In this document: positions 1-39,084 of the stretch, in pieces | Numbering within the stretch: position 1 is the stretch's first letter | Layout of the letters: every line of letters starts with the position of its first letter | IMG/VR virus record: IMGVR_UViG_3300017615_000002 | Location: 1 to 39,084 of that record | Origin: a virus | Length of the DNA stretch: 39,084 bases | Strand: one strand, 5' to 3' | Program-made: the position numbers and the translations under genes | Notes under the pieces: model-generated | The model's database searches: none | Told to the model about the DNA's origin: nothing | The model's input: the letters and a program-made list of their open reading frames with translations, nothing else

Positions 1-21
1 TCCCGACCTCATCATTACCAA
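1..21. repeat. terminal direct repeat, left copy (candidate attL core)
   Basis: The first 21 bases (TCCCGACCTC followed by ATCATTACCAA) recur exactly as the last 21 bases of the window. The integrase gene ends 139 bases inside this copy, which is the usual place for an att site. It may be the core of an integrated prophage or the end overlap of a circular assembly; the sequence alone cannot separate these. It does not fold as a tRNA 3' end: too many bases follow the possible T-arm. Confidence 0.6.
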
Positions 22-123
22 AAGTGGGGTCCACCTGAAATTAAAGGCTTTTATCGTTATTTCAGGCAGTTAAAAGAGGAACACGCGGGGAACATTGCGG
101 ACTGATTGGGTTCGGAAGGTTCA

Positions 124-143
124 AATGCGCAAAGGAGCGCATT
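124..143. promoter_or_regulatory. perfect dyad AATGCGC-N6-GCGCATT between att and integrase
   Basis: A 7-bp perfect inverted repeat lies just beyond the integrase stop codon. Its right half sits in an 11-base word, GAGCGCATTAT (135-145), that recurs at 39002-39012 near the other end of the element. A related dyad stands in front of the excisionase gene. These may be integrase arm-type or excisionase binding sites, or a hairpin ending convergent transcription; there is no T-run. A longer inverted repeat, CCTGAAAT (34-41) with ATTTCAGG (59-66), lies closer to the end. Confidence 0.35.
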
Positions 144-159
144 ATCACCCCGCTATAAT

Positions 160-1104
160 CTATTCCAAGGCCTTTGCCGCCGTCGATAGATAATCCGGCG
201 CAAACTTGGCGTAAACCCGCTCGACGGTCGCCACGGTGTCCCCCAGAAATGCAGCCACGTCCTGCAATGGAACACCCTTTTCCACCATCCAACTTGCTAC
301 AGTGTGCCTGACGGTGTGTGCGCTCGCGTCCTTCACGCCTGCGCGGTCGAACACCATTTTGAGGCCCTTCTTTATGTCCAGCACGGGCCTGCCTGCGTAT
401 TCAATCACATGGTCGCACGTTCTGACTTTGGCGGCGATTCTCATGTAACGGCGCAGTCTCTTGTTCATGGGAAGATAGACGCGGCGTTTGTTTCCGGCCT
501 CATCACCCCGGCGAAAGTCAACGCGATTCCTGGCCAGATCCACACGGTCCCATGTGAGCTGCAAGATAGCGGTCTTTCGTGAGCCTGTGCTTATCAAGAT
601 GGCAATGAACATTCTAAGGTGCCGGCCTGACGTGCGAGCGGCCTTGATGATCGCCTTGACCTCGGCTCGTGACAGAACGCGCTCTCTAGGCTTTCCAGCT
701 GAGGGGAGGGGTATCTTAAAGCCTTTTGCATCGCAATAATTCAGCGCGGCAATAAGGGTCTGCAATTCGGTGCGTATGGTGCCGTCCTTGACCGCTCTGG
801 AGGCCCAATAACGGCGCGTGAGGGCGTCTGTAATCTGGTCTGGCCTCATACTGCCAAAATAGGCGAGGGGTGCTTTCAGGAGCAGTTCTTGGGCTTTACG
901 GCGCTTCTGTTCTGGGCGGTCGAGATATAGCCTGATGATGTCTTTAACCGTGGTGGGTGCGCGTCGTTCGCCTGCCAGAAAGTCAGCTAGGCGGCGCTCT
1001 GCCTCGCCACGATCTTTTGTCCTGAGTGCAAGCCGTCTTGTGTTGCCGCGCTCTCGCCATGTTGCGGCCCACGATCCACGGTAGAAGACAAGTCGGTATT
1101 CCAT
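160..1104 (-). CDS. int: tyrosine-recombinase integrase
   Basis: This 314-residue protein would catalyse site-specific integration and excision of the phage. The N-terminal 45 residues form an arm-type DNA-binding region and residues about 50-135 a SAM-like core-binding domain. The catalytic domain (about 140-310) shows R176 (in TGSRKTA), K207, H263 and R266 (HTVRH) and the nucleophile Y298 (ERVYAKF). The second histidine/tryptophan position, normally LGH, reads LGD (D289), which is uncommon. The start at 1104 is supported because MEYRLVFYRG and the following residues look like a true integrase N-terminus. The gene lies next to the left terminal repeat and overlaps the upstream excisionase-like gene by 118 nt in another frame. 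Confidence 0.95.
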   Translation of the reverse strand: MEYRLVFYRGSWAATWRERGNTRRLALRTKDRGEAERRLADFLAGERRAPTTVKDIIRLYLDRPEQKRRKAQELLLKAPLAYFGSMRPDQITDALTRRYWASRAVKDGTIRTELQTLIAALNYCDAKGFKIPLPSAGKPRERVLSRAEVKAIIKAARTSGRHLRMFIAILISTGSRKTAILQLTWDRVDLARNRVDFRRGDEAGNKRRVYLPMNKRLRRYMRIAAKVRTCDHVIEYAGRPVLDIKKGLKMVFDRAGVKDASAHTVRHTVASWMVEKGVPLQDVAAFLGDTVATVERVYAKFAPDYLSTAAKALE

Positions 1105-1256
1105 CGGATGCTGTCCATAAAGTCCGCAGCGATACGCCAGTCACGACCAATACGGCAAGCCTTTATCTGGCCAGCCCTGCACATAGCCGTGACCTTCTGG
1201 GGGCTGATGTGCAAGAGCTGGGCAACTTTGCGAGGGAGAAGAACGGGGGCTGTCAT
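987..1256 (-). CDS. MerR/HTH_17-type excisionase-like DNA-binding protein
   Basis: This 89-residue protein has a helix-turn-helix of the excisionase/HTH_17 type in residues 5-55 (PRKVAQLLHISPQKVTAMCR, then IGRDWRI, the winged turn typical of the family). Residues after about 52 lie in DNA that also encodes the integrase N-terminus, look unconstrained, and may be a read-through tail. The position directly upstream of int suggests it sets recombination direction (Xis role) or regulates int. A perfect CTCGCATT/AATGCGAG dyad immediately upstream may be its autoregulatory site. The fold is clear; the Xis role is inferred. Confidence 0.75.
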   Translation of the reverse strand: MTAPVLLPRKVAQLLHISPQKVTAMCRAGQIKACRIGRDWRIAADFMDSIRWNTDLSSTVDRGPQHGESAATQDGLHSGQKIVARQSAA

Positions 1257-1265
1257 GCGGTCTGT

Positions 1266-1294
1266 CTCGCATTTCTGGTGTATTTTAATGCGAG
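1266..1294. promoter_or_regulatory. inverted repeat CTCGCATT-N13-AATGCGAG upstream of the excisionase-like gene
   Basis: This perfect 8-bp dyad begins 10 bp upstream of the excisionase-like start codon at 1256. Its half-site CGCATT is shared with the dyad at 124-143 and the word at 39002-39012 near the two ends of the element. That sharing suggests one protein, Xis or Int, binds all three. It could also be an mRNA hairpin controlling xis translation. Confidence 0.4.
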
Positions 1295-1337
1295 CCCGTT
1301 TCGATTTGCGGCAAGCATTATTGAGAGGATGGATTGC

Positions 1338-1541
1338 TTAGGCATTTGGGACCTTACCTTGATTGGCGGGATCAACCTTGATTGTCAGGTGCCTCTGCCG
1401 CTTGTTTTTGTTTGTGTTCAAAACCCAACTGTCAGAGTATCGAGACAGAAACCACTCGCCTTTCTTTGGTGTCCTGTAGGCCACACCCAAAATCGACAGG
1501 CCTTCTGGAGGCTCTGGTATGCCTGTGACATGTGCGTCCAT
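1338..1541 (-). CDS. small hypothetical protein, last gene of the leftward operon before xis
   Basis: This 67-residue product starts at the ATG at 1541, which shares its A with the TGA of the upstream gene (TGATG). A longer reading from 1712 runs through the upstream gene and is not supported. The protein is polar, with a basic NTNKNKRQRH stretch near residue 45. No family is recognised. The coupled start and position in the operon are the main evidence that it is real. Confidence 0.55.
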   Translation of the reverse strand: MDAHVTGIPEPPEGLSILGVAYRTPKKGEWFLSRYSDSWVLNTNKNKRQRHLTIKVDPANQGKVPNA

Positions 1542-1747
1542 CACAGCGCATCCTTCAACATTCGTCGGACTTCCTCTTTGGTCAGAGGCGAGCTGTGATG
1601 AAGCTGGCCGTAAACAAACGACACCCGCTGCGCAAAACGTTCTTCCGGCGTCATTGGCGCTGGTTGCATGGCGTAGTCGATGCTGGACTGCGGAACACCC
1701 GCAAGTCGGCAAAGTTCAGCAAAGTCATAAAACTTGGGCTTCTCCAT
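1541..1747 (-). CDS. small hypothetical protein
   Basis: This 68-residue protein starts at the ATG at 1747, inside a TGATG junction with the upstream gene; a GTG at 1750 is an alternative. It begins MEKPKFYDFAELCRLAG and ends in a charged helix (TKEEVRRMLKDAL). Residues 8-30 could form a helix-turn-helix (FAELCRLAGVPQSSIDYAM), but the match is weak. It is coupled on both sides to neighbours of the leftward early operon. Function unknown. Confidence 0.6.
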   Translation of the reverse strand: MEKPKFYDFAELCRLAGVPQSSIDYAMQPAPMTPEERFAQRVSFVYGQLHHSSPLTKEEVRRMLKDAL

Positions 1748-2148
1748 CACCGCCCCTCCTTAATCTTTTCCAACGCCTGCCCCAACTCAACAAACACCGC
1801 TGGCAATGGCGGGTTAGAGGGTGGGGGTGGTAGGGGTGCCCAATAGCTATAATCGTCTAAGCACCAACCCTGATCATGATCGGAGTCTATCCCCTCTTCA
1901 TCAAGACATAGAATGTGAATTTCTTTCCAAGCGGAAACGGTACTTCCAATTTCAATGCTGGCTAAAAACTCGACGCCAATTTCCTTCGGCGCAGTGCTAA
2001 TATCAAACCAACGGCAATGGCTGTCCGCATAATCGCAGGCGGCGTCGGCTAGGGGCACCAAAGCAGTAAGCGTCTCGGCTAGTTTGGTCGGCATGATGGT
2101 GTAGTCGCCTCCAACGGGCACGACAGGGGGGCGGGTGTCATTGGTCAT
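1747..2148 (-). CDS. DUF551-like phage protein
   Basis: This 133-residue protein contains a region resembling DUF551: an N-terminal WFDISTAPKE segment (about 47-56), acidic residues in the middle, and the closing YWAPLPPPP motif (about 102-110). DUF551 proteins are common in the accessory early regions of temperate phages and have no established activity. The start ATG at 2148 overlaps the preceding stop by ATGA, so translation is probably coupled. The family call rests on the tryptophan/proline signature only. Confidence 0.6.
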   Translation of the reverse strand: MTNDTRPPVVPVGGDYTIMPTKLAETLTALVPLADAACDYADSHCRWFDISTAPKEIGVEFLASIEIGSTVSAWKEIHILCLDEEGIDSDHDQGWCLDDYSYWAPLPPPPSNPPLPAVFVELGQALEKIKEGR

Positions 2149-2378
2149 CGCGTTGGTTCCTTGTTGAGTGCAGCCCGTAACTCTGCCACCTGTTTTTCAA
2201 GGTCGAGGATGCGGCGTTCGTAATTTCTGGACAGGGCGGTCAATGCAGTTACGTCTAGGACTTCTGGCTGCGGAAACGGGAATACAGGCCCGTTTGGTTT
2301 TGGAATAAGATCGGCAACACCTACGCCAGCATCAAAGCGCCATGTATTGCTATCATCGGCAGTTTCAAACTTGCTCAT
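2145..2378 (-). CDS. small hypothetical protein with C-terminal coiled coil
   Basis: This 77-residue protein has a polar, proline-rich first half and a C-terminal helix (about 47-72) with leucine heptads (ERRILDLEKQVAELRAALNK) that should form a short coiled coil. The start overlaps the upstream stop (ATGA at 2375-2378), as does its own stop with the next gene. It is probably an oligomeric accessory protein; no family is recognised. Confidence 0.6.
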   Translation of the reverse strand: MSKFETADDSNTWRFDAGVGVADLIPKPNGPVFPFPQPEVLDVTALTALSRNYERRILDLEKQVAELRAALNKEPTR

Positions 2379-2773
2379 ATCTCTCCCCCTTTGAGAGCGG
2401 CGCGGGCAATTTCACCCATGCGCAAAACAAGACCGGTAAGTGCATTTGGGTGCATCATGTTCATCAGCTCGCGTAACGGTGCCAACGCGTCAATATTCAT
2501 CAGACCACCCCGCAGCCTTGCGTTATCGGCCTCAAGTTCAATGACACGGGCGGCGAGGGTGGGAGCCATTGCGATTAGGCGGGCGTTGGCCATCTCTTGC
2601 GCAAACCAATCATCATGAGGCTGCTTGTCGTATAATGGCTGTCCAAGAAAGCTATGAATTGGACGGCGCGGCAAGTTTTCTTGAGAGACGCCATACTCGT
2701 CGCCATCAGGTTGACACCAAGGCCCCTTTGTCGCCTCATCCAGTAGCTTTTGTAGGTCGGTGGTGGGGGTCAT
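2375..2773 (-). CDS. Ead/Ea22-like accessory protein
   Basis: From the ATG at 2773, which overlaps the upstream stop by ATGA, this is 132 residues; a start at 2785 would add four. It carries the hallmarks of the lambda Ea22/Ead group: a TKGPW motif near the N-terminus and NARLIAMAPTLAARVIELEA in the middle, followed by a coiled-coil-like helix. These proteins are non-essential early products of unknown role. The first ten residues (TDLQKLLDEA) are shared, down to a 31-bp identical DNA segment, with the gene at 2958-3197. Confidence 0.7.
   Translation of the reverse strand: MTPTTDLQKLLDEATKGPWCQPDGDEYGVSQENLPRRPIHSFLGQPLYDKQPHDDWFAQEMANARLIAMAPTLAARVIELEADNARLRGGLMNIDALAPLRELMNMMHPNALTGLVLRMGEIARAALKGGEI
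2731..2761 (-). repeat. 31-bp direct repeat, copy in the Ea22-like gene
   Basis: This segment encodes TDLQKLLDEAT-like residues at the start of the Ea22-like protein. It is identical over 31 bp to 3164-3194, which encodes the same residues at the start of another gene. Such perfect identity suggests a recent duplication or gene conversion of an N-terminal module. Confidence 0.85.
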
Positions 2774-2961
2774 GATAAAGCCCACCCAATCGCCGTATAG
2801 ATCAGCCAGACAAGGCTTATTCCAAAGCCTGTAGCCGGAAAGAAGAACACGGCATTGAAGTTATAGCTGCCGCCGTAGTCCTGCTTTAGACACCAATAGA
2901 TCAGCAGAAGCGTAATGATTGCTGGGATGATCCACCAGCCGATTACGATTTCAAATTTCAC
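2770..2961 (-). CDS. small two-segment membrane protein, GTG start
   Basis: This 63-residue protein starts at the GTG at 2961, within a GTGA overlap with the stop of the upstream gene. A longer reading from 3030 would run deep into that neighbour. It has two hydrophobic segments, about 5-23 (IVIGWWIIPAIITLLLIYW) and 39-60 (VFFFPATGFGISLVWLIYTA), so both ends should lie on the same side of the inner membrane. No family is recognised. It could serve superinfection exclusion or another host-membrane function, but nothing shows this. Confidence 0.65.
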   Translation of the reverse strand: MKFEIVIGWWIIPAIITLLLIYWCLKQDYGGSYNFNAVFFFPATGFGISLVWLIYTAIGWALS

Positions 2962-3197
2962 TTCACTACTCCTTCTATGCCAGCCCTGCGCCGTATCTCG
3001 GTGAGTGCGGCGTTGTAGCCGTCCAGCCAATTCAGGTAGATGTCTTCCTCAGGATCGCTCATACCCTCAAGCAGGTGGGCAATCAGGGCGCGGGCGTAGG
3101 TGCGGTCTAGCGGGTCAACAACGCGCTCTTGGTTGTTGTAAACCTGCTCTTGTGCGGCCCCAATCGCCTCATCCAGTAGCTTTTGTAGGTCGGTCAT
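2958..3197 (-). CDS. hypothetical protein sharing its N-terminus with the Ea22-like gene
   Basis: This 79-residue protein starts at the ATG at 3197, inside TGATG. It begins TDLQKLLDEA, the same leader as the Ea22-like gene 430 bp downstream, and continues as a mostly helical acidic protein (YNAALTEIRRRAG near the end). Apart from the shared leader the two proteins differ. Function unknown; it is part of the coupled leftward operon. Confidence 0.65.
   Translation of the reverse strand: MTDLQKLLDEAIGAAQEQVYNNQERVVDPLDRTYARALIAHLLEGMSDPEEDIYLNWLDGYNAALTEIRRRAGIEGVVK
3164..3194 (-). repeat. 31-bp direct repeat, second copy
   Basis: Identical to 2731-2761 over 31 bp and in the same orientation. 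Both copies lie at the very start of a gene in the same reading frame. Recombination between them would delete about 433 bp and fuse this gene's start to the Ea22-like gene. Confidence 0.85.
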
Positions 3198-3802
3198 CAA
3201 AAAGCCTCCTCAGCCTCAGCCTGCAATTCCGCCTTCTTGGCGTCCTTTAGCTGCGTCAAAGCATCGACATGCTCGGGATAGTCTCGACGTGTTGCGGCGG
3301 CTGCTTTCCAAATGGCGACTAGATCGGACATGGTTGCGGCGTTCTGGATTTGCTCGGCAATGACTGCGGGCGTGTCGGTGGTGGTTTCGGTGATTGGCGC
3401 GGGTGCCTCGACCTTCATCTTGCGCACCATATACGGCGCGCGCTTGGTCTTGCTCGCCGTCAAAACAAGCTGGGCGTCCTTCTCGATATGGCTCATTTCG
3501 CCAATTCGAATGCCGCCAACCTTCATGCCGCCAAATTGGACTTCGGGGTCACGATAGAGCGTCATAGAGCGGCCTACGTATTGGCTGGCATCTGCACTCC
3601 ATAAAGACACCATGACGCGGCGCATACTTTTGCAGGGCTTGTACGGCTTGTCAGAGCCTTCAATGTGGATCTCAACGGGCTGCTCTGGCGTGCTTTCCGA
3701 CGCGCGCACACGGCTAATTGTGATGGTGCGCGGCCCCCCGATCAGATCGTCGGCATTTAGTTGGTCTGATCGGGGCGCAATAAATTGTGTCATGTCTACC
3801 AT
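3197..3802 (-). CDS. conserved phage protein paired with the YqaJ-type exonuclease
   Basis: This 201-residue soluble protein lies 11 bp downstream of the exonuclease gene and has its own strong ribosome site (AGGAGA, 6 nt before the ATG at 3802). Residues 1-130 are a beta-rich domain with the phrases SDQLNADDLIGGPRTI, YKPCKSMRRVMVSLW, YVGRSMTLYRDP and VGGIRIGEMSHI. A threonine-rich linker (136-147) and a helical charged tail follow. I recognise this as a type of protein common in alphaproteobacterial prophages but know no proven function. The pairing suggests a recombination partner such as an annealing or loading factor; this is inference. Confidence 0.75.
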   Translation of the reverse strand: MVDMTQFIAPRSDQLNADDLIGGPRTITISRVRASESTPEQPVEIHIEGSDKPYKPCKSMRRVMVSLWSADASQYVGRSMTLYRDPEVQFGGMKVGGIRIGEMSHIEKDAQLVLTASKTKRAPYMVRKMKVEAPAPITETTTDTPAVIAEQIQNAATMSDLVAIWKAAAATRRDYPEHVDALTQLKDAKKAELQAEAEEAF

Positions 3803-3813
3803 GGTTTTTCTCC

Positions 3814-4500
3814 TTAGATTATCATTTCGTGGCCGAGCTCAATCACGCGCTCGGTCGGCAACAGCCCGCGCGAATTGGCCTCAAACGCGGAAATCACGGC
3901 GGCAACTTTGGCCTCAAACTGGGTCGCCGCGTTCAAGATGGCGTCCTGAATTGCGGGGTCTGGAAACACGCGCACCACGGCCATAGGTAGCCCGCCCGAA
4001 TAGCTGATATGGTCAAGCCATTTCCGGCCCGTGACCAAGAGGCCAGTCTGGGCCTGCATCACGTATTCGGGCGCGATCTGTCCGGCTGGCAGAAGTTCCG
4101 CGATGGTCTGCACCTGATATTTCTGGCGGCGTGATTTGACTTCTAACAGGCCATCATCACCGACTAGCCCGTCTGGACTGTAGCCAATCGTGAACCCATT
4201 AAATTGGCGCGTGATGAAGCCGACTTGCTGAACCGGCGCGATCTTTTCCGAGTAAAGATAAACCGCGCTGGCCTCGTCTTGGTGGCCGCGTATCATGTCG
4301 TCGCTGATATAATGCGGCTCGACATATTTGCTGATGCGTTGCGCGGCCAGCTCGTAAACGTGGGCTCGGGTTTTGTCGTTGTCGGCTACCTTGAGCGTGG
4401 GGGTTAGGATGTTTCGGATTTCGGATGCAGTTAGAAGTCCTAGGCGGGCCTTCAACCACTCCTCGGACCCTTGGATTAGGTCGTCGTAAATCTTAATCAT
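3814..4500 (-). CDS. YqaJ/lambda-exonuclease-family recombination nuclease
   Basis: This 228-residue protein fits the lambda Exo/YqaJ nuclease family, which degrades one strand of double-stranded ends to allow annealing recombination. It shows the N-terminal motif GSEEWLKARLGLLTAS (11-26), GHQDE (72-76), the metal-binding core SPDGLVGDDGLLEVKS with D110, E120 and K122, and QAQ (149-151) as the motif QxQ. The length is usual for the family. It is overlapped by 8 bp by a 53-residue gene upstream and is followed by its conserved partner. No Redbeta/RecT-like annealing protein is recognisable nearby. Confidence 0.9.
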   Translation of the reverse strand: MIKIYDDLIQGSEEWLKARLGLLTASEIRNILTPTLKVADNDKTRAHVYELAAQRISKYVEPHYISDDMIRGHQDEASAVYLYSEKIAPVQQVGFITRQFNGFTIGYSPDGLVGDDGLLEVKSRRQKYQVQTIAELLPAGQIAPEYVMQAQTGLLVTGRKWLDHISYSGGLPMAVVRVFPDPAIQDAILNAATQFEAKVAAVISAFEANSRGLLPTERVIELGHEMII

Positions 4501-4654
4501 AGCGGGTGTCTTTCGCGATTAGCACCAAGCGAATGGAGGCCTTGTAATCATGGATAGTAACGTTCCAGTCGTGCAGTTGCACGGGGTCTGGATCGCGTAA
4601 CTGGGCGCGTAGTTGGGTGGGGGTTAGGGATTGGAGGTGAAGAAGGAGAGTCAT
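4493..4654 (-). CDS. 53-residue hypothetical protein
   Basis: This small gene fills the gap between the ASCH-like gene and the exonuclease. It starts in an ATGA overlap with the ASCH gene stop (4651-4654) and ends inside the exonuclease start (8-bp overlap). The product begins MTLLLHLQSLTPTQLRAQLR and ends IAKDTRYD. No family is recognised. The close fit at both ends is the main argument that it is translated. Confidence 0.6.
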   Translation of the reverse strand: MTLLLHLQSLTPTQLRAQLRDPDPVQLHDWNVTIHDYKASIRLVLIAKDTRYD

Positions 4655-5298
4655 GGCTTGACCCTCTCAAATGTATAAACAGCCACCCACGGGTTAGCCT
4701 GCCAAGATTGCGCGCCGTTGATTGATTTCCAAAGTGCTTGGAAGCCTTCAACGTGTGGTGCGCCACCTCCATCAGGAGGCTCAAGGATTGGCTCGGCACC
4801 CTCGGCCTCGGCGTCAGCTTCGCTAATGTCCTGAAGCCGCTCGACCTTGACGCCAGTGACTTTTAGACTGATCCGGCTTGCCCAACGCGGCATGTGGATC
4901 GACGGACGGCCTTTGCCCCAAGCCCACAATGGGTTTCTGACACCGCCATCCGCAAGATAATCAATCTTGTCTTGATCGTCTGGCAAATGGCGCGGCGCTA
5001 AATCATTCCACTTGTGAAGTGTTCTCCAGCCTTCGCGCACCCAAAGCGTGTCTCCAGCCTGATTGGCGACATTAAGGTCACGCCAACCGAGACGCTGGCC
5101 TTCTTCCTTCTCAAGCGTGATCCAGTCGCCCCATTCGCCATCTTCCCAGCCCCAGCACGTCGGGTCTGACTGGCAACCTCTAGGGCCGCAAAACTCTGGA
5201 AGCTGTCCGTTCAATTTGATGATGCGGCGCGTCTGTGTCTTGCGACCATCAAGAATAGCGCGGACCATTGGCGCACTGAATAGGATTGGCCGTTCCAT
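4651..5298 (-). CDS. ASCH/PUA-like phage protein
   Basis: This 215-residue protein has the N-terminal phrase ERPILFSAPMVRAILDGRKT followed by QTRR, the signature of phage ASCH-like proteins, then VREGW (87-91), a conserved PRWASRISLKV strand (136-146) and VERLQDISEADAEAEG. A WQANPWVAVYTFERV strand closes the barrel. ASCH domains resemble PUA and are thought to bind RNA or modified nucleotides; the phage members have no settled role. It is coupled to neighbours on both sides (TGATG upstream, ATGA downstream). Confidence 0.8.
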   Translation of the reverse strand: MERPILFSAPMVRAILDGRKTQTRRIIKLNGQLPEFCGPRGCQSDPTCWGWEDGEWGDWITLEKEEGQRLGWRDLNVANQAGDTLWVREGWRTLHKWNDLAPRHLPDDQDKIDYLADGGVRNPLWAWGKGRPSIHMPRWASRISLKVTGVKVERLQDISEADAEAEGAEPILEPPDGGGAPHVEGFQALWKSINGAQSWQANPWVAVYTFERVKP

Positions 5299-5453
5299 CA
5301 GCTTGCCTTCCTATTCTGAACAGTCTTAGCCAAAGCCTTCCAAGCAAGCGCTAGGACATCGCCGCGTGCACCTTGGCGCAGTAGGGCGTCCACGTGCCGC
5401 TTTGCCATTTCGGCTAGGCGGCCGTCGTTTGATGGTGTGGTTAGGCGGCTCAT
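5298..5453 (-). CDS. 51-residue hypothetical protein
   Basis: This small coding region is coupled upstream by ATGA (5450-5453) and downstream by TGATG (5296-5300). The product is basic and helical, beginning MSRLTTPSNDGRLAEMAKRH and ending KTVQNRKAS. It has no recognised family. Evidence is the unbroken frame between two coupled genes. Confidence 0.6.
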   Translation of the reverse strand: MSRLTTPSNDGRLAEMAKRHVDALLRQGARGDVLALAWKALAKTVQNRKAS

Positions 5454-5632
5454 GCAATCACCGCCCAAGCAATCGCCACCAAGCCCAAAACCACGAACCC
5501 TGCCGCAAAACGCAACGGTGAAACGTAGTCGTCGGGGCGCGCTAAATCGGCGGCGTCTTCGTAAGCCTGCCAGTCGACAGTCTCAACGCGGCGGAGAAGG
5601 TATTCGGCGCTGATGCGGTTTGCGTCGCTCAT
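5450..5632 (-). CDS. small single-pass membrane protein
   Basis: The 60-residue product starts at the ATG at 5632 inside TGATG; a GTG at 5635 is possible. The first 40 residues are polar and acidic. Residues 41-59 (FAAGFVVLGLVAIAWAVIA) form one transmembrane segment at the very C-terminus, so it is a tail-anchored type protein with its bulk in the cytoplasm. Function unknown. Confidence 0.65.
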   Translation of the reverse strand: MSDANRISAEYLLRRVETVDWQAYEDAADLARPDDYVSPLRFAAGFVVLGLVAIAWAVIA

Positions 5633-6432
5633 CACGCAGCCTCAACAAACTTGCCAGCTTCAGCGCGATACACACGTCCAGCCTTTAGCTTGCCCTTGCC
5701 AATGCAGCCCGTCGCAATGCCGTTGCACTTGCCATTTTCATCATAGCTGGCGAGCGAAACCCATGTGCCATCTACGCCCGTGACGGTCGAACGATGGCCC
5801 GCAGACATAGCGACACCATTGGTGCCTTCAATCGCCAGTTGGGAGCGATCGCCCGACGCTGCCAGTTTGGAGCCATAGCCCGACGCTGTCAGTTGGGAGC
5901 GATCGCCCGACGCTGCCAGTTTGGAGCCATAGCCCGACGCTGCCAGTTGGGAGCAATAGCCCGACGCTGCCAGTTGGGAGCCATCGCCCGACGCTGCCAG
6001 TTTGGAGCCATCGCCCGACGCTGCCAGTTTGGAGCCATAGCCCGACGCTGCCAGTTTGGCGTAATCGCCCGACGCTGTTGTAACTCCATAGGCGGGTTTA
6101 CAAAGGCTTATAATGCCATCCACAGCGGCCATGATGAATGCGGGCAAAGTCAACTCAGCGCGGATTGCAATGCTGGCCGTGACGCTTTTGTCGCTATCGT
6201 GCTTAACTGCGCCGACCGCCTCAACAGTCATATAGCGGGTTAGCTTGCCGTCATGTTGGATCAGCGGGTAATAATTCCACACGTCCAGCGGATTGGCGCA
6301 GAAATGAAACCCGCGCTTGCATTGAATAGGATCGCCGTCAATCGTGTAGGTTTGGCCTACTTCAAACTGATGATCGCGGCATTTGAGTTCGTGGGTGGCG
6401 GCTTTAAAGCCGGTGACTGGTTCGGTTCTCAT
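5632..6432 (-). CDS. DUF7666-like protein with nine 9-residue tandem repeats
   Basis: From the ATG at 6432, which sits in TGATG with the upstream stop, this is 266 residues; a reading from 6519 would overlap that gene. The N-terminal domain (1-110) has GFKAATHELKCRDHQFEVG and CKRGFHFCANPLDVWNYYP, which resemble the DUF7666 family of phage proteins. Residues about 119-200 are nine copies of a 9-residue unit (consensus KLAASGDGS), probably a regular beta-helix or beta-roll. A small C-terminal domain (about 200-266) closes it. The role is unknown. The perfect 27-bp DNA periodicity means copy number could change without breaking the frame. Confidence 0.75.
   Translation of the reverse strand: MRTEPVTGFKAATHELKCRDHQFEVGQTYTIDGDPIQCKRGFHFCANPLDVWNYYPLIQHDGKLTRYMTVEAVGAVKHDSDKSVTASIAIRAELTLPAFIMAAVDGIISLCKPAYGVTTASGDYAKLAASGYGSKLAASGDGSKLAASGDGSQLAASGYCSQLAASGYGSKLAASGDRSQLTASGYGSKLAASGDRSQLAIEGTNGVAMSAGHRSTVTGVDGTWVSLASYDENGKCNGIATGCIGKGKLKAGRVYRAEAGKFVEAA
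5834..6076 (-). repeat. 27-bp tandem repeat, nine units, coding
   Basis: Nine contiguous 27-bp units (9 x 27 = 243 bp) lie inside the DUF7666-like gene. On the plus strand most read GCC AGT TTG/GGG AGC followed by A/GTAGCCCGACGCT-like sequence, with changes concentrated at the codons for residues 5-6 and 9 of each unit (GD, GY, GYC, GDR; K or Q). The tract is open in several other frames, which explains spurious reading frames here. Confidence 0.95.
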
Positions 6433-6638
6433 CACGCAGCCACCTTCTTGCTCATGCGCTCCAGCTCGGCGGCACAATCGGCAATCGACATGCCAGCAAT
6501 GCGAACTTCCTCGCCGCACATTTGCGACAAGATGAACGTGTAATCGGCGATTGGGTAAATCTCGTATTGGCGGCGAAGGATGGCGCGGTATAGGTCTGCG
6601 CGCTCTCCGTGGGACTGGTGGTGGGTGAAGCTATGCAT
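6432..6638 (-). CDS. hypothetical protein, first gene of the leftward early operon
   Basis: This 68-residue protein is the first gene after the operator region, with a good ribosome site (GGAGAG, 7 nt upstream of the ATG at 6638). It begins with a histidine-rich MHSFTHHQSHGERADLY and continues as a helical domain (ADYTFILSQMCGEEVRIAGM). No family is recognised. Two repressor operators (6669-6685, 6712-6728) lie between it and the repressor gene, so it should be among the first genes expressed on induction. Confidence 0.7.
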   Translation of the reverse strand: MHSFTHHQSHGERADLYRAILRRQYEIYPIADYTFILSQMCGEEVRIAGMSIADCAAELERMSKKVAA

Positions 6639-6668
6639 GGGTGTCTCTCCGTAGTTGGTGAGACATTT

Positions 6669-6685
6669 GTTGCATTAAACGCAAC
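6669..6685. promoter_or_regulatory. repressor operator, left site 1
   Basis: GTTGCATTAAACGCAAC: a 5-bp perfect dyad with a 7-bp spacer. The same arrangement occurs at 6712-6728 and 7118-7134. It lies 31 bp upstream of the first leftward gene, where a left promoter should be; TTTAAT read on the minus strand within it could be the -10. Confidence 0.7.
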
Positions 6686-6711
6686 TAACCGCAATAGCTA
6701 AAATGATAAAA

Positions 6712-6728
6712 GTTGCAGTTTATGCAAC
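6712..6728. promoter_or_regulatory. repressor operator, left site 2
   Basis: GTTGCAGTTTATGCAAC, the same 17-bp dyad as the other operators. It overlaps the last codons and stop of the repressor gene, and its centre is 43 bp from left site 1, about four helical turns. That would allow cooperative or looped binding. Confidence 0.7.
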
Positions 6729-7049
6729 CTTGTCTGGAAACGCTTCTGATAATATGCGCTTGGCTCGGTTAATTTCATCGGTGTCTTTTGACTTAAAGAA
6801 TCGCGCAATCCAGTCATCATCGGGGTGACGGAATAGGCCAGGAACATCTGTGTGCAGAAGTTCGGCCAATATCTCCAAGTGGCGCTCTGACGGCAATCGG
6901 CCTCCAAACCACCTAGAAACCGACGCTTTATCAATCGCCATCTGCGCGGCAATGTCTGACTGCTTCAGGCCAAGCCGTTCCGCGTGCTCTACAATGTAGT
7001 GCATTCGGTGCGGCGTCTTGTCGGTGTGGATGCGTGCTGGTCTGCCCAT
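6720..7049 (-). CDS. XRE-family prophage repressor (CI-type) without peptidase domain
   Basis: From the ATG at 7049 this is 109 residues; a reading from 7142 would cross the operator region. The HTH lies at about 28-52 (LKQSDIAAQMAIDKASVSRWF). A short helical C-terminal domain follows (IARFFKSKDTDEINRAKRIL). There is no S24/LexA-type peptidase domain, so RecA-driven self-cleavage is not expected. It is divergent from the Cro-like gene, with operators on both sides. A perfect TATAAT on the minus strand at 7061-7056 puts the transcript start at or next to the AUG, implying a leaderless mRNA. Confidence 0.85.
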   Translation of the reverse strand: MGRPARIHTDKTPHRMHYIVEHAERLGLKQSDIAAQMAIDKASVSRWFGGRLPSERHLEILAELLHTDVPGLFRHPDDDWIARFFKSKDTDEINRAKRILSEAFPDKVA

Positions 7050-7050
7050 A

Positions 7051-7067
7051 GTTGCATTATATTCACA
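7051..7067. promoter_or_regulatory. degenerate operator over the repressor promoter
   Basis: GTTGCATTATATTCACA keeps one conserved half-site (GTTGC) of the 17-bp operator and a degenerate second half. It covers the TATAAT of the repressor gene and the -35 of the rightward promoter. Binding here would shut off the repressor's own transcription or favour one direction. Confidence 0.5.
7056..7061 (-). promoter_or_regulatory. -10 box of repressor promoter (leaderless transcript)
   Basis: On the minus strand the sequence reads TATAAT, six bases (GCAACT), then the ATG of the repressor. No recognisable -35 stands 16-18 bp upstream, so activation by bound protein is possible, as at lambda pRM. Transcription would begin at or within a base of the start codon. 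Confidence 0.55.
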
Positions 7068-7090
7068 GCGCCGTGACTGGTCGTTAAGAT
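7062..7090 (+). promoter_or_regulatory. rightward early promoter (pR-like)
   Basis: TTCACA (7062-7067), a 17-bp spacer and TAAGAT (7085-7090) form a plausible sigma-70-type promoter with a start near 7097, upstream of the Cro-like gene. Its -35 and -10 are each overlapped by an operator-like sequence (7051-7067 and 7084-7100). Confidence 0.5.
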
Positions 7091-7100
7091 AAAATGCAAC
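7084..7100. promoter_or_regulatory. degenerate operator over the rightward -10/start
   Basis: Read on the minus strand this is GTTGCATTTTATCTTAA: one conserved half-site and the usual A/T-rich spacer, with a poor second half. It covers the -10 and start point of the rightward promoter. Confidence 0.5.
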
Positions 7101-7117
7101 AATGGGTATTGCGCGTG

Positions 7118-7134
7118 GTTGCGTTTTATGCAAC
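7118..7134. promoter_or_regulatory. repressor operator, right site
   Basis: GTTGCGTTTTATGCAAC, a full 17-bp dyad, in the 5' leader of the Cro-like gene 11 bp before its start codon. It is the best match on the right side of the immunity region. Spacing from the centre of 7084-7100 is 34 bp and between the two degenerate sites 33 bp, about three helical turns each. Confidence 0.7.
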
Positions 7135-7144
7135 TTATCCATTT

Positions 7145-7354
7145 ATGACCTCACAACTACTCAAACAGCGCCGCGAAGCACTAAGCCTGACACAGAGCGA
7201 TCTGGCAGAGCGGGTAGGTGTTTCCAAGTTCATCATCTCACGAGTTGAAGGCGGCACTATGCCGACGCTTCGACTTGCTGCGGCCCTAGAGCGCGAGCTG
7301 TCCATTCCGGCTTCGTCGTGGGTTTCTGAACAGAAATCGGAAAGCGCCGCATAA
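7145..7354 (+). CDS. Cro-like XRE-family regulator
   Basis: This 69-residue protein starts at the ATG at 7145. Earlier in-frame ATGs lie inside the operator and promoter DNA and are unlikely. The HTH is at about 14-37 (LSLTQSDLAERVGVSKFIIS, then RVEGG), followed by a short dimerisation helix. It is the first gene of the rightward operon, divergent from the repressor, and should compete for the same operators. Its stop and the next start overlap (TAATG). Confidence 0.8.
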   Translation: MTSQLLKQRREALSLTQSDLAERVGVSKFIISRVEGGTMPTLRLAAALERELSIPASSWVSEQKSESAA

Positions 7355-7557
7355 TGGCCAACACCAACCCCGACCAGCAGCGCGAACGCAACGCACGGGC
7401 CGAGCAAGCCGTATTGGACGCTAATGCGGTCCGTATCGCTCGCCTTCGTGCCTGCTGCATGCCGCTCGCCGTGGTTGGTGTGGACATAGCTCATTCCCCA
7501 GACCTTTGCCCTTCCTGCGCCACCCATGCGGCGGCTCTCAGATGGGGGCCAAAATGA
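7354..7557 (+). CDS. small cysteine-containing hypothetical protein
   Basis: The 67-residue product starts in TAATG with the Cro-like stop. A helical, arginine-rich N-terminus (QQRERNARAEQ) is followed by two cysteine pairs (CC at 34-35 and CPSC at about 52-55) that might bind zinc. No family is recognised. It is coupled to the next gene by ATGA. Confidence 0.6.
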   Translation: MANTNPDQQRERNARAEQAVLDANAVRIARLRACCMPLAVVGVDIAHSPDLCPSCATHAAALRWGPK

Positions 7558-7754
7558 ACAATCACCAAGATAACCCTCGACCCTCCGTCGACGGTTTGCC
7601 CTGCGCCATTCCTCCCGGCGCGCACCTGACTGGGGGCGGCTTCAGCAACCGCTCCCAGTCCTTTTCTCTCCAATCTGGCCACGCACTCTCTCACAAGCTG
7701 GCCAGCGGTTTTCCAAGTCATTCTCAAATTGCCTCCTCTGGTTCGACGCCATGA
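7554..7754 (+). CDS. small low-complexity hypothetical protein
   Basis: The 66-residue frame begins in an ATGA overlap (7554-7557) and ends in another (7751-7754). It is rich in Ser, Pro, Gly and His and has no obvious fold. The start at 7506 in the same frame would lie inside the preceding gene. Tight coupling favours translation, but the composition is unlike the neighbours and the reading could be a fortuitous open frame. Confidence 0.4.
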   Translation: MNNHQDNPRPSVDGLPCAIPPGAHLTGGGFSNRSQSFSLQSGHALSHKLASGFPSHSQIASSGSTP

Positions 7755-8176
7755 TGGGAGCAATTCAAATGCAAATCAGTGACAAAAAAGACGCCTCTTT
7801 GTCTATCGCCGTGCAGGCATGGATCAAGCAGACCTTTGTGACGCCAAGCCAATACGCGCACGCGGCACAAATCGACAAACGAACCGCTAGAGCGCGGTTT
7901 GACGAAATAGAGCCACGCGAGCCGTCTTTGGCGGAAATACAGCGGGCCGTACAGGGGCGGTGGGCCTCTTTCAAAACCCAAGTCTTGGAACCCGTCTTTG
8001 AGACGCCAGACTACCTTCTTGAGGCGAAAATCAATGAACTTAAAGCCGAGCTGGCACGCCGCAAGGCTGAGAATAACGCTGTTCGTTTTGTCGCTGCGCC
8101 TGTGGTTCGTCGAGTGGATTTACGCCCTCGTCTCGACGATTGCGACAAAACTATCTGGGATCGGGCGTTCGATTAA
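7751..8176 (+). CDS. putative small DNA-binding phage protein
   Basis: The reading from 7751 gives 141 residues. An internal ATG at 7769 has a better-spaced ribosome site (GGGAG, 8 nt) and gives 135. Residues about 25-55 (TPSQYAHAAQIDKRTARARF, then DEIE) could form a helix-turn-helix. Residues 95-112 form a charged coiled-coil-like helix (AKINELKAELARRKAE). No family is recognised. It sits between the Cro-like gene and the replication block. Confidence 0.65.
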   Translation: MMGAIQMQISDKKDASLSIAVQAWIKQTFVTPSQYAHAAQIDKRTARARFDEIEPREPSLAEIQRAVQGRWASFKTQVLEPVFETPDYLLEAKINELKAELARRKAENNAVRFVAAPVVRRVDLRPRLDDCDKTIWDRAFD

Positions 8177-8188
8177 AGGGGGCAAGTG

Positions 8189-9286
8189 ATGCCAGCTTAT
8201 AAACAAGTGCCAGTGGAGAGGCTTCACGAGCTGCTAGAGGCAGACTTTGAGGCTGGATTCCTGACATGGCGTTTCCGCGAGGATGTTGGTCACGGGAATA
8301 GGACATTCAATGGCAAGTTTGCTGGCAAAAAAGCCGGTAACAAAACGCCGCACGGTTATTTTGCCGTGCAAATTGATACTGTCCATTTGCTGGTTCATCG
8401 CGTGATTTGGGCGATGAAGTATGGCAACTGGCCAAGCGCGCAATTAGATCACATCAATCATCAAAGATCAGACAATCGCATTTGCAATTTGCGTGAGGTC
8501 TATCACGCCGAGAACCTTCGCAATCAAAGCCCCAACTCCAAGAATAAAAGCGGCGTTAACGGCGTTTTCTGGAGCCATAAGAGCCAAAAATGGCACGCCC
8601 AGATTAAGACTGGCGGCGTTTGCTACTATCTCGGCCTATTTGATTACCTTGAAGACGCTAAACAGGCTCGATTGGCTGCAAACAAGCGCTTCGGTTTTCA
8701 TCAAAACCACGGCGCTGAACCTGCGGAGCCCAAACCACGCGAAAAGTTTACCATCCAAGAGCTAATCCTTGACACGCTTATCCAGCGCAGAGAGGGCCTA
8801 AATGCTGAGGAAATCTCGCGCTTGCTTGTCATGAATAAGCGCGTCATTCAGAATGCGCTTTCGATCCTGAAAAATGAAGGCCAAGTGCGCGGCGAGCGAT
8901 TCCCTGGCGCTTTGAAGGCTGGCCTGCATTGGTTTGCTACGGCGTCGGCAATGCCAGCCAAGGAGCAGCACCACGGCATCAGCGACTTTTACCCGACTGT
9001 GATCGACATCCAGAAAGTCACGGCAACGGCTTTCCAGTCGTCATTCCGCGCCATCATGTCAGAAAGCCGTTCGCCATCTGTCGTGCGCGCTCGGTTTGCT
9101 GCCATCTATCTAGCCGAAAAGCTTAAAAAGCTATCGACCACGGACCTAGCGCGTCGGTTTGCGCGTCAAGATCACACTACGGTCATTCATGCACTTAAGC
9201 GCGCCCGTGAGTTTATCCGGCTAGAGACTGACTTTGCGGCGAAGGTGGATGCTGCCGAAGCTGAATTGGCGCAGGGGCGGAAATGA
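8189..9286 (+). CDS. HNH-AP2-winged helix-DnaA domain IV fusion protein
   Basis: The ATG at 8189 is 6 nt from AGGGGG; a GTG at 8186 is the alternative. Four domains can be read in 365 residues. First, an HNH endonuclease (1-112) with H70 (LLVHRVIW), LDHINHQRSDNRICNL (H89, N96, N100) and YHAENLRN. Second, an AP2 DNA-binding domain (122-169; GVNGVFWSHKSQKWHAQI and YYLGLFDYLEDAKQARLAAN). Third, a winged helix (187-250; LNAEEISRLLVMNKRVIQNA). Fourth, a DnaA C-terminal domain IV (268-350), with RARFAAIYLAEKL, then STTDLARRFARQDHTTVIHA, including the DHTT signature that in DnaA contacts the 9-mer box. The first half is a homing-endonuclease arrangement; the second resembles DnaA-like proteins of phage replication modules. 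It lacks the DnaA AAA+ domain. It may bind an origin or replication-linked target. Confidence 0.85.
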   Translation: MPAYKQVPVERLHELLEADFEAGFLTWRFREDVGHGNRTFNGKFAGKKAGNKTPHGYFAVQIDTVHLLVHRVIWAMKYGNWPSAQLDHINHQRSDNRICNLREVYHAENLRNQSPNSKNKSGVNGVFWSHKSQKWHAQIKTGGVCYYLGLFDYLEDAKQARLAANKRFGFHQNHGAEPAEPKPREKFTIQELILDTLIQRREGLNAEEISRLLVMNKRVIQNALSILKNEGQVRGERFPGALKAGLHWFATASAMPAKEQHHGISDFYPTVIDIQKVTATAFQSSFRAIMSESRSPSVVRARFAAIYLAEKLKKLSTTDLARRFARQDHTTVIHALKRAREFIRLETDFAAKVDAAEAELAQGRK

Positions 9287-9747
9287 CCATCCTAGCGCTA
9301 GACCTTGGGACAAAGACCGGATGGGCCATTCAGTCAGAGGGCGGCTCGGTCGTCAGCGGCACAAAAGCCTTTAAGCCCGGACGGTTTGACGGTGGTGGGA
9401 TGCGTTACCTGCGCTTCACTAACTGGCTGACAGAGTTCAACGATTGTGCGGGGCCATTCAAAACAATTTGGTTTGAAGAGGTCCGCAATCATAAGGGCGT
9501 TGATGCGGCGCACGCTTACGGCGGGTTTCTGGCGACACTCACTGCATGGGCGGAGAAGCAGGCCATCCCTTACGCGGGCGTGTCTGTCGGCACGATTAAA
9601 AAGCACGCCACAGGTCAAGGAAACTCCAACAAGGAAGCCATGATTGAGGCGGCTAAGGCGCGCGGGTTCAAACCACAAGACGACAACGAAGCAGACGCAA
9701 TCGCGCTTCTGTTTTGGGCGATAGAGAAAGAAGGAACAACCAAATGA
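9283..9747 (+). CDS. RuvC-like Holliday-junction resolvase
   Basis: This 154-residue protein has the RNase H-like resolvase fold: D7 in LALDLGTKTGWA, E65/E66 in TIWFEEV and D138 in NEADAIAL, with basic residues in GTIKKHATGQGNSNKEAM (103-120). Family members cleave four-way junctions or branched DNA before packaging. The length is usual. It overlaps the fusion gene by ATGA and the SSB gene by ATGA, so the three form a coupled replication/recombination group. Confidence 0.88.
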   Translation: MTILALDLGTKTGWAIQSEGGSVVSGTKAFKPGRFDGGGMRYLRFTNWLTEFNDCAGPFKTIWFEEVRNHKGVDAAHAYGGFLATLTAWAEKQAIPYAGVSVGTIKKHATGQGNSNKEAMIEAAKARGFKPQDDNEADAIALLFWAIEKEGTTK

Positions 9748-10184
9748 ACATCATCACACTGATTGGCCGCGTAGGCAAAGACCCCGAAACCAAGACATTC
9801 GATAGCGGCAACAAGATCGCCCAATTCTCGCTGGCTACCTCCGAAAAGTGGAAAGACAAGTCAACAGGCGAGAAAAAAGAGCGCACCCAATGGCACCAGA
9901 TCAAGGTCCAAGGTGACGGGCTCGTGGGCGTCATCGAGTCCTATGTCAGCAAGGGCGATATGCTGGCTGTCACGGGCACGCTTGAATATCGCGAATGGGC
10001 AGACAAGGACGGCCAGAAGCGCATTTCGGCTGAGATCGTCGTCGGCCTTAAGGGCGCAATTGAGCTGCTGGGCGGCAAGCAATCCGAACGCTCAAACGAT
10101 GAACACGAGAAGCCAAAATCTAGCGCGCCTCAAAAGACATTCGCGCACGATCTGGAAGACGATATCCCTTTTGATGCGGTCTGA
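9744..10184 (+). CDS. ssb: single-stranded DNA-binding protein
   Basis: From the ATG at 9744 (ATGA overlap with the resolvase) this is 146 residues. The OB fold (1-110) is recognised from MNIITLIGRVGKDPE, FSLATSEKWK, TQWHQIKVQG and LAVTGTLEYREW. A disordered charged linker leads to the acidic tip DDIPFDAV, which matches the SSB tip (DDDIPF) with three extra residues. This tip recruits DNA-processing enzymes. It should coat single strands at the fork next to the DnaB helicase gene. Confidence 0.95.
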   Translation: MNIITLIGRVGKDPETKTFDSGNKIAQFSLATSEKWKDKSTGEKKERTQWHQIKVQGDGLVGVIESYVSKGDMLAVTGTLEYREWADKDGQKRISAEIVVGLKGAIELLGGKQSERSNDEHEKPKSSAPQKTFAHDLEDDIPFDAV

Positions 10185-10279
10185 TGCGCCTAGAGAGGCC
10201 TAATCGGCTGCGTATCAGACATAAAAGAATGAAATGCCCCGGCGGTCGTTGGCGCGACCTGCCGAGGCTAACCAACTAG
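10184..10279 (+). CDS. possible 31-residue basic peptide
   Basis: An ATG overlapping the SSB stop (TGATG) opens a frame of 31 codons ending in TAG. The product, MRLERPNRLRIRHKRMKCPG and 11 more residues, is strongly basic and could bind nucleic acid. The coupling is the only positive evidence; it may be chance in a short gap. Confidence 0.25.
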   Translation: MRLERPNRLRIRHKRMKCPGGRWRDLPRLTN

Positions 10280-10296
10280 CACAAGGTCTAAGGCTT

Positions 10297-10578
10297 ATGG
10301 CTGAGCGAAATCATAACACATTGTCCATGTCAAATCAAATCCCCGTCCAATATCAAACCGACGAATACCGCATCCAGCGCGCGTTAGAGGCCATGGAAAA
10401 CGCTTCTGACCACGAGGCGCTAGGTCGTGCATGGCGCAAAGGGCAAGACCTGCGCGACCATTTGGAAGCCAAACATCGAGACGGCAATGCAGATGCGTGG
10501 CAAAACCTCAAGCGGCTTCATCGCGCGCTTTACTCACGTCAATTCCTGCTAGGCCAGTCCGATGCAGCTTCCACGTAA
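10297..10578 (+). CDS. small helical hypothetical protein upstream of DnaB
   Basis: Starts at 10234, 10297 and 10327 are possible. The ATG at 10297 has a weak AAGG upstream and gives 93 residues. The conserved-looking part begins at SNQIPVQYQTDEYRIQRALE and is all-helical, with many charges. It ends 17 bp inside the helicase gene. The position between ssb and dnaB suggests a replication accessory role such as helicase loading, but no family is recognised. Confidence 0.55.
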   Translation: MAERNHNTLSMSNQIPVQYQTDEYRIQRALEAMENASDHEALGRAWRKGQDLRDHLEAKHRDGNADAWQNLKRLHRALYSRQFLLGQSDAAST

Positions 10579-11959
10579 CCTAGAAGCTGAACAGGCACTC
10601 TTAGGGTCCATCATTGACGCGCCCGAGATTTTGGACGAGCTGGCCACGCTGCGAGCCTCACACTTTTTCGACCCCGTTCATGGGCGATTGTTTGAGGCAG
10701 TAAAGGCAAAGCACCAGAAGCAAGAACGTGTCGATGCTGTCGTGTTGGCTACAGCTTTTCAGGCTGATGAGGGCCTAAAGCAGATCGGCGGCGTGTCTTA
10801 TCTTGGGGCGCTGCTCAATGATGCGTGTCACCCAGACGTCGCGCCGACCTATGCAAGCATTGTCAGCGACTTTGCGGCCCGTAGAGCGATTATAGCGGCT
10901 TGTCAGGCTGGTGTGGAGCGGGCAAGCAACATTGCCCTAGCTGACGGGCTAGAGGCCCCACGGATCGCCTCTGAGGTCGAAGTGGCGCTGCAGCGGATCG
11001 AGGATGCCAGTGCGATTGGGGCCGGTATCTATGCCGGCAAGGTCGCGGGCAATTTTGCTGCACGGCTTCAGGACAAACTAAACGGCATAGAGTGGGATGA
11101 GGTCAAAATCGGAATCCACGAAATCAACGACATGCTTGGGCCGATTGGAAACAATGACGTCATCATCCTTGGCGGTCGAACGTCGATGGGCAAATCAGCC
11201 GTCGCGCAACAGATGGCGCAAGACTTGGCCGAACAAGGTCGAGGCGTTGCCTACTTTGCAATGGAAATGTCAGAGGACCAAATGGCTGCTCGTATGCTGT
11301 CATCCTATTGCAGCCGAAATCTAAGCTACCGCGACATCATTCGGGGTAATCTGAAGTCTTACGACATGCCAGCCATTAAAGAGGCGGCGGATAAGATAGC
11401 CACCCTACCAATCGTGTTTGATCATCGGGGCGGTTTGCGACCGTCCGAGATTGTTGCAGCTTGCCGCAAGTTCAAACGGACGTTCAAAGCTAACGGCGTC
11501 GATCTTGGCTTGATCGTTTTAGATCACATTGGCTTGATGGCATCAGATGAGCCCACGGCCAACGACTATGCGCGCATTTCATCGGTGGCAAGAAATCTCA
11601 AGGTCATAGCCAAGGCGCTTGGGTGCGCGGTTCTGGCTTGCTGTCAGATCAACCGCGCCGGTGGTCAAGACGGCATGAGACCAACCCGTGAACACCTGCG
11701 CGAGTCCGGCCATATTGAGGACATCGCAGACGCAATCGTTCTTGCCCATCGCCCTGGCTATTACACCGCGCGCAACCGCCCAAAAGATGAGGGCGACGCT
11801 GACAAAATGATGGAATGGCAAGAGCGAGTTGAGCGCGAAAAACACAAGCTCGAATTGATTTTTGACAAGGTTCGAATGGGCTCTCTGGGCATGGCCGAGG
11901 TCTGGTTTGACCCTGCAACCACGCGCATGAGATCAGCATCAAACGGGGTTAGACGATGA
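10562..11959 (+). CDS. dnaB: DnaB-type replicative helicase
   Basis: This 465-residue protein matches replicative helicases that unwind DNA ahead of the phage fork as a hexamer. The N-terminal domain starts PRNLEAEQALLGSIIDAPEI (4-23). The RecA-like core carries Walker A GGRTSMGKSA (204-213), the DnaB phrase VAYFAMEMSEDQMAARMLS (229-247), Walker B LIVLDHIGLM, and the sensor region ACCQINRAGGQDG followed by LRESGHIEDIADAIVL. The length is usual. The presence of a helicase and an initiator gene resembles the lambda O/P arrangement with a self-supplied DnaB instead of a loader. Confidence 0.95.
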   Translation: MQLPRNLEAEQALLGSIIDAPEILDELATLRASHFFDPVHGRLFEAVKAKHQKQERVDAVVLATAFQADEGLKQIGGVSYLGALLNDACHPDVAPTYASIVSDFAARRAIIAACQAGVERASNIALADGLEAPRIASEVEVALQRIEDASAIGAGIYAGKVAGNFAARLQDKLNGIEWDEVKIGIHEINDMLGPIGNNDVIILGGRTSMGKSAVAQQMAQDLAEQGRGVAYFAMEMSEDQMAARMLSSYCSRNLSYRDIIRGNLKSYDMPAIKEAADKIATLPIVFDHRGGLRPSEIVAACRKFKRTFKANGVDLGLIVLDHIGLMASDEPTANDYARISSVARNLKVIAKALGCAVLACCQINRAGGQDGMRPTREHLRESGHIEDIADAIVLAHRPGYYTARNRPKDEGDADKMMEWQERVEREKHKLELIFDKVRMGSLGMAEVWFDPATTRMRSASNGVRR

Positions 11960-12813
11960 GCATAAAGCTGATGAATTGTGTTTGGGCGCTGTCTGATTTG
12001 AGCCCATTTCAGAAGCTAGTTTTGGTGGCTTTGGCAGACCGCGCCAATGATGAAGGTGTGTGTTGGCCATCAATTGAAACGCTCTCAAAGAAGACCGGGA
12101 TGACTGGTCGAGGCGTTCAAAAAACAATCCGTACACTGGAAGAATTCGGCTTGCTTGAACGTCAAGAAACGACAGGCAGAAGCAACAAATATGTGCTGAT
12201 TTTACCCCTGAACCCCGTTCACCCCCAAGAGGATGACCCCCGAACCACGTTCACCCCTCCCCTGAACACGGTTCACCCCACCCCTGAACCCCGTTCACCC
12301 AATACATCAATGATACATCAATTAAACAAGAAAGAGACTGTCGAGCGCAAAAAACGCGAGCAAGAACCACCTCCAAAATCTGGCCCATTCCAAGACGCAA
12401 TTAACGCTCAATCCAAGCAAGGCAGAGCGCGTCTAAATCGACCAAAAGCATGGGCAATTTGGCAACGACTTTCCAAGGTACATGGCGAGGAAAAATTGCT
12501 GGCTGCCTATAAGCGCTACCTTTCAACCGACAAAGACGCAAAACGCGACAATGGCGACTGGCAGGCTGGGCTTCAGGTCTGGCTAAATCAGAAGGCGGAC
12601 ATCTGGCTGGAGCAACACACTAAATCAACGGCTGCACCAACCCTTCAAATGATACGCAACATGGTTATCGGCGCGATCTATGCACCGACATCCGGCTTCG
12701 ACGAATACAAGGCGGGCATGTCGTTCCAAGAGGCGAAAGACCTTGTGGCCGCTGCTGAGGCTGACGGTCGATTGGTGCCACGTCCAAAGGTCACCGAAGA
12801 CATGGATTTCTAA
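11956..12813 (+). CDS. HTH_36 replication initiator with iterons inside its gene
   Basis: This 285-residue protein has an HTH_36/winged-helix domain at 1-85 (VWALSDLSPFQKLVLVALAD, PSIETLSKKTGMTGRGVQKT, LEEFGLLERQ), as in phage initiators of the lambda O type. A proline-rich linker (86-125) follows, encoded by four GAAC-N3-GTTC iterons. The C-terminal part (140-285) is helical and should contact the helicase; it includes RPKAWAIWQRLSKVHGEEKL. ATGA couples it to dnaB. The combination of initiator, internal iterons and an AT-rich tract marks this gene as the likely replication origin. Confidence 0.8.
   Translation: MSIKLMNCVWALSDLSPFQKLVLVALADRANDEGVCWPSIETLSKKTGMTGRGVQKTIRTLEEFGLLERQETTGRSNKYVLILPLNPVHPQEDDPRTTFTPPLNTVHPTPEPRSPNTSMIHQLNKKETVERKKREQEPPPKSGPFQDAINAQSKQGRARLNRPKAWAIWQRLSKVHGEEKLLAAYKRYLSTDKDAKRDNGDWQAGLQVWLNQKADIWLEQHTKSTAAPTLQMIRNMVIGAIYAPTSGFDEYKAGMSFQEAKDLVAAAEADGRLVPRPKVTEDMDF
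12204..12300. repeat. four origin iterons (TGAAC-N3-GTTCA) inside the initiator gene
   Basis: Four near-identical palindromic units with flanking C runs (CCCCTGAACCCCGTTCACCC type) have cores at 12209-12221, 12241-12253, 12263-12275 and 12285-12297. The second core begins CGAAC. Centre spacings are 32, 22 and 22 bp, near three, two and two helical turns, so all would face one side of the DNA. This matches the design of the lambda origin, where four iterons lie within gene O. The initiator HTH is the obvious ligand (inference). Confidence 0.8.
12301..12335. other. AT-rich tract beside the iterons (candidate unwinding element)
   Basis: Directly after the last iteron the sequence becomes A/T-rich and contains ATACATCAAT twice, 11 bp apart (12302-12311, 12313-12322), then ATTAAACAAGAAAGA. 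An AT-rich region on one side of iterons is the usual site of initial strand opening. Confidence 0.5.
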
Positions 12814-12840
12814 CCTTGCCAACTTGCGCTCATTCATTCC

Positions 12841-12869
12841 TTGACATGAAAAAAGCAAAGCGGTATCGT
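12841..12869 (+). promoter_or_regulatory. strong promoter TTGACA-N17-TATCGT
   Basis: A consensus -35 (12841-12846), an exact 17-bp spacer and TATCGT (12864-12869) stand in the gap after the replication operon, giving a start near 12876. The transcript runs into a strong terminator about 75 nt later. This promoter plus early terminator, just ahead of a NusG-family gene, resembles a phage late promoter controlled by antitermination. Confidence 0.65.
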
Positions 12870-12875
12870 TGCCCC

Positions 12876-12954
12876 GAAGGGCTTTTTGGATGATGTCAGT
12901 CATTTAAGGTTCCTAAGAAAGGCCCACTTACGCCGCCAGCGAAGTGGGCTTTTT
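12876..12954 (+). ncRNA. predicted short terminated leader RNA (about 75-80 nt)
   Basis: If transcription starts near 12876 and stops in the T-run at 12950-12954, a discrete short RNA is made. A small GCCC-CGAA-GGGC hairpin (12871-12882) overlaps its beginning. It could be a lambda 6S-like by-product of an antiterminated promoter or a regulatory RNA. This is predicted from promoter and terminator positions only. A weak open frame across this span (12886-13080) is not supported. Confidence 0.4.
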
Positions 12955-12955
12955 G
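12921..12955 (+). terminator. intrinsic terminator upstream of the NusG-like gene
   Basis: An 8-bp stem GCCCACTT (12922-12929) / AAGTGGGC (12942-12949) with further pairing in the loop is followed at once by TTTTT. It would end transcripts from both the replication operon and the promoter at 12841-12869 before they reach the gene at 13050. Confidence 0.85.
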
Positions 12956-13049
12956 TTGTTGCAACTGAATATCGCTTGCCAACCACAGCAAATCCCACTA
13001 AGCACACCCTCGGGCAAACCGTCGACGGGCCAACCAAGGACCGCGACAA

Positions 13050-13577
13050 ATGCAGCATGAATCCAACTGGCACGTTCTAATCGTTCAATCCGGGCAAGAG
13101 ACCAAAGCGCGCGACAATCTCACTGAATGGGGTCGCGTTGAAGCCTATCTCCCAATGCGCAGGTTCTGGAAGCGCGAGACGCGAGGCACTAAACGTGTCC
13201 GTATTGCCTCAGAGGCGGCGCTGTACGCGGGTTATCTGTTTTTCCGGTGTGATCTATCGAAAATCGGTGCAAGCCTCTGTGTGGCTAAATCTGGGGCTTC
13301 TAGCGTGCTGATGTTTGATGGCATACCGGCTCAGATTCCAAACGGTCTGGTTCTGGCCATGCGTAAGTCTGAAGAGCTGGGCAAATGGGATGACACCATT
13401 GCAGAGGCCGAGCGCTTCAAGAGTTTGATTGGCAGCCAGATCACAATCAAGGACGGCGTGTTGGCTGGGTTCTTGGCGACGATCACGGCACCATGTGGCC
13501 AAGATCGGGTTTATGCTGAGACATTAGGGCCGCGACCTATTAAGACGGTGTTGGATGTTAGCGATTTAGTTGCTTGA
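13050..13577 (+). CDS. NusG/RfaH-family transcription factor (candidate late antiterminator)
   Basis: This 175-residue protein has an NGN domain (6-107): WHVLIVQSGQETKARDNL, EAYLPMRR, ALYAGYLFFRCDL, VLMFDGIPAQIPNGL. A KOW domain follows (124-160; LIGSQITIKDGVLAGFLATI). NGN binds the RNA polymerase clamp and reduces pausing; specialised paralogues such as RfaH and LoaP act at chosen operons. It starts at 13050, 9 nt after AAGGA, and follows an intrinsic terminator. The long late operon lies immediately downstream. A role as a Q-like antiterminator is inferred. The alternative is a general NusG mimic. Confidence 0.85.
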   Translation: MQHESNWHVLIVQSGQETKARDNLTEWGRVEAYLPMRRFWKRETRGTKRVRIASEAALYAGYLFFRCDLSKIGASLCVAKSGASSVLMFDGIPAQIPNGLVLAMRKSEELGKWDDTIAEAERFKSLIGSQITIKDGVLAGFLATITAPCGQDRVYAETLGPRPIKTVLDVSDLVA

Positions 13578-13602
13578 CACCCACTTGCGAATCAGTTAAC
13601 CG
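13574..13602 (+). promoter_or_regulatory. possible late promoter at the end of the NusG-like gene
   Basis: TTGACA (13574-13579) overlaps the stop codon of the NusG-like gene. A 17-bp spacer leads to TAACCG, a poor -10. It would drive the leader peptide, the secreted-type protein, HNH and terminase genes. The perfect -35 with a weak -10 suggests an activated promoter or a chance match. Confidence 0.3.
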
Positions 13603-13618
13603 CGAAACAGGACGAGAG

Positions 13619-13693
13619 ATGCAGTGCACCCCTGAGAGCCACGCTCCCCTGCTCAATGTGTTTGAGCGCGTTGGAAAAGTATTGCCTAAATGA
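13619..13693 (+). CDS. possible 24-residue leader peptide
   Basis: An ATG 7-8 nt after AGGA opens a 24-codon frame (MQCTPESHAPLLNVFERVGK and four more) that ends in an ATGA overlap with the next gene. It could be a leader peptide that couples translation to the gene at 13690. Too short for certainty. Confidence 0.35.
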   Translation: MQCTPESHAPLLNVFERVGKVLPK

Positions 13694-14061
13694 TTTTGAC
13701 CCTCGCGCTATTAGCTGCACAACTAGGCCCAGTCACCGAGACCGAGTTCACTAAGGCCGAACGGGATCGGGTTATTGTGGTGGCACGAGCTGTTAGGGTT
13801 AACCTTAGCAAGACCCTGCTCTCCTATCGCTCCAGCTATTTCGATAGCGTCAAGGTTATCAAGACAGATCGTGGCTTTCATATCTTCTGCGGTCTAATGC
13901 GTGGCCCTACCAAGCAAGGCCGCATGTCTGACTGGTTGCAGTTCTATGCAACACCTACCGTGTTTGAGACTGGCCCTAAGGCTTACGAGCTATGCACCTA
14001 CACACCGGGCAAGCAGGACACGATTGGCTATTCTGCCCATATGAATTGGCCAGTTGACTAA
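13690..14061 (+). CDS. hypothetical protein with N-terminal hydrophobic segment
   Basis: This 123-residue protein begins with a short hydrophobic stretch (MILTLALLAAQLGPVTETE) that could act as a signal peptide, though it lacks basic residues at the start. The rest is a mixed alpha/beta domain with GFHIFCGLMRGPTKQGRMSD and TPGKQDTIGYSAHMNW. It has two cysteines (about 68 and 103) that could pair if exported. No family is recognised. It lies between the NusG-like gene and HNH. Confidence 0.6.
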   Translation: MILTLALLAAQLGPVTETEFTKAERDRVIVVARAVRVNLSKTLLSYRSSYFDSVKVIKTDRGFHIFCGLMRGPTKQGRMSDWLQFYATPTVFETGPKAYELCTYTPGKQDTIGYSAHMNWPVD

Positions 14062-14347
14062 GCAACCTACCCGACCCTCATGGCATGGGCTCTACTCTAC
14101 CAAAGCATGGCAATCACTAAGGCGCGACACATTGGTGCGCGACTTGTTCGTCTGCCAAATATGTAATTCAGTTGCCAATGTGGTCGATCACATAAAGGCG
14201 CACAAAGGCGATCCAGACTTGTTCTGGGATCAAGCTAACCTGCAGTCACTATGCAAGCCATGCCACGACAGGCACGCACAGAGGCGTGATCGAGGTGGTG
14301 ATATCAGGGCAGTAGGTCCAGACGGATGGCCGATTGGTGAGCGATGA
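14054..14347 (+). CDS. HNH endonuclease next to terminase
   Basis: This 97-residue protein starts at a TTG (14054) because no ATG or GTG is available before the conserved region. It has the HNH/zinc pattern CQIC (about 34-37), VVDHIKAHKGDPDLFWDQ, NLQSLCKPCHDRHAQRRD. HNH proteins in this place, just upstream of the small terminase gene, work with terminase in cos cleavage and packaging in HK97-type phages. It overlaps the preceding gene by 8 bp. Confidence 0.88.
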   Translation: MTKQPTRPSWHGLYSTKAWQSLRRDTLVRDLFVCQICNSVANVVDHIKAHKGDPDLFWDQANLQSLCKPCHDRHAQRRDRGGDIRAVGPDGWPIGER

Positions 14348-14459
14348 GACCCCGAGGGGTGTATCAAATCTCTAGGGCGTTTCTTTTATTCAGCGGTGCC
14401 AGTCTGTAAAAATATCGCTAACACAGTTTCTCGCCCGCGCGCGCGACGATGGGGCCAAA
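14346..14459. other. non-coding gap with probable cos region
   Basis: This 114-bp gap between HNH and the small terminase gene holds a near-palindrome ACCCCGAGGGGT, then GTATCAAATCTCTAGGGCG, an A/T-rich stretch (TGTAAAAATATCGC) and an alternating CGCCCGCGCGCGCGACG block just before the terminase ribosome site (GGGG). In cos phages with an HNH gene the cohesive end site usually lies here. The exact nick positions cannot be read. A 21-codon frame starting at 14345 is considered chance. Confidence 0.45.
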
Positions 14460-14933
14460 ATGACAAAGCGCCAAAGACTGGATAGCACCGTCGAGCAAGT
14501 CATGGTGGCAACAAGGCCCCGTGTTTTGATAGTGCCTCCTGAGCATGTAGAGCTTACGGACGCCCAGATGCGGTTTTGGGCGTCGACGACAAATCAGCCT
14601 GGGCGTGATTGGCCTGCAGATGATTTGGAAATTGCGGCTTTGCTTTGTCGTGCGTTGGCTCGGCTTGAGCGTGAGACCCACGAGCTGGATGGCGAGGATA
14701 GCGTTATCGTGTCCGAGAAGGGCGCGCAGATGGCGAATCCCCGGCTCCGTATCATTGGCGATTTGCACGCGCAGATTATGAAATACCGCCAAGACTTGCG
14801 GATCAATGATCGCGGCAAGAATGGCGAGCGGCGAGACGCTGACAAACGGCGGGCAGCTACAGCTGATTTGGATAGCCGATTTGAGGCGCAAGAATCCGAT
14901 GATAATTTGTTGGCTGGCATGAGGTTTAATTGA
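14460..14933 (+). CDS. terS: terminase small subunit (P27 family)
   Basis: This 157-residue protein lies directly between HNH and the large terminase. It has the helical P27 pattern: LTDAQMRFWASTT, WPADDLEIAALLCRALARLE, NPRLRIIGDLHAQIMKYRQD, and a charged C-terminal tail ending in FN. It should recognise phage DNA at cos/pac and load the large subunit. The stop overlaps the large-subunit start (TTGA). Confidence 0.85.
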   Translation: MTKRQRLDSTVEQVMVATRPRVLIVPPEHVELTDAQMRFWASTTNQPGRDWPADDLEIAALLCRALARLERETHELDGEDSVIVSEKGAQMANPRLRIIGDLHAQIMKYRQDLRINDRGKNGERRDADKRRAATADLDSRFEAQESDDNLLAGMRFN

Positions 14934-16555
14934 AGGCCGCCAAGCTACCCGAAGAAGTCAAATTGGCCATTCGATGCGGCCCGGTTCCAGAGTTGAGAGA
15001 CTGGCGGTCTCTGCCGATCTCACAATTGACGCGCGCCGAAAAAAACATGCGGTTTGTCGAAACCTTTTGTAGGGTTCCAGACGGCAAGTTGGTGGGGCAG
15101 CCGGTTCGGCTTTTAGAGTTTCAGCAAGCGTTCTTTTATGCGGTTTACGACAACGAGGTTCCTACTCGGGAAGCCATTTTGTCTATTGGCCGCAAGAATG
15201 CGAAAACGGCGACTATTGCTTTCATTGTTTTGATCCATGTGATCGGGCCAGAAGCGCGGCGAAACTCTGAGATAATCAGCGGCGCTCGGTCAAGAAAACA
15301 AGCCGCGCAGGTATTCAACTACGCGGCAAAAGTTTTAAGGCAGGACCAAAAGCTGTCTAGCTTGGTTCGAATTGTTGACAGTGCAAAGCGCATTGTCGGT
15401 CTGGCGATGAACGTCACCTATGAAGCCCTTGCCGCTGAAGCTGGCACGGCCATGGGTGGGTCTCCCATCCTGACGATTCTGGATGAAGCGGGCCAGATTA
15501 AAGGCCCTACAGATGACTTTGTGGACGCGATCACTACTGGTCAAGGGGCGCATGAAGCGCCACTGACGATCACGATTAGCACGCAAGCGCCTACCGATGG
15601 CGACTATCTGTCTATCCAGATTGACGATGCGATGGTCTCCAAAGACCCAACTATCGTTTGTCACGTTTATGAAGCGCCTGCCGATTGCGATCTTATGGAC
15701 CGCGAGGCTTGGAAAAAGGCAAATCCGGCGCTTGGTGTGTTCCGTTCGCTGGCTGATCTTGAAGATCAAATGTCCAAGGCGGCACGCATGCCGACCAAGG
15801 AAAACAGCGCCCGAAACTTGTTGCTAAATCAGCGGGTCGAACGGTCTGCGCCATTTGTCAGCAAGGCGCTTTGGCAAGACAACGGGGCGCCTGCTTCCAT
15901 TCCTCTTGGCTCTCGGGTCTGGCTTGGTTTGGACTTGTCGCAGGTGGCCGACTTGACCGCACTGGTTATGGTCGCTGAGTTCGATGGCGTTTGGCATGTG
16001 GTGCCGACCTTCTGGCTCCCCGGCGACGACCTGAGACAGAAGGCAAAAGACGACCGCGTTCCTTATGACGTGTGGCACGACAAGGGATTCCTTGAGGCTG
16101 CACCGGGAAAGACGGTCGATTATGACTTTGTTGCGGCCCATATCGCTGAGATTTGGCGCCTATATGACGTCCAAGGCGCGGCATTTGACCGCTGGAAGTT
16201 CAAGGACCTAAAGCCAAAACTAGAGGCCGAGGGTCTGACAGAAGATGATTTTGAGCGCTGGCACGACTTTGGGCAGGGCTACAAGTCGATGGCCCCGGCT
16301 CTGAATGTGCTTGAAGCAGACCTGCTGAATAACCGCCTCGCTCACGGCAATCACCCTGTGTTGGCCTTCTGCGCTGGTAACGCGGTGGTTCAAGAAGATG
16401 CAGCCTCAAACAGAAAACTAATCAAGCTGGCAAGGCACAGAAGGATTGACGGCATGATTGCTCTTACAATGGCGCGCGGCATTTCTGGCCAGACTGAAGC
16501 CGAGGAAGTCGGCACACCATGGGACGCGAACTTAGATTATGAGTTGGCGCTATAA
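14930..16555 (+). CDS. terL: terminase large subunit
   Basis: This 541-residue motor starts at a TTG (14930) within a TTGA overlap, which implies translational coupling. The ATPase domain has Walker A SIGRKNAKTA (85-94) and Walker B ILTILDEAG with D185/E186. The C-terminal RNase H-like nuclease has GLDLSQVADLTAL near residue 335 and a final IDGMIALTMA acidic site. The family is the HK97-type Terminase_1 group that packages DNA from cos or 3'-cos ends. The next gene starts in TAATG. Confidence 0.95.
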   Translation: MKAAKLPEEVKLAIRCGPVPELRDWRSLPISQLTRAEKNMRFVETFCRVPDGKLVGQPVRLLEFQQAFFYAVYDNEVPTREAILSIGRKNAKTATIAFIVLIHVIGPEARRNSEIISGARSRKQAAQVFNYAAKVLRQDQKLSSLVRIVDSAKRIVGLAMNVTYEALAAEAGTAMGGSPILTILDEAGQIKGPTDDFVDAITTGQGAHEAPLTITISTQAPTDGDYLSIQIDDAMVSKDPTIVCHVYEAPADCDLMDREAWKKANPALGVFRSLADLEDQMSKAARMPTKENSARNLLLNQRVERSAPFVSKALWQDNGAPASIPLGSRVWLGLDLSQVADLTALVMVAEFDGVWHVVPTFWLPGDDLRQKAKDDRVPYDVWHDKGFLEAAPGKTVDYDFVAAHIAEIWRLYDVQGAAFDRWKFKDLKPKLEAEGLTEDDFERWHDFGQGYKSMAPALNVLEADLLNNRLAHGNHPVLAFCAGNAVVQEDAASNRKLIKLARHRRIDGMIALTMARGISGQTEAEEVGTPWDANLDYELAL

Positions 16556-17784
16556 TGTGGCCTTTTGAAAAGCGCACAAGTCAACCTGTCGAGGCGCGCG
16601 AGGTGGTTAGCGAGACCGCTTTCGTGCAAATCTTGAACGGATTTGGCGGCGGCGGAAACGAAACTGGCGAGGTCGTCACGACCGATTCAGCGCTGAAAGT
16701 TCCTGCGGTCTGGGCTGCGGTCAACTTTCTGGCTGGCACGCTGGCGAGTTTGCCGCTGAATGTGTACCAGAAAAAGGATTCCGGCCGCGTTCGTGTTAAG
16801 GGCGGGCTGCAAACTATTTTGCACGACGCATGGACGCCTGAGCAATCGAGCTTTCGGGCGCGGTTCAAATTCTGGACGGACGTGTTCACGGGCGGTCGTG
16901 GTGTGGCTTTTATCGAGCGCGCGCCCTCGTGCGTTGTACTGAATATCTGGCCGCTCGACCCGACCAAGACCACTATCGAGAAGCGCGCAGGTCAAGAAAC
17001 TCTGTACAAGTACGACGGCAAGACCTATCTCGCCAGCGAAATTCTCGACATTCCATTCAGCCTAAAGCCAGATGGCATTACGCACCGTGGCCCGATCACG
17101 ACTTGCGCCGATGCGATTGGCTTGGCGATGGCTGTCAATAAGCAGGCGGCGCGGTATTTCTCGAACGGTGGTGTTCCGCCGTTTGTCGTGACTGGCAATT
17201 TTCAAAGCGCGGGCAGCTTGGCTAAGGCGCAAGAGGATTTCCGGGGCGCGATTAAGAAGGCGACAAACAATCGCGAGCAGGCGCTTGTTTTGCCTAATCA
17301 GATGGACATTAAGCCGCTCGGTGGAAACGCAGAGCAGCAACAGCTTATCGAAACCCAGCGCTGGTGTGTCGAGCAAGTGGCGCGGATTTATTCTCTGCCG
17401 CCAACCTTCTTGCAAGACCTGACACATGGGACATTTTCAAACACCGAACAGCAAGATTTGCACGTGTCAAAGCACACTTTGCGGCGCTGGCTTGAGCAGT
17501 TCGAGCAGGAATTAAACCTCAAATTATGGGGTCGCTCGCGGTCTGGCACCTATGCCGAGCACAATCAGGACGCGCTTTTGCGTGGCGACTTCACAAGCCG
17601 AATGACCGGTTACGCCACTGGAATCCAGAACGCGATCATGAAGCCTTCCGAGGTTCGCGACCGCGAGAATTTACCGAATGAACCTGCGGGCGACGTGTTG
17701 CTTATTCAAGGCGCGACGGTCCCGCTTGGGACGCAGCCCAATGCGGAGCAATTGCCAATGGCACAAGGAAACGCAGATGATTGA
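16555..17784 (+). CDS. HK97-family portal protein
   Basis: This 409-residue protein forms the dodecameric DNA entry ring at the capsid vertex. Typical phrases are ALKVPAVWAAVNFLAGTLAS (about 43-62), LPLNVYQK, GLAMAVNKQAARYFSNG, and RIYSLPPTFLQDLTHGTFSN, then EQEL near the tube-forming region. The length is normal. It is coupled to terL by TAATG and overlaps the protease gene by 8 bp. Confidence 0.93.
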   Translation: MWPFEKRTSQPVEAREVVSETAFVQILNGFGGGGNETGEVVTTDSALKVPAVWAAVNFLAGTLASLPLNVYQKKDSGRVRVKGGLQTILHDAWTPEQSSFRARFKFWTDVFTGGRGVAFIERAPSCVVLNIWPLDPTKTTIEKRAGQETLYKYDGKTYLASEILDIPFSLKPDGITHRGPITTCADAIGLAMAVNKQAARYFSNGGVPPFVVTGNFQSAGSLAKAQEDFRGAIKKATNNREQALVLPNQMDIKPLGGNAEQQQLIETQRWCVEQVARIYSLPPTFLQDLTHGTFSNTEQQDLHVSKHTLRRWLEQFEQELNLKLWGRSRSGTYAEHNQDALLRGDFTSRMTGYATGIQNAIMKPSEVRDRENLPNEPAGDVLLIQGATVPLGTQPNAEQLPMAQGNADD

Positions 17785-18364
17785 CCATGAGCGACGCGCT
17801 GGCCTCAATCCCGTTGAGATTAGGGCAAAAGAGGACGGAACCGTTCGCGTAGAGGGCTATGCGGCGGTATTTGACCAAGCTGCAGACATTGGCGGCTGGT
17901 TTACCGAGACCATCGCCCGCGGTGCTTTCAAGGAAGCCATCAAGCGCGATGACGTGGTTTTTCTAATCAATCATGACGGATTGCCATTAGCGCGCACTCG
18001 CTCGGGTACTTTGGAGCTGAAAGAGGACGAAACTGGCCTATGGATGGGCGCGGATTTGGACTCAGAAGACCCAGACGTTCGCTCTATAGTGCCAAAAATG
18101 AAGCGTGGCGACCTCGATAAGATGTCGTTCGCCTTTCGCGTCAAGAAGGAAGAGTGGGACGAGACTGTCGACCCACCAAAGCGCACCATTCGCGCGGTCG
18201 ATTTGGTCGACGTCGCTATTGTGACGACCCCGGCTTATGAAGGCACGAGCATCGCTCTGCGTTCTTTGGACGACGCGCGCAAAGATCGGCGCGCTCAAAA
18301 CTTTAACGCGGCGGCTCAACGTATCCGCAACCGCAACAAGATTGCCCTAGCTGAAAAGAAGTAG
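17777..18364 (+). CDS. HK97-family prohead protease
   Basis: From the ATG at 17777 (195 residues) the protein matches the U35 serine proteases that cut the capsid scaffold domain during maturation. It shows VEGYAAVFDQAADIGGW (25-41), GAFKEAI, catalytic H66 in LINHDGLPLARTRSGTLEL, S117 in KMSFAFRV, and VDVAIVTTPAYEGTSI. Reading from 17678 would only extend into the portal gene. The last 30 residues are basic and likely removed. Confidence 0.93.
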   Translation: MIDHERRAGLNPVEIRAKEDGTVRVEGYAAVFDQAADIGGWFTETIARGAFKEAIKRDDVVFLINHDGLPLARTRSGTLELKEDETGLWMGADLDSEDPDVRSIVPKMKRGDLDKMSFAFRVKKEEWDETVDPPKRTIRAVDLVDVAIVTTPAYEGTSIALRSLDDARKDRRAQNFNAAAQRIRNRNKIALAEKK

Positions 18365-18432
18365 GGCAGACACCCCGTGACGGGAGTAAGGCGCAAGCCG
18401 AATGTTTCCACGACATTAAGGGAACATTACCA

Positions 18433-19692
18433 ATGTCGAAAATTAAAACTCTGAGTGAAGAGCGCGCCCGCGTCATTACTGAGGCCCGCACCCTTAACGA
18501 TACCATCACCCCCGAAACCTCCGAAGCCGATGCAAAGCACATCGAAGCCCAGGTGGATAAGGCTCTGGCCCGTTCGGTCGAATTGGACGCTCAAATTGAG
18601 CGCCTGAAGAAGATCGAAGAAGCTGAAGCCCGCTTCAACAGCCAAGCCGACCCACGCCGTCCAGACGGCGAAGCTCGTGCGCGCGCTCAAGACGAAGCCT
18701 CGACGGTTTCCTACCGTGAGGCATTTGCCGAAATGATGCGTCATGGCGGCAATGTTTCGGAAATGTCCGCTGAATCTCGCGCGGTTTTGGCTAAGGGTGC
18801 AACGCCATTCGAAGCCCGCGTGCAAGTTGGCCAGACCACCACGGCTGGTGGCTTTACCGTTCCGACCGAATTGCAGCAAGGCATCATCAAGGCAATGGCT
18901 CTTTGGGGTCCAATGTACGATGAAAATGTTGCCTTCACCTTGAATACCTCGGCAGGCAACCCGCTGACTTTCACTGGTGTCAACGACATTGCCGTCGCGG
19001 TTTCCCAGCACACCCAAGGCACGCAACTTGCAGACGACAACAGCCAAGACGCTGTGTTCTCGCAAATCACGTTAGGCGCGCACGCCTACAACACCGAGTG
19101 GGTCCAAATCTCGTTCGAATTGGCTAACGATTCCATCGAAAATATGGAAGCCGTGCTGATCGATTTGCTTGGCGAGCGTATGGGCCGTCGCGCAAACACC
19201 GAATTGACCACCGGCGACGGCACTGGCGACCCACAAGGCGTCGTTGTCGGCTCGACCTTGGGCCGCACCGCAGCCGCAGCCGCAGCAGTCACCGGTGATG
19301 AAATCATCGACCTGTTGCACTCGGTCGATCCAGCCTATCGCCAGTCGCCAAAAGCGGCCTTCATGTTCAACGACTTGACCCTCGGTGTCATTCGCAAGCT
19401 GAAGGACGGTCAAGGCAACTACCTCTGGCAAATGGGCGACGTTCGCACCGCGCAACCCGGCACCCTGCTCGGCTATCGCTACTATGTGAACCAAGCCATG
19501 GCTAACGTCGCAACCGCGCAGCGTTCGATCATCTTCGGCGACTTTTCTAAGTATTACGTCCGCAAAGTTGGCGCTCCTGTCATCGGTGTGGCTCGTGAAC
19601 GCTTCTGGCCACAAGTCGGCATCGCTGGCTTGCTGCGCCTTGACGGTCGCTTGATGGACACTCGCGCCGTTAAGCACTTGGTCCAAGCATAA
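18433..19692 (+). CDS. HK97-fold major capsid protein
   Basis: This 419-residue capsid protein has an N-terminal coiled-coil delta domain (1-105) that serves as built-in scaffold and should be cut by the protease. The mature HK97-fold part begins near GATPFEARVQVGQTTTAGGF; further phrases are VPTELQQGIIKAMALWGPM, FSQITLGAHAYNTEWVQIS, NTELTTGDGTGDPQGVV, FGDFSKYYVRK. The gap before it (18365-18432) contains only its ribosome site. A strong hairpin follows the gene. Confidence 0.95.
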   Translation: MSKIKTLSEERARVITEARTLNDTITPETSEADAKHIEAQVDKALARSVELDAQIERLKKIEEAEARFNSQADPRRPDGEARARAQDEASTVSYREAFAEMMRHGGNVSEMSAESRAVLAKGATPFEARVQVGQTTTAGGFTVPTELQQGIIKAMALWGPMYDENVAFTLNTSAGNPLTFTGVNDIAVAVSQHTQGTQLADDNSQDAVFSQITLGAHAYNTEWVQISFELANDSIENMEAVLIDLLGERMGRRANTELTTGDGTGDPQGVVVGSTLGRTAAAAAAVTGDEIIDLLHSVDPAYRQSPKAAFMFNDLTLGVIRKLKDGQGNYLWQMGDVRTAQPGTLLGYRYYVNQAMANVATAQRSIIFGDFSKYYVRKVGAPVIGVARERFWPQVGIAGLLRLDGRLMDTRAVKHLVQA

Positions 19693-19694
19693 CC

Positions 19695-19747
19695 GATTGC
19701 ATCTTGAAGGGGAGCGCTTCCGGGCGCTCTCCCGACTAAATGCAATC
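19695..19747 (+). other. long imperfect hairpin after the capsid gene
   Basis: An outer stem GATTGCAT (19695-19702)/ATGCAATC (19740-19747) encloses an inner GAGCGC/GCGCTC stem with GGG/CCC beyond it. There is no T-run, so this is probably an RNA stability element or partial terminator that sets capsid mRNA level above the downstream genes. Confidence 0.5.
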
Positions 19748-19758
19748 AGGGGATTCCC

Positions 19759-19938
19759 ATGAAAATTAAGCTACTCGTAAGCCGCGCCGGAATGGACTTT
19801 TCTCAAAATGCTGGTGACGAAATCGAAGTGGAAGCGGCAGAAGCCAAGCGCATGATTGACGCTGGCCAAGCTGAAGCCATTAAAGCGCCAAAAGTAGAGC
19901 GCGCGGTTGCTGCTGATAAGGCGACCGAGACCCGCTAA
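19759..19938 (+). CDS. 59-residue head-associated hypothetical protein
   Basis: This gene lies between the capsid and the head-tail connector and ends in TAATG with the connector start. The product begins MKIKLLVSRAGMDFSQNAGD and has an acidic helix followed by a charged tail. Small proteins of this kind are frequent after HK97-type capsid genes and are of unknown function. AGGGG lies about 7 nt upstream of the start. Confidence 0.75.
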   Translation: MKIKLLVSRAGMDFSQNAGDEIEVEAAEAKRMIDAGQAEAIKAPKVERAVAADKATETR

Positions 19939-20543
19939 TGTATAGCGTTTTGGATGGTCGCATTTTAACGCGGGTCACTGGCCCAGAGAACCTTTTGACC
20001 TTGGCAGAGGCTAAGGCACACCTGCGCGCCCTCCATGACGACGACGACAGCTATATTTCTGACTTGGTGGAGTCGGCGACCGCTGAGCTTGACGGGCCTG
20101 AAGGCATGTACGGTTATCCGGTGGCCGATCAGCGCTGGCAAATGGTGACATTTGGCCCCGATAAGGATGGCCGATTGACCTTTCCGGTCACCCCAGTTCG
20201 CAGCTTGTTCTCGGTTTCATATTGGCCTGTCGGCGGTGGCGCTCAAGTGGTGCAGACTGGCTCGACGGTAACCGATAATTGGCAGTTATTCGCGGGCGAT
20301 GCATGGGCATATATGACGCCAGTATCAAACGTTTGGCCCGGATTAGCTGACCGCGAGGACGCTTTTACGGTGCAATTTAACGCCGGATATTCGCCAGTTC
20401 CGGCCGATATTAAGCAGGCCTGCCGCTTTTTGGTGAATGGCATGTACGAAAATCGCTCAACCGTGCTTGCGGGTGCGATGAAAGAGAATTTCGCGGTCGA
20501 AAGCCTAGTCAATAAGCGGAGGCGTTGGTGGCTGGCTTCGTGA
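19938..20543 (+). CDS. head-tail connector (phiE125 gp8/HK97 gp6-like)
   Basis: This 201-residue protein has the N-terminal helical connector motif LLTLAEAKAHLRALHDDDDS (19-38) and YISDLVESATAELDG, then a beta region VTPVRSLFSVSYW, and a final helical segment DIKQACRFLVNGMYENR. These proteins form the ring beneath the portal. The position after the capsid block fits. Coupled both sides (TAATG, TGATG). Confidence 0.88.
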   Translation: MYSVLDGRILTRVTGPENLLTLAEAKAHLRALHDDDDSYISDLVESATAELDGPEGMYGYPVADQRWQMVTFGPDKDGRLTFPVTPVRSLFSVSYWPVGGGAQVVQTGSTVTDNWQLFAGDAWAYMTPVSNVWPGLADREDAFTVQFNAGYSPVPADIKQACRFLVNGMYENRSTVLAGAMKENFAVESLVNKRRRWWLAS

Positions 20544-20872
20544 TGTCTGGCGAGCGTGATCGGCTGATTACGTTGCAGAAAAAGACCTACACGCTAGACG
20601 GATTTGGCGGCGAGGTTATCACCTGGACGACAATCGGCGAGCGTTGGGCATCTTCGAAGCCTGTCAAAGACGGCGAGCGGTTTGGCAATCAAGAGGCAAT
20701 CGCCACGATTACGCACCGTTTCCAGATTCCATGGGATCGAGTGGCAGCACTAACTGATCCAACTTATCGGGTTTTATTTGACGGTCGCTTCTATGACGTG
20801 GTGGCCGTGAAGGAAATCGGACGGCGCGAGGGTATCGAGATCAGCGCGACGGCTCGGGCTGAAAATGGCTAA
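20543..20872 (+). CDS. head closure/head-tail adaptor (SPP1 gp16-like)
   Basis: From the ATG at 20543 in TGATG, this is a 109-residue protein of the head-completion family: GERDRLITLQKKTYTLDGFG, GERWASSKPVKDGERFGNQE, RFQIPWDRVAALTDPTYRVL and FDGRFYDVVAVKEIGRREGI. It plugs the connector and offers the surface for the tail. The reading from 20525 adds six residues that overlap the connector gene and is less likely. Confidence 0.88.
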   Translation: MSGERDRLITLQKKTYTLDGFGGEVITWTTIGERWASSKPVKDGERFGNQEAIATITHRFQIPWDRVAALTDPTYRVLFDGRFYDVVAVKEIGRREGIEISATARAENG

Positions 20873-21419
20873 GTCTAGCTTAGGCAAGCAGCGCAGTCTC
20901 GGCACATTCGGGATGCAGGGCCTAAAAGAGTTAGAGGCAGCGCTTGGTGAATTGGGTAAGGCGACGGCGCGAAACGTAATGACGCGGGCGCTTATCAAAT
21001 CAGCCGAGCCCATAAAGCAGGCAGCAATAGCCTACGCGCCACGCGATCAGGGCAACTTGGCCGAGAGTATCACGGTTAGCGTCAAGACAACGGCGCGTGC
21101 GGGTAAGAAGGCTTTTGGTGAGGCCATGAAAAAGGGCGCAAGTCGGGCAGAGGCCGGGGCCGCTGCTCGGACGGCAAACAAGGGCGCTAAGGGCAAGGAT
21201 AGCTTTAGCCAAATCTTTATCGGCCCAACTGGCGACGGCTATTATGGCATGTTTAGCGAGTTTGGTACCAAGAACATGGCGGCCCAACCGTTCATGAGGC
21301 CTGCTTTTGATGCGGGTGCAAATCAAGCGCTGGCGACGATCAAGGACAATCTTGTCACCGAGATTGAGAAGGCACGCCAACGCGCGGCCAAGAAAGCCTT
21401 GAAGAAGGCAAAAACTTAA
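20865..21419 (+). CDS. HK97 gp10-family tail component
   Basis: This 184-residue protein has the gp10 pattern: GLKELEAALGELGKATARNV, ALIKSAEPIKQAAIAYAPRD, QGNLAESITV, IFIGPTGDGYYGMFSEFGTK, PFMRPAFDAGANQAL. An unusually basic, alanine-rich insertion (about 82-110) and a lysine-rich tail are present. It belongs to the head-tail joining or tail completion proteins. It overlaps the adaptor gene by 8 bp. Confidence 0.88.
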   Translation: MAKSSLGKQRSLGTFGMQGLKELEAALGELGKATARNVMTRALIKSAEPIKQAAIAYAPRDQGNLAESITVSVKTTARAGKKAFGEAMKKGASRAEAGAAARTANKGAKGKDSFSQIFIGPTGDGYYGMFSEFGTKNMAAQPFMRPAFDAGANQALATIKDNLVTEIEKARQRAAKKALKKAKT

Positions 21420-21429
21420 AGGATCACCA

Positions 21430-21822
21430 ATGGAAGAGGCATTGCGGTCCTATTTGCTGGCACAGAGCGGCGTTTCTAGCCTGATTGCAGACCGCGCCTA
21501 CTGGAACATGCGGCCACAGGGTGCGGCCCTTCCTGCGCTAGTTCTGAGGATTGTAAGCCGCACGCCAAACTATGTGTTTGAGGGCGGCTCTGATCTGGCT
21601 GACGCGCGTGTCCAGGTTGATTGCTACGGCATCACCTATGCACAAACCAAGACCTTGGCGCGGGCAGTTCGCGCGCCTTTGGACGGCCTGAGATTTTCGC
21701 AATCGGGCCAAAACTACCAAGCATTTTTTCTAACCGAACGAGACCTGTCCGAAGCGGGCACGACTGAGGCCGAGCGGGTTCATCGCATCAGCCTTGACTT
21801 TCAAATCTGGCATCAGGAGTAA
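21430..21822 (+). CDS. DUF3168-family tail completion protein
   Basis: This 130-residue protein matches the DUF3168/tail terminator-like family: EEALRSYLLAQSGVSSLIAD (2-21), RAYWNMRPQGAALPALVLRI, RVQVDCYGITYAQTKTLARA and RVHRISLDFQIWHQE at the end. It caps the tail tube. It has its own ribosome site (AAAGGA). The order adaptor, gp10, DUF3168, tail tube is the usual one. Confidence 0.88.
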   Translation: MEEALRSYLLAQSGVSSLIADRAYWNMRPQGAALPALVLRIVSRTPNYVFEGGSDLADARVQVDCYGITYAQTKTLARAVRAPLDGLRFSQSGQNYQAFFLTERDLSEAGTTEAERVHRISLDFQIWHQE

Positions 21823-21827
21823 ATAAA

Positions 21828-22250
21828 ATGGCGGCTAAGATTGGCTTAGGCACTACCGTTGGATATGAAACCACACCGGGCGGCGGCACCTATACGACTG
21901 TCGGCGAGGTGTTCGAGTTTTCGCCACCTGCATCGTCTATGGACACGGTGGACGCGACCGACTTTTCGCACACAGACGGTCACCGCCGTTTCATTGCTGG
22001 CCTGATCGATGCGGGCGAAGTGACTTTCACGCTTCATTATGACCCTGCTTTGACGGTCTATGGCGCAATTGACACCATGTATAAGGCCCGCGTGCAGCGC
22101 AAATGGAAGTTCATCTATGCTGGTTCGACCGTCAACACGGTGATTGACGCTCTTATTACTGGCCTTGGTCGTGCCGTTCCAATGGACGAAAAGATGACCA
22201 TGGAAGTCACTTTGAAGGTTTCCGGCCTTCTGACTGAGGCGGCTTCGTAA
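21828..22250 (+). CDS. major tail tube protein
   Basis: This 140-residue protein fits small siphovirus tail tube proteins: FEFSPPASSMDTVDATDFSH (29-48), RRFIAGLIDAGEVTFTLHYD, and RKWKFIYAGST strands. It should polymerise in hexameric rings around the tape measure. AGGAG lies inside the end of the previous gene. The next gene starts in TAATG. Confidence 0.88.
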   Translation: MAAKIGLGTTVGYETTPGGGTYTTVGEVFEFSPPASSMDTVDATDFSHTDGHRRFIAGLIDAGEVTFTLHYDPALTVYGAIDTMYKARVQRKWKFIYAGSTVNTVIDALITGLGRAVPMDEKMTMEVTLKVSGLLTEAAS

Positions 22251-22603
22251 TGAAGTTTACCCCAGTTCCTTTCACTGTCGGCGAGTCCCAATATCAGGTG
22301 GTGTTGGGCCTTTCCGAGGTGGCGCAGATTGAGAAGGCTTGCGAGGCAGGCTTTCCGACTGTGATGAACCAGCTCCAAATGGGCTTTCTGTCCGCGATTT
22401 ACACGGTCGCTTCGGTGTCGGTGAAGGTCAAGAACGATCTTGGTTTCGTGCCTATCGAAATGAACGAAGTTGGCCTGATCTGTAACGATAAGAAAGCTGG
22501 CTTTATAAAGGCGCTGGCCACGGCTACCGAGCAATTGGGAAACGTGCTTGGCTTGCAGGAACCCTCCAAGAAACCTTCAAAGAGTGGGTCCGCCTCGGAC
22601 TAG
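22250..22603 (+). CDS. tail assembly chaperone G (unshifted product)
   Basis: This 117-residue product is read when the ribosome stays in frame. It includes VGESQYQVVLGLSEVAQIEK (10-29) and a helical body, then an unstructured SKKPSKSGSASD tail. The heptamer GGGAAAC at 22537-22543, in the correct phase, allows a shift into the T frame. The order tail tube, G/GT, tape measure is as in lambda. Confidence 0.88.
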   Translation: MKFTPVPFTVGESQYQVVLGLSEVAQIEKACEAGFPTVMNQLQMGFLSAIYTVASVSVKVKNDLGFVPIEMNEVGLICNDKKAGFIKALATATEQLGNVLGLQEPSKKPSKSGSASD

Positions 22604-22851
22604 ACCCGCAAGCCTTTTTCGACCTTGACGATTGGGCGGTTGAGGCGGCGTTCGAGGGTGCGATTGAAAAAGACCGCAACACTTGGAAGCAGGCCGCCTT
22701 TATCGCGCATCAATCTGGATCGATGGCACGCGTTAAAAAAGTGCCACCGCTCAAAGACATGATCTCACAATTTGATCCTAAGCCCAACAATTCAGCCGAA
22801 TTGCTGCGGACGTATCTAGAAGCCTTGGGAGGCACGACGCATGGCGAATAA
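22250..22851 (+). CDS. tail assembly chaperone GT (-1 frameshift product)
   Basis: After GGGAAAC the -1 frame stays open from 22543 to the TAA at 22849-22851 and adds 102 residues to the first 98, about 200 in all. The T part is clearly coding: QETFKEWVRLGLDPQAFFDL, WAVEAAFEGAIEKDRNTWKQ, AAFIAHQSG, VKKVPPLKDMISQF and SAELLRTYLEALGG. It has no start codon of its own near its beginning. GT recruits tail tube protein to the tape measure during tail assembly. The T frame overlaps the tape-measure start by 11 bp. Confidence 0.88.
22537..22543 (+). other. -1 frameshift slippery heptamer GGGAAAC
   Basis: The sequence G GGA AAC fits X XXY YYZ in the G frame and is close to the lambda GGGAAAG site. 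The -1 frame downstream is open for 102 codons with recognisable protein, while the zero frame ends 57 bp after it. Confidence 0.85.
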
Positions 22852-24808
22852 TGGTGCGGTCGCTGCTCTCTTTGTTTCGATGGGGATTGATACTGCTGAG
22901 TTTTCTGAAGGTCTAAAGAAGGCTTATTCGCAGGCTGGGAACTTCGGCGCTAAATTCGCGGCTATCGGTAAAACGGTCGCTCTGGCCGGGGCTGCGATGG
23001 CGGCTTCGGCTGGGGCGGCCTTTGTCACATTTGGGACTCAAGCCCTAACCGCCGCTGATGACATTGGCGATGCTGCGGCTCGGATTGGTGTCAGTGCTGA
23101 GGCGTTCCAAAAGCTAGGCGCTGCGGCGTCTGCGGCTGGTGGCACGCCCGAATTGATGACGGCGGCGCTTGATAAGCTAAACGTGGGTCTGGGTCAGTTC
23201 CAAGCCACGGGAAAAGGCCCTGCGGCTGCAGCATTTGCTCAGCTAGGCCTATCGTCCAAGATTGCCAGCGGTGAGATTGCCAACTCAGAACAGGCCTTCT
23301 ACGCCGCTGCTAAGGCCATGGAGGGCATTTCTAGCCCAGCCGAAAAGGCCGCTCTGTCGGCCAAGCTATTCGGCAAGGCTGCTGGCCCTGACATGCTCGA
23401 AGTTCTGGCCGCAGGTGAGGCTGGTTTGCGTGGTTATGGCGAGGCTGCGGCAAATAGTGGCCGGATCATGTCCAATGAGATGGTTGAGAAGCTGCCCGCG
23501 ATGAAGGTCAAGCTAGACGAGGCCAAGTTAGCCTTATCGCAAATGGCCACGGTGTTCGCGGGTCAAGCGTTGATCTCGACCGAGAAATTCTTTGACGCGC
23601 TCGGGCCTGCTATTCAGTCGGTTCGAAACATGGCCGTCCAAGTTGGTGAGTTTTTGCGCCCATCTATGGAGGCTCTAAGCGCGTCTTTCTCCAAACTTGC
23701 CTCTAATCAGGCGTTTATCACTTTCCTAAAGGGCGTCGCCGCTCTGGCTGGTGGCACGTTGGTCGTGAGTTTTAGGGCCTTCCTAGAGGTCGTCAATCTG
23801 GTGATTAAGGCGCTGGACTGGGCTTTCCAGAAGATCGCGCCAATGGTGAACGCTATTGCAGGCGCGGTTCCTAAGATCGTGGCCGCATTTGATCCTGCCA
23901 CACGCGCGCTTGAGCGATTCACCAACACCGCCAAGAAGATGGAAAATGACGTCACCAAGAACAGCTACGTTCCTGACATGGTGGACGCCATTGTCCGGCA
24001 CATGCAGCGGTCGGATAAGGCTTTCAACGAGAGCACGGCGGTCATGCAGCGCTATGTCGAGAACGCCAAGCAAATGGCGGCGGACGTTCGCGCCTTTGAC
24101 CTTATGTCGCAGGCCGAGCGCGCTTCTGGTGCTATCTCTCGCGCTGATGCACGCCGCGCACGTCCTGACTTCTTGGGCAATGTCGGCGCCATCAAGGTAA
24201 AAGATTCGCCGCTCACCTCGACCGACTGGATCGACAAGTGGAAAGACGCCCAAACCAAGGCAATCAACGACAACGACCAATTGCGCGAGGCTTTTGCGTC
24301 CACCTTTAGCGACGGTCTGTCCGAGGCCCTAAACGGCAATGGCGGCAACTGGCTCAAGAGCTGGTGGCAAAAGACCATGCAAAACGCCTTCCAAAACGCG
24401 GCCAATAACGCGGGTAAAATCCTTTACGACTTGCTCAATAAGTCGGGCAGCTCGTCTGGCTCGGGCGGCGGTGGTGGAGTTGGCGATTGGGTTAAGATTA
24501 TTGCGTCGTTCTTTTCCAAGTCCCCGGGCTTTGCCTCGGGCGGCTCGTTCAAAGTTGGCGGATCTGGTGGCACCGATTCCAAATATATCGGGATGCGCTT
24601 AACCCCCGGCGAAATGGTCAATGTGACCAAGCCCGGAAACGACAATGGCGGCGTGATTATGATTCCTGTGTCGCTTGGTGGCGAGCAGATCGAAACGATC
24701 ATGGTGGACATAGCAACCCGTCAAGCCACGGTGGTGACAAGCGCCGCTTTCCAAGGCGTCGCCACGTCTCAAGAGCGGGCTAAGACTTATTCGAGGTTTG
24801 CGCGATGA
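22841..24808 (+). CDS. tail tape measure protein
   Basis: This 655-residue protein is the longest helical tail gene, right after the chaperones. The N-terminus (VAALFVSMGIDTAEFSEGLK) is typical. Hydrophobic Ala-rich segments lie near 40-65, with a second at about 300-335 that may insert in the host membrane. The C-terminus has GSGGGGGVGDW, FASGGSFKVGGSGGTDSKYI and LTPGEMVNVT, as in many tape measures. By the usual rule (about 0.15 nm per residue) the tail would be roughly 100 nm; this is an estimate. Confidence 0.93.
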   Translation: MANNGAVAALFVSMGIDTAEFSEGLKKAYSQAGNFGAKFAAIGKTVALAGAAMAASAGAAFVTFGTQALTAADDIGDAAARIGVSAEAFQKLGAAASAAGGTPELMTAALDKLNVGLGQFQATGKGPAAAAFAQLGLSSKIASGEIANSEQAFYAAAKAMEGISSPAEKAALSAKLFGKAAGPDMLEVLAAGEAGLRGYGEAAANSGRIMSNEMVEKLPAMKVKLDEAKLALSQMATVFAGQALISTEKFFDALGPAIQSVRNMAVQVGEFLRPSMEALSASFSKLASNQAFITFLKGVAALAGGTLVVSFRAFLEVVNLVIKALDWAFQKIAPMVNAIAGAVPKIVAAFDPATRALERFTNTAKKMENDVTKNSYVPDMVDAIVRHMQRSDKAFNESTAVMQRYVENAKQMAADVRAFDLMSQAERASGAISRADARRARPDFLGNVGAIKVKDSPLTSTDWIDKWKDAQTKAINDNDQLREAFASTFSDGLSEALNGNGGNWLKSWWQKTMQNAFQNAANNAGKILYDLLNKSGSSSGSGGGGGVGDWVKIIASFFSKSPGFASGGSFKVGGSGGTDSKYIGMRLTPGEMVNVTKPGNDNGGVIMIPVSLGGEQIETIMVDIATRQATVVTSAAFQGVATSQERAKTYSRFAR

Positions 24809-25395
24809 CTTTCACATGGCCTTCTGGCGTGATTGGCAATGTTCAAACCGAGACACCAATAGCCATCGGTAATCCCCAAACTAGCCCGCTGACTGGCTCT
24901 ACTCAGGGCGGCGGGTCTAGCGTGATTATGTGGTCGCTCGGCCTAGAGTTTCCGCCACAGACCAATCTGTCAAACGTTCGTTCGGTTCGCAACATCTTGG
25001 CCAAGGCTAAGCAGGACACGGTGGCTATTCAAGTTCGCCAACCGGGGCTTACAATTGGCACGCCGGGGACAATCACGGTCGCGTCGGGTCACACGGCAGG
25101 CACCAAGACTTTGCCGCTCCAAGGCATTGCAGGCGGGTTTGGCTTTGTCGCTGGCCAGTTCATTTCGGTTCAAACGGGCGGGCGCTGGTATCTCTACACC
25201 TTGGACGCTGACAGCCCCGCAGGCGCGTCTTCTCGCTCTGTCACCCTGACTAGCACGACGCGGGCGGCTCATGCGTCTGGCAACTCGGTCGAGGTCACAG
25301 CGCCTTGGATTGAGGGATGGATCGAGCAGACATCGCTTACGGCTAACACGGCAGCCCACTACGGCTTCACGCTCTCGATCAGGGAAGCGCGATGA
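24805..25395 (+). CDS. distal tail-type protein
   Basis: The 196-residue product follows the tape measure (ATGA overlap), where distal tail proteins sit. It is beta-rich: FTWPSGVIGNVQTETPIAIG, VIMWSLGLEFPPQTNLSNVR, QGIAGGFGFVAGQFISVQTG, and a closing AHYGFTLSIREAR. It resembles tail proteins that attach the hub in alphaproteobacterial phages. The exact family is not certain. Confidence 0.7.
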   Translation: MTFTWPSGVIGNVQTETPIAIGNPQTSPLTGSTQGGGSSVIMWSLGLEFPPQTNLSNVRSVRNILAKAKQDTVAIQVRQPGLTIGTPGTITVASGHTAGTKTLPLQGIAGGFGFVAGQFISVQTGGRWYLYTLDADSPAGASSRSVTLTSTTRAAHASGNSVEVTAPWIEGWIEQTSLTANTAAHYGFTLSIREAR

Positions 25396-26024
25396 CCATA
25401 GAGACCGCAGCGCAGGGAAATGCGCCTGAGTTTCTTGAGCTGGTTGAAATCACTTGGCCTTCTGGCATCGTTCGCATGCTGAAAGGTCCAGGCATCGTCA
25501 CGGCACTCTCTCAGACTTGGGAATCGATCAACGACACATGGGGTCAAATCCTGTCCCTTGGTGCGCGGTCTGAAAAAGCTGGCGAGATTTCTAACCGCGA
25601 TTTGGTTTTAACCACCACGGCTTCGGTTCGTTCGCAGCTTTGGTATGGTGCTACACGTTGGTCACAGGTCCGGATATGGGAAGCCAGCCGCGACCCGATC
25701 ACAGGGACAATAGATGTCGCTACAGACCCTTGGATTGGCTTTATTGACGATGTTGATGCCGAAGACGGTATCGACGGCGCGGTAACTCTGACGCTGGTTT
25801 CAAATGCGGCAATCTTGCGCGAGCCCGACGCTGGTGCGCTGACAAGCACGACTTCTCAAAACCGCTTTGTCACAGGCGACACGGCCTTTGACTTTATCAG
25901 CGGGCCGGTTCGCGATCCGTTTAGCTTACAGGGAACCAATCCCACGGGCGGCTACAATAACGGGTCTGGCGGAACGGGCGGCGGCTTTAACGACTTTGGC
26001 GACTTCAGGTTTGATAATCGATGA
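25392..26024 (+). CDS. tail hub/baseplate protein (DUF2163-like)
   Basis: This 210-residue protein contains APEFLELVEITWPSGIVRML, EISNRDLVLTTTASVRSQLW, RIWEASRDPITGTI, DPWIGFIDDVDAEDGIDGAV and a Gly/Asn-rich tail (GGYNNGSGGTGGGFNDFGD). The beta-rich middle and gene order (distal tail, this, peptidase, tip) fit the hub proteins of alphaproteobacterial siphophages and gene transfer agents. The family name is tentative. Confidence 0.65.
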   Translation: MTIETAAQGNAPEFLELVEITWPSGIVRMLKGPGIVTALSQTWESINDTWGQILSLGARSEKAGEISNRDLVLTTTASVRSQLWYGATRWSQVRIWEASRDPITGTIDVATDPWIGFIDDVDAEDGIDGAVTLTLVSNAAILREPDAGALTSTTSQNRFVTGDTAFDFISGPVRDPFSLQGTNPTGGYNNGSGGTGGGFNDFGDFRFDNR

Positions 26025-26470
26025 ACCTTCACGACCGTACCATGAAAGCGCAATTGCTATTTAATGAGTGGCATAATCAGCCGCACATTTGGGGCTCGCT
26101 TGATTGCGCACACATGGCCGCTCGCATGGTCGAAATCATCACGGGCTCTAAGCCTATGGCGGATTGGCCAGCCTATGAGAGCGAACAGCAGGCTTTCAAG
26201 GCGGTGCGGGCTAAGGGCTTCAAGTCGCTACAGGATGCGGTCTCAAGCTATGCCACGCCGTTGGACGGGCCTTTATTTGCCATTGCGGGCGACATTGTAG
26301 CGATCAAGGCCAAACTGGAACGGATGCCTGCTCTTGGTGTCTGTCTCGGGCCTGATGCGGTGCTTTGTTTCTATTCCGATCTGGACGCAAACGGCGAGCC
26401 TATTTCTGGCACCGCGCGGGCTCGTCGCCTTGATATGCAGTTTGCCGAACACGCTTGGAGGGTTGGTTAA
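26021..26470 (+). CDS. DUF6950/NlpC-P60-like tail peptidase
   Basis: This 149-residue protein begins near FNEWHNQPHIWGSLDCAHMA (14-33), where the cysteine in WGSLDCA is the expected nucleophile of this papain-like group. GDIVAIKAKLERMPALGVCL (about 90-109) is the second conserved strand. It may loosen peptidoglycan at infection or process the tip. The catalytic histidine is not obvious. Coupled by ATGA and TAATG. Confidence 0.8.
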   Translation: MNLHDRTMKAQLLFNEWHNQPHIWGSLDCAHMAARMVEIITGSKPMADWPAYESEQQAFKAVRAKGFKSLQDAVSSYATPLDGPLFAIAGDIVAIKAKLERMPALGVCLGPDAVLCFYSDLDANGEPISGTARARRLDMQFAEHAWRVG

Positions 26471-29400
26471 TGCCTCAAGTGGTAGCTATTGCGGTTGCGG
26501 CATTTCAGGCAGCGGCAACTGTCGCAACGACTGTTGGCGCGGCTATGGGCTTCTCTGGCATTGCTGCAACAGTGGCAGGTGCGGCTTCGATTATTAGCTC
26601 AACCACGCAAATGTGGAGCGCCATTTCATCTGCGGTTGGTGCTAAGCCTAAAGTGAGTGCGTCAACGACGCAGCTACAGACCAAAGTTGGCGCGGTCACG
26701 CCTCGCTCCATCATCATGGGGCGGACGGCTGTTGCCGGCACGCTTCTAACGCCAACGCCACTCCAAAGCGGACGCGGCAATGCTTTGGCCACCAACTTCT
26801 ATGCGCTCTCCCATGTCGGTCCGTCCGGCGTGGTTGAGTCGGTCCAGTGGGGTGAAGATACGGTTACCTTTGACGGCAGTGGTCAGGCCATTGGTAAATA
26901 TGCCAACAACATGTGGCTGTTCCAAAAGAATGGATCATGGTCACAGACCGCAATCACGTTCACCGGGACGCCGGGCATCGGATCTGACACGCCAGCCGCA
27001 TGGGATAGCACCAAGAAGGCACAGGGCTGTCTCGTGGTTGCTTTGGTGGTGCGATACGCGGCGTCGGTTTTGGCGAACAACATGCAGACACCGCTATTTG
27101 TGGTCGATGCCAACGCTGTAGCGCTCACAGACCCGCGCACGGGTTTGGCGGCTACCACACAGGCCCAGCGCCGCAATCCCGCTGTATGGGCTTATTCTTG
27201 GCGTCTAGGGTGGTTTCAGAACAGCAAGCGCGTCATTGGCATGGGGCAGGCTTCGTCTGAGGTTCATGCGGCTGGTTACGCCTATGCGGCGAACGTGGCA
27301 GACGCGAACGGCTGGACAATTGGCGGCGAAGCCACGACTGCCGATGATCGCTATGCGGTCGAGAGTGCTATTCTTCAGGCCTGCGCGTCGGTTCCAGTTG
27401 AGCGCAATGGGCTGCAATCGGTTGTCACAAGCGCCACGCGGGCTAGCGTTGGCACGATTACAAGCGATGATTTGCGGGCGGGTCCAAAGTGGCGATATGC
27501 CACGCAACAGACCTCGCGACCAACGGCAATTCAGACCCGCTATCGGTCTGAAACAAACCGCTGGCAGGTGGTTGAAGGCGTTGAAGTCACCGACGCCTCT
27601 TGGCTGACGCAGGACGCAGGACGCGAAAAGCGCGTTACAGTGGAATATCCCTATGCGGCTGGTGGTTCGGCCCATGTCGGCCATTTGGCAGCTTTAGACG
27701 CCTCTAATGCCAGAGAGCCCTTGGTCTTCACGCTGCAATGCAAGCAGCAGGCGCGCTATGCGGGCTTTGTTGGTGATGCGGTAACGATTTCTCTGCCTGA
27801 GATCGGGCTCTCATCTACCAAGATGATCGTCATGTCGCGCGTCGTGAACCCTGACGGCACGGTCGACTATGAGTTATTGGTTGAAACCGACGCCAAATAT
27901 GCGTTTGCGGCTGGCAAAACGAGCGCGGCACCATCGTTCACGCTAAATCCGGGCTTTGACATCTTCAATGTTCCGCAACCTGACTTGGCGGATTGGACGG
28001 CGGTTGCAGCCCAGATCACAAGCGGCGGCACAACGTCCTTGCCAATCGTTCGGGTCACGGGCTCGGCATCAAATTACGATTTCGCGTCGGGCGTTGTGTT
28101 TAAACTGCGGCTTAATTCGGGCGGTTCGCCTTGGGTCGTTTCTGAGGATGCACCACCTGCTGCGACTCAGCATGAGTTCCGAGGGCTTACGAACGCCACA
28201 AGCTACATCGTGGGTATCGCCTATCGCGGCGTCACGGGCGTTGAAGGACCAGTTCGCGAATTAGCGGCAGTTACGACTGGCGTTTTGGTCTCTAACGAGG
28301 CCGCAACTGTCCCTTGGGATGGCGTCTCCGGCACTGGAAAGCCTGATGACAATGCTACAGTCGGCGGAACCATTGGAACCGACATTCGTTTTCCTGATAC
28401 CACCATCGCTCCAATTGGGCGGGTGGATAATGCTTATGTTCCTGCTTACGGTGCAAACCTAGTTCGATACTCGCGCGTCCTTGACACGTCAAAGCACGTT
28501 CTAGGCTTCAACAATACCGGATTCAGCGCCCCCCTGACATATGGCGTCAGCGGCGATGAAGGCTATGTCTACAGGCAGGCAGTCGGCACGGTTGCCGGGG
28601 CATCAAGCCTCGCTATCTTGCACTCCTATGCGTTAAATCGCTTTGTTGTCGCTGGTCTTTCGCGCGTTGAGGCAAGCGTTGAGGTCTACATGACGACCAA
28701 CAACGCCATAGCTTCAAAAGCTTGGGGTATTATTTACTTCTATGATTCCGCTGGCACGCAGGTTGGATCGTCTTTCTTTGATAGCACCACGCTGCAAGGT
28801 GGCTGGATCAAGGTTGAAGAGTTCGTCACCGTTCCGGGAACGGCCAAGTTTGCCATAATGGCCGCTCAAATTGACGCGGGGGCAGGGTCCATAAACCCGT
28901 TTGTCGGGATGCGGCGTGCGTTTTGTGGCGCTGCAAGGGCGGATCAAACCGCCTTCTCGCCTTACGTCGTTGGCAGTGAAAGCGACCAAGGGGCTGACGT
29001 CACAGGCGACAAGGTGGCAGGCGGCTATCTTGGTCAGGGTAACCAGTCTGGCAAAAACACTTATCGTCAATCGACGGCGCCCAGTTCGCCTGCTCAGTGG
29101 GATGAGTGGCAAGACACCTCAGTGTCACCCGTGCTGATCAAGGTGCGCTTGAGCGGGGTATGGGTGACGATTGCAGAAGAAGGATCGGACATTACAGCGC
29201 AGGCAGTGCCCTCGGTCGAAGGTCCGAAGTCAATTTCATTTGATGTTGACGCAGGGGGCGCTCTTTCGCCGGGATCGCAGGTTCCGCGTACACTTCAGTT
29301 TATCAGAAAGCGCGGCAACACGGACGTTTCGACAAGCACCACTTGGACCATTGTTAGCCCTGTAAACATCACGCTGGGCACGATCACAAATGGCGGCGTA

Positions 29401-29916
29401 AATGTGACAGCGATTGCTGCGGGGTTATCTAACTTCACAGTTCGGTCGGTGCGGGATGGGGTGACAATTGATTACCTAGTTGAGGTGAACAAGAACACCA
29501 TTGCGGCGGGGGTGACACCCCCTGATATCGTCAAAGGCGACATTGTTGACGACAACACGCTTGGCTATGTGAGCAGCACGTCTTGGACAGATGTTCTGTC
29601 TGCCAACTTACCCAACTGCCCAGGAGGCTACTTCGAAACTAGCGGATTTTACAGCCCAGCATCTGCAACAGGCAATGTAACAGTCGAGGTTCGCTTGACG
29701 GTCAACGGCACACAAGTTGGCTCTGTGTTTTCCGGGAAGGTTTTTGCAACAGGAGGCGTCGTAAATCTTGACGATCTCAGTGATGTCCTGGGCCAGTTTT
29801 TGGCGATTGGTTCTGGCAATAAAACGGTTGCGCTTCAGTTCCGTGCACCTTCGACCACAGGATCAATCAATACTGGCAACGGCCAGTTTGTGGTCAACGT
29901 TATCCCAACAACCTAA
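26470..29916 (+). CDS. tail tip / host-specificity protein (J-like)
   Basis: From the ATG at 26470 in TAATG this is 1148 residues. The N-terminal 60 residues are Ala/Gly-rich and hydrophobic (AAFQAAATVATTVGAAMGFS), as in tip proteins that plug the tail. Then comes a conserved hub-like part (SIIMGRTAVAGTLLTPTPL, NAREPLVFTLQCKQQARYAG), an FN3-like module (about 505-610) and beta-rich modules; IKVRLSGVWVTIAEEG is near 900. The C-terminal 125 residues form a probable receptor-binding or jelly-roll domain. Confidence 0.85.
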   Translation: MPQVVAIAVAAFQAAATVATTVGAAMGFSGIAATVAGAASIISSTTQMWSAISSAVGAKPKVSASTTQLQTKVGAVTPRSIIMGRTAVAGTLLTPTPLQSGRGNALATNFYALSHVGPSGVVESVQWGEDTVTFDGSGQAIGKYANNMWLFQKNGSWSQTAITFTGTPGIGSDTPAAWDSTKKAQGCLVVALVVRYAASVLANNMQTPLFVVDANAVALTDPRTGLAATTQAQRRNPAVWAYSWRLGWFQNSKRVIGMGQASSEVHAAGYAYAANVADANGWTIGGEATTADDRYAVESAILQACASVPVERNGLQSVVTSATRASVGTITSDDLRAGPKWRYATQQTSRPTAIQTRYRSETNRWQVVEGVEVTDASWLTQDAGREKRVTVEYPYAAGGSAHVGHLAALDASNAREPLVFTLQCKQQARYAGFVGDAVTISLPEIGLSSTKMIVMSRVVNPDGTVDYELLVETDAKYAFAAGKTSAAPSFTLNPGFDIFNVPQPDLADWTAVAAQITSGGTTSLPIVRVTGSASNYDFASGVVFKLRLNSGGSPWVVSEDAPPAATQHEFRGLTNATSYIVGIAYRGVTGVEGPVRELAAVTTGVLVSNEAATVPWDGVSGTGKPDDNATVGGTIGTDIRFPDTTIAPIGRVDNAYVPAYGANLVRYSRVLDTSKHVLGFNNTGFSAPLTYGVSGDEGYVYRQAVGTVAGASSLAILHSYALNRFVVAGLSRVEASVEVYMTTNNAIASKAWGIIYFYDSAGTQVGSSFFDSTTLQGGWIKVEEFVTVPGTAKFAIMAAQIDAGAGSINPFVGMRRAFCGAARADQTAFSPYVVGSESDQGADVTGDKVAGGYLGQGNQSGKNTYRQSTAPSSPAQWDEWQDTSVSPVLIKVRLSGVWVTIAEEGSDITAQAVPSVEGPKSISFDVDAGGALSPGSQVPRTLQFIRKRGNTDVSTSTTWTIVSPVNITLGTITNGGVNVTAIAAGLSNFTVRSVRDGVTIDYLVEVNKNTIAAGVTPPDIVKGDIVDDNTLGYVSSTSWTDVLSANLPNCPGGYFETSGFYSPASATGNVTVEVRLTVNGTQVGSVFSGKVFATGGVVNLDDLSDVLGQFLAIGSGNKTVALQFRAPSTTGSINTGNGQFVVNVIPTT

Positions 29917-29927
29917 AGGCAAAATCA

Positions 29928-30233
29928 ATGAACCTCATCGACCTTAGAAGCCGCATTGAAACAATTGCTTGGGGACCAAGCGGCACAGATGCCCTAAAGG
30001 TGGCTACCGCTTCGCCTTCGCCTGTCGCCGTGGTCTGTGCGGCCTTTGAAGACATGCGCAATCGCACGGATTTGAATGAGGCAGAGATCGAGCTTTTGCG
30101 CGCGTGCTGCCAGATCATCCGCAAAAACCAGTTTCACGGCCTCGCAAGTGAGGCGGTCAACGTTGAAGCGGCACTACCGCCACCACCCGCGCCGCCAGTT
30201 CCACCACCCGCGCCAACAACCGAAGAATCCTAG
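29928..30233 (+). CDS. hypothetical protein with proline-rich C-terminus
   Basis: The 101-residue product has a helical first part (IDLRSRIETIAWGPSGTDAL, TDLNEAEIELLRACCQIIRK) and a C-terminal PPPPAPPVPPPAPTTEES. It follows the tip gene with its own ribosome site. It may bind another tail or cell component through the proline tail. Function unknown. Confidence 0.6.
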   Translation: MNLIDLRSRIETIAWGPSGTDALKVATASPSPVAVVCAAFEDMRNRTDLNEAEIELLRACCQIIRKNQFHGLASEAVNVEAALPPPPAPPVPPPAPTTEES

Positions 30234-30241
30234 AGGCCCCC

Positions 30242-30646
30242 ATGACTGAATCTGTTCAACGCTTGCGCGCTAAAGAGCCCAGCCACTTGGATTTAATCAA
30301 TTTCATCGGCGGGCGCTTCGATAGCATCGAGGCCCGGCTTGAGCGGGGCGAACAGCGCTTTGACCGGATCGAGGAGAAGATGGCAAAGGCCGATGAGGTT
30401 CGCTTGGAAATGGTCTCTGAAATCTCGACAGTCCAGGCAACAGTCTCTTCGGTCCAATCGACAGTCTCTTCAATACAGGCCAATGCAGGAGCGAATGCGC
30501 AACCGCCTTGGTATCTTGGCTGGAAGCCTGTCGCCGTTGGTTTAGCCCTAGCTCTCTTTGCGGGCGCGGGCCTCACGGCCCTTGCCATCGCGGGCCTCGA
30601 CATCGTTCCAAAGCTCACCGCGATCAAGGACGCTATCCAGCCATGA
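30242..30646 (+). CDS. coiled-coil membrane protein
   Basis: The 134-residue product has a long N-terminal coiled coil (FDSIEARLERGEQRFDRIEE, then TVQATVSSVQSTVSSIQ) and one transmembrane segment at about 97-118 (GLALALFAGAGLTALAIAGL). The ATG at 30242 follows AGAGGCCCCC. This layout resembles small phage membrane proteins near fibre or lysis genes. A role in lysis timing or exclusion is possible but not shown. Confidence 0.6.
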   Translation: MTESVQRLRAKEPSHLDLINFIGGRFDSIEARLERGEQRFDRIEEKMAKADEVRLEMVSEISTVQATVSSVQSTVSSIQANAGANAQPPWYLGWKPVAVGLALALFAGAGLTALAIAGLDIVPKLTAIKDAIQP

Positions 30647-30990
30647 GAGACGGTTCTTTCAAAGTCGATCGCGGGGCTGATCAATCGATCATCTTTCAGA
30701 TATTCACGAATGAATCCCTAGTGGCGCGCCTCAATGTATCGGGCAAGCCGGTGCGTGCCTATATCAGGCCTTCGGAATCTGTTCCACCAATTCTCAGCAA
30801 GCTTTGCCGTGAAATCAATGGGGCCAATGGCGAAGTCGCCCTCGATCTAACGCCTGCTGAAAGCCGCCTTATTCCAGAGGGCCGAAAGGTCCTGATCGAG
30901 CTGAAAGTCTTTGACGGCACTCAACAATTCATTGTCGCGCGAGGCGTCGTTACAGGCCTCGGCGGCGTCACCCTTGACACCAACGCCTAA
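30643..30990 (+). CDS. BppU N-terminal-like baseplate/fibre protein
   Basis: From the ATG at 30643 (ATGA overlap) this is 115 residues; an earlier start at 30508 would lie in the previous gene. It has an immunoglobulin-like beta pattern: GADQSIIFQIFTNESLVARL, VRAYIRPSE, EVALDLTPAESRLIPEGRKV, VLIELKVFDGTQQFIVARGV. This resembles the N-terminal domain of BppU-type proteins that anchor receptor-binding proteins. It is followed by a fibre gene. Confidence 0.65.
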   Translation: MRDGSFKVDRGADQSIIFQIFTNESLVARLNVSGKPVRAYIRPSESVPPILSKLCREINGANGEVALDLTPAESRLIPEGRKVLIELKVFDGTQQFIVARGVVTGLGGVTLDTNA

Positions 30991-31001
30991 GGAGAAAGAC
31001 C

Positions 31002-31598
31002 ATGGCCCTTCAGTTCGATGACCTCACCCGCAACGCGATTCTTGATGTGATCGAGTCCCATATCGGCGCATCACCAACTTTAGAAATCCGAAGCGGCCCG
31101 CCACCTGCAAACTGCGCAGCAGCTGACACTGGCACTCTGTTAGCGAGCATGACCCTGCCTGCAGATTGGATGGCAGCCGCTGCTTCGGGTTCAAAGGGGC
31201 TGCTTGGCACATGGCAAGACGCATCGGCCAATGCAACCGGCGTTGCAGGCCATTATAGGATCAAAGCATCCTCAGTCACGAAACATCAAGGCACCATAGG
31301 CTCAAACGTGCCACTCACCACCAACGCCTTGACAGCCGCCAATGGCAACGTCCTCAACTTTGCCTCCACCACCGGGGTGTCTGTTGGGCAGCTTATCACC
31401 GGCACCGGCATTCTGCCTGGTACGTTCGTCTTGGCCTTCACCGGCACCACCGTCACCATGTCTCAGGCGTCAACGGCTGGCGTGGCAAACACGACCCCAA
31501 TCACCTTTAGCGGGGATATGACGATCGACAACACCTCGATCGCCATCACGCAACAGGTGAACGTGACCGCCTTCAACCTCACTGCTCCAGGCGCATAA
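31002..31598 (+). CDS. phage structural/fibre protein
   Basis: The 198-residue product starts with MALQFDDLTRNAILDVIESH, a common start of small phage tail proteins, then LEIRSGPPPANCAAADTGTL. The C-terminal half is an Ala/Thr/Gly-rich beta module (GVSVGQLITGTGILPGTFVL, AFTGTTVTMSQAS) seen in decoration and fibre proteins. It should be an accessory tail protein. Confidence 0.7.
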   Translation: MALQFDDLTRNAILDVIESHIGASPTLEIRSGPPPANCAAADTGTLLASMTLPADWMAAAASGSKGLLGTWQDASANATGVAGHYRIKASSVTKHQGTIGSNVPLTTNALTAANGNVLNFASTTGVSVGQLITGTGILPGTFVLAFTGTTVTMSQASTAGVANTTPITFSGDMTIDNTSIAITQQVNVTAFNLTAPGA

Positions 31599-31601
31599 AT
31601 C

Positions 31602-32447
31602 ATGGGCCGGATTGTCGATCTTGTTCAGCAGTACACGGCCACCACAGGCACGGGCCCTTTGACGCTTGGCGCGGCCGTGCCTGGCTTTCGGACAATTGCG
31701 GCCGCTGGCATCCCTGATGGCACAGAGGTTTCCTATGCAATCCAAGACGGCACCAATCGCGAGACGGACGTTGGGCTAGTTGGTGGATCCGGAACAACGC
31801 TGACTCGCGGGCTTCGTGCGTCAAGCACGGGCTCACTATTAAATCTCACTGGTAACGCGGTGGTTGGGATTGCGGCTAATGCGGGGGATTTTGAGCTTTC
31901 GGCCAGAACCTCCAATTCGATCCTGAATAACTATTACTACCCGCATTTGGCGGGGGTCGAAACAGCAACCCCTGTCGCTGATCGGCTTTATGTTTTCCCG
32001 TTCTTCTTCCCTCTGGGCTTTGACTTTAATCGGCTTGGGTTCGTAGTGGGTGGGACCCACAGTTCGTCGATTAACGTCCGCGTAGGCATCTGGAACGACC
32101 GAAATACAAACGCGTCTATCGGGCCCGGCACGCTGATTTTTGACAGCGGCACCATCGCAACCACTGGCGCAGACGTGGTGCATGAAGCGACGTGCTCCGT
32201 CAATCTTTCTGGCTTGAAATGGGGCGGTCTTATCGCCTCCGGAACAACCGCAAGCTTACGAGCGGCGGACTATCAGCAAGGGCTCGGTGCGCAGTTTAAC
32301 CAATTTTTTGGCATCACTTCGCCTTACGGGTTTAGCCAGCAGTCCATCTATCGGAGCGTCGCGTTCGGCGCTCTTGGTAACGAAACGTCCAACACATTCA
32401 CAGTCAGCGGTGGCCTTGCGCCATGCCCGTTTTTAAGGAGGGTGTGA
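31602..32447 (+). CDS. tail fibre / receptor-binding candidate
   Basis: This 281-residue protein has an N-terminal attachment-like region (GRIVDLVQQYTATTGTGPLT, VSYAIQDGTNRETDVGLV, TLTRGLRASSTGSLLNLT) as in fibre proteins. A beta-sandwich-like C-terminus follows (FNRLGFVVGGTHSSSINVRV, GIWNDRNTNASIGPGTLI). It is coupled to the next gene by TGATG. Receptor specificity cannot be read. Confidence 0.7.
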   Translation: MGRIVDLVQQYTATTGTGPLTLGAAVPGFRTIAAAGIPDGTEVSYAIQDGTNRETDVGLVGGSGTTLTRGLRASSTGSLLNLTGNAVVGIAANAGDFELSARTSNSILNNYYYPHLAGVETATPVADRLYVFPFFFPLGFDFNRLGFVVGGTHSSSINVRVGIWNDRNTNASIGPGTLIFDSGTIATTGADVVHEATCSVNLSGLKWGGLIASGTTASLRAADYQQGLGAQFNQFFGITSPYGFSQQSIYRSVAFGALGNETSNTFTVSGGLAPCPFLRRV

Positions 32448-32746
32448 TGCGGATTGCTACTTATGAAAATGGGGTGCTGATCTCAATTGAGGGTGAGCCT
32501 CCACCTCCAATCGTACCAAACGAAATTCAAATGTGGCAGGCCCGTGCGATCCTGTTTCGCTCCGGTCTGCTTGGACAGGTTGAACAAGCTGTCGCCGCAT
32601 CGGGAAACACCGAAATCGAAATCGCGTGGGAATATGCGCCGAATGTGGTGCGCCGCTCTAGCTTTGTCCTCGCACTGGCCGGGGCTCTAGGTCTGGACGA
32701 TGGCACGATCGACAACCTCTTTATCGAGGGGGCCAAGATCAAGTGA
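32447..32746 (+). CDS. small fibre-associated hypothetical protein
   Basis: From the ATG at 32447 in TGATG this is 99 residues. It starts MRIATYENGVLISIEGEPPP, then MWQARAILFRSGLLGQVEQA, EIEIAWEYAPNVVRRSSFVL. Small proteins of this type often follow phage fibre genes and may help their folding. No family call is firm. Confidence 0.6.
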   Translation: MRIATYENGVLISIEGEPPPPIVPNEIQMWQARAILFRSGLLGQVEQAVAASGNTEIEIAWEYAPNVVRRSSFVLALAGALGLDDGTIDNLFIEGAKIK

Positions 32747-33084
32747 TGGCCTACCCTCAAACCGTCCCGCGCTGTCATGAGATCATCGCCAAATTAGAGG
32801 CGAAGATTGAGGATTTGCGGGCTCGGCTTGACTATCAGGCCACAGATGACGCGGGCCTAGAGGCGTTCAACTACGGTCTAAGTCCGCGTGAGACCGATCT
32901 TTACCGCATGCTCAAGGCTAATTCGATCCTACCGCGAATGGATGTTTTAGACGTTTTTGGCAGCGAAAGTCACATGGGTGTCATCATCACAAACACGCGC
33001 AAAAAACTCGCCAAACACGGCATCAAGATCACCAACTGCCACGGTGTTGGCTACAGACTAGAAGGGGCTAAAATTGCCAACTAA
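32746..33084 (+). CDS. OmpR/PhoB-type winged-helix DNA-binding protein
   Basis: From the ATG at 32746 (TGATG) this is 112 residues; GTG at 32743 is an alternative. The first 35 residues form a coiled coil (HEIIAKLEAKIEDLRARLDY). Residues 45-105 match the effector domain of OmpR-type regulators: LSPRETDLYRMLKANSIL, ITNTRKKLAKHGIKITNCHG, VGYRL. No receiver domain is present. A DNA-binding protein inside the fibre region is unusual and could regulate late or host genes. It ends 11 bp inside the next gene. Confidence 0.7.
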   Translation: MAYPQTVPRCHEIIAKLEAKIEDLRARLDYQATDDAGLEAFNYGLSPRETDLYRMLKANSILPRMDVLDVFGSESHMGVIITNTRKKLAKHGIKITNCHGVGYRLEGAKIAN

Positions 33085-34561
33085 TAGCTTACAGGCCCGC
33101 GCGAACACGGGCGCAGGTACGGACAATATCGCGGGCATCGCTGTTGCACAAGGCTTTATTGGTGCCAGCATGCTGACTGACGGGACGGGCGGCGACATCG
33201 AAGCAACAAACCCGCTTCCTGCCGCTGCCACCCAATTTATCGACACGGCTGGCTTTTCGGCTGTTGGTGCTTCAACCTTGGACGTGTTTTTCAATGCTCC
33301 GGTAGTCGGCACGGGCGTCACCTACAACCAAGCCGCTGGGGCTCTCAATATCGTGGCTGGCGTTTCAACTAATGCCGAGTTCTTGGCACGTTCGGTGCGA
33401 TCTTATAGGGGCTCTATGCGACTGCGCTCTAGCCATATCCTGTCTCAGCGGATTGTGAACAATAACTTTGCGCTTTTGCTGGCCGATCTGATTGCTAGCG
33501 GTGCCACTTACACGATTGTCAATTCAACGACGGTTGAAATTGGCGTAACCGCTCACGGCTTCAACACCACGATGATAGGCCAGTTCTGCTTGCTTGGCGG
33601 CATTACTGGTGCGGCTGGTGTGCCGGGGCGCTATGCCATCGCCTCGCTTCCAGACGTCAACACCATCCGATTCACCGTTGCTGGCTGGCCTGCTTCTGGC
33701 TCTGGTACGCTGACTGTTTTCGGCCGCAACTATCTGCGGAACCTGTTCACGGGCACCACTGTCACAAACGTCAACTGGGACGTTCAACGAAATGGCTGGG
33801 CGACTGGCGATACGGTGGCGACCATCAACACCACAGCTTCTCCAGGCACCGTTCTTATGAGCGCACTCACAGGGCGCGAGGCATGGCTTGGCGATAAGTT
33901 GCGGGCGACCTCAACAGCGCCAAGCATAGCCTTGCGGGCATTCCGGGATGAAAACATTCCTGACCCGAACATTCCGCTTTTCGTGTTTTTATGGTCGTTC
34001 AACGGCACCACGGCCCCGGCTTCAAGCACAACTTGGACGCTCGGCCATGTGTCTGTTGAGGACCATCCTAACCAAGAGGTCTTTATCGGCGGCGTCCGTC
34101 CGCAAGGCACAAACAATCCATTGCCGATTGTGTTTCAATCTGCCCAATCGGTTAACGCCACCCTTATCGCCAGCACAATTCTAGCTGGTGACGTTGGCGT
34201 CCAATATCGGGGCAACGCGACAGGTGCGGCGTCGGCCTCTCCTGTGACCTCTCCGCTCGTTCCAGCTGGCCAGTCTATCAAAGGTGCGGCGGGTCGATTG
34301 GCTGGCTACGATCTTCACAACGCGGCGGCGTCGCGTCGTTATGTCAAGTTCTACAATGCCACGACCGTAACGATGGGCACCACGGCAGCTCTATTTGAAG
34401 TTTGCCTAGAGCCCAACCAGACAAAGACAATTAGCTTTTCGGCGGGCGTCGGGTTTTCAACGGGCATTCAAATTGCAGTCACGTCTGGTCGAGGGCTGAC
34501 TGACAATACCACAACCGGCCTCGCACTGGGCGACGTCACCGGGCATGTGGACTGGGCGTAA
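33074..34561 (+). CDS. tail fibre / structural protein, TTG start
   Basis: The 495-residue product begins at a TTG (33074) with AAGGGG 6 nt upstream; no ATG is available close by. It is rich in Ala, Gly, Thr and Ser and beta-predicted throughout: TGAGTDNIAGIAVAQGFIGA, LARSVRSYRGSMRLRSSHIL, SFNGTTAPASSTTWTLGHVS, and a C-terminal AGYDLHNAAASRRYVKFYNA module known from phage structural proteins. It may be a fibre or decoration protein. Confidence 0.65.
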   Translation: MPTNSLQARANTGAGTDNIAGIAVAQGFIGASMLTDGTGGDIEATNPLPAAATQFIDTAGFSAVGASTLDVFFNAPVVGTGVTYNQAAGALNIVAGVSTNAEFLARSVRSYRGSMRLRSSHILSQRIVNNNFALLLADLIASGATYTIVNSTTVEIGVTAHGFNTTMIGQFCLLGGITGAAGVPGRYAIASLPDVNTIRFTVAGWPASGSGTLTVFGRNYLRNLFTGTTVTNVNWDVQRNGWATGDTVATINTTASPGTVLMSALTGREAWLGDKLRATSTAPSIALRAFRDENIPDPNIPLFVFLWSFNGTTAPASSTTWTLGHVSVEDHPNQEVFIGGVRPQGTNNPLPIVFQSAQSVNATLIASTILAGDVGVQYRGNATGAASASPVTSPLVPAGQSIKGAAGRLAGYDLHNAAASRRYVKFYNATTVTMGTTAALFEVCLEPNQTKTISFSAGVGFSTGIQIAVTSGRGLTDNTTTGLALGDVTGHVDWA

Positions 34562-34587
34562 TCTATAGAAGCAGAAAGGGAATTCAA

Positions 34588-34857
34588 ATGACTCTTAAAA
34601 ATTTGGCAATTCAAGTTCTTATCCGCGACCTCGATACACAAGAGGTTATCAGCGCCGAAACCGCGACGGGCACCACTGAGGATGAAGGCGCGACGGTCGT
34701 CATTCCTATTGGTTATGTGCCGAACATCTTGACGGTTCCGCCTGCCGACATCTTGCGCACCCTCATCCCCATCCCAACTGAATTGCCGCTTCCTTCCGGC
34801 CTTTCTCGCACTGACGATGTGGTCGCGGAAACTTCGACCCTGACTTTCACGGCCTAA
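34588..34857 (+). CDS. small hypothetical tail-region protein
   Basis: The 89-residue product (MTLKNLAIQVLIRDLDTQEV, then IPIGYVPNILTVPPADILRT) has a good ribosome site (AAAGGGA, 9-10 nt). It is probably a small beta-rich accessory protein of the fibre region. No family is recognised. Confidence 0.55.
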   Translation: MTLKNLAIQVLIRDLDTQEVISAETATGTTEDEGATVVIPIGYVPNILTVPPADILRTLIPIPTELPLPSGLSRTDDVVAETSTLTFTA

Positions 34858-34867
34858 CCATTTCAGT

Positions 34868-34888
34868 GAGGGGCTTTAACGGCCCCTC
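34868..34888 (+). other. hairpin GAGGGGC-N7-GCCCCTC between fibre genes
   Basis: A 7-bp perfect stem lies 11 bp after the stop of the preceding gene, without a T-run. It is a weak or factor-dependent terminator or an RNA end protector before the repeat adhesin gene. Confidence 0.4.
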
Positions 34889-34924
34889 GCTTCCCCTGCA
34901 TTATTGGCCAAAGGCGCGCGCTAA

Positions 34925-36049
34925 ATGTCCACAACCCGCCTACTTCTTGTCGGTGTTTTAGGCCAACAGAGCGCACCATCGGGCTCTGTCACCTATTCCG
35001 GCGTTGTCGGGGGCGCGCCGGTTGGCGTCCTTCCGGTTGGCGATCTAGCAGCGGTTGCGTCTGTTGCAGCGGCTAATGCCAGTTTAAATGCTACACTTGG
35101 TGATATTAGGCTTTCTGCGACCGCGCGGACCGTTGTTTCTGCGACCTTAAACGGTACGCTTGGGCCAATTCAATTAGCGGCCACAGCAAGCGGCGTTGTC
35201 TCTATCAATGGCTCGCTTAGCGCCACGCTCGATCTAATTGGCTTAAACGCTAATGCCACAGTCCGGGTGGCAGCCCAGGTCAATGCCAGCCTTGATGCAA
35301 TCACTCTATCGGCCACGGCTCGCCCATTCGTTTCCGCAAGCCTTAATGCCACTTTGGCACCTATTCAGCTGTCGGCTTCGGCTAGTGCTGCAGCGGGCGT
35401 CAATGCAAGCCTCAATGCCACACTGCCACCTGTTACCTTGTCGAGTGCGGCAAATGTTCGGGTAGCTGCCACGCTCTCAGCCCAGCTCGATGCTCTAGGC
35501 CTACAAGCCTCAGCGAACGTCAGGTTGGCCGCAAGCCTTGGCGCTCAACTCGATGACATTAGCCTACAAGCGCAAGCCACCGTCCCTGTCCGGGCGCAGC
35601 TCAATGCTTCGATTGGGTCTATTGCCCTTTCAGCCAACGCCACACTGGGCGCAAGTGCCAATGCGAGCCTGAATGCCACCTTGGGTGCCATTGGCCTTGT
35701 TGCCTCTGCTACAGTCCGTGTGGCCGCATCTGCCAATGGCCAGCTCGACCCCATTCGCTTGGTGGCAGTCGCCGGCGTGTTGGTTCAAGCGCAAGCCTCG
35801 CTCACCTTGGCACCCATCACGCTTGTATCAAGTGCCAGCCTGCCCATTAGGGCGAGCCTGAATGCCACCTTGGGGCCGCTGCGCCTTACGTCAACAGCCG
35901 TCACCGGCACCGTTGGCTATAACTACACCGCGATCATCCAAGCCGCGATTCCAGACACGCAAGTCATCATGATCTCGATGCCTGATCAACAAGTGATCGA
36001 GGCAAGCGTGCCGGATCCGCAAACAATCATCGCAGCCATACCCGCTTAA
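34925..36049 (+). CDS. repeat-rich fibre/adhesin-like protein
   Basis: This 374-residue protein is built mostly of about 13 repeats of 21-23 residues (consensus SLNATLGPIxLxAxAxVxVA) from residue about 52 to 330. Each unit predicts two short beta strands, so a solenoid or trimeric beta fibre is likely. The C-terminus repeats IPDTQVI, MPDQQVIEA and VPDPQTI. The N-terminus (MSTTRLLLVGVLGQQS) is not a clear signal peptide. There are no cysteines or obvious enzyme motifs. It is a candidate shaft of a side fibre. Confidence 0.6.
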   Translation: MSTTRLLLVGVLGQQSAPSGSVTYSGVVGGAPVGVLPVGDLAAVASVAAANASLNATLGDIRLSATARTVVSATLNGTLGPIQLAATASGVVSINGSLSATLDLIGLNANATVRVAAQVNASLDAITLSATARPFVSASLNATLAPIQLSASASAAAGVNASLNATLPPVTLSSAANVRVAATLSAQLDALGLQASANVRLAASLGAQLDDISLQAQATVPVRAQLNASIGSIALSANATLGASANASLNATLGAIGLVASATVRVAASANGQLDPIRLVAVAGVLVQAQASLTLAPITLVSSASLPIRASLNATLGPLRLTSTAVTGTVGYNYTAIIQAAIPDTQVIMISMPDQQVIEASVPDPQTIIAAIPA

Positions 36050-36067
36050 TCCATAGGAGCAAAGCTC

Positions 36068-36469
36068 ATGACCAAACCAGATTGGAATAAACCTCCCCAG
36101 AAGTTCTGGGAGTGGGATCAAAGCGCCGGCACAATGAAGACCCCAGACGGGGTATTTTTTTGTGGTGGCTACTCAGGAAAGAAGTCGGGCCTGAATAACC
36201 CGCTTCTTCAAGATCAGCGTGCCCATGGGCCGATTCCCCAAGGCTATTGGCAGATTGGGCCTTTGCGCAAGTCGGTAAAAACCGGGCCAAACATCATGGA
36301 CCTTACGCCATTGCCTGGCACCGAAACCTTTGGCCGCGAAGCCTTTCAAATTCACGGCGATAACGGCAAGGGCAACCGCTCTGCCAGCTCGGGCTGTATC
36401 ATCATCGGCCCGCAATTCCGCACCAAAATTGGCAACAGCCCGGTGAAAATCCTCCGCGTTGTTGGCTAA
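36068..36469 (+). CDS. L,D-transpeptidase-like (Tlde1/DUF2778-type) enzyme
   Basis: The 133-residue product carries the YkuD-related catalytic pattern of DUF2778/Tlde1: H96 in FQIHGDNGKGN and C110 in RSASSGCIII, preceded by GPIPQGYWQIG (54-64). Bacterial Tlde1 proteins are toxins that act on peptidoglycan crosslinks. Here it stands immediately before the holin and spanins and no other endolysin is seen, so it may be the phage's wall-active lysis enzyme. It has no signal peptide and would need the holin to leave the cell. Confidence 0.75.
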   Translation: MTKPDWNKPPQKFWEWDQSAGTMKTPDGVFFCGGYSGKKSGLNNPLLQDQRAHGPIPQGYWQIGPLRKSVKTGPNIMDLTPLPGTETFGREAFQIHGDNGKGNRSASSGCIIIGPQFRTKIGNSPVKILRVVG

Positions 36470-36511
36470 TCCGCGCGGGCGGTTTCCCGTGATCTAAGCA
36501 GGAGAATCCCG

Positions 36512-36685
36512 ATGAATTACATTCTTGATCGCCTGAAGGAGCCTAGCAGCTATGCGGGCCTTGGGGCTTTGTTGGCGCTTGTTGGCGTCAATCTTGATGG
36601 CCAATTGCTTCAAGCAATTGCCGGTGTAGCCGCTGCCCTTGCTGGCTTGGCTGCATTCTTTGTCAAAGAGAAGGCATCTGTCTGA
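36512..36685 (+). CDS. holin-like small membrane protein
   Basis: The 57-residue product has an excellent ribosome site (AGGAGA) and ends in TGATG with the next gene. It begins MNYILDRLKEPSSYAGLGAL and has two hydrophobic segments, about 13-25 and 34-50 (AIAGVAAALAGLAAFF), with a charged C-terminus (VKEKASV). The size, layout and position between the wall enzyme and spanins mark it as the holin. Confidence 0.78.
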   Translation: MNYILDRLKEPSSYAGLGALLALVGVNLDGQLLQAIAGVAAALAGLAAFFVKEKASV

Positions 36686-37092
36686 TGTTGATCAAGGCGG
36701 CTGTAGGTATTGGGCTTGCGGCCGCCTTGGCCATTGGCGCTTGGCAACTTGCCCATGCGATTGGCGATCACTTCACCACGCATGAGCGCAACAAGGTCCG
36801 CATCACAGAGCTTGAGGGCGAGATTAAACAGGTGCGGGATGATCTCGCGGCTGAGCGTCTCGCTCGCAAGCTAGACGCGCAAGAGAATGTCCAAGGCTAC
36901 GAGAAGGCCGATTGGGCATGTCAGCAGACGGTGAAACAGGCCGTCGCAGGAACCCGTGTCATTAAGGTTCCCATTGAGGAAATCATCTATGTCGATAGAG
37001 AAATCTCTACCCCTAGTGAGTGTCCTACTATCAAGTTGCCTGATTTTTTCCGCATGTCAGACATCCAAGAAGCCGGAACCGATCCTGATTAA
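36685..37092 (+). CDS. i-spanin-like (Rz-type) protein
   Basis: The 135-residue product has one N-terminal transmembrane segment (AAVGIGLAAALAIGAWQLAH, 5-24) followed by a charged coiled coil (about 35-68) and a periplasmic tail, the layout of inner-membrane spanin subunits. It overlaps the out-of-frame lipoprotein at 36989. Such pairs join inner and outer membranes to finish lysis. Confidence 0.78.
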   Translation: MLIKAAVGIGLAAALAIGAWQLAHAIGDHFTTHERNKVRITELEGEIKQVRDDLAAERLARKLDAQENVQGYEKADWACQQTVKQAVAGTRVIKVPIEEIIYVDREISTPSECPTIKLPDFFRMSDIQEAGTDPD

Positions 37093-37270
37093 ACCAAACT
37101 GTCCGGCGGTGATTGCGGCGGAAGTTAGGCCGGAACCAAAAGCGCCACACGAAGCCATCACCAACGACGCTGGCCGTGATTGGCTGGCGATAGATTTTCT
37201 CCCTTGGGCGAGGGAAAATGCGCGTCGGTTGAGTGAGGCTCGCGCATGGTGCTTGCGGGGTGCTCAATAA
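36989..37270 (+). CDS. o-spanin-like (Rz1-type) lipoprotein, overlapping Rz
   Basis: The reading from the ATG at 36989 gives 93 residues with a lipoprotein signal (MSIEKSLPLVSVLLSSCLIF then SAC) in which C23 would be lipidated. A short proline-containing segment (KKPEPILIKPNCP) follows. The first 104 bp overlap the Rz-like gene in another frame, as in known overlapping Rz/Rz1 pairs. The signal looks complete at this start. The longer reading from 36956 is less suitable. Confidence 0.72.
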   Translation: MSIEKSLPLVSVLLSSCLIFSACQTSKKPEPILIKPNCPAVIAAEVRPEPKAPHEAITNDAGRDWLAIDFLPWARENARRLSEARAWCLRGAQ

Positions 37271-38397
37271 TGCCATCCCCTCCAATAAGCCGGGAAACCG
37301 CTGAGCAAGCTGTCGCCTATGTCGATATGGCATTGAAGGCAGGCCATCGACCGCAAAACATGCACGGCAATGGGCGGTCTGCCGTCCAAGTCGCAGCAGA
37401 GAGAGCGGTTGAAGATGGCTTTGTTGGTGCCATGAACACGCTCAAATCACGGATTGACACTGCCAAAAAACTTTACGGATTAGAGCCTGATTGGTCGCTC
37501 TATACCCCGGCGCGGTATGTCCAGCCCGTTCCGCGTCAAGTCCTATTCCCCGCATCCGTTCCAGACCCGCGCGCCTATGATCCATCCGGCGAACGAGAGC
37601 GGGTCCTTGTGATTGGCGACTTGCACCAAGACCCTAGGCATCCGCACCGCGTTGAAGTGCTTTCGTGGGCCGCACGGTTTGGATCCGATAGAAAAGTGGG
37701 CCGTGTTGTACAGGTTGGCGATTGGGGAACGTTCGACGGAGCATCGTTCCATGACAAGAACGACACCTTGAAAGCAAGGCTGAAGCCAACCATCAAGCAA
37801 GACTTGGACAACCAAAAGGAAAGCCTGCAAGCGTTCCATAACTCGCGGCCTGCTGACTGGAATCCAAAGCTAGACATCACGCTTGGCAACCACGAGAATC
37901 GCCTGCATCGTTTCGAGAACGCCAACCCTGAAACTGCGGGCATGTTCTCAAACGAATTGGAAACCAACTTCGCTCAATTCGGATGGAAAACTCGGCCTTA
38001 TGGCGAGGTCATGTTCATTCAAGGCGTCGGCATATCGCACCATCCCACAAATGGCGCTGGGCGCGCTTTTGGCGGCAAGACGGGTCCACAACGCGCGGCG
38101 AACGAATTGACGTCCAGCTTCATTTCTGGCCACACTCACGCGTATCAGCATTTCACCACGGGCAAGATCGGCGCGGTGTCTGGCGTTGACGTAATGGAAG
38201 TCGGCTGCGCGCTACCTTGGGGTGAGGTAGAGGACTACGCGGCGCACTCTATCATCAACTGGTGGTATGGCTTTGTGATTGTCGATCTGATGGGCGGGCG
38301 TATCGTTTCTCATGAGGCGGTCGATATGATGGCCATCCGAGACCGCTATTCCGACGATGGCGCGGATGTGGTGAAGTTGCCACGGCTGAAGGCTTAA
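37270..38397 (+). CDS. calcineurin-like metallophosphoesterase
   Basis: From the ATG at 37270 (TAATG with the o-spanin stop) this is 375 residues. The N-terminal 70 residues are helical and may form a DNA-binding-like helical bundle (SRETAEQAVAYVDMALKAGH, GRSAVQVAAERAVEDGFV). The catalytic domain shows D117/H119 (VIGDLHQDPRH), D151 (VVQVGDWG), N207/H208 (LGNHENR), H257 (ISHH) and H288/H290 (SGHTHAY), the full metal-binding set. Phage members of this family may act on nucleic acid ends or nucleotides; the substrate is unknown. It is coupled to the lysis genes. Confidence 0.85.
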   Translation: MPSPPISRETAEQAVAYVDMALKAGHRPQNMHGNGRSAVQVAAERAVEDGFVGAMNTLKSRIDTAKKLYGLEPDWSLYTPARYVQPVPRQVLFPASVPDPRAYDPSGERERVLVIGDLHQDPRHPHRVEVLSWAARFGSDRKVGRVVQVGDWGTFDGASFHDKNDTLKARLKPTIKQDLDNQKESLQAFHNSRPADWNPKLDITLGNHENRLHRFENANPETAGMFSNELETNFAQFGWKTRPYGEVMFIQGVGISHHPTNGAGRAFGGKTGPQRAANELTSSFISGHTHAYQHFTTGKIGAVSGVDVMEVGCALPWGEVEDYAAHSIINWWYGFVIVDLMGGRIVSHEAVDMMAIRDRYSDDGADVVKLPRLKA

Positions 38398-38626
38398 CCT
38401 ATAAGTTAAGATTTCCCCGCTTATTAAACCAATCGGCGGTTTGCGTTAATAATGGCGCACATTGTTAACATATCGGCAATTTTCATATTTTCCGATAAGT
38501 TCATAGCCATGATATGAATCCACGGATATTCCCGAAAAAGGATAAAGATTTTATATCCCAGTTTCGACATACCGGCAATTTGCCAGATTTGCAGGTAAGA
38601 CCAAATGAGCCGCAAAAGAGGGTCAC
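38398..38626. other. AT-rich intergenic region with several dyads
   Basis: This 229-bp gap is more A/T-rich than the genes. It contains CTTAAC-N6-GTTAAG around the phosphoesterase stop (38393-38410), the dyad at 38445-38469, TATCGG (38471-38476) with CCGATA (38492-38497), and the palindrome GGCAATTTGCC (about 38575-38585). A minus-strand open frame of 71 codons crosses it but looks unlikely. It probably carries the regulation of the right-end gene. Confidence 0.5.
38445..38469. promoter_or_regulatory. dyad GTTAATAATG-N5-CATTGTTAAC
   Basis: A 10-bp inverted repeat with one mismatch and a 5-bp spacer lies 158 bp upstream of the last gene. The form suggests an operator for a dimeric regulator. 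It differs from the GTTGC operators of the immunity region, so a host or other protein may bind it. Confidence 0.4.
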
Positions 38627-38995
38627 ATGAACCGTCCACACGCCATCCAAGCCCTACGCAAGCTTGTCAAACAATACGGCGGCTGGGATCAACTGCACCG
38701 GGCTTGCGTGTTGGTCGACGGGGTGTTGGTGTTGAAGCAAAAGGCCCCAGCCGTTAAGCTAGAGCCTTCTGTGCCGATAGCACGCTATGCGGCGGGTATA
38801 GGCTTCCTGCGCCAACGCAAATTAGCCTTTCATCCGGGCGTGTGGATCAAGTCCAGTGACGGTTTCCAGATGGCTAATGCCTCTTTCGAGGACTTAATCT
38901 GCACCGCCGAAACAATGCAGGACGGCGCACTTATACCCAAAATCAGCACGCGTTCGCAAGGGGGAAATGGCGAGCGCGCTATCAGGTTCAAATGA
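38627..38995 (+). CDS. right-end hypothetical protein (candidate moron)
   Basis: The 122-residue product has a good ribosome site (GAGGG, 5-6 nt) and its own upstream region. It contains MNRPHAIQALRKLVKQYGGW, LVDGVLVLKQKAP, and a C-terminal mixed part (WIKSSDGFQMANASFEDLIC). It stands alone between the late operon and the att end, the usual place for lysogenic conversion genes. No family is recognised and no signal or membrane segment is seen. Confidence 0.6.
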   Translation: MNRPHAIQALRKLVKQYGGWDQLHRACVLVDGVLVLKQKAPAVKLEPSVPIARYAAGIGFLRQRKLAFHPGVWIKSSDGFQMANASFEDLICTAETMQDGALIPKISTRSQGGNGERAIRFK

Positions 38996-39001
38996 ACAGC
39001 A

Positions 39002-39012
39002 GAGCGCATTAT
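39002..39012. repeat. GAGCGCATTAT, copy of the word near the left end
   Basis: This 11-base word is identical and in the same orientation to 135-145. Here it lies 52 bp inside the right terminal repeat. It is also the first arm of a small AGAGC/GCTCT inverted repeat. It may be an arm-type integrase or Xis site. Short enough that chance is possible. Confidence 0.35.
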
Positions 39013-39063
39013 TGATTTGCTCTAAGTTATTGAAAAGAATGGTGCCGCAGGGGATAATTGAAA

Positions 39064-39084
39064 TCCCGACCTCATCATTACCAA
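39064..39084. repeat. terminal direct repeat, right copy (candidate attR core)
   Basis: Exact 21-base copy of positions 1-21, ending at the last base. The bases before it form GGGAT-AATTGAA-ATCCC (39052-39068), a 5-bp stem with a 7-base loop. The repeat may extend beyond the window on either side, which cannot be seen. Confidence 0.6.

Follow-up and report, generated by a model that had tools for sequence, protein, structure and literature searches.

The gene at 8189..9286 (+ strand) of the window, the 39,084-nucleotide stretch of viral DNA analysed here, encodes a 365-amino-acid protein in which an HNH-AP2 nuclease, an HTH-like region and DnaA domain IV lie in a single open frame. The nuclease open reading frame (ORF) starts at the ATG of a resident gene, behind a retained ribosome-binding site (RBS), replaces a 63-residue domain and, from about residue 181, continues in frame as the resident protein. 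With moderate confidence, we regard the gene as a natural in-frame chimera, in which a homing-type HNH-AP2 nuclease gene has taken the place of the 5' end of a DnaA-IV gene resident in the phage. The domain combination is real and, as far as searched, undescribed; its evolutionary origin is clear, and it comes from one metagenomic contig.

Domain architecture of the fusion protein

The fusion ORF is open from a GTG at 8186 or the ATG at 8189 to the stop codon at 9284-9286; the 365 residues are counted from the ATG. No stop codon separates the nuclease and DnaA parts, in agreement with the first-pass annotation, which had described the frame between the halves as unbroken. Pfam, PHROG, PDB profile and structure comparisons gave a layout of an HNH_3 and AP2 nuclease (residues 1-175), followed by an HTH that is weakly supported (about 189-236) and by DnaA domain IV (about 270-356), which was assigned with confidence. 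In the Pfam search, HNH_3 at residues 68-111 (E 3e-14) and Bac_DnaA_C at 273-338 (E 3e-16) scored above the cut-off; AP2 at 122-160 (E 7e-4) and, at 189-236, RPA_C (E 8e-4) and HTH_11 (E 1.6e-3) scored below it. Residues 5-185 were matched to the HNH endonuclease family phrog_99 (E 4e-60). For comparison with the PDB, a profile from 42 relatives of the fusion protein was used as the query; it matched I-HmuI (1u3e, E 5.6e-5), plant AP2 domains (7wq5, E 5e-7, and 7et4) and DnaA domain IV (1j1v and 1l8q), each in the expected segment.

Both halves were modelled well by AlphaFold2, with a pLDDT of ~95 for residues 1-170 and, from a deeper alignment, a pLDDT of ~95 for DnaA domain IV. In Foldseek, domain IV superposed with an rmsd of 1.1 A on 3pvp and on 1j1v, the latter being E. 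coli DnaA domain IV with box DNA. The AP2 part matched AP2 domains at probabilities of up to 1.0, for example 1gcc at 1.8 A, with weak E-values. An AP2 DNA-binding domain is present in the protein. The earlier reading of residues 1-169 as an HNH and AP2 homing-type nuclease is therefore borne out by HNH_3, phrog_99, the 1u3e and AP2 profile matches and the model. The companion reading of residues 187-350 as a winged helix and a DnaA C-terminal domain held for DnaA domain IV and weakly for the winged helix: the HTH match was weak and the HTH-like helical region of the model had low pLDDT and lacked wing strands, and the label "winged helix" for this region is tentative. The Pfam search of the fusion protein gave no Bac_DnaA match, which would mark the AAA+ ATPase domain III, and the TIGR00362 score was 58.8 against a cut-off of 343.9. 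Neither a T5orf172 nuclease domain nor a RepA_N domain was found in the protein by Pfam.

Nuclease-free relatives and the fusion junction

A scan of viral contigs identified two close relatives, L001 and L002, whose matches start at residue 164-177 of the fusion protein. Their gene encodes 248 amino acids and carries no nuclease, showing that empty alleles exist. The last 184 residues of the fusion protein were 98% identical to L001 and 93% identical to L002; the front end of the relatives is a different domain of about 63 residues with no Pfam match. The inherited module comprises the HTH-like region (residues 182-236; 8732..8896, +), with its weak HTH_11 and RPA_C matches and low-confidence model, and DnaA domain IV (residues 270-356; 8996..9256, +), supported by Bac_DnaA_C, 1j1v and conservation in 62 viral proteins. 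The acquired nuclease (residues 1-175; 8189..8713, +), recognised by HNH_3, AP2 and 1u3e, has its nearest free-standing relatives in L024 and L111 (42-44%). Between the two parts lies the fusion junction (residues 176-181; 8714..8731, +), where identity to L001 changes from 12/30 nucleotides at 8701-8730 to 26/30 at 8731-8760, a sharp break at about 8728-8731.

The left side of the nuclease is also shared with the relatives. Alignment of the 5' junction showed that the parental RBS (GGGGG) and ATG (8177..8191, +) are common to L001 and L002, and the left flank common to the window and its relatives consists of the end of the upstream gene, the GGGG of the RBS and AAGTGATG. The upstream gene (7751..8176, +) is small and regulator-like and is syntenic with the gene before DnaA-IV in L001; the two products aligned by BLASTP with 27% over 119 amino acids (E 5e-7), and the C-terminal tail is conserved in the DNA. 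The parent N-terminal domain was absent from the whole window by tblastn. The loss of this domain, together with the kept RBS and ATG and the abrupt 3' junction, shows that the nuclease took the place of the parent N-terminus from the start codon to the linker. An intein, or an insertion inside the parent gene, was ruled out because the parent N-terminal domain is missing rather than displaced.

These relatives reverse one earlier interpretation. The first-pass annotation had offered, as one possibility, a selfish nuclease that captured an origin-binding domain; near-identical nuclease-free genes exist, and it is better to say that a resident DnaA-IV gene was invaded. The homologue search that it recommended, with and without the N-terminal half, yielded both the nuclease-free versions in L001 and L002 and free-standing nucleases. 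Joining of the halves by metagenome assembly, for which it may be said that there is one metagenomic contig and that a second copy was not found in the searches, is very unlikely: on either side of the nuclease there is synteny with the same relatives, through the upstream gene and RBS to the left and through the DnaA-IV module to the right, and the two parts meet exactly in frame.

The free-standing nuclease of L024 aligns through the motif FGFxxNHGA (about residues 168-176 of the window protein) and ends about 30 amino acids further on, so that the join falls where the enzyme naturally stops. The G+C content of the nuclease half was 0.47-0.50, compared to 0.55. In L002, a DNA methyltransferase gene (5061-5741) starts at the ATG equivalent to 8189 of the window, and the DnaA-IV gene then has a new start; this start codon is thus an insertion hotspot that has received two unrelated insertions. 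Past the junction, the first in-frame start codon of the fusion gene is at residue 212, inside the HTH. Separate translation of the C-terminal half was for this reason judged unlikely, and both activities would be physically tied.

Conserved residues and selection on the DnaA half

The nuclease half keeps D87, H88, N100 and N109, which are near-invariant in the alignment of its relatives. Among viral DnaA-IV proteins (n = 62), R302, D328, H329 and T331 were invariant and R294 and T330 nearly so. By alignment to 1j1v, R294, R302, D328, H329, T330 and T331 correspond to E. coli DnaA R399, R407, D433, H434, T435 and T436, the residues that touch the DnaA box. The roles of R399 and T435 in DnaA-box contact have been restated (PMC9638019). 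As judged from these alignments, the HNH catalytic residues and the DNA-contact residues of DnaA domain IV are retained in the fusion protein.

Comparison of the shared module between the window and L001 gave a dS of 0.46 and a dN of 0.012, a ratio of 0.027, and the codons private to the window in this module comprised 20 synonymous and 2 replacement changes. These substitution patterns indicate that the DnaA half is under strong constraint, which may predate the fusion and is not in itself proof of selection after it. The constraint does bear on the suggestion that the fusion is recent and nearly neutral, with the chimera tolerated and one or both halves heading to decay. A single fused allele is known and the parent lost a 63-residue N-terminal domain, as such a history would predict, but the frame is unbroken, the catalytic and DNA-contact residues are in place, the DnaA half is strongly constrained and the RBS and start are retained. 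We consider a neutral fusion doubtful.

Distribution of the two halves

Among 139 distinct viral DnaA-IV ORFs, HNH was present in the window's protein only. Conversely, none of about 80 HNH-AP2 loci had a DnaA-IV domain, and none runs more than 61 amino acids past the last matched residue of the profile. No entry among 50,697 phage records covered 80% of the fusion protein. The first-pass annotation knew of no described protein of this architecture, a statement that stands after these searches of phage records and DnaA-IV ORFs. Matches by tblastn that ran past AP2 into residues 180-240 (phage Tls, KLEP18-1 and RHph_Y25) were discounted, as they extend beyond the annotated gene ends. Two scans of genome contigs, one using the C-terminal module as the query and the other the parent protein, gave nothing beyond a cellular DnaA.

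Small proteins with DnaA domain IV at the C-terminus are common among phages and occur on many IMG/VR contigs; two are annotated with a named host, both of them from Bradyrhizobium phages (ppBjS10J-1 and ppBeUSDA76-2). In ppBjS10J-1, L035, L038 and L264, a free-standing HNH-AP2 gene is found 0.5-0.6 kb upstream of the DnaA-IV gene; in L268 one is found downstream. These positions indicate that the nuclease family visits this neighbourhood repeatedly, perhaps no more often than by chance.

The DnaA-IV proteins of the IMG/VR loci L030-L109 and L193-L272 are a large, diverse and mostly unnamed set, usually of 130-250 amino acids, in which the N-terminus varies and DnaA domain IV is conserved; families for them are almost missing from PHROG. 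One contig, L020 (IMGVR_UViG_3300017634_000004), encodes at 12538-13185 a second DnaA-like protein with the contact motif changed to RDRASVTHM and a C-terminal HTH, a layout that resembles the gene transfer agent activator GafA.

Genome context and DnaA boxes

The window, a virus record of 39 kb, belongs to a temperate phage and contains an integrase, an HK97-type terminase and a replication block. The fusion gene heads this block, as had been noted at first pass, and is followed by genes for a RuvC-like resolvase (9283..9747, +; phrog_159, E 3e-27), SSB (9738..10184, +; PF00436, E 3e-29), a DnaB-like helicase (10562..11959, +; PF03796, E 7.5e-53) and an O-like phage replication initiator (11956..12813, +; phrog_270 and phrog_391). 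The iterons reported earlier were recovered as four 21-nt repeats within the O-like initiator gene (12204..12300, +). They are the probable phage origin, and a box search of them found no DnaA box.

The replication module downstream of the DnaA-IV gene (9283-13050) has been swapped wholesale relative to L001 and L002, as read from translations: RuvC-SSB-DnaB-initiator in the window, RusA-like-DnaB-initiator in L001, and helicase, nuclease and primase/VapE-like genes in L002. A NusG-like antiterminator (13050-13577; phrog_6386) lies between the replication block and the late genes and includes a stretch 92% identical in L002. Directly before the terminase genes is a second, unrelated small HNH protein (14054-14347; PF01844), the arrangement of HK97-type phages. 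Nine 27-bp tandem repeats, 90% alike, occupy 5834-6077 within an ORF on the minus strand (5632-6519), which has a DUF7666 domain; L002 has the array as well.

The canonical DnaA box, TTWTNCACA, was not found in the window, compared to 2.2 expected, a result with a chance of about 1 in 6, and TNWTNCACA sites were few. In the nuclease-free relatives G002 and G003 there were 0 and 1 TTWTNCACA sites, respectively, and in 75 phage loci there were 26, compared to 27.6 expected, which is no excess. These counts give no sign of any action of phage DnaA-IV proteins on the canonical boxes of phage DNA. Since the phage's own genome and iterons are without canonical boxes, the idea that the protein nicks its own origin, starting rolling-circle or recombination-dependent replication, has no sequence support. 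Although the position of the gene at the head of the replication block would suit that role, an O-like initiator, which has iterons of its own, and a DnaB helicase are already part of the block, and the nuclease-free relatives presumably replicate without the nuclease. We regard this possibility as extremely improbable.

A nuclease directed at other origins is the main rival, a possible but unlikely reading. DnaA domain IV, with the HTH, would then guide the HNH nuclease to DnaA boxes or to initiator sites related to them, in the manner of ICP1 Odn with RepA_N. Such sites would lie in host oriC, where cutting would stop the host from replicating, or in the origin of a prophage, plasmid or satellite that competes with the phage. 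Odn and related chimeras, in which an HEG-derived nuclease is joined to an origin-binding domain, cut the cognate origin (PMC8263062; PMC10448857), and the DnaA-box contact residues are kept in the fusion protein. Self-avoidance would also predict the scarcity of boxes in the window. An outward-directed nuclease would agree with the absence of boxes, but this absence is compatible with chance, not being significant for the canonical box, and is equally seen in the nuclease-free relatives. Furthermore, the DnaA-IV half predates the arrival of the nuclease, so that no choice of target is implied, and the AP2 domain brings its own DNA binding. It is unlikely that the phage has made its own DnaA-IV protein a weapon, a DnaA-box-directed nuclease that cuts host oriC or the DnaA-dependent origins of competitors and spares the phage genome. 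If the chimera does cut at DnaA boxes, it would represent a second, independently evolved class of origin-directed nuclease besides that of ICP1, aimed at the most widespread initiator site of bacteria.

Proposed route of invasion

Invasion of a resident gene by a homing endonuclease is the explanation that we prefer; the nuclease may be no more than a selfish gene that inserted at a convenient site. The resident gene codes for a small DNA-binding protein of the early phase, which has an HTH and DnaA domain IV. The nuclease probably entered this gene by recombination; it is now carried along in frame and uses the RBS and presumably the promoter of the gene, so that the phage would express one protein. 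Like other homing enzymes, this protein would cut or nick DNA with its AP2 and HNH parts; the site is probably the nuclease-free allele of related phages or close to it, and cutting there would allow the chimera to spread. The DnaA-IV half may keep the resident role, most likely binding of DnaA-box-like sites as an early regulator; by analogy with GafA, phage DnaA-IV proteins are perhaps early regulators (PMC9638019). A homing nuclease has here been caught becoming part of a resident phage gene: the state before the fusion, free-standing nucleases in the neighbourhood and the exact junction can all be examined. The case also draws attention to the phage proteins built around DnaA domain IV, a large group that is mostly unnamed.

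Comparison with known systems

Phage HNH-AP2 homing endonucleases (HNH_3 and AP2, for example L024) match residues 1-175 of the fusion protein in domain order, catalytic residues and end point. These phage enzymes are free-standing and end soon past AP2, whereas the fusion protein continues into a 190-residue DNA-binding protein; the nuclease in the window is neither free-standing nor intron-borne, being fused in frame to a resident gene. The IPA-HNH group is a more divergent HNH-AP2 branch (PMC10448857). The C-terminal half is shared with the small phage DnaA-IV proteins (L001, L002, ppBjS10J-1, ppBeUSDA76-2 and IMG/VR contigs), and the L001 gene occupies the same place as the fusion gene, behind a related upstream gene. 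Unlike the fusion protein, none of the other distinct DnaA-IV ORFs examined carries a nuclease.

ICP1 Odn is an HEG-derived nuclease joined to RepA_N that cuts the origin of its cognate satellite (PMC8263062; PMC10448857), and the fusion protein likewise has an HEG-type nuclease joined to the DNA-binding domain of an initiator. However, Odn (Gp88), Gp5 and the nucleases of coliphages Inny, Muut and Mt1B1_P17 combine T5orf172 with RepA_N, in contrast to HNH-AP2 with DnaA domain IV, and the binding half of the Odn type comes from a rival element, in contrast to the phage gene that supplied that of the fusion protein. By this comparison the fusion protein resembles the Odn system in outline and is not a member of it; both domains differ, and its target is only hypothetical.

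GafA activates gene transfer agents, and in Hyphomicrobiales a small DnaA-like protein adjoins it (PMC9638019). GafA and its neighbour place a DnaA-like DNA-binding domain outside replication in alphaproteobacterial phage-like elements (PMC9638019), and this domain is the likeness to the fusion protein; the C-terminal half of GafA is sigma-like, and GafA lacks a nuclease, whereas the fusion protein has one. Finally, phage Orf/DUF968 recombinases fused to HNH are on record and, like the fusion described here, join HNH to a phage DNA-metabolism protein (PMC4118853). In those proteins the HNH class and the partner are different and the HNH domain is C-terminal, whereas in the window's fusion protein it is N-terminal.
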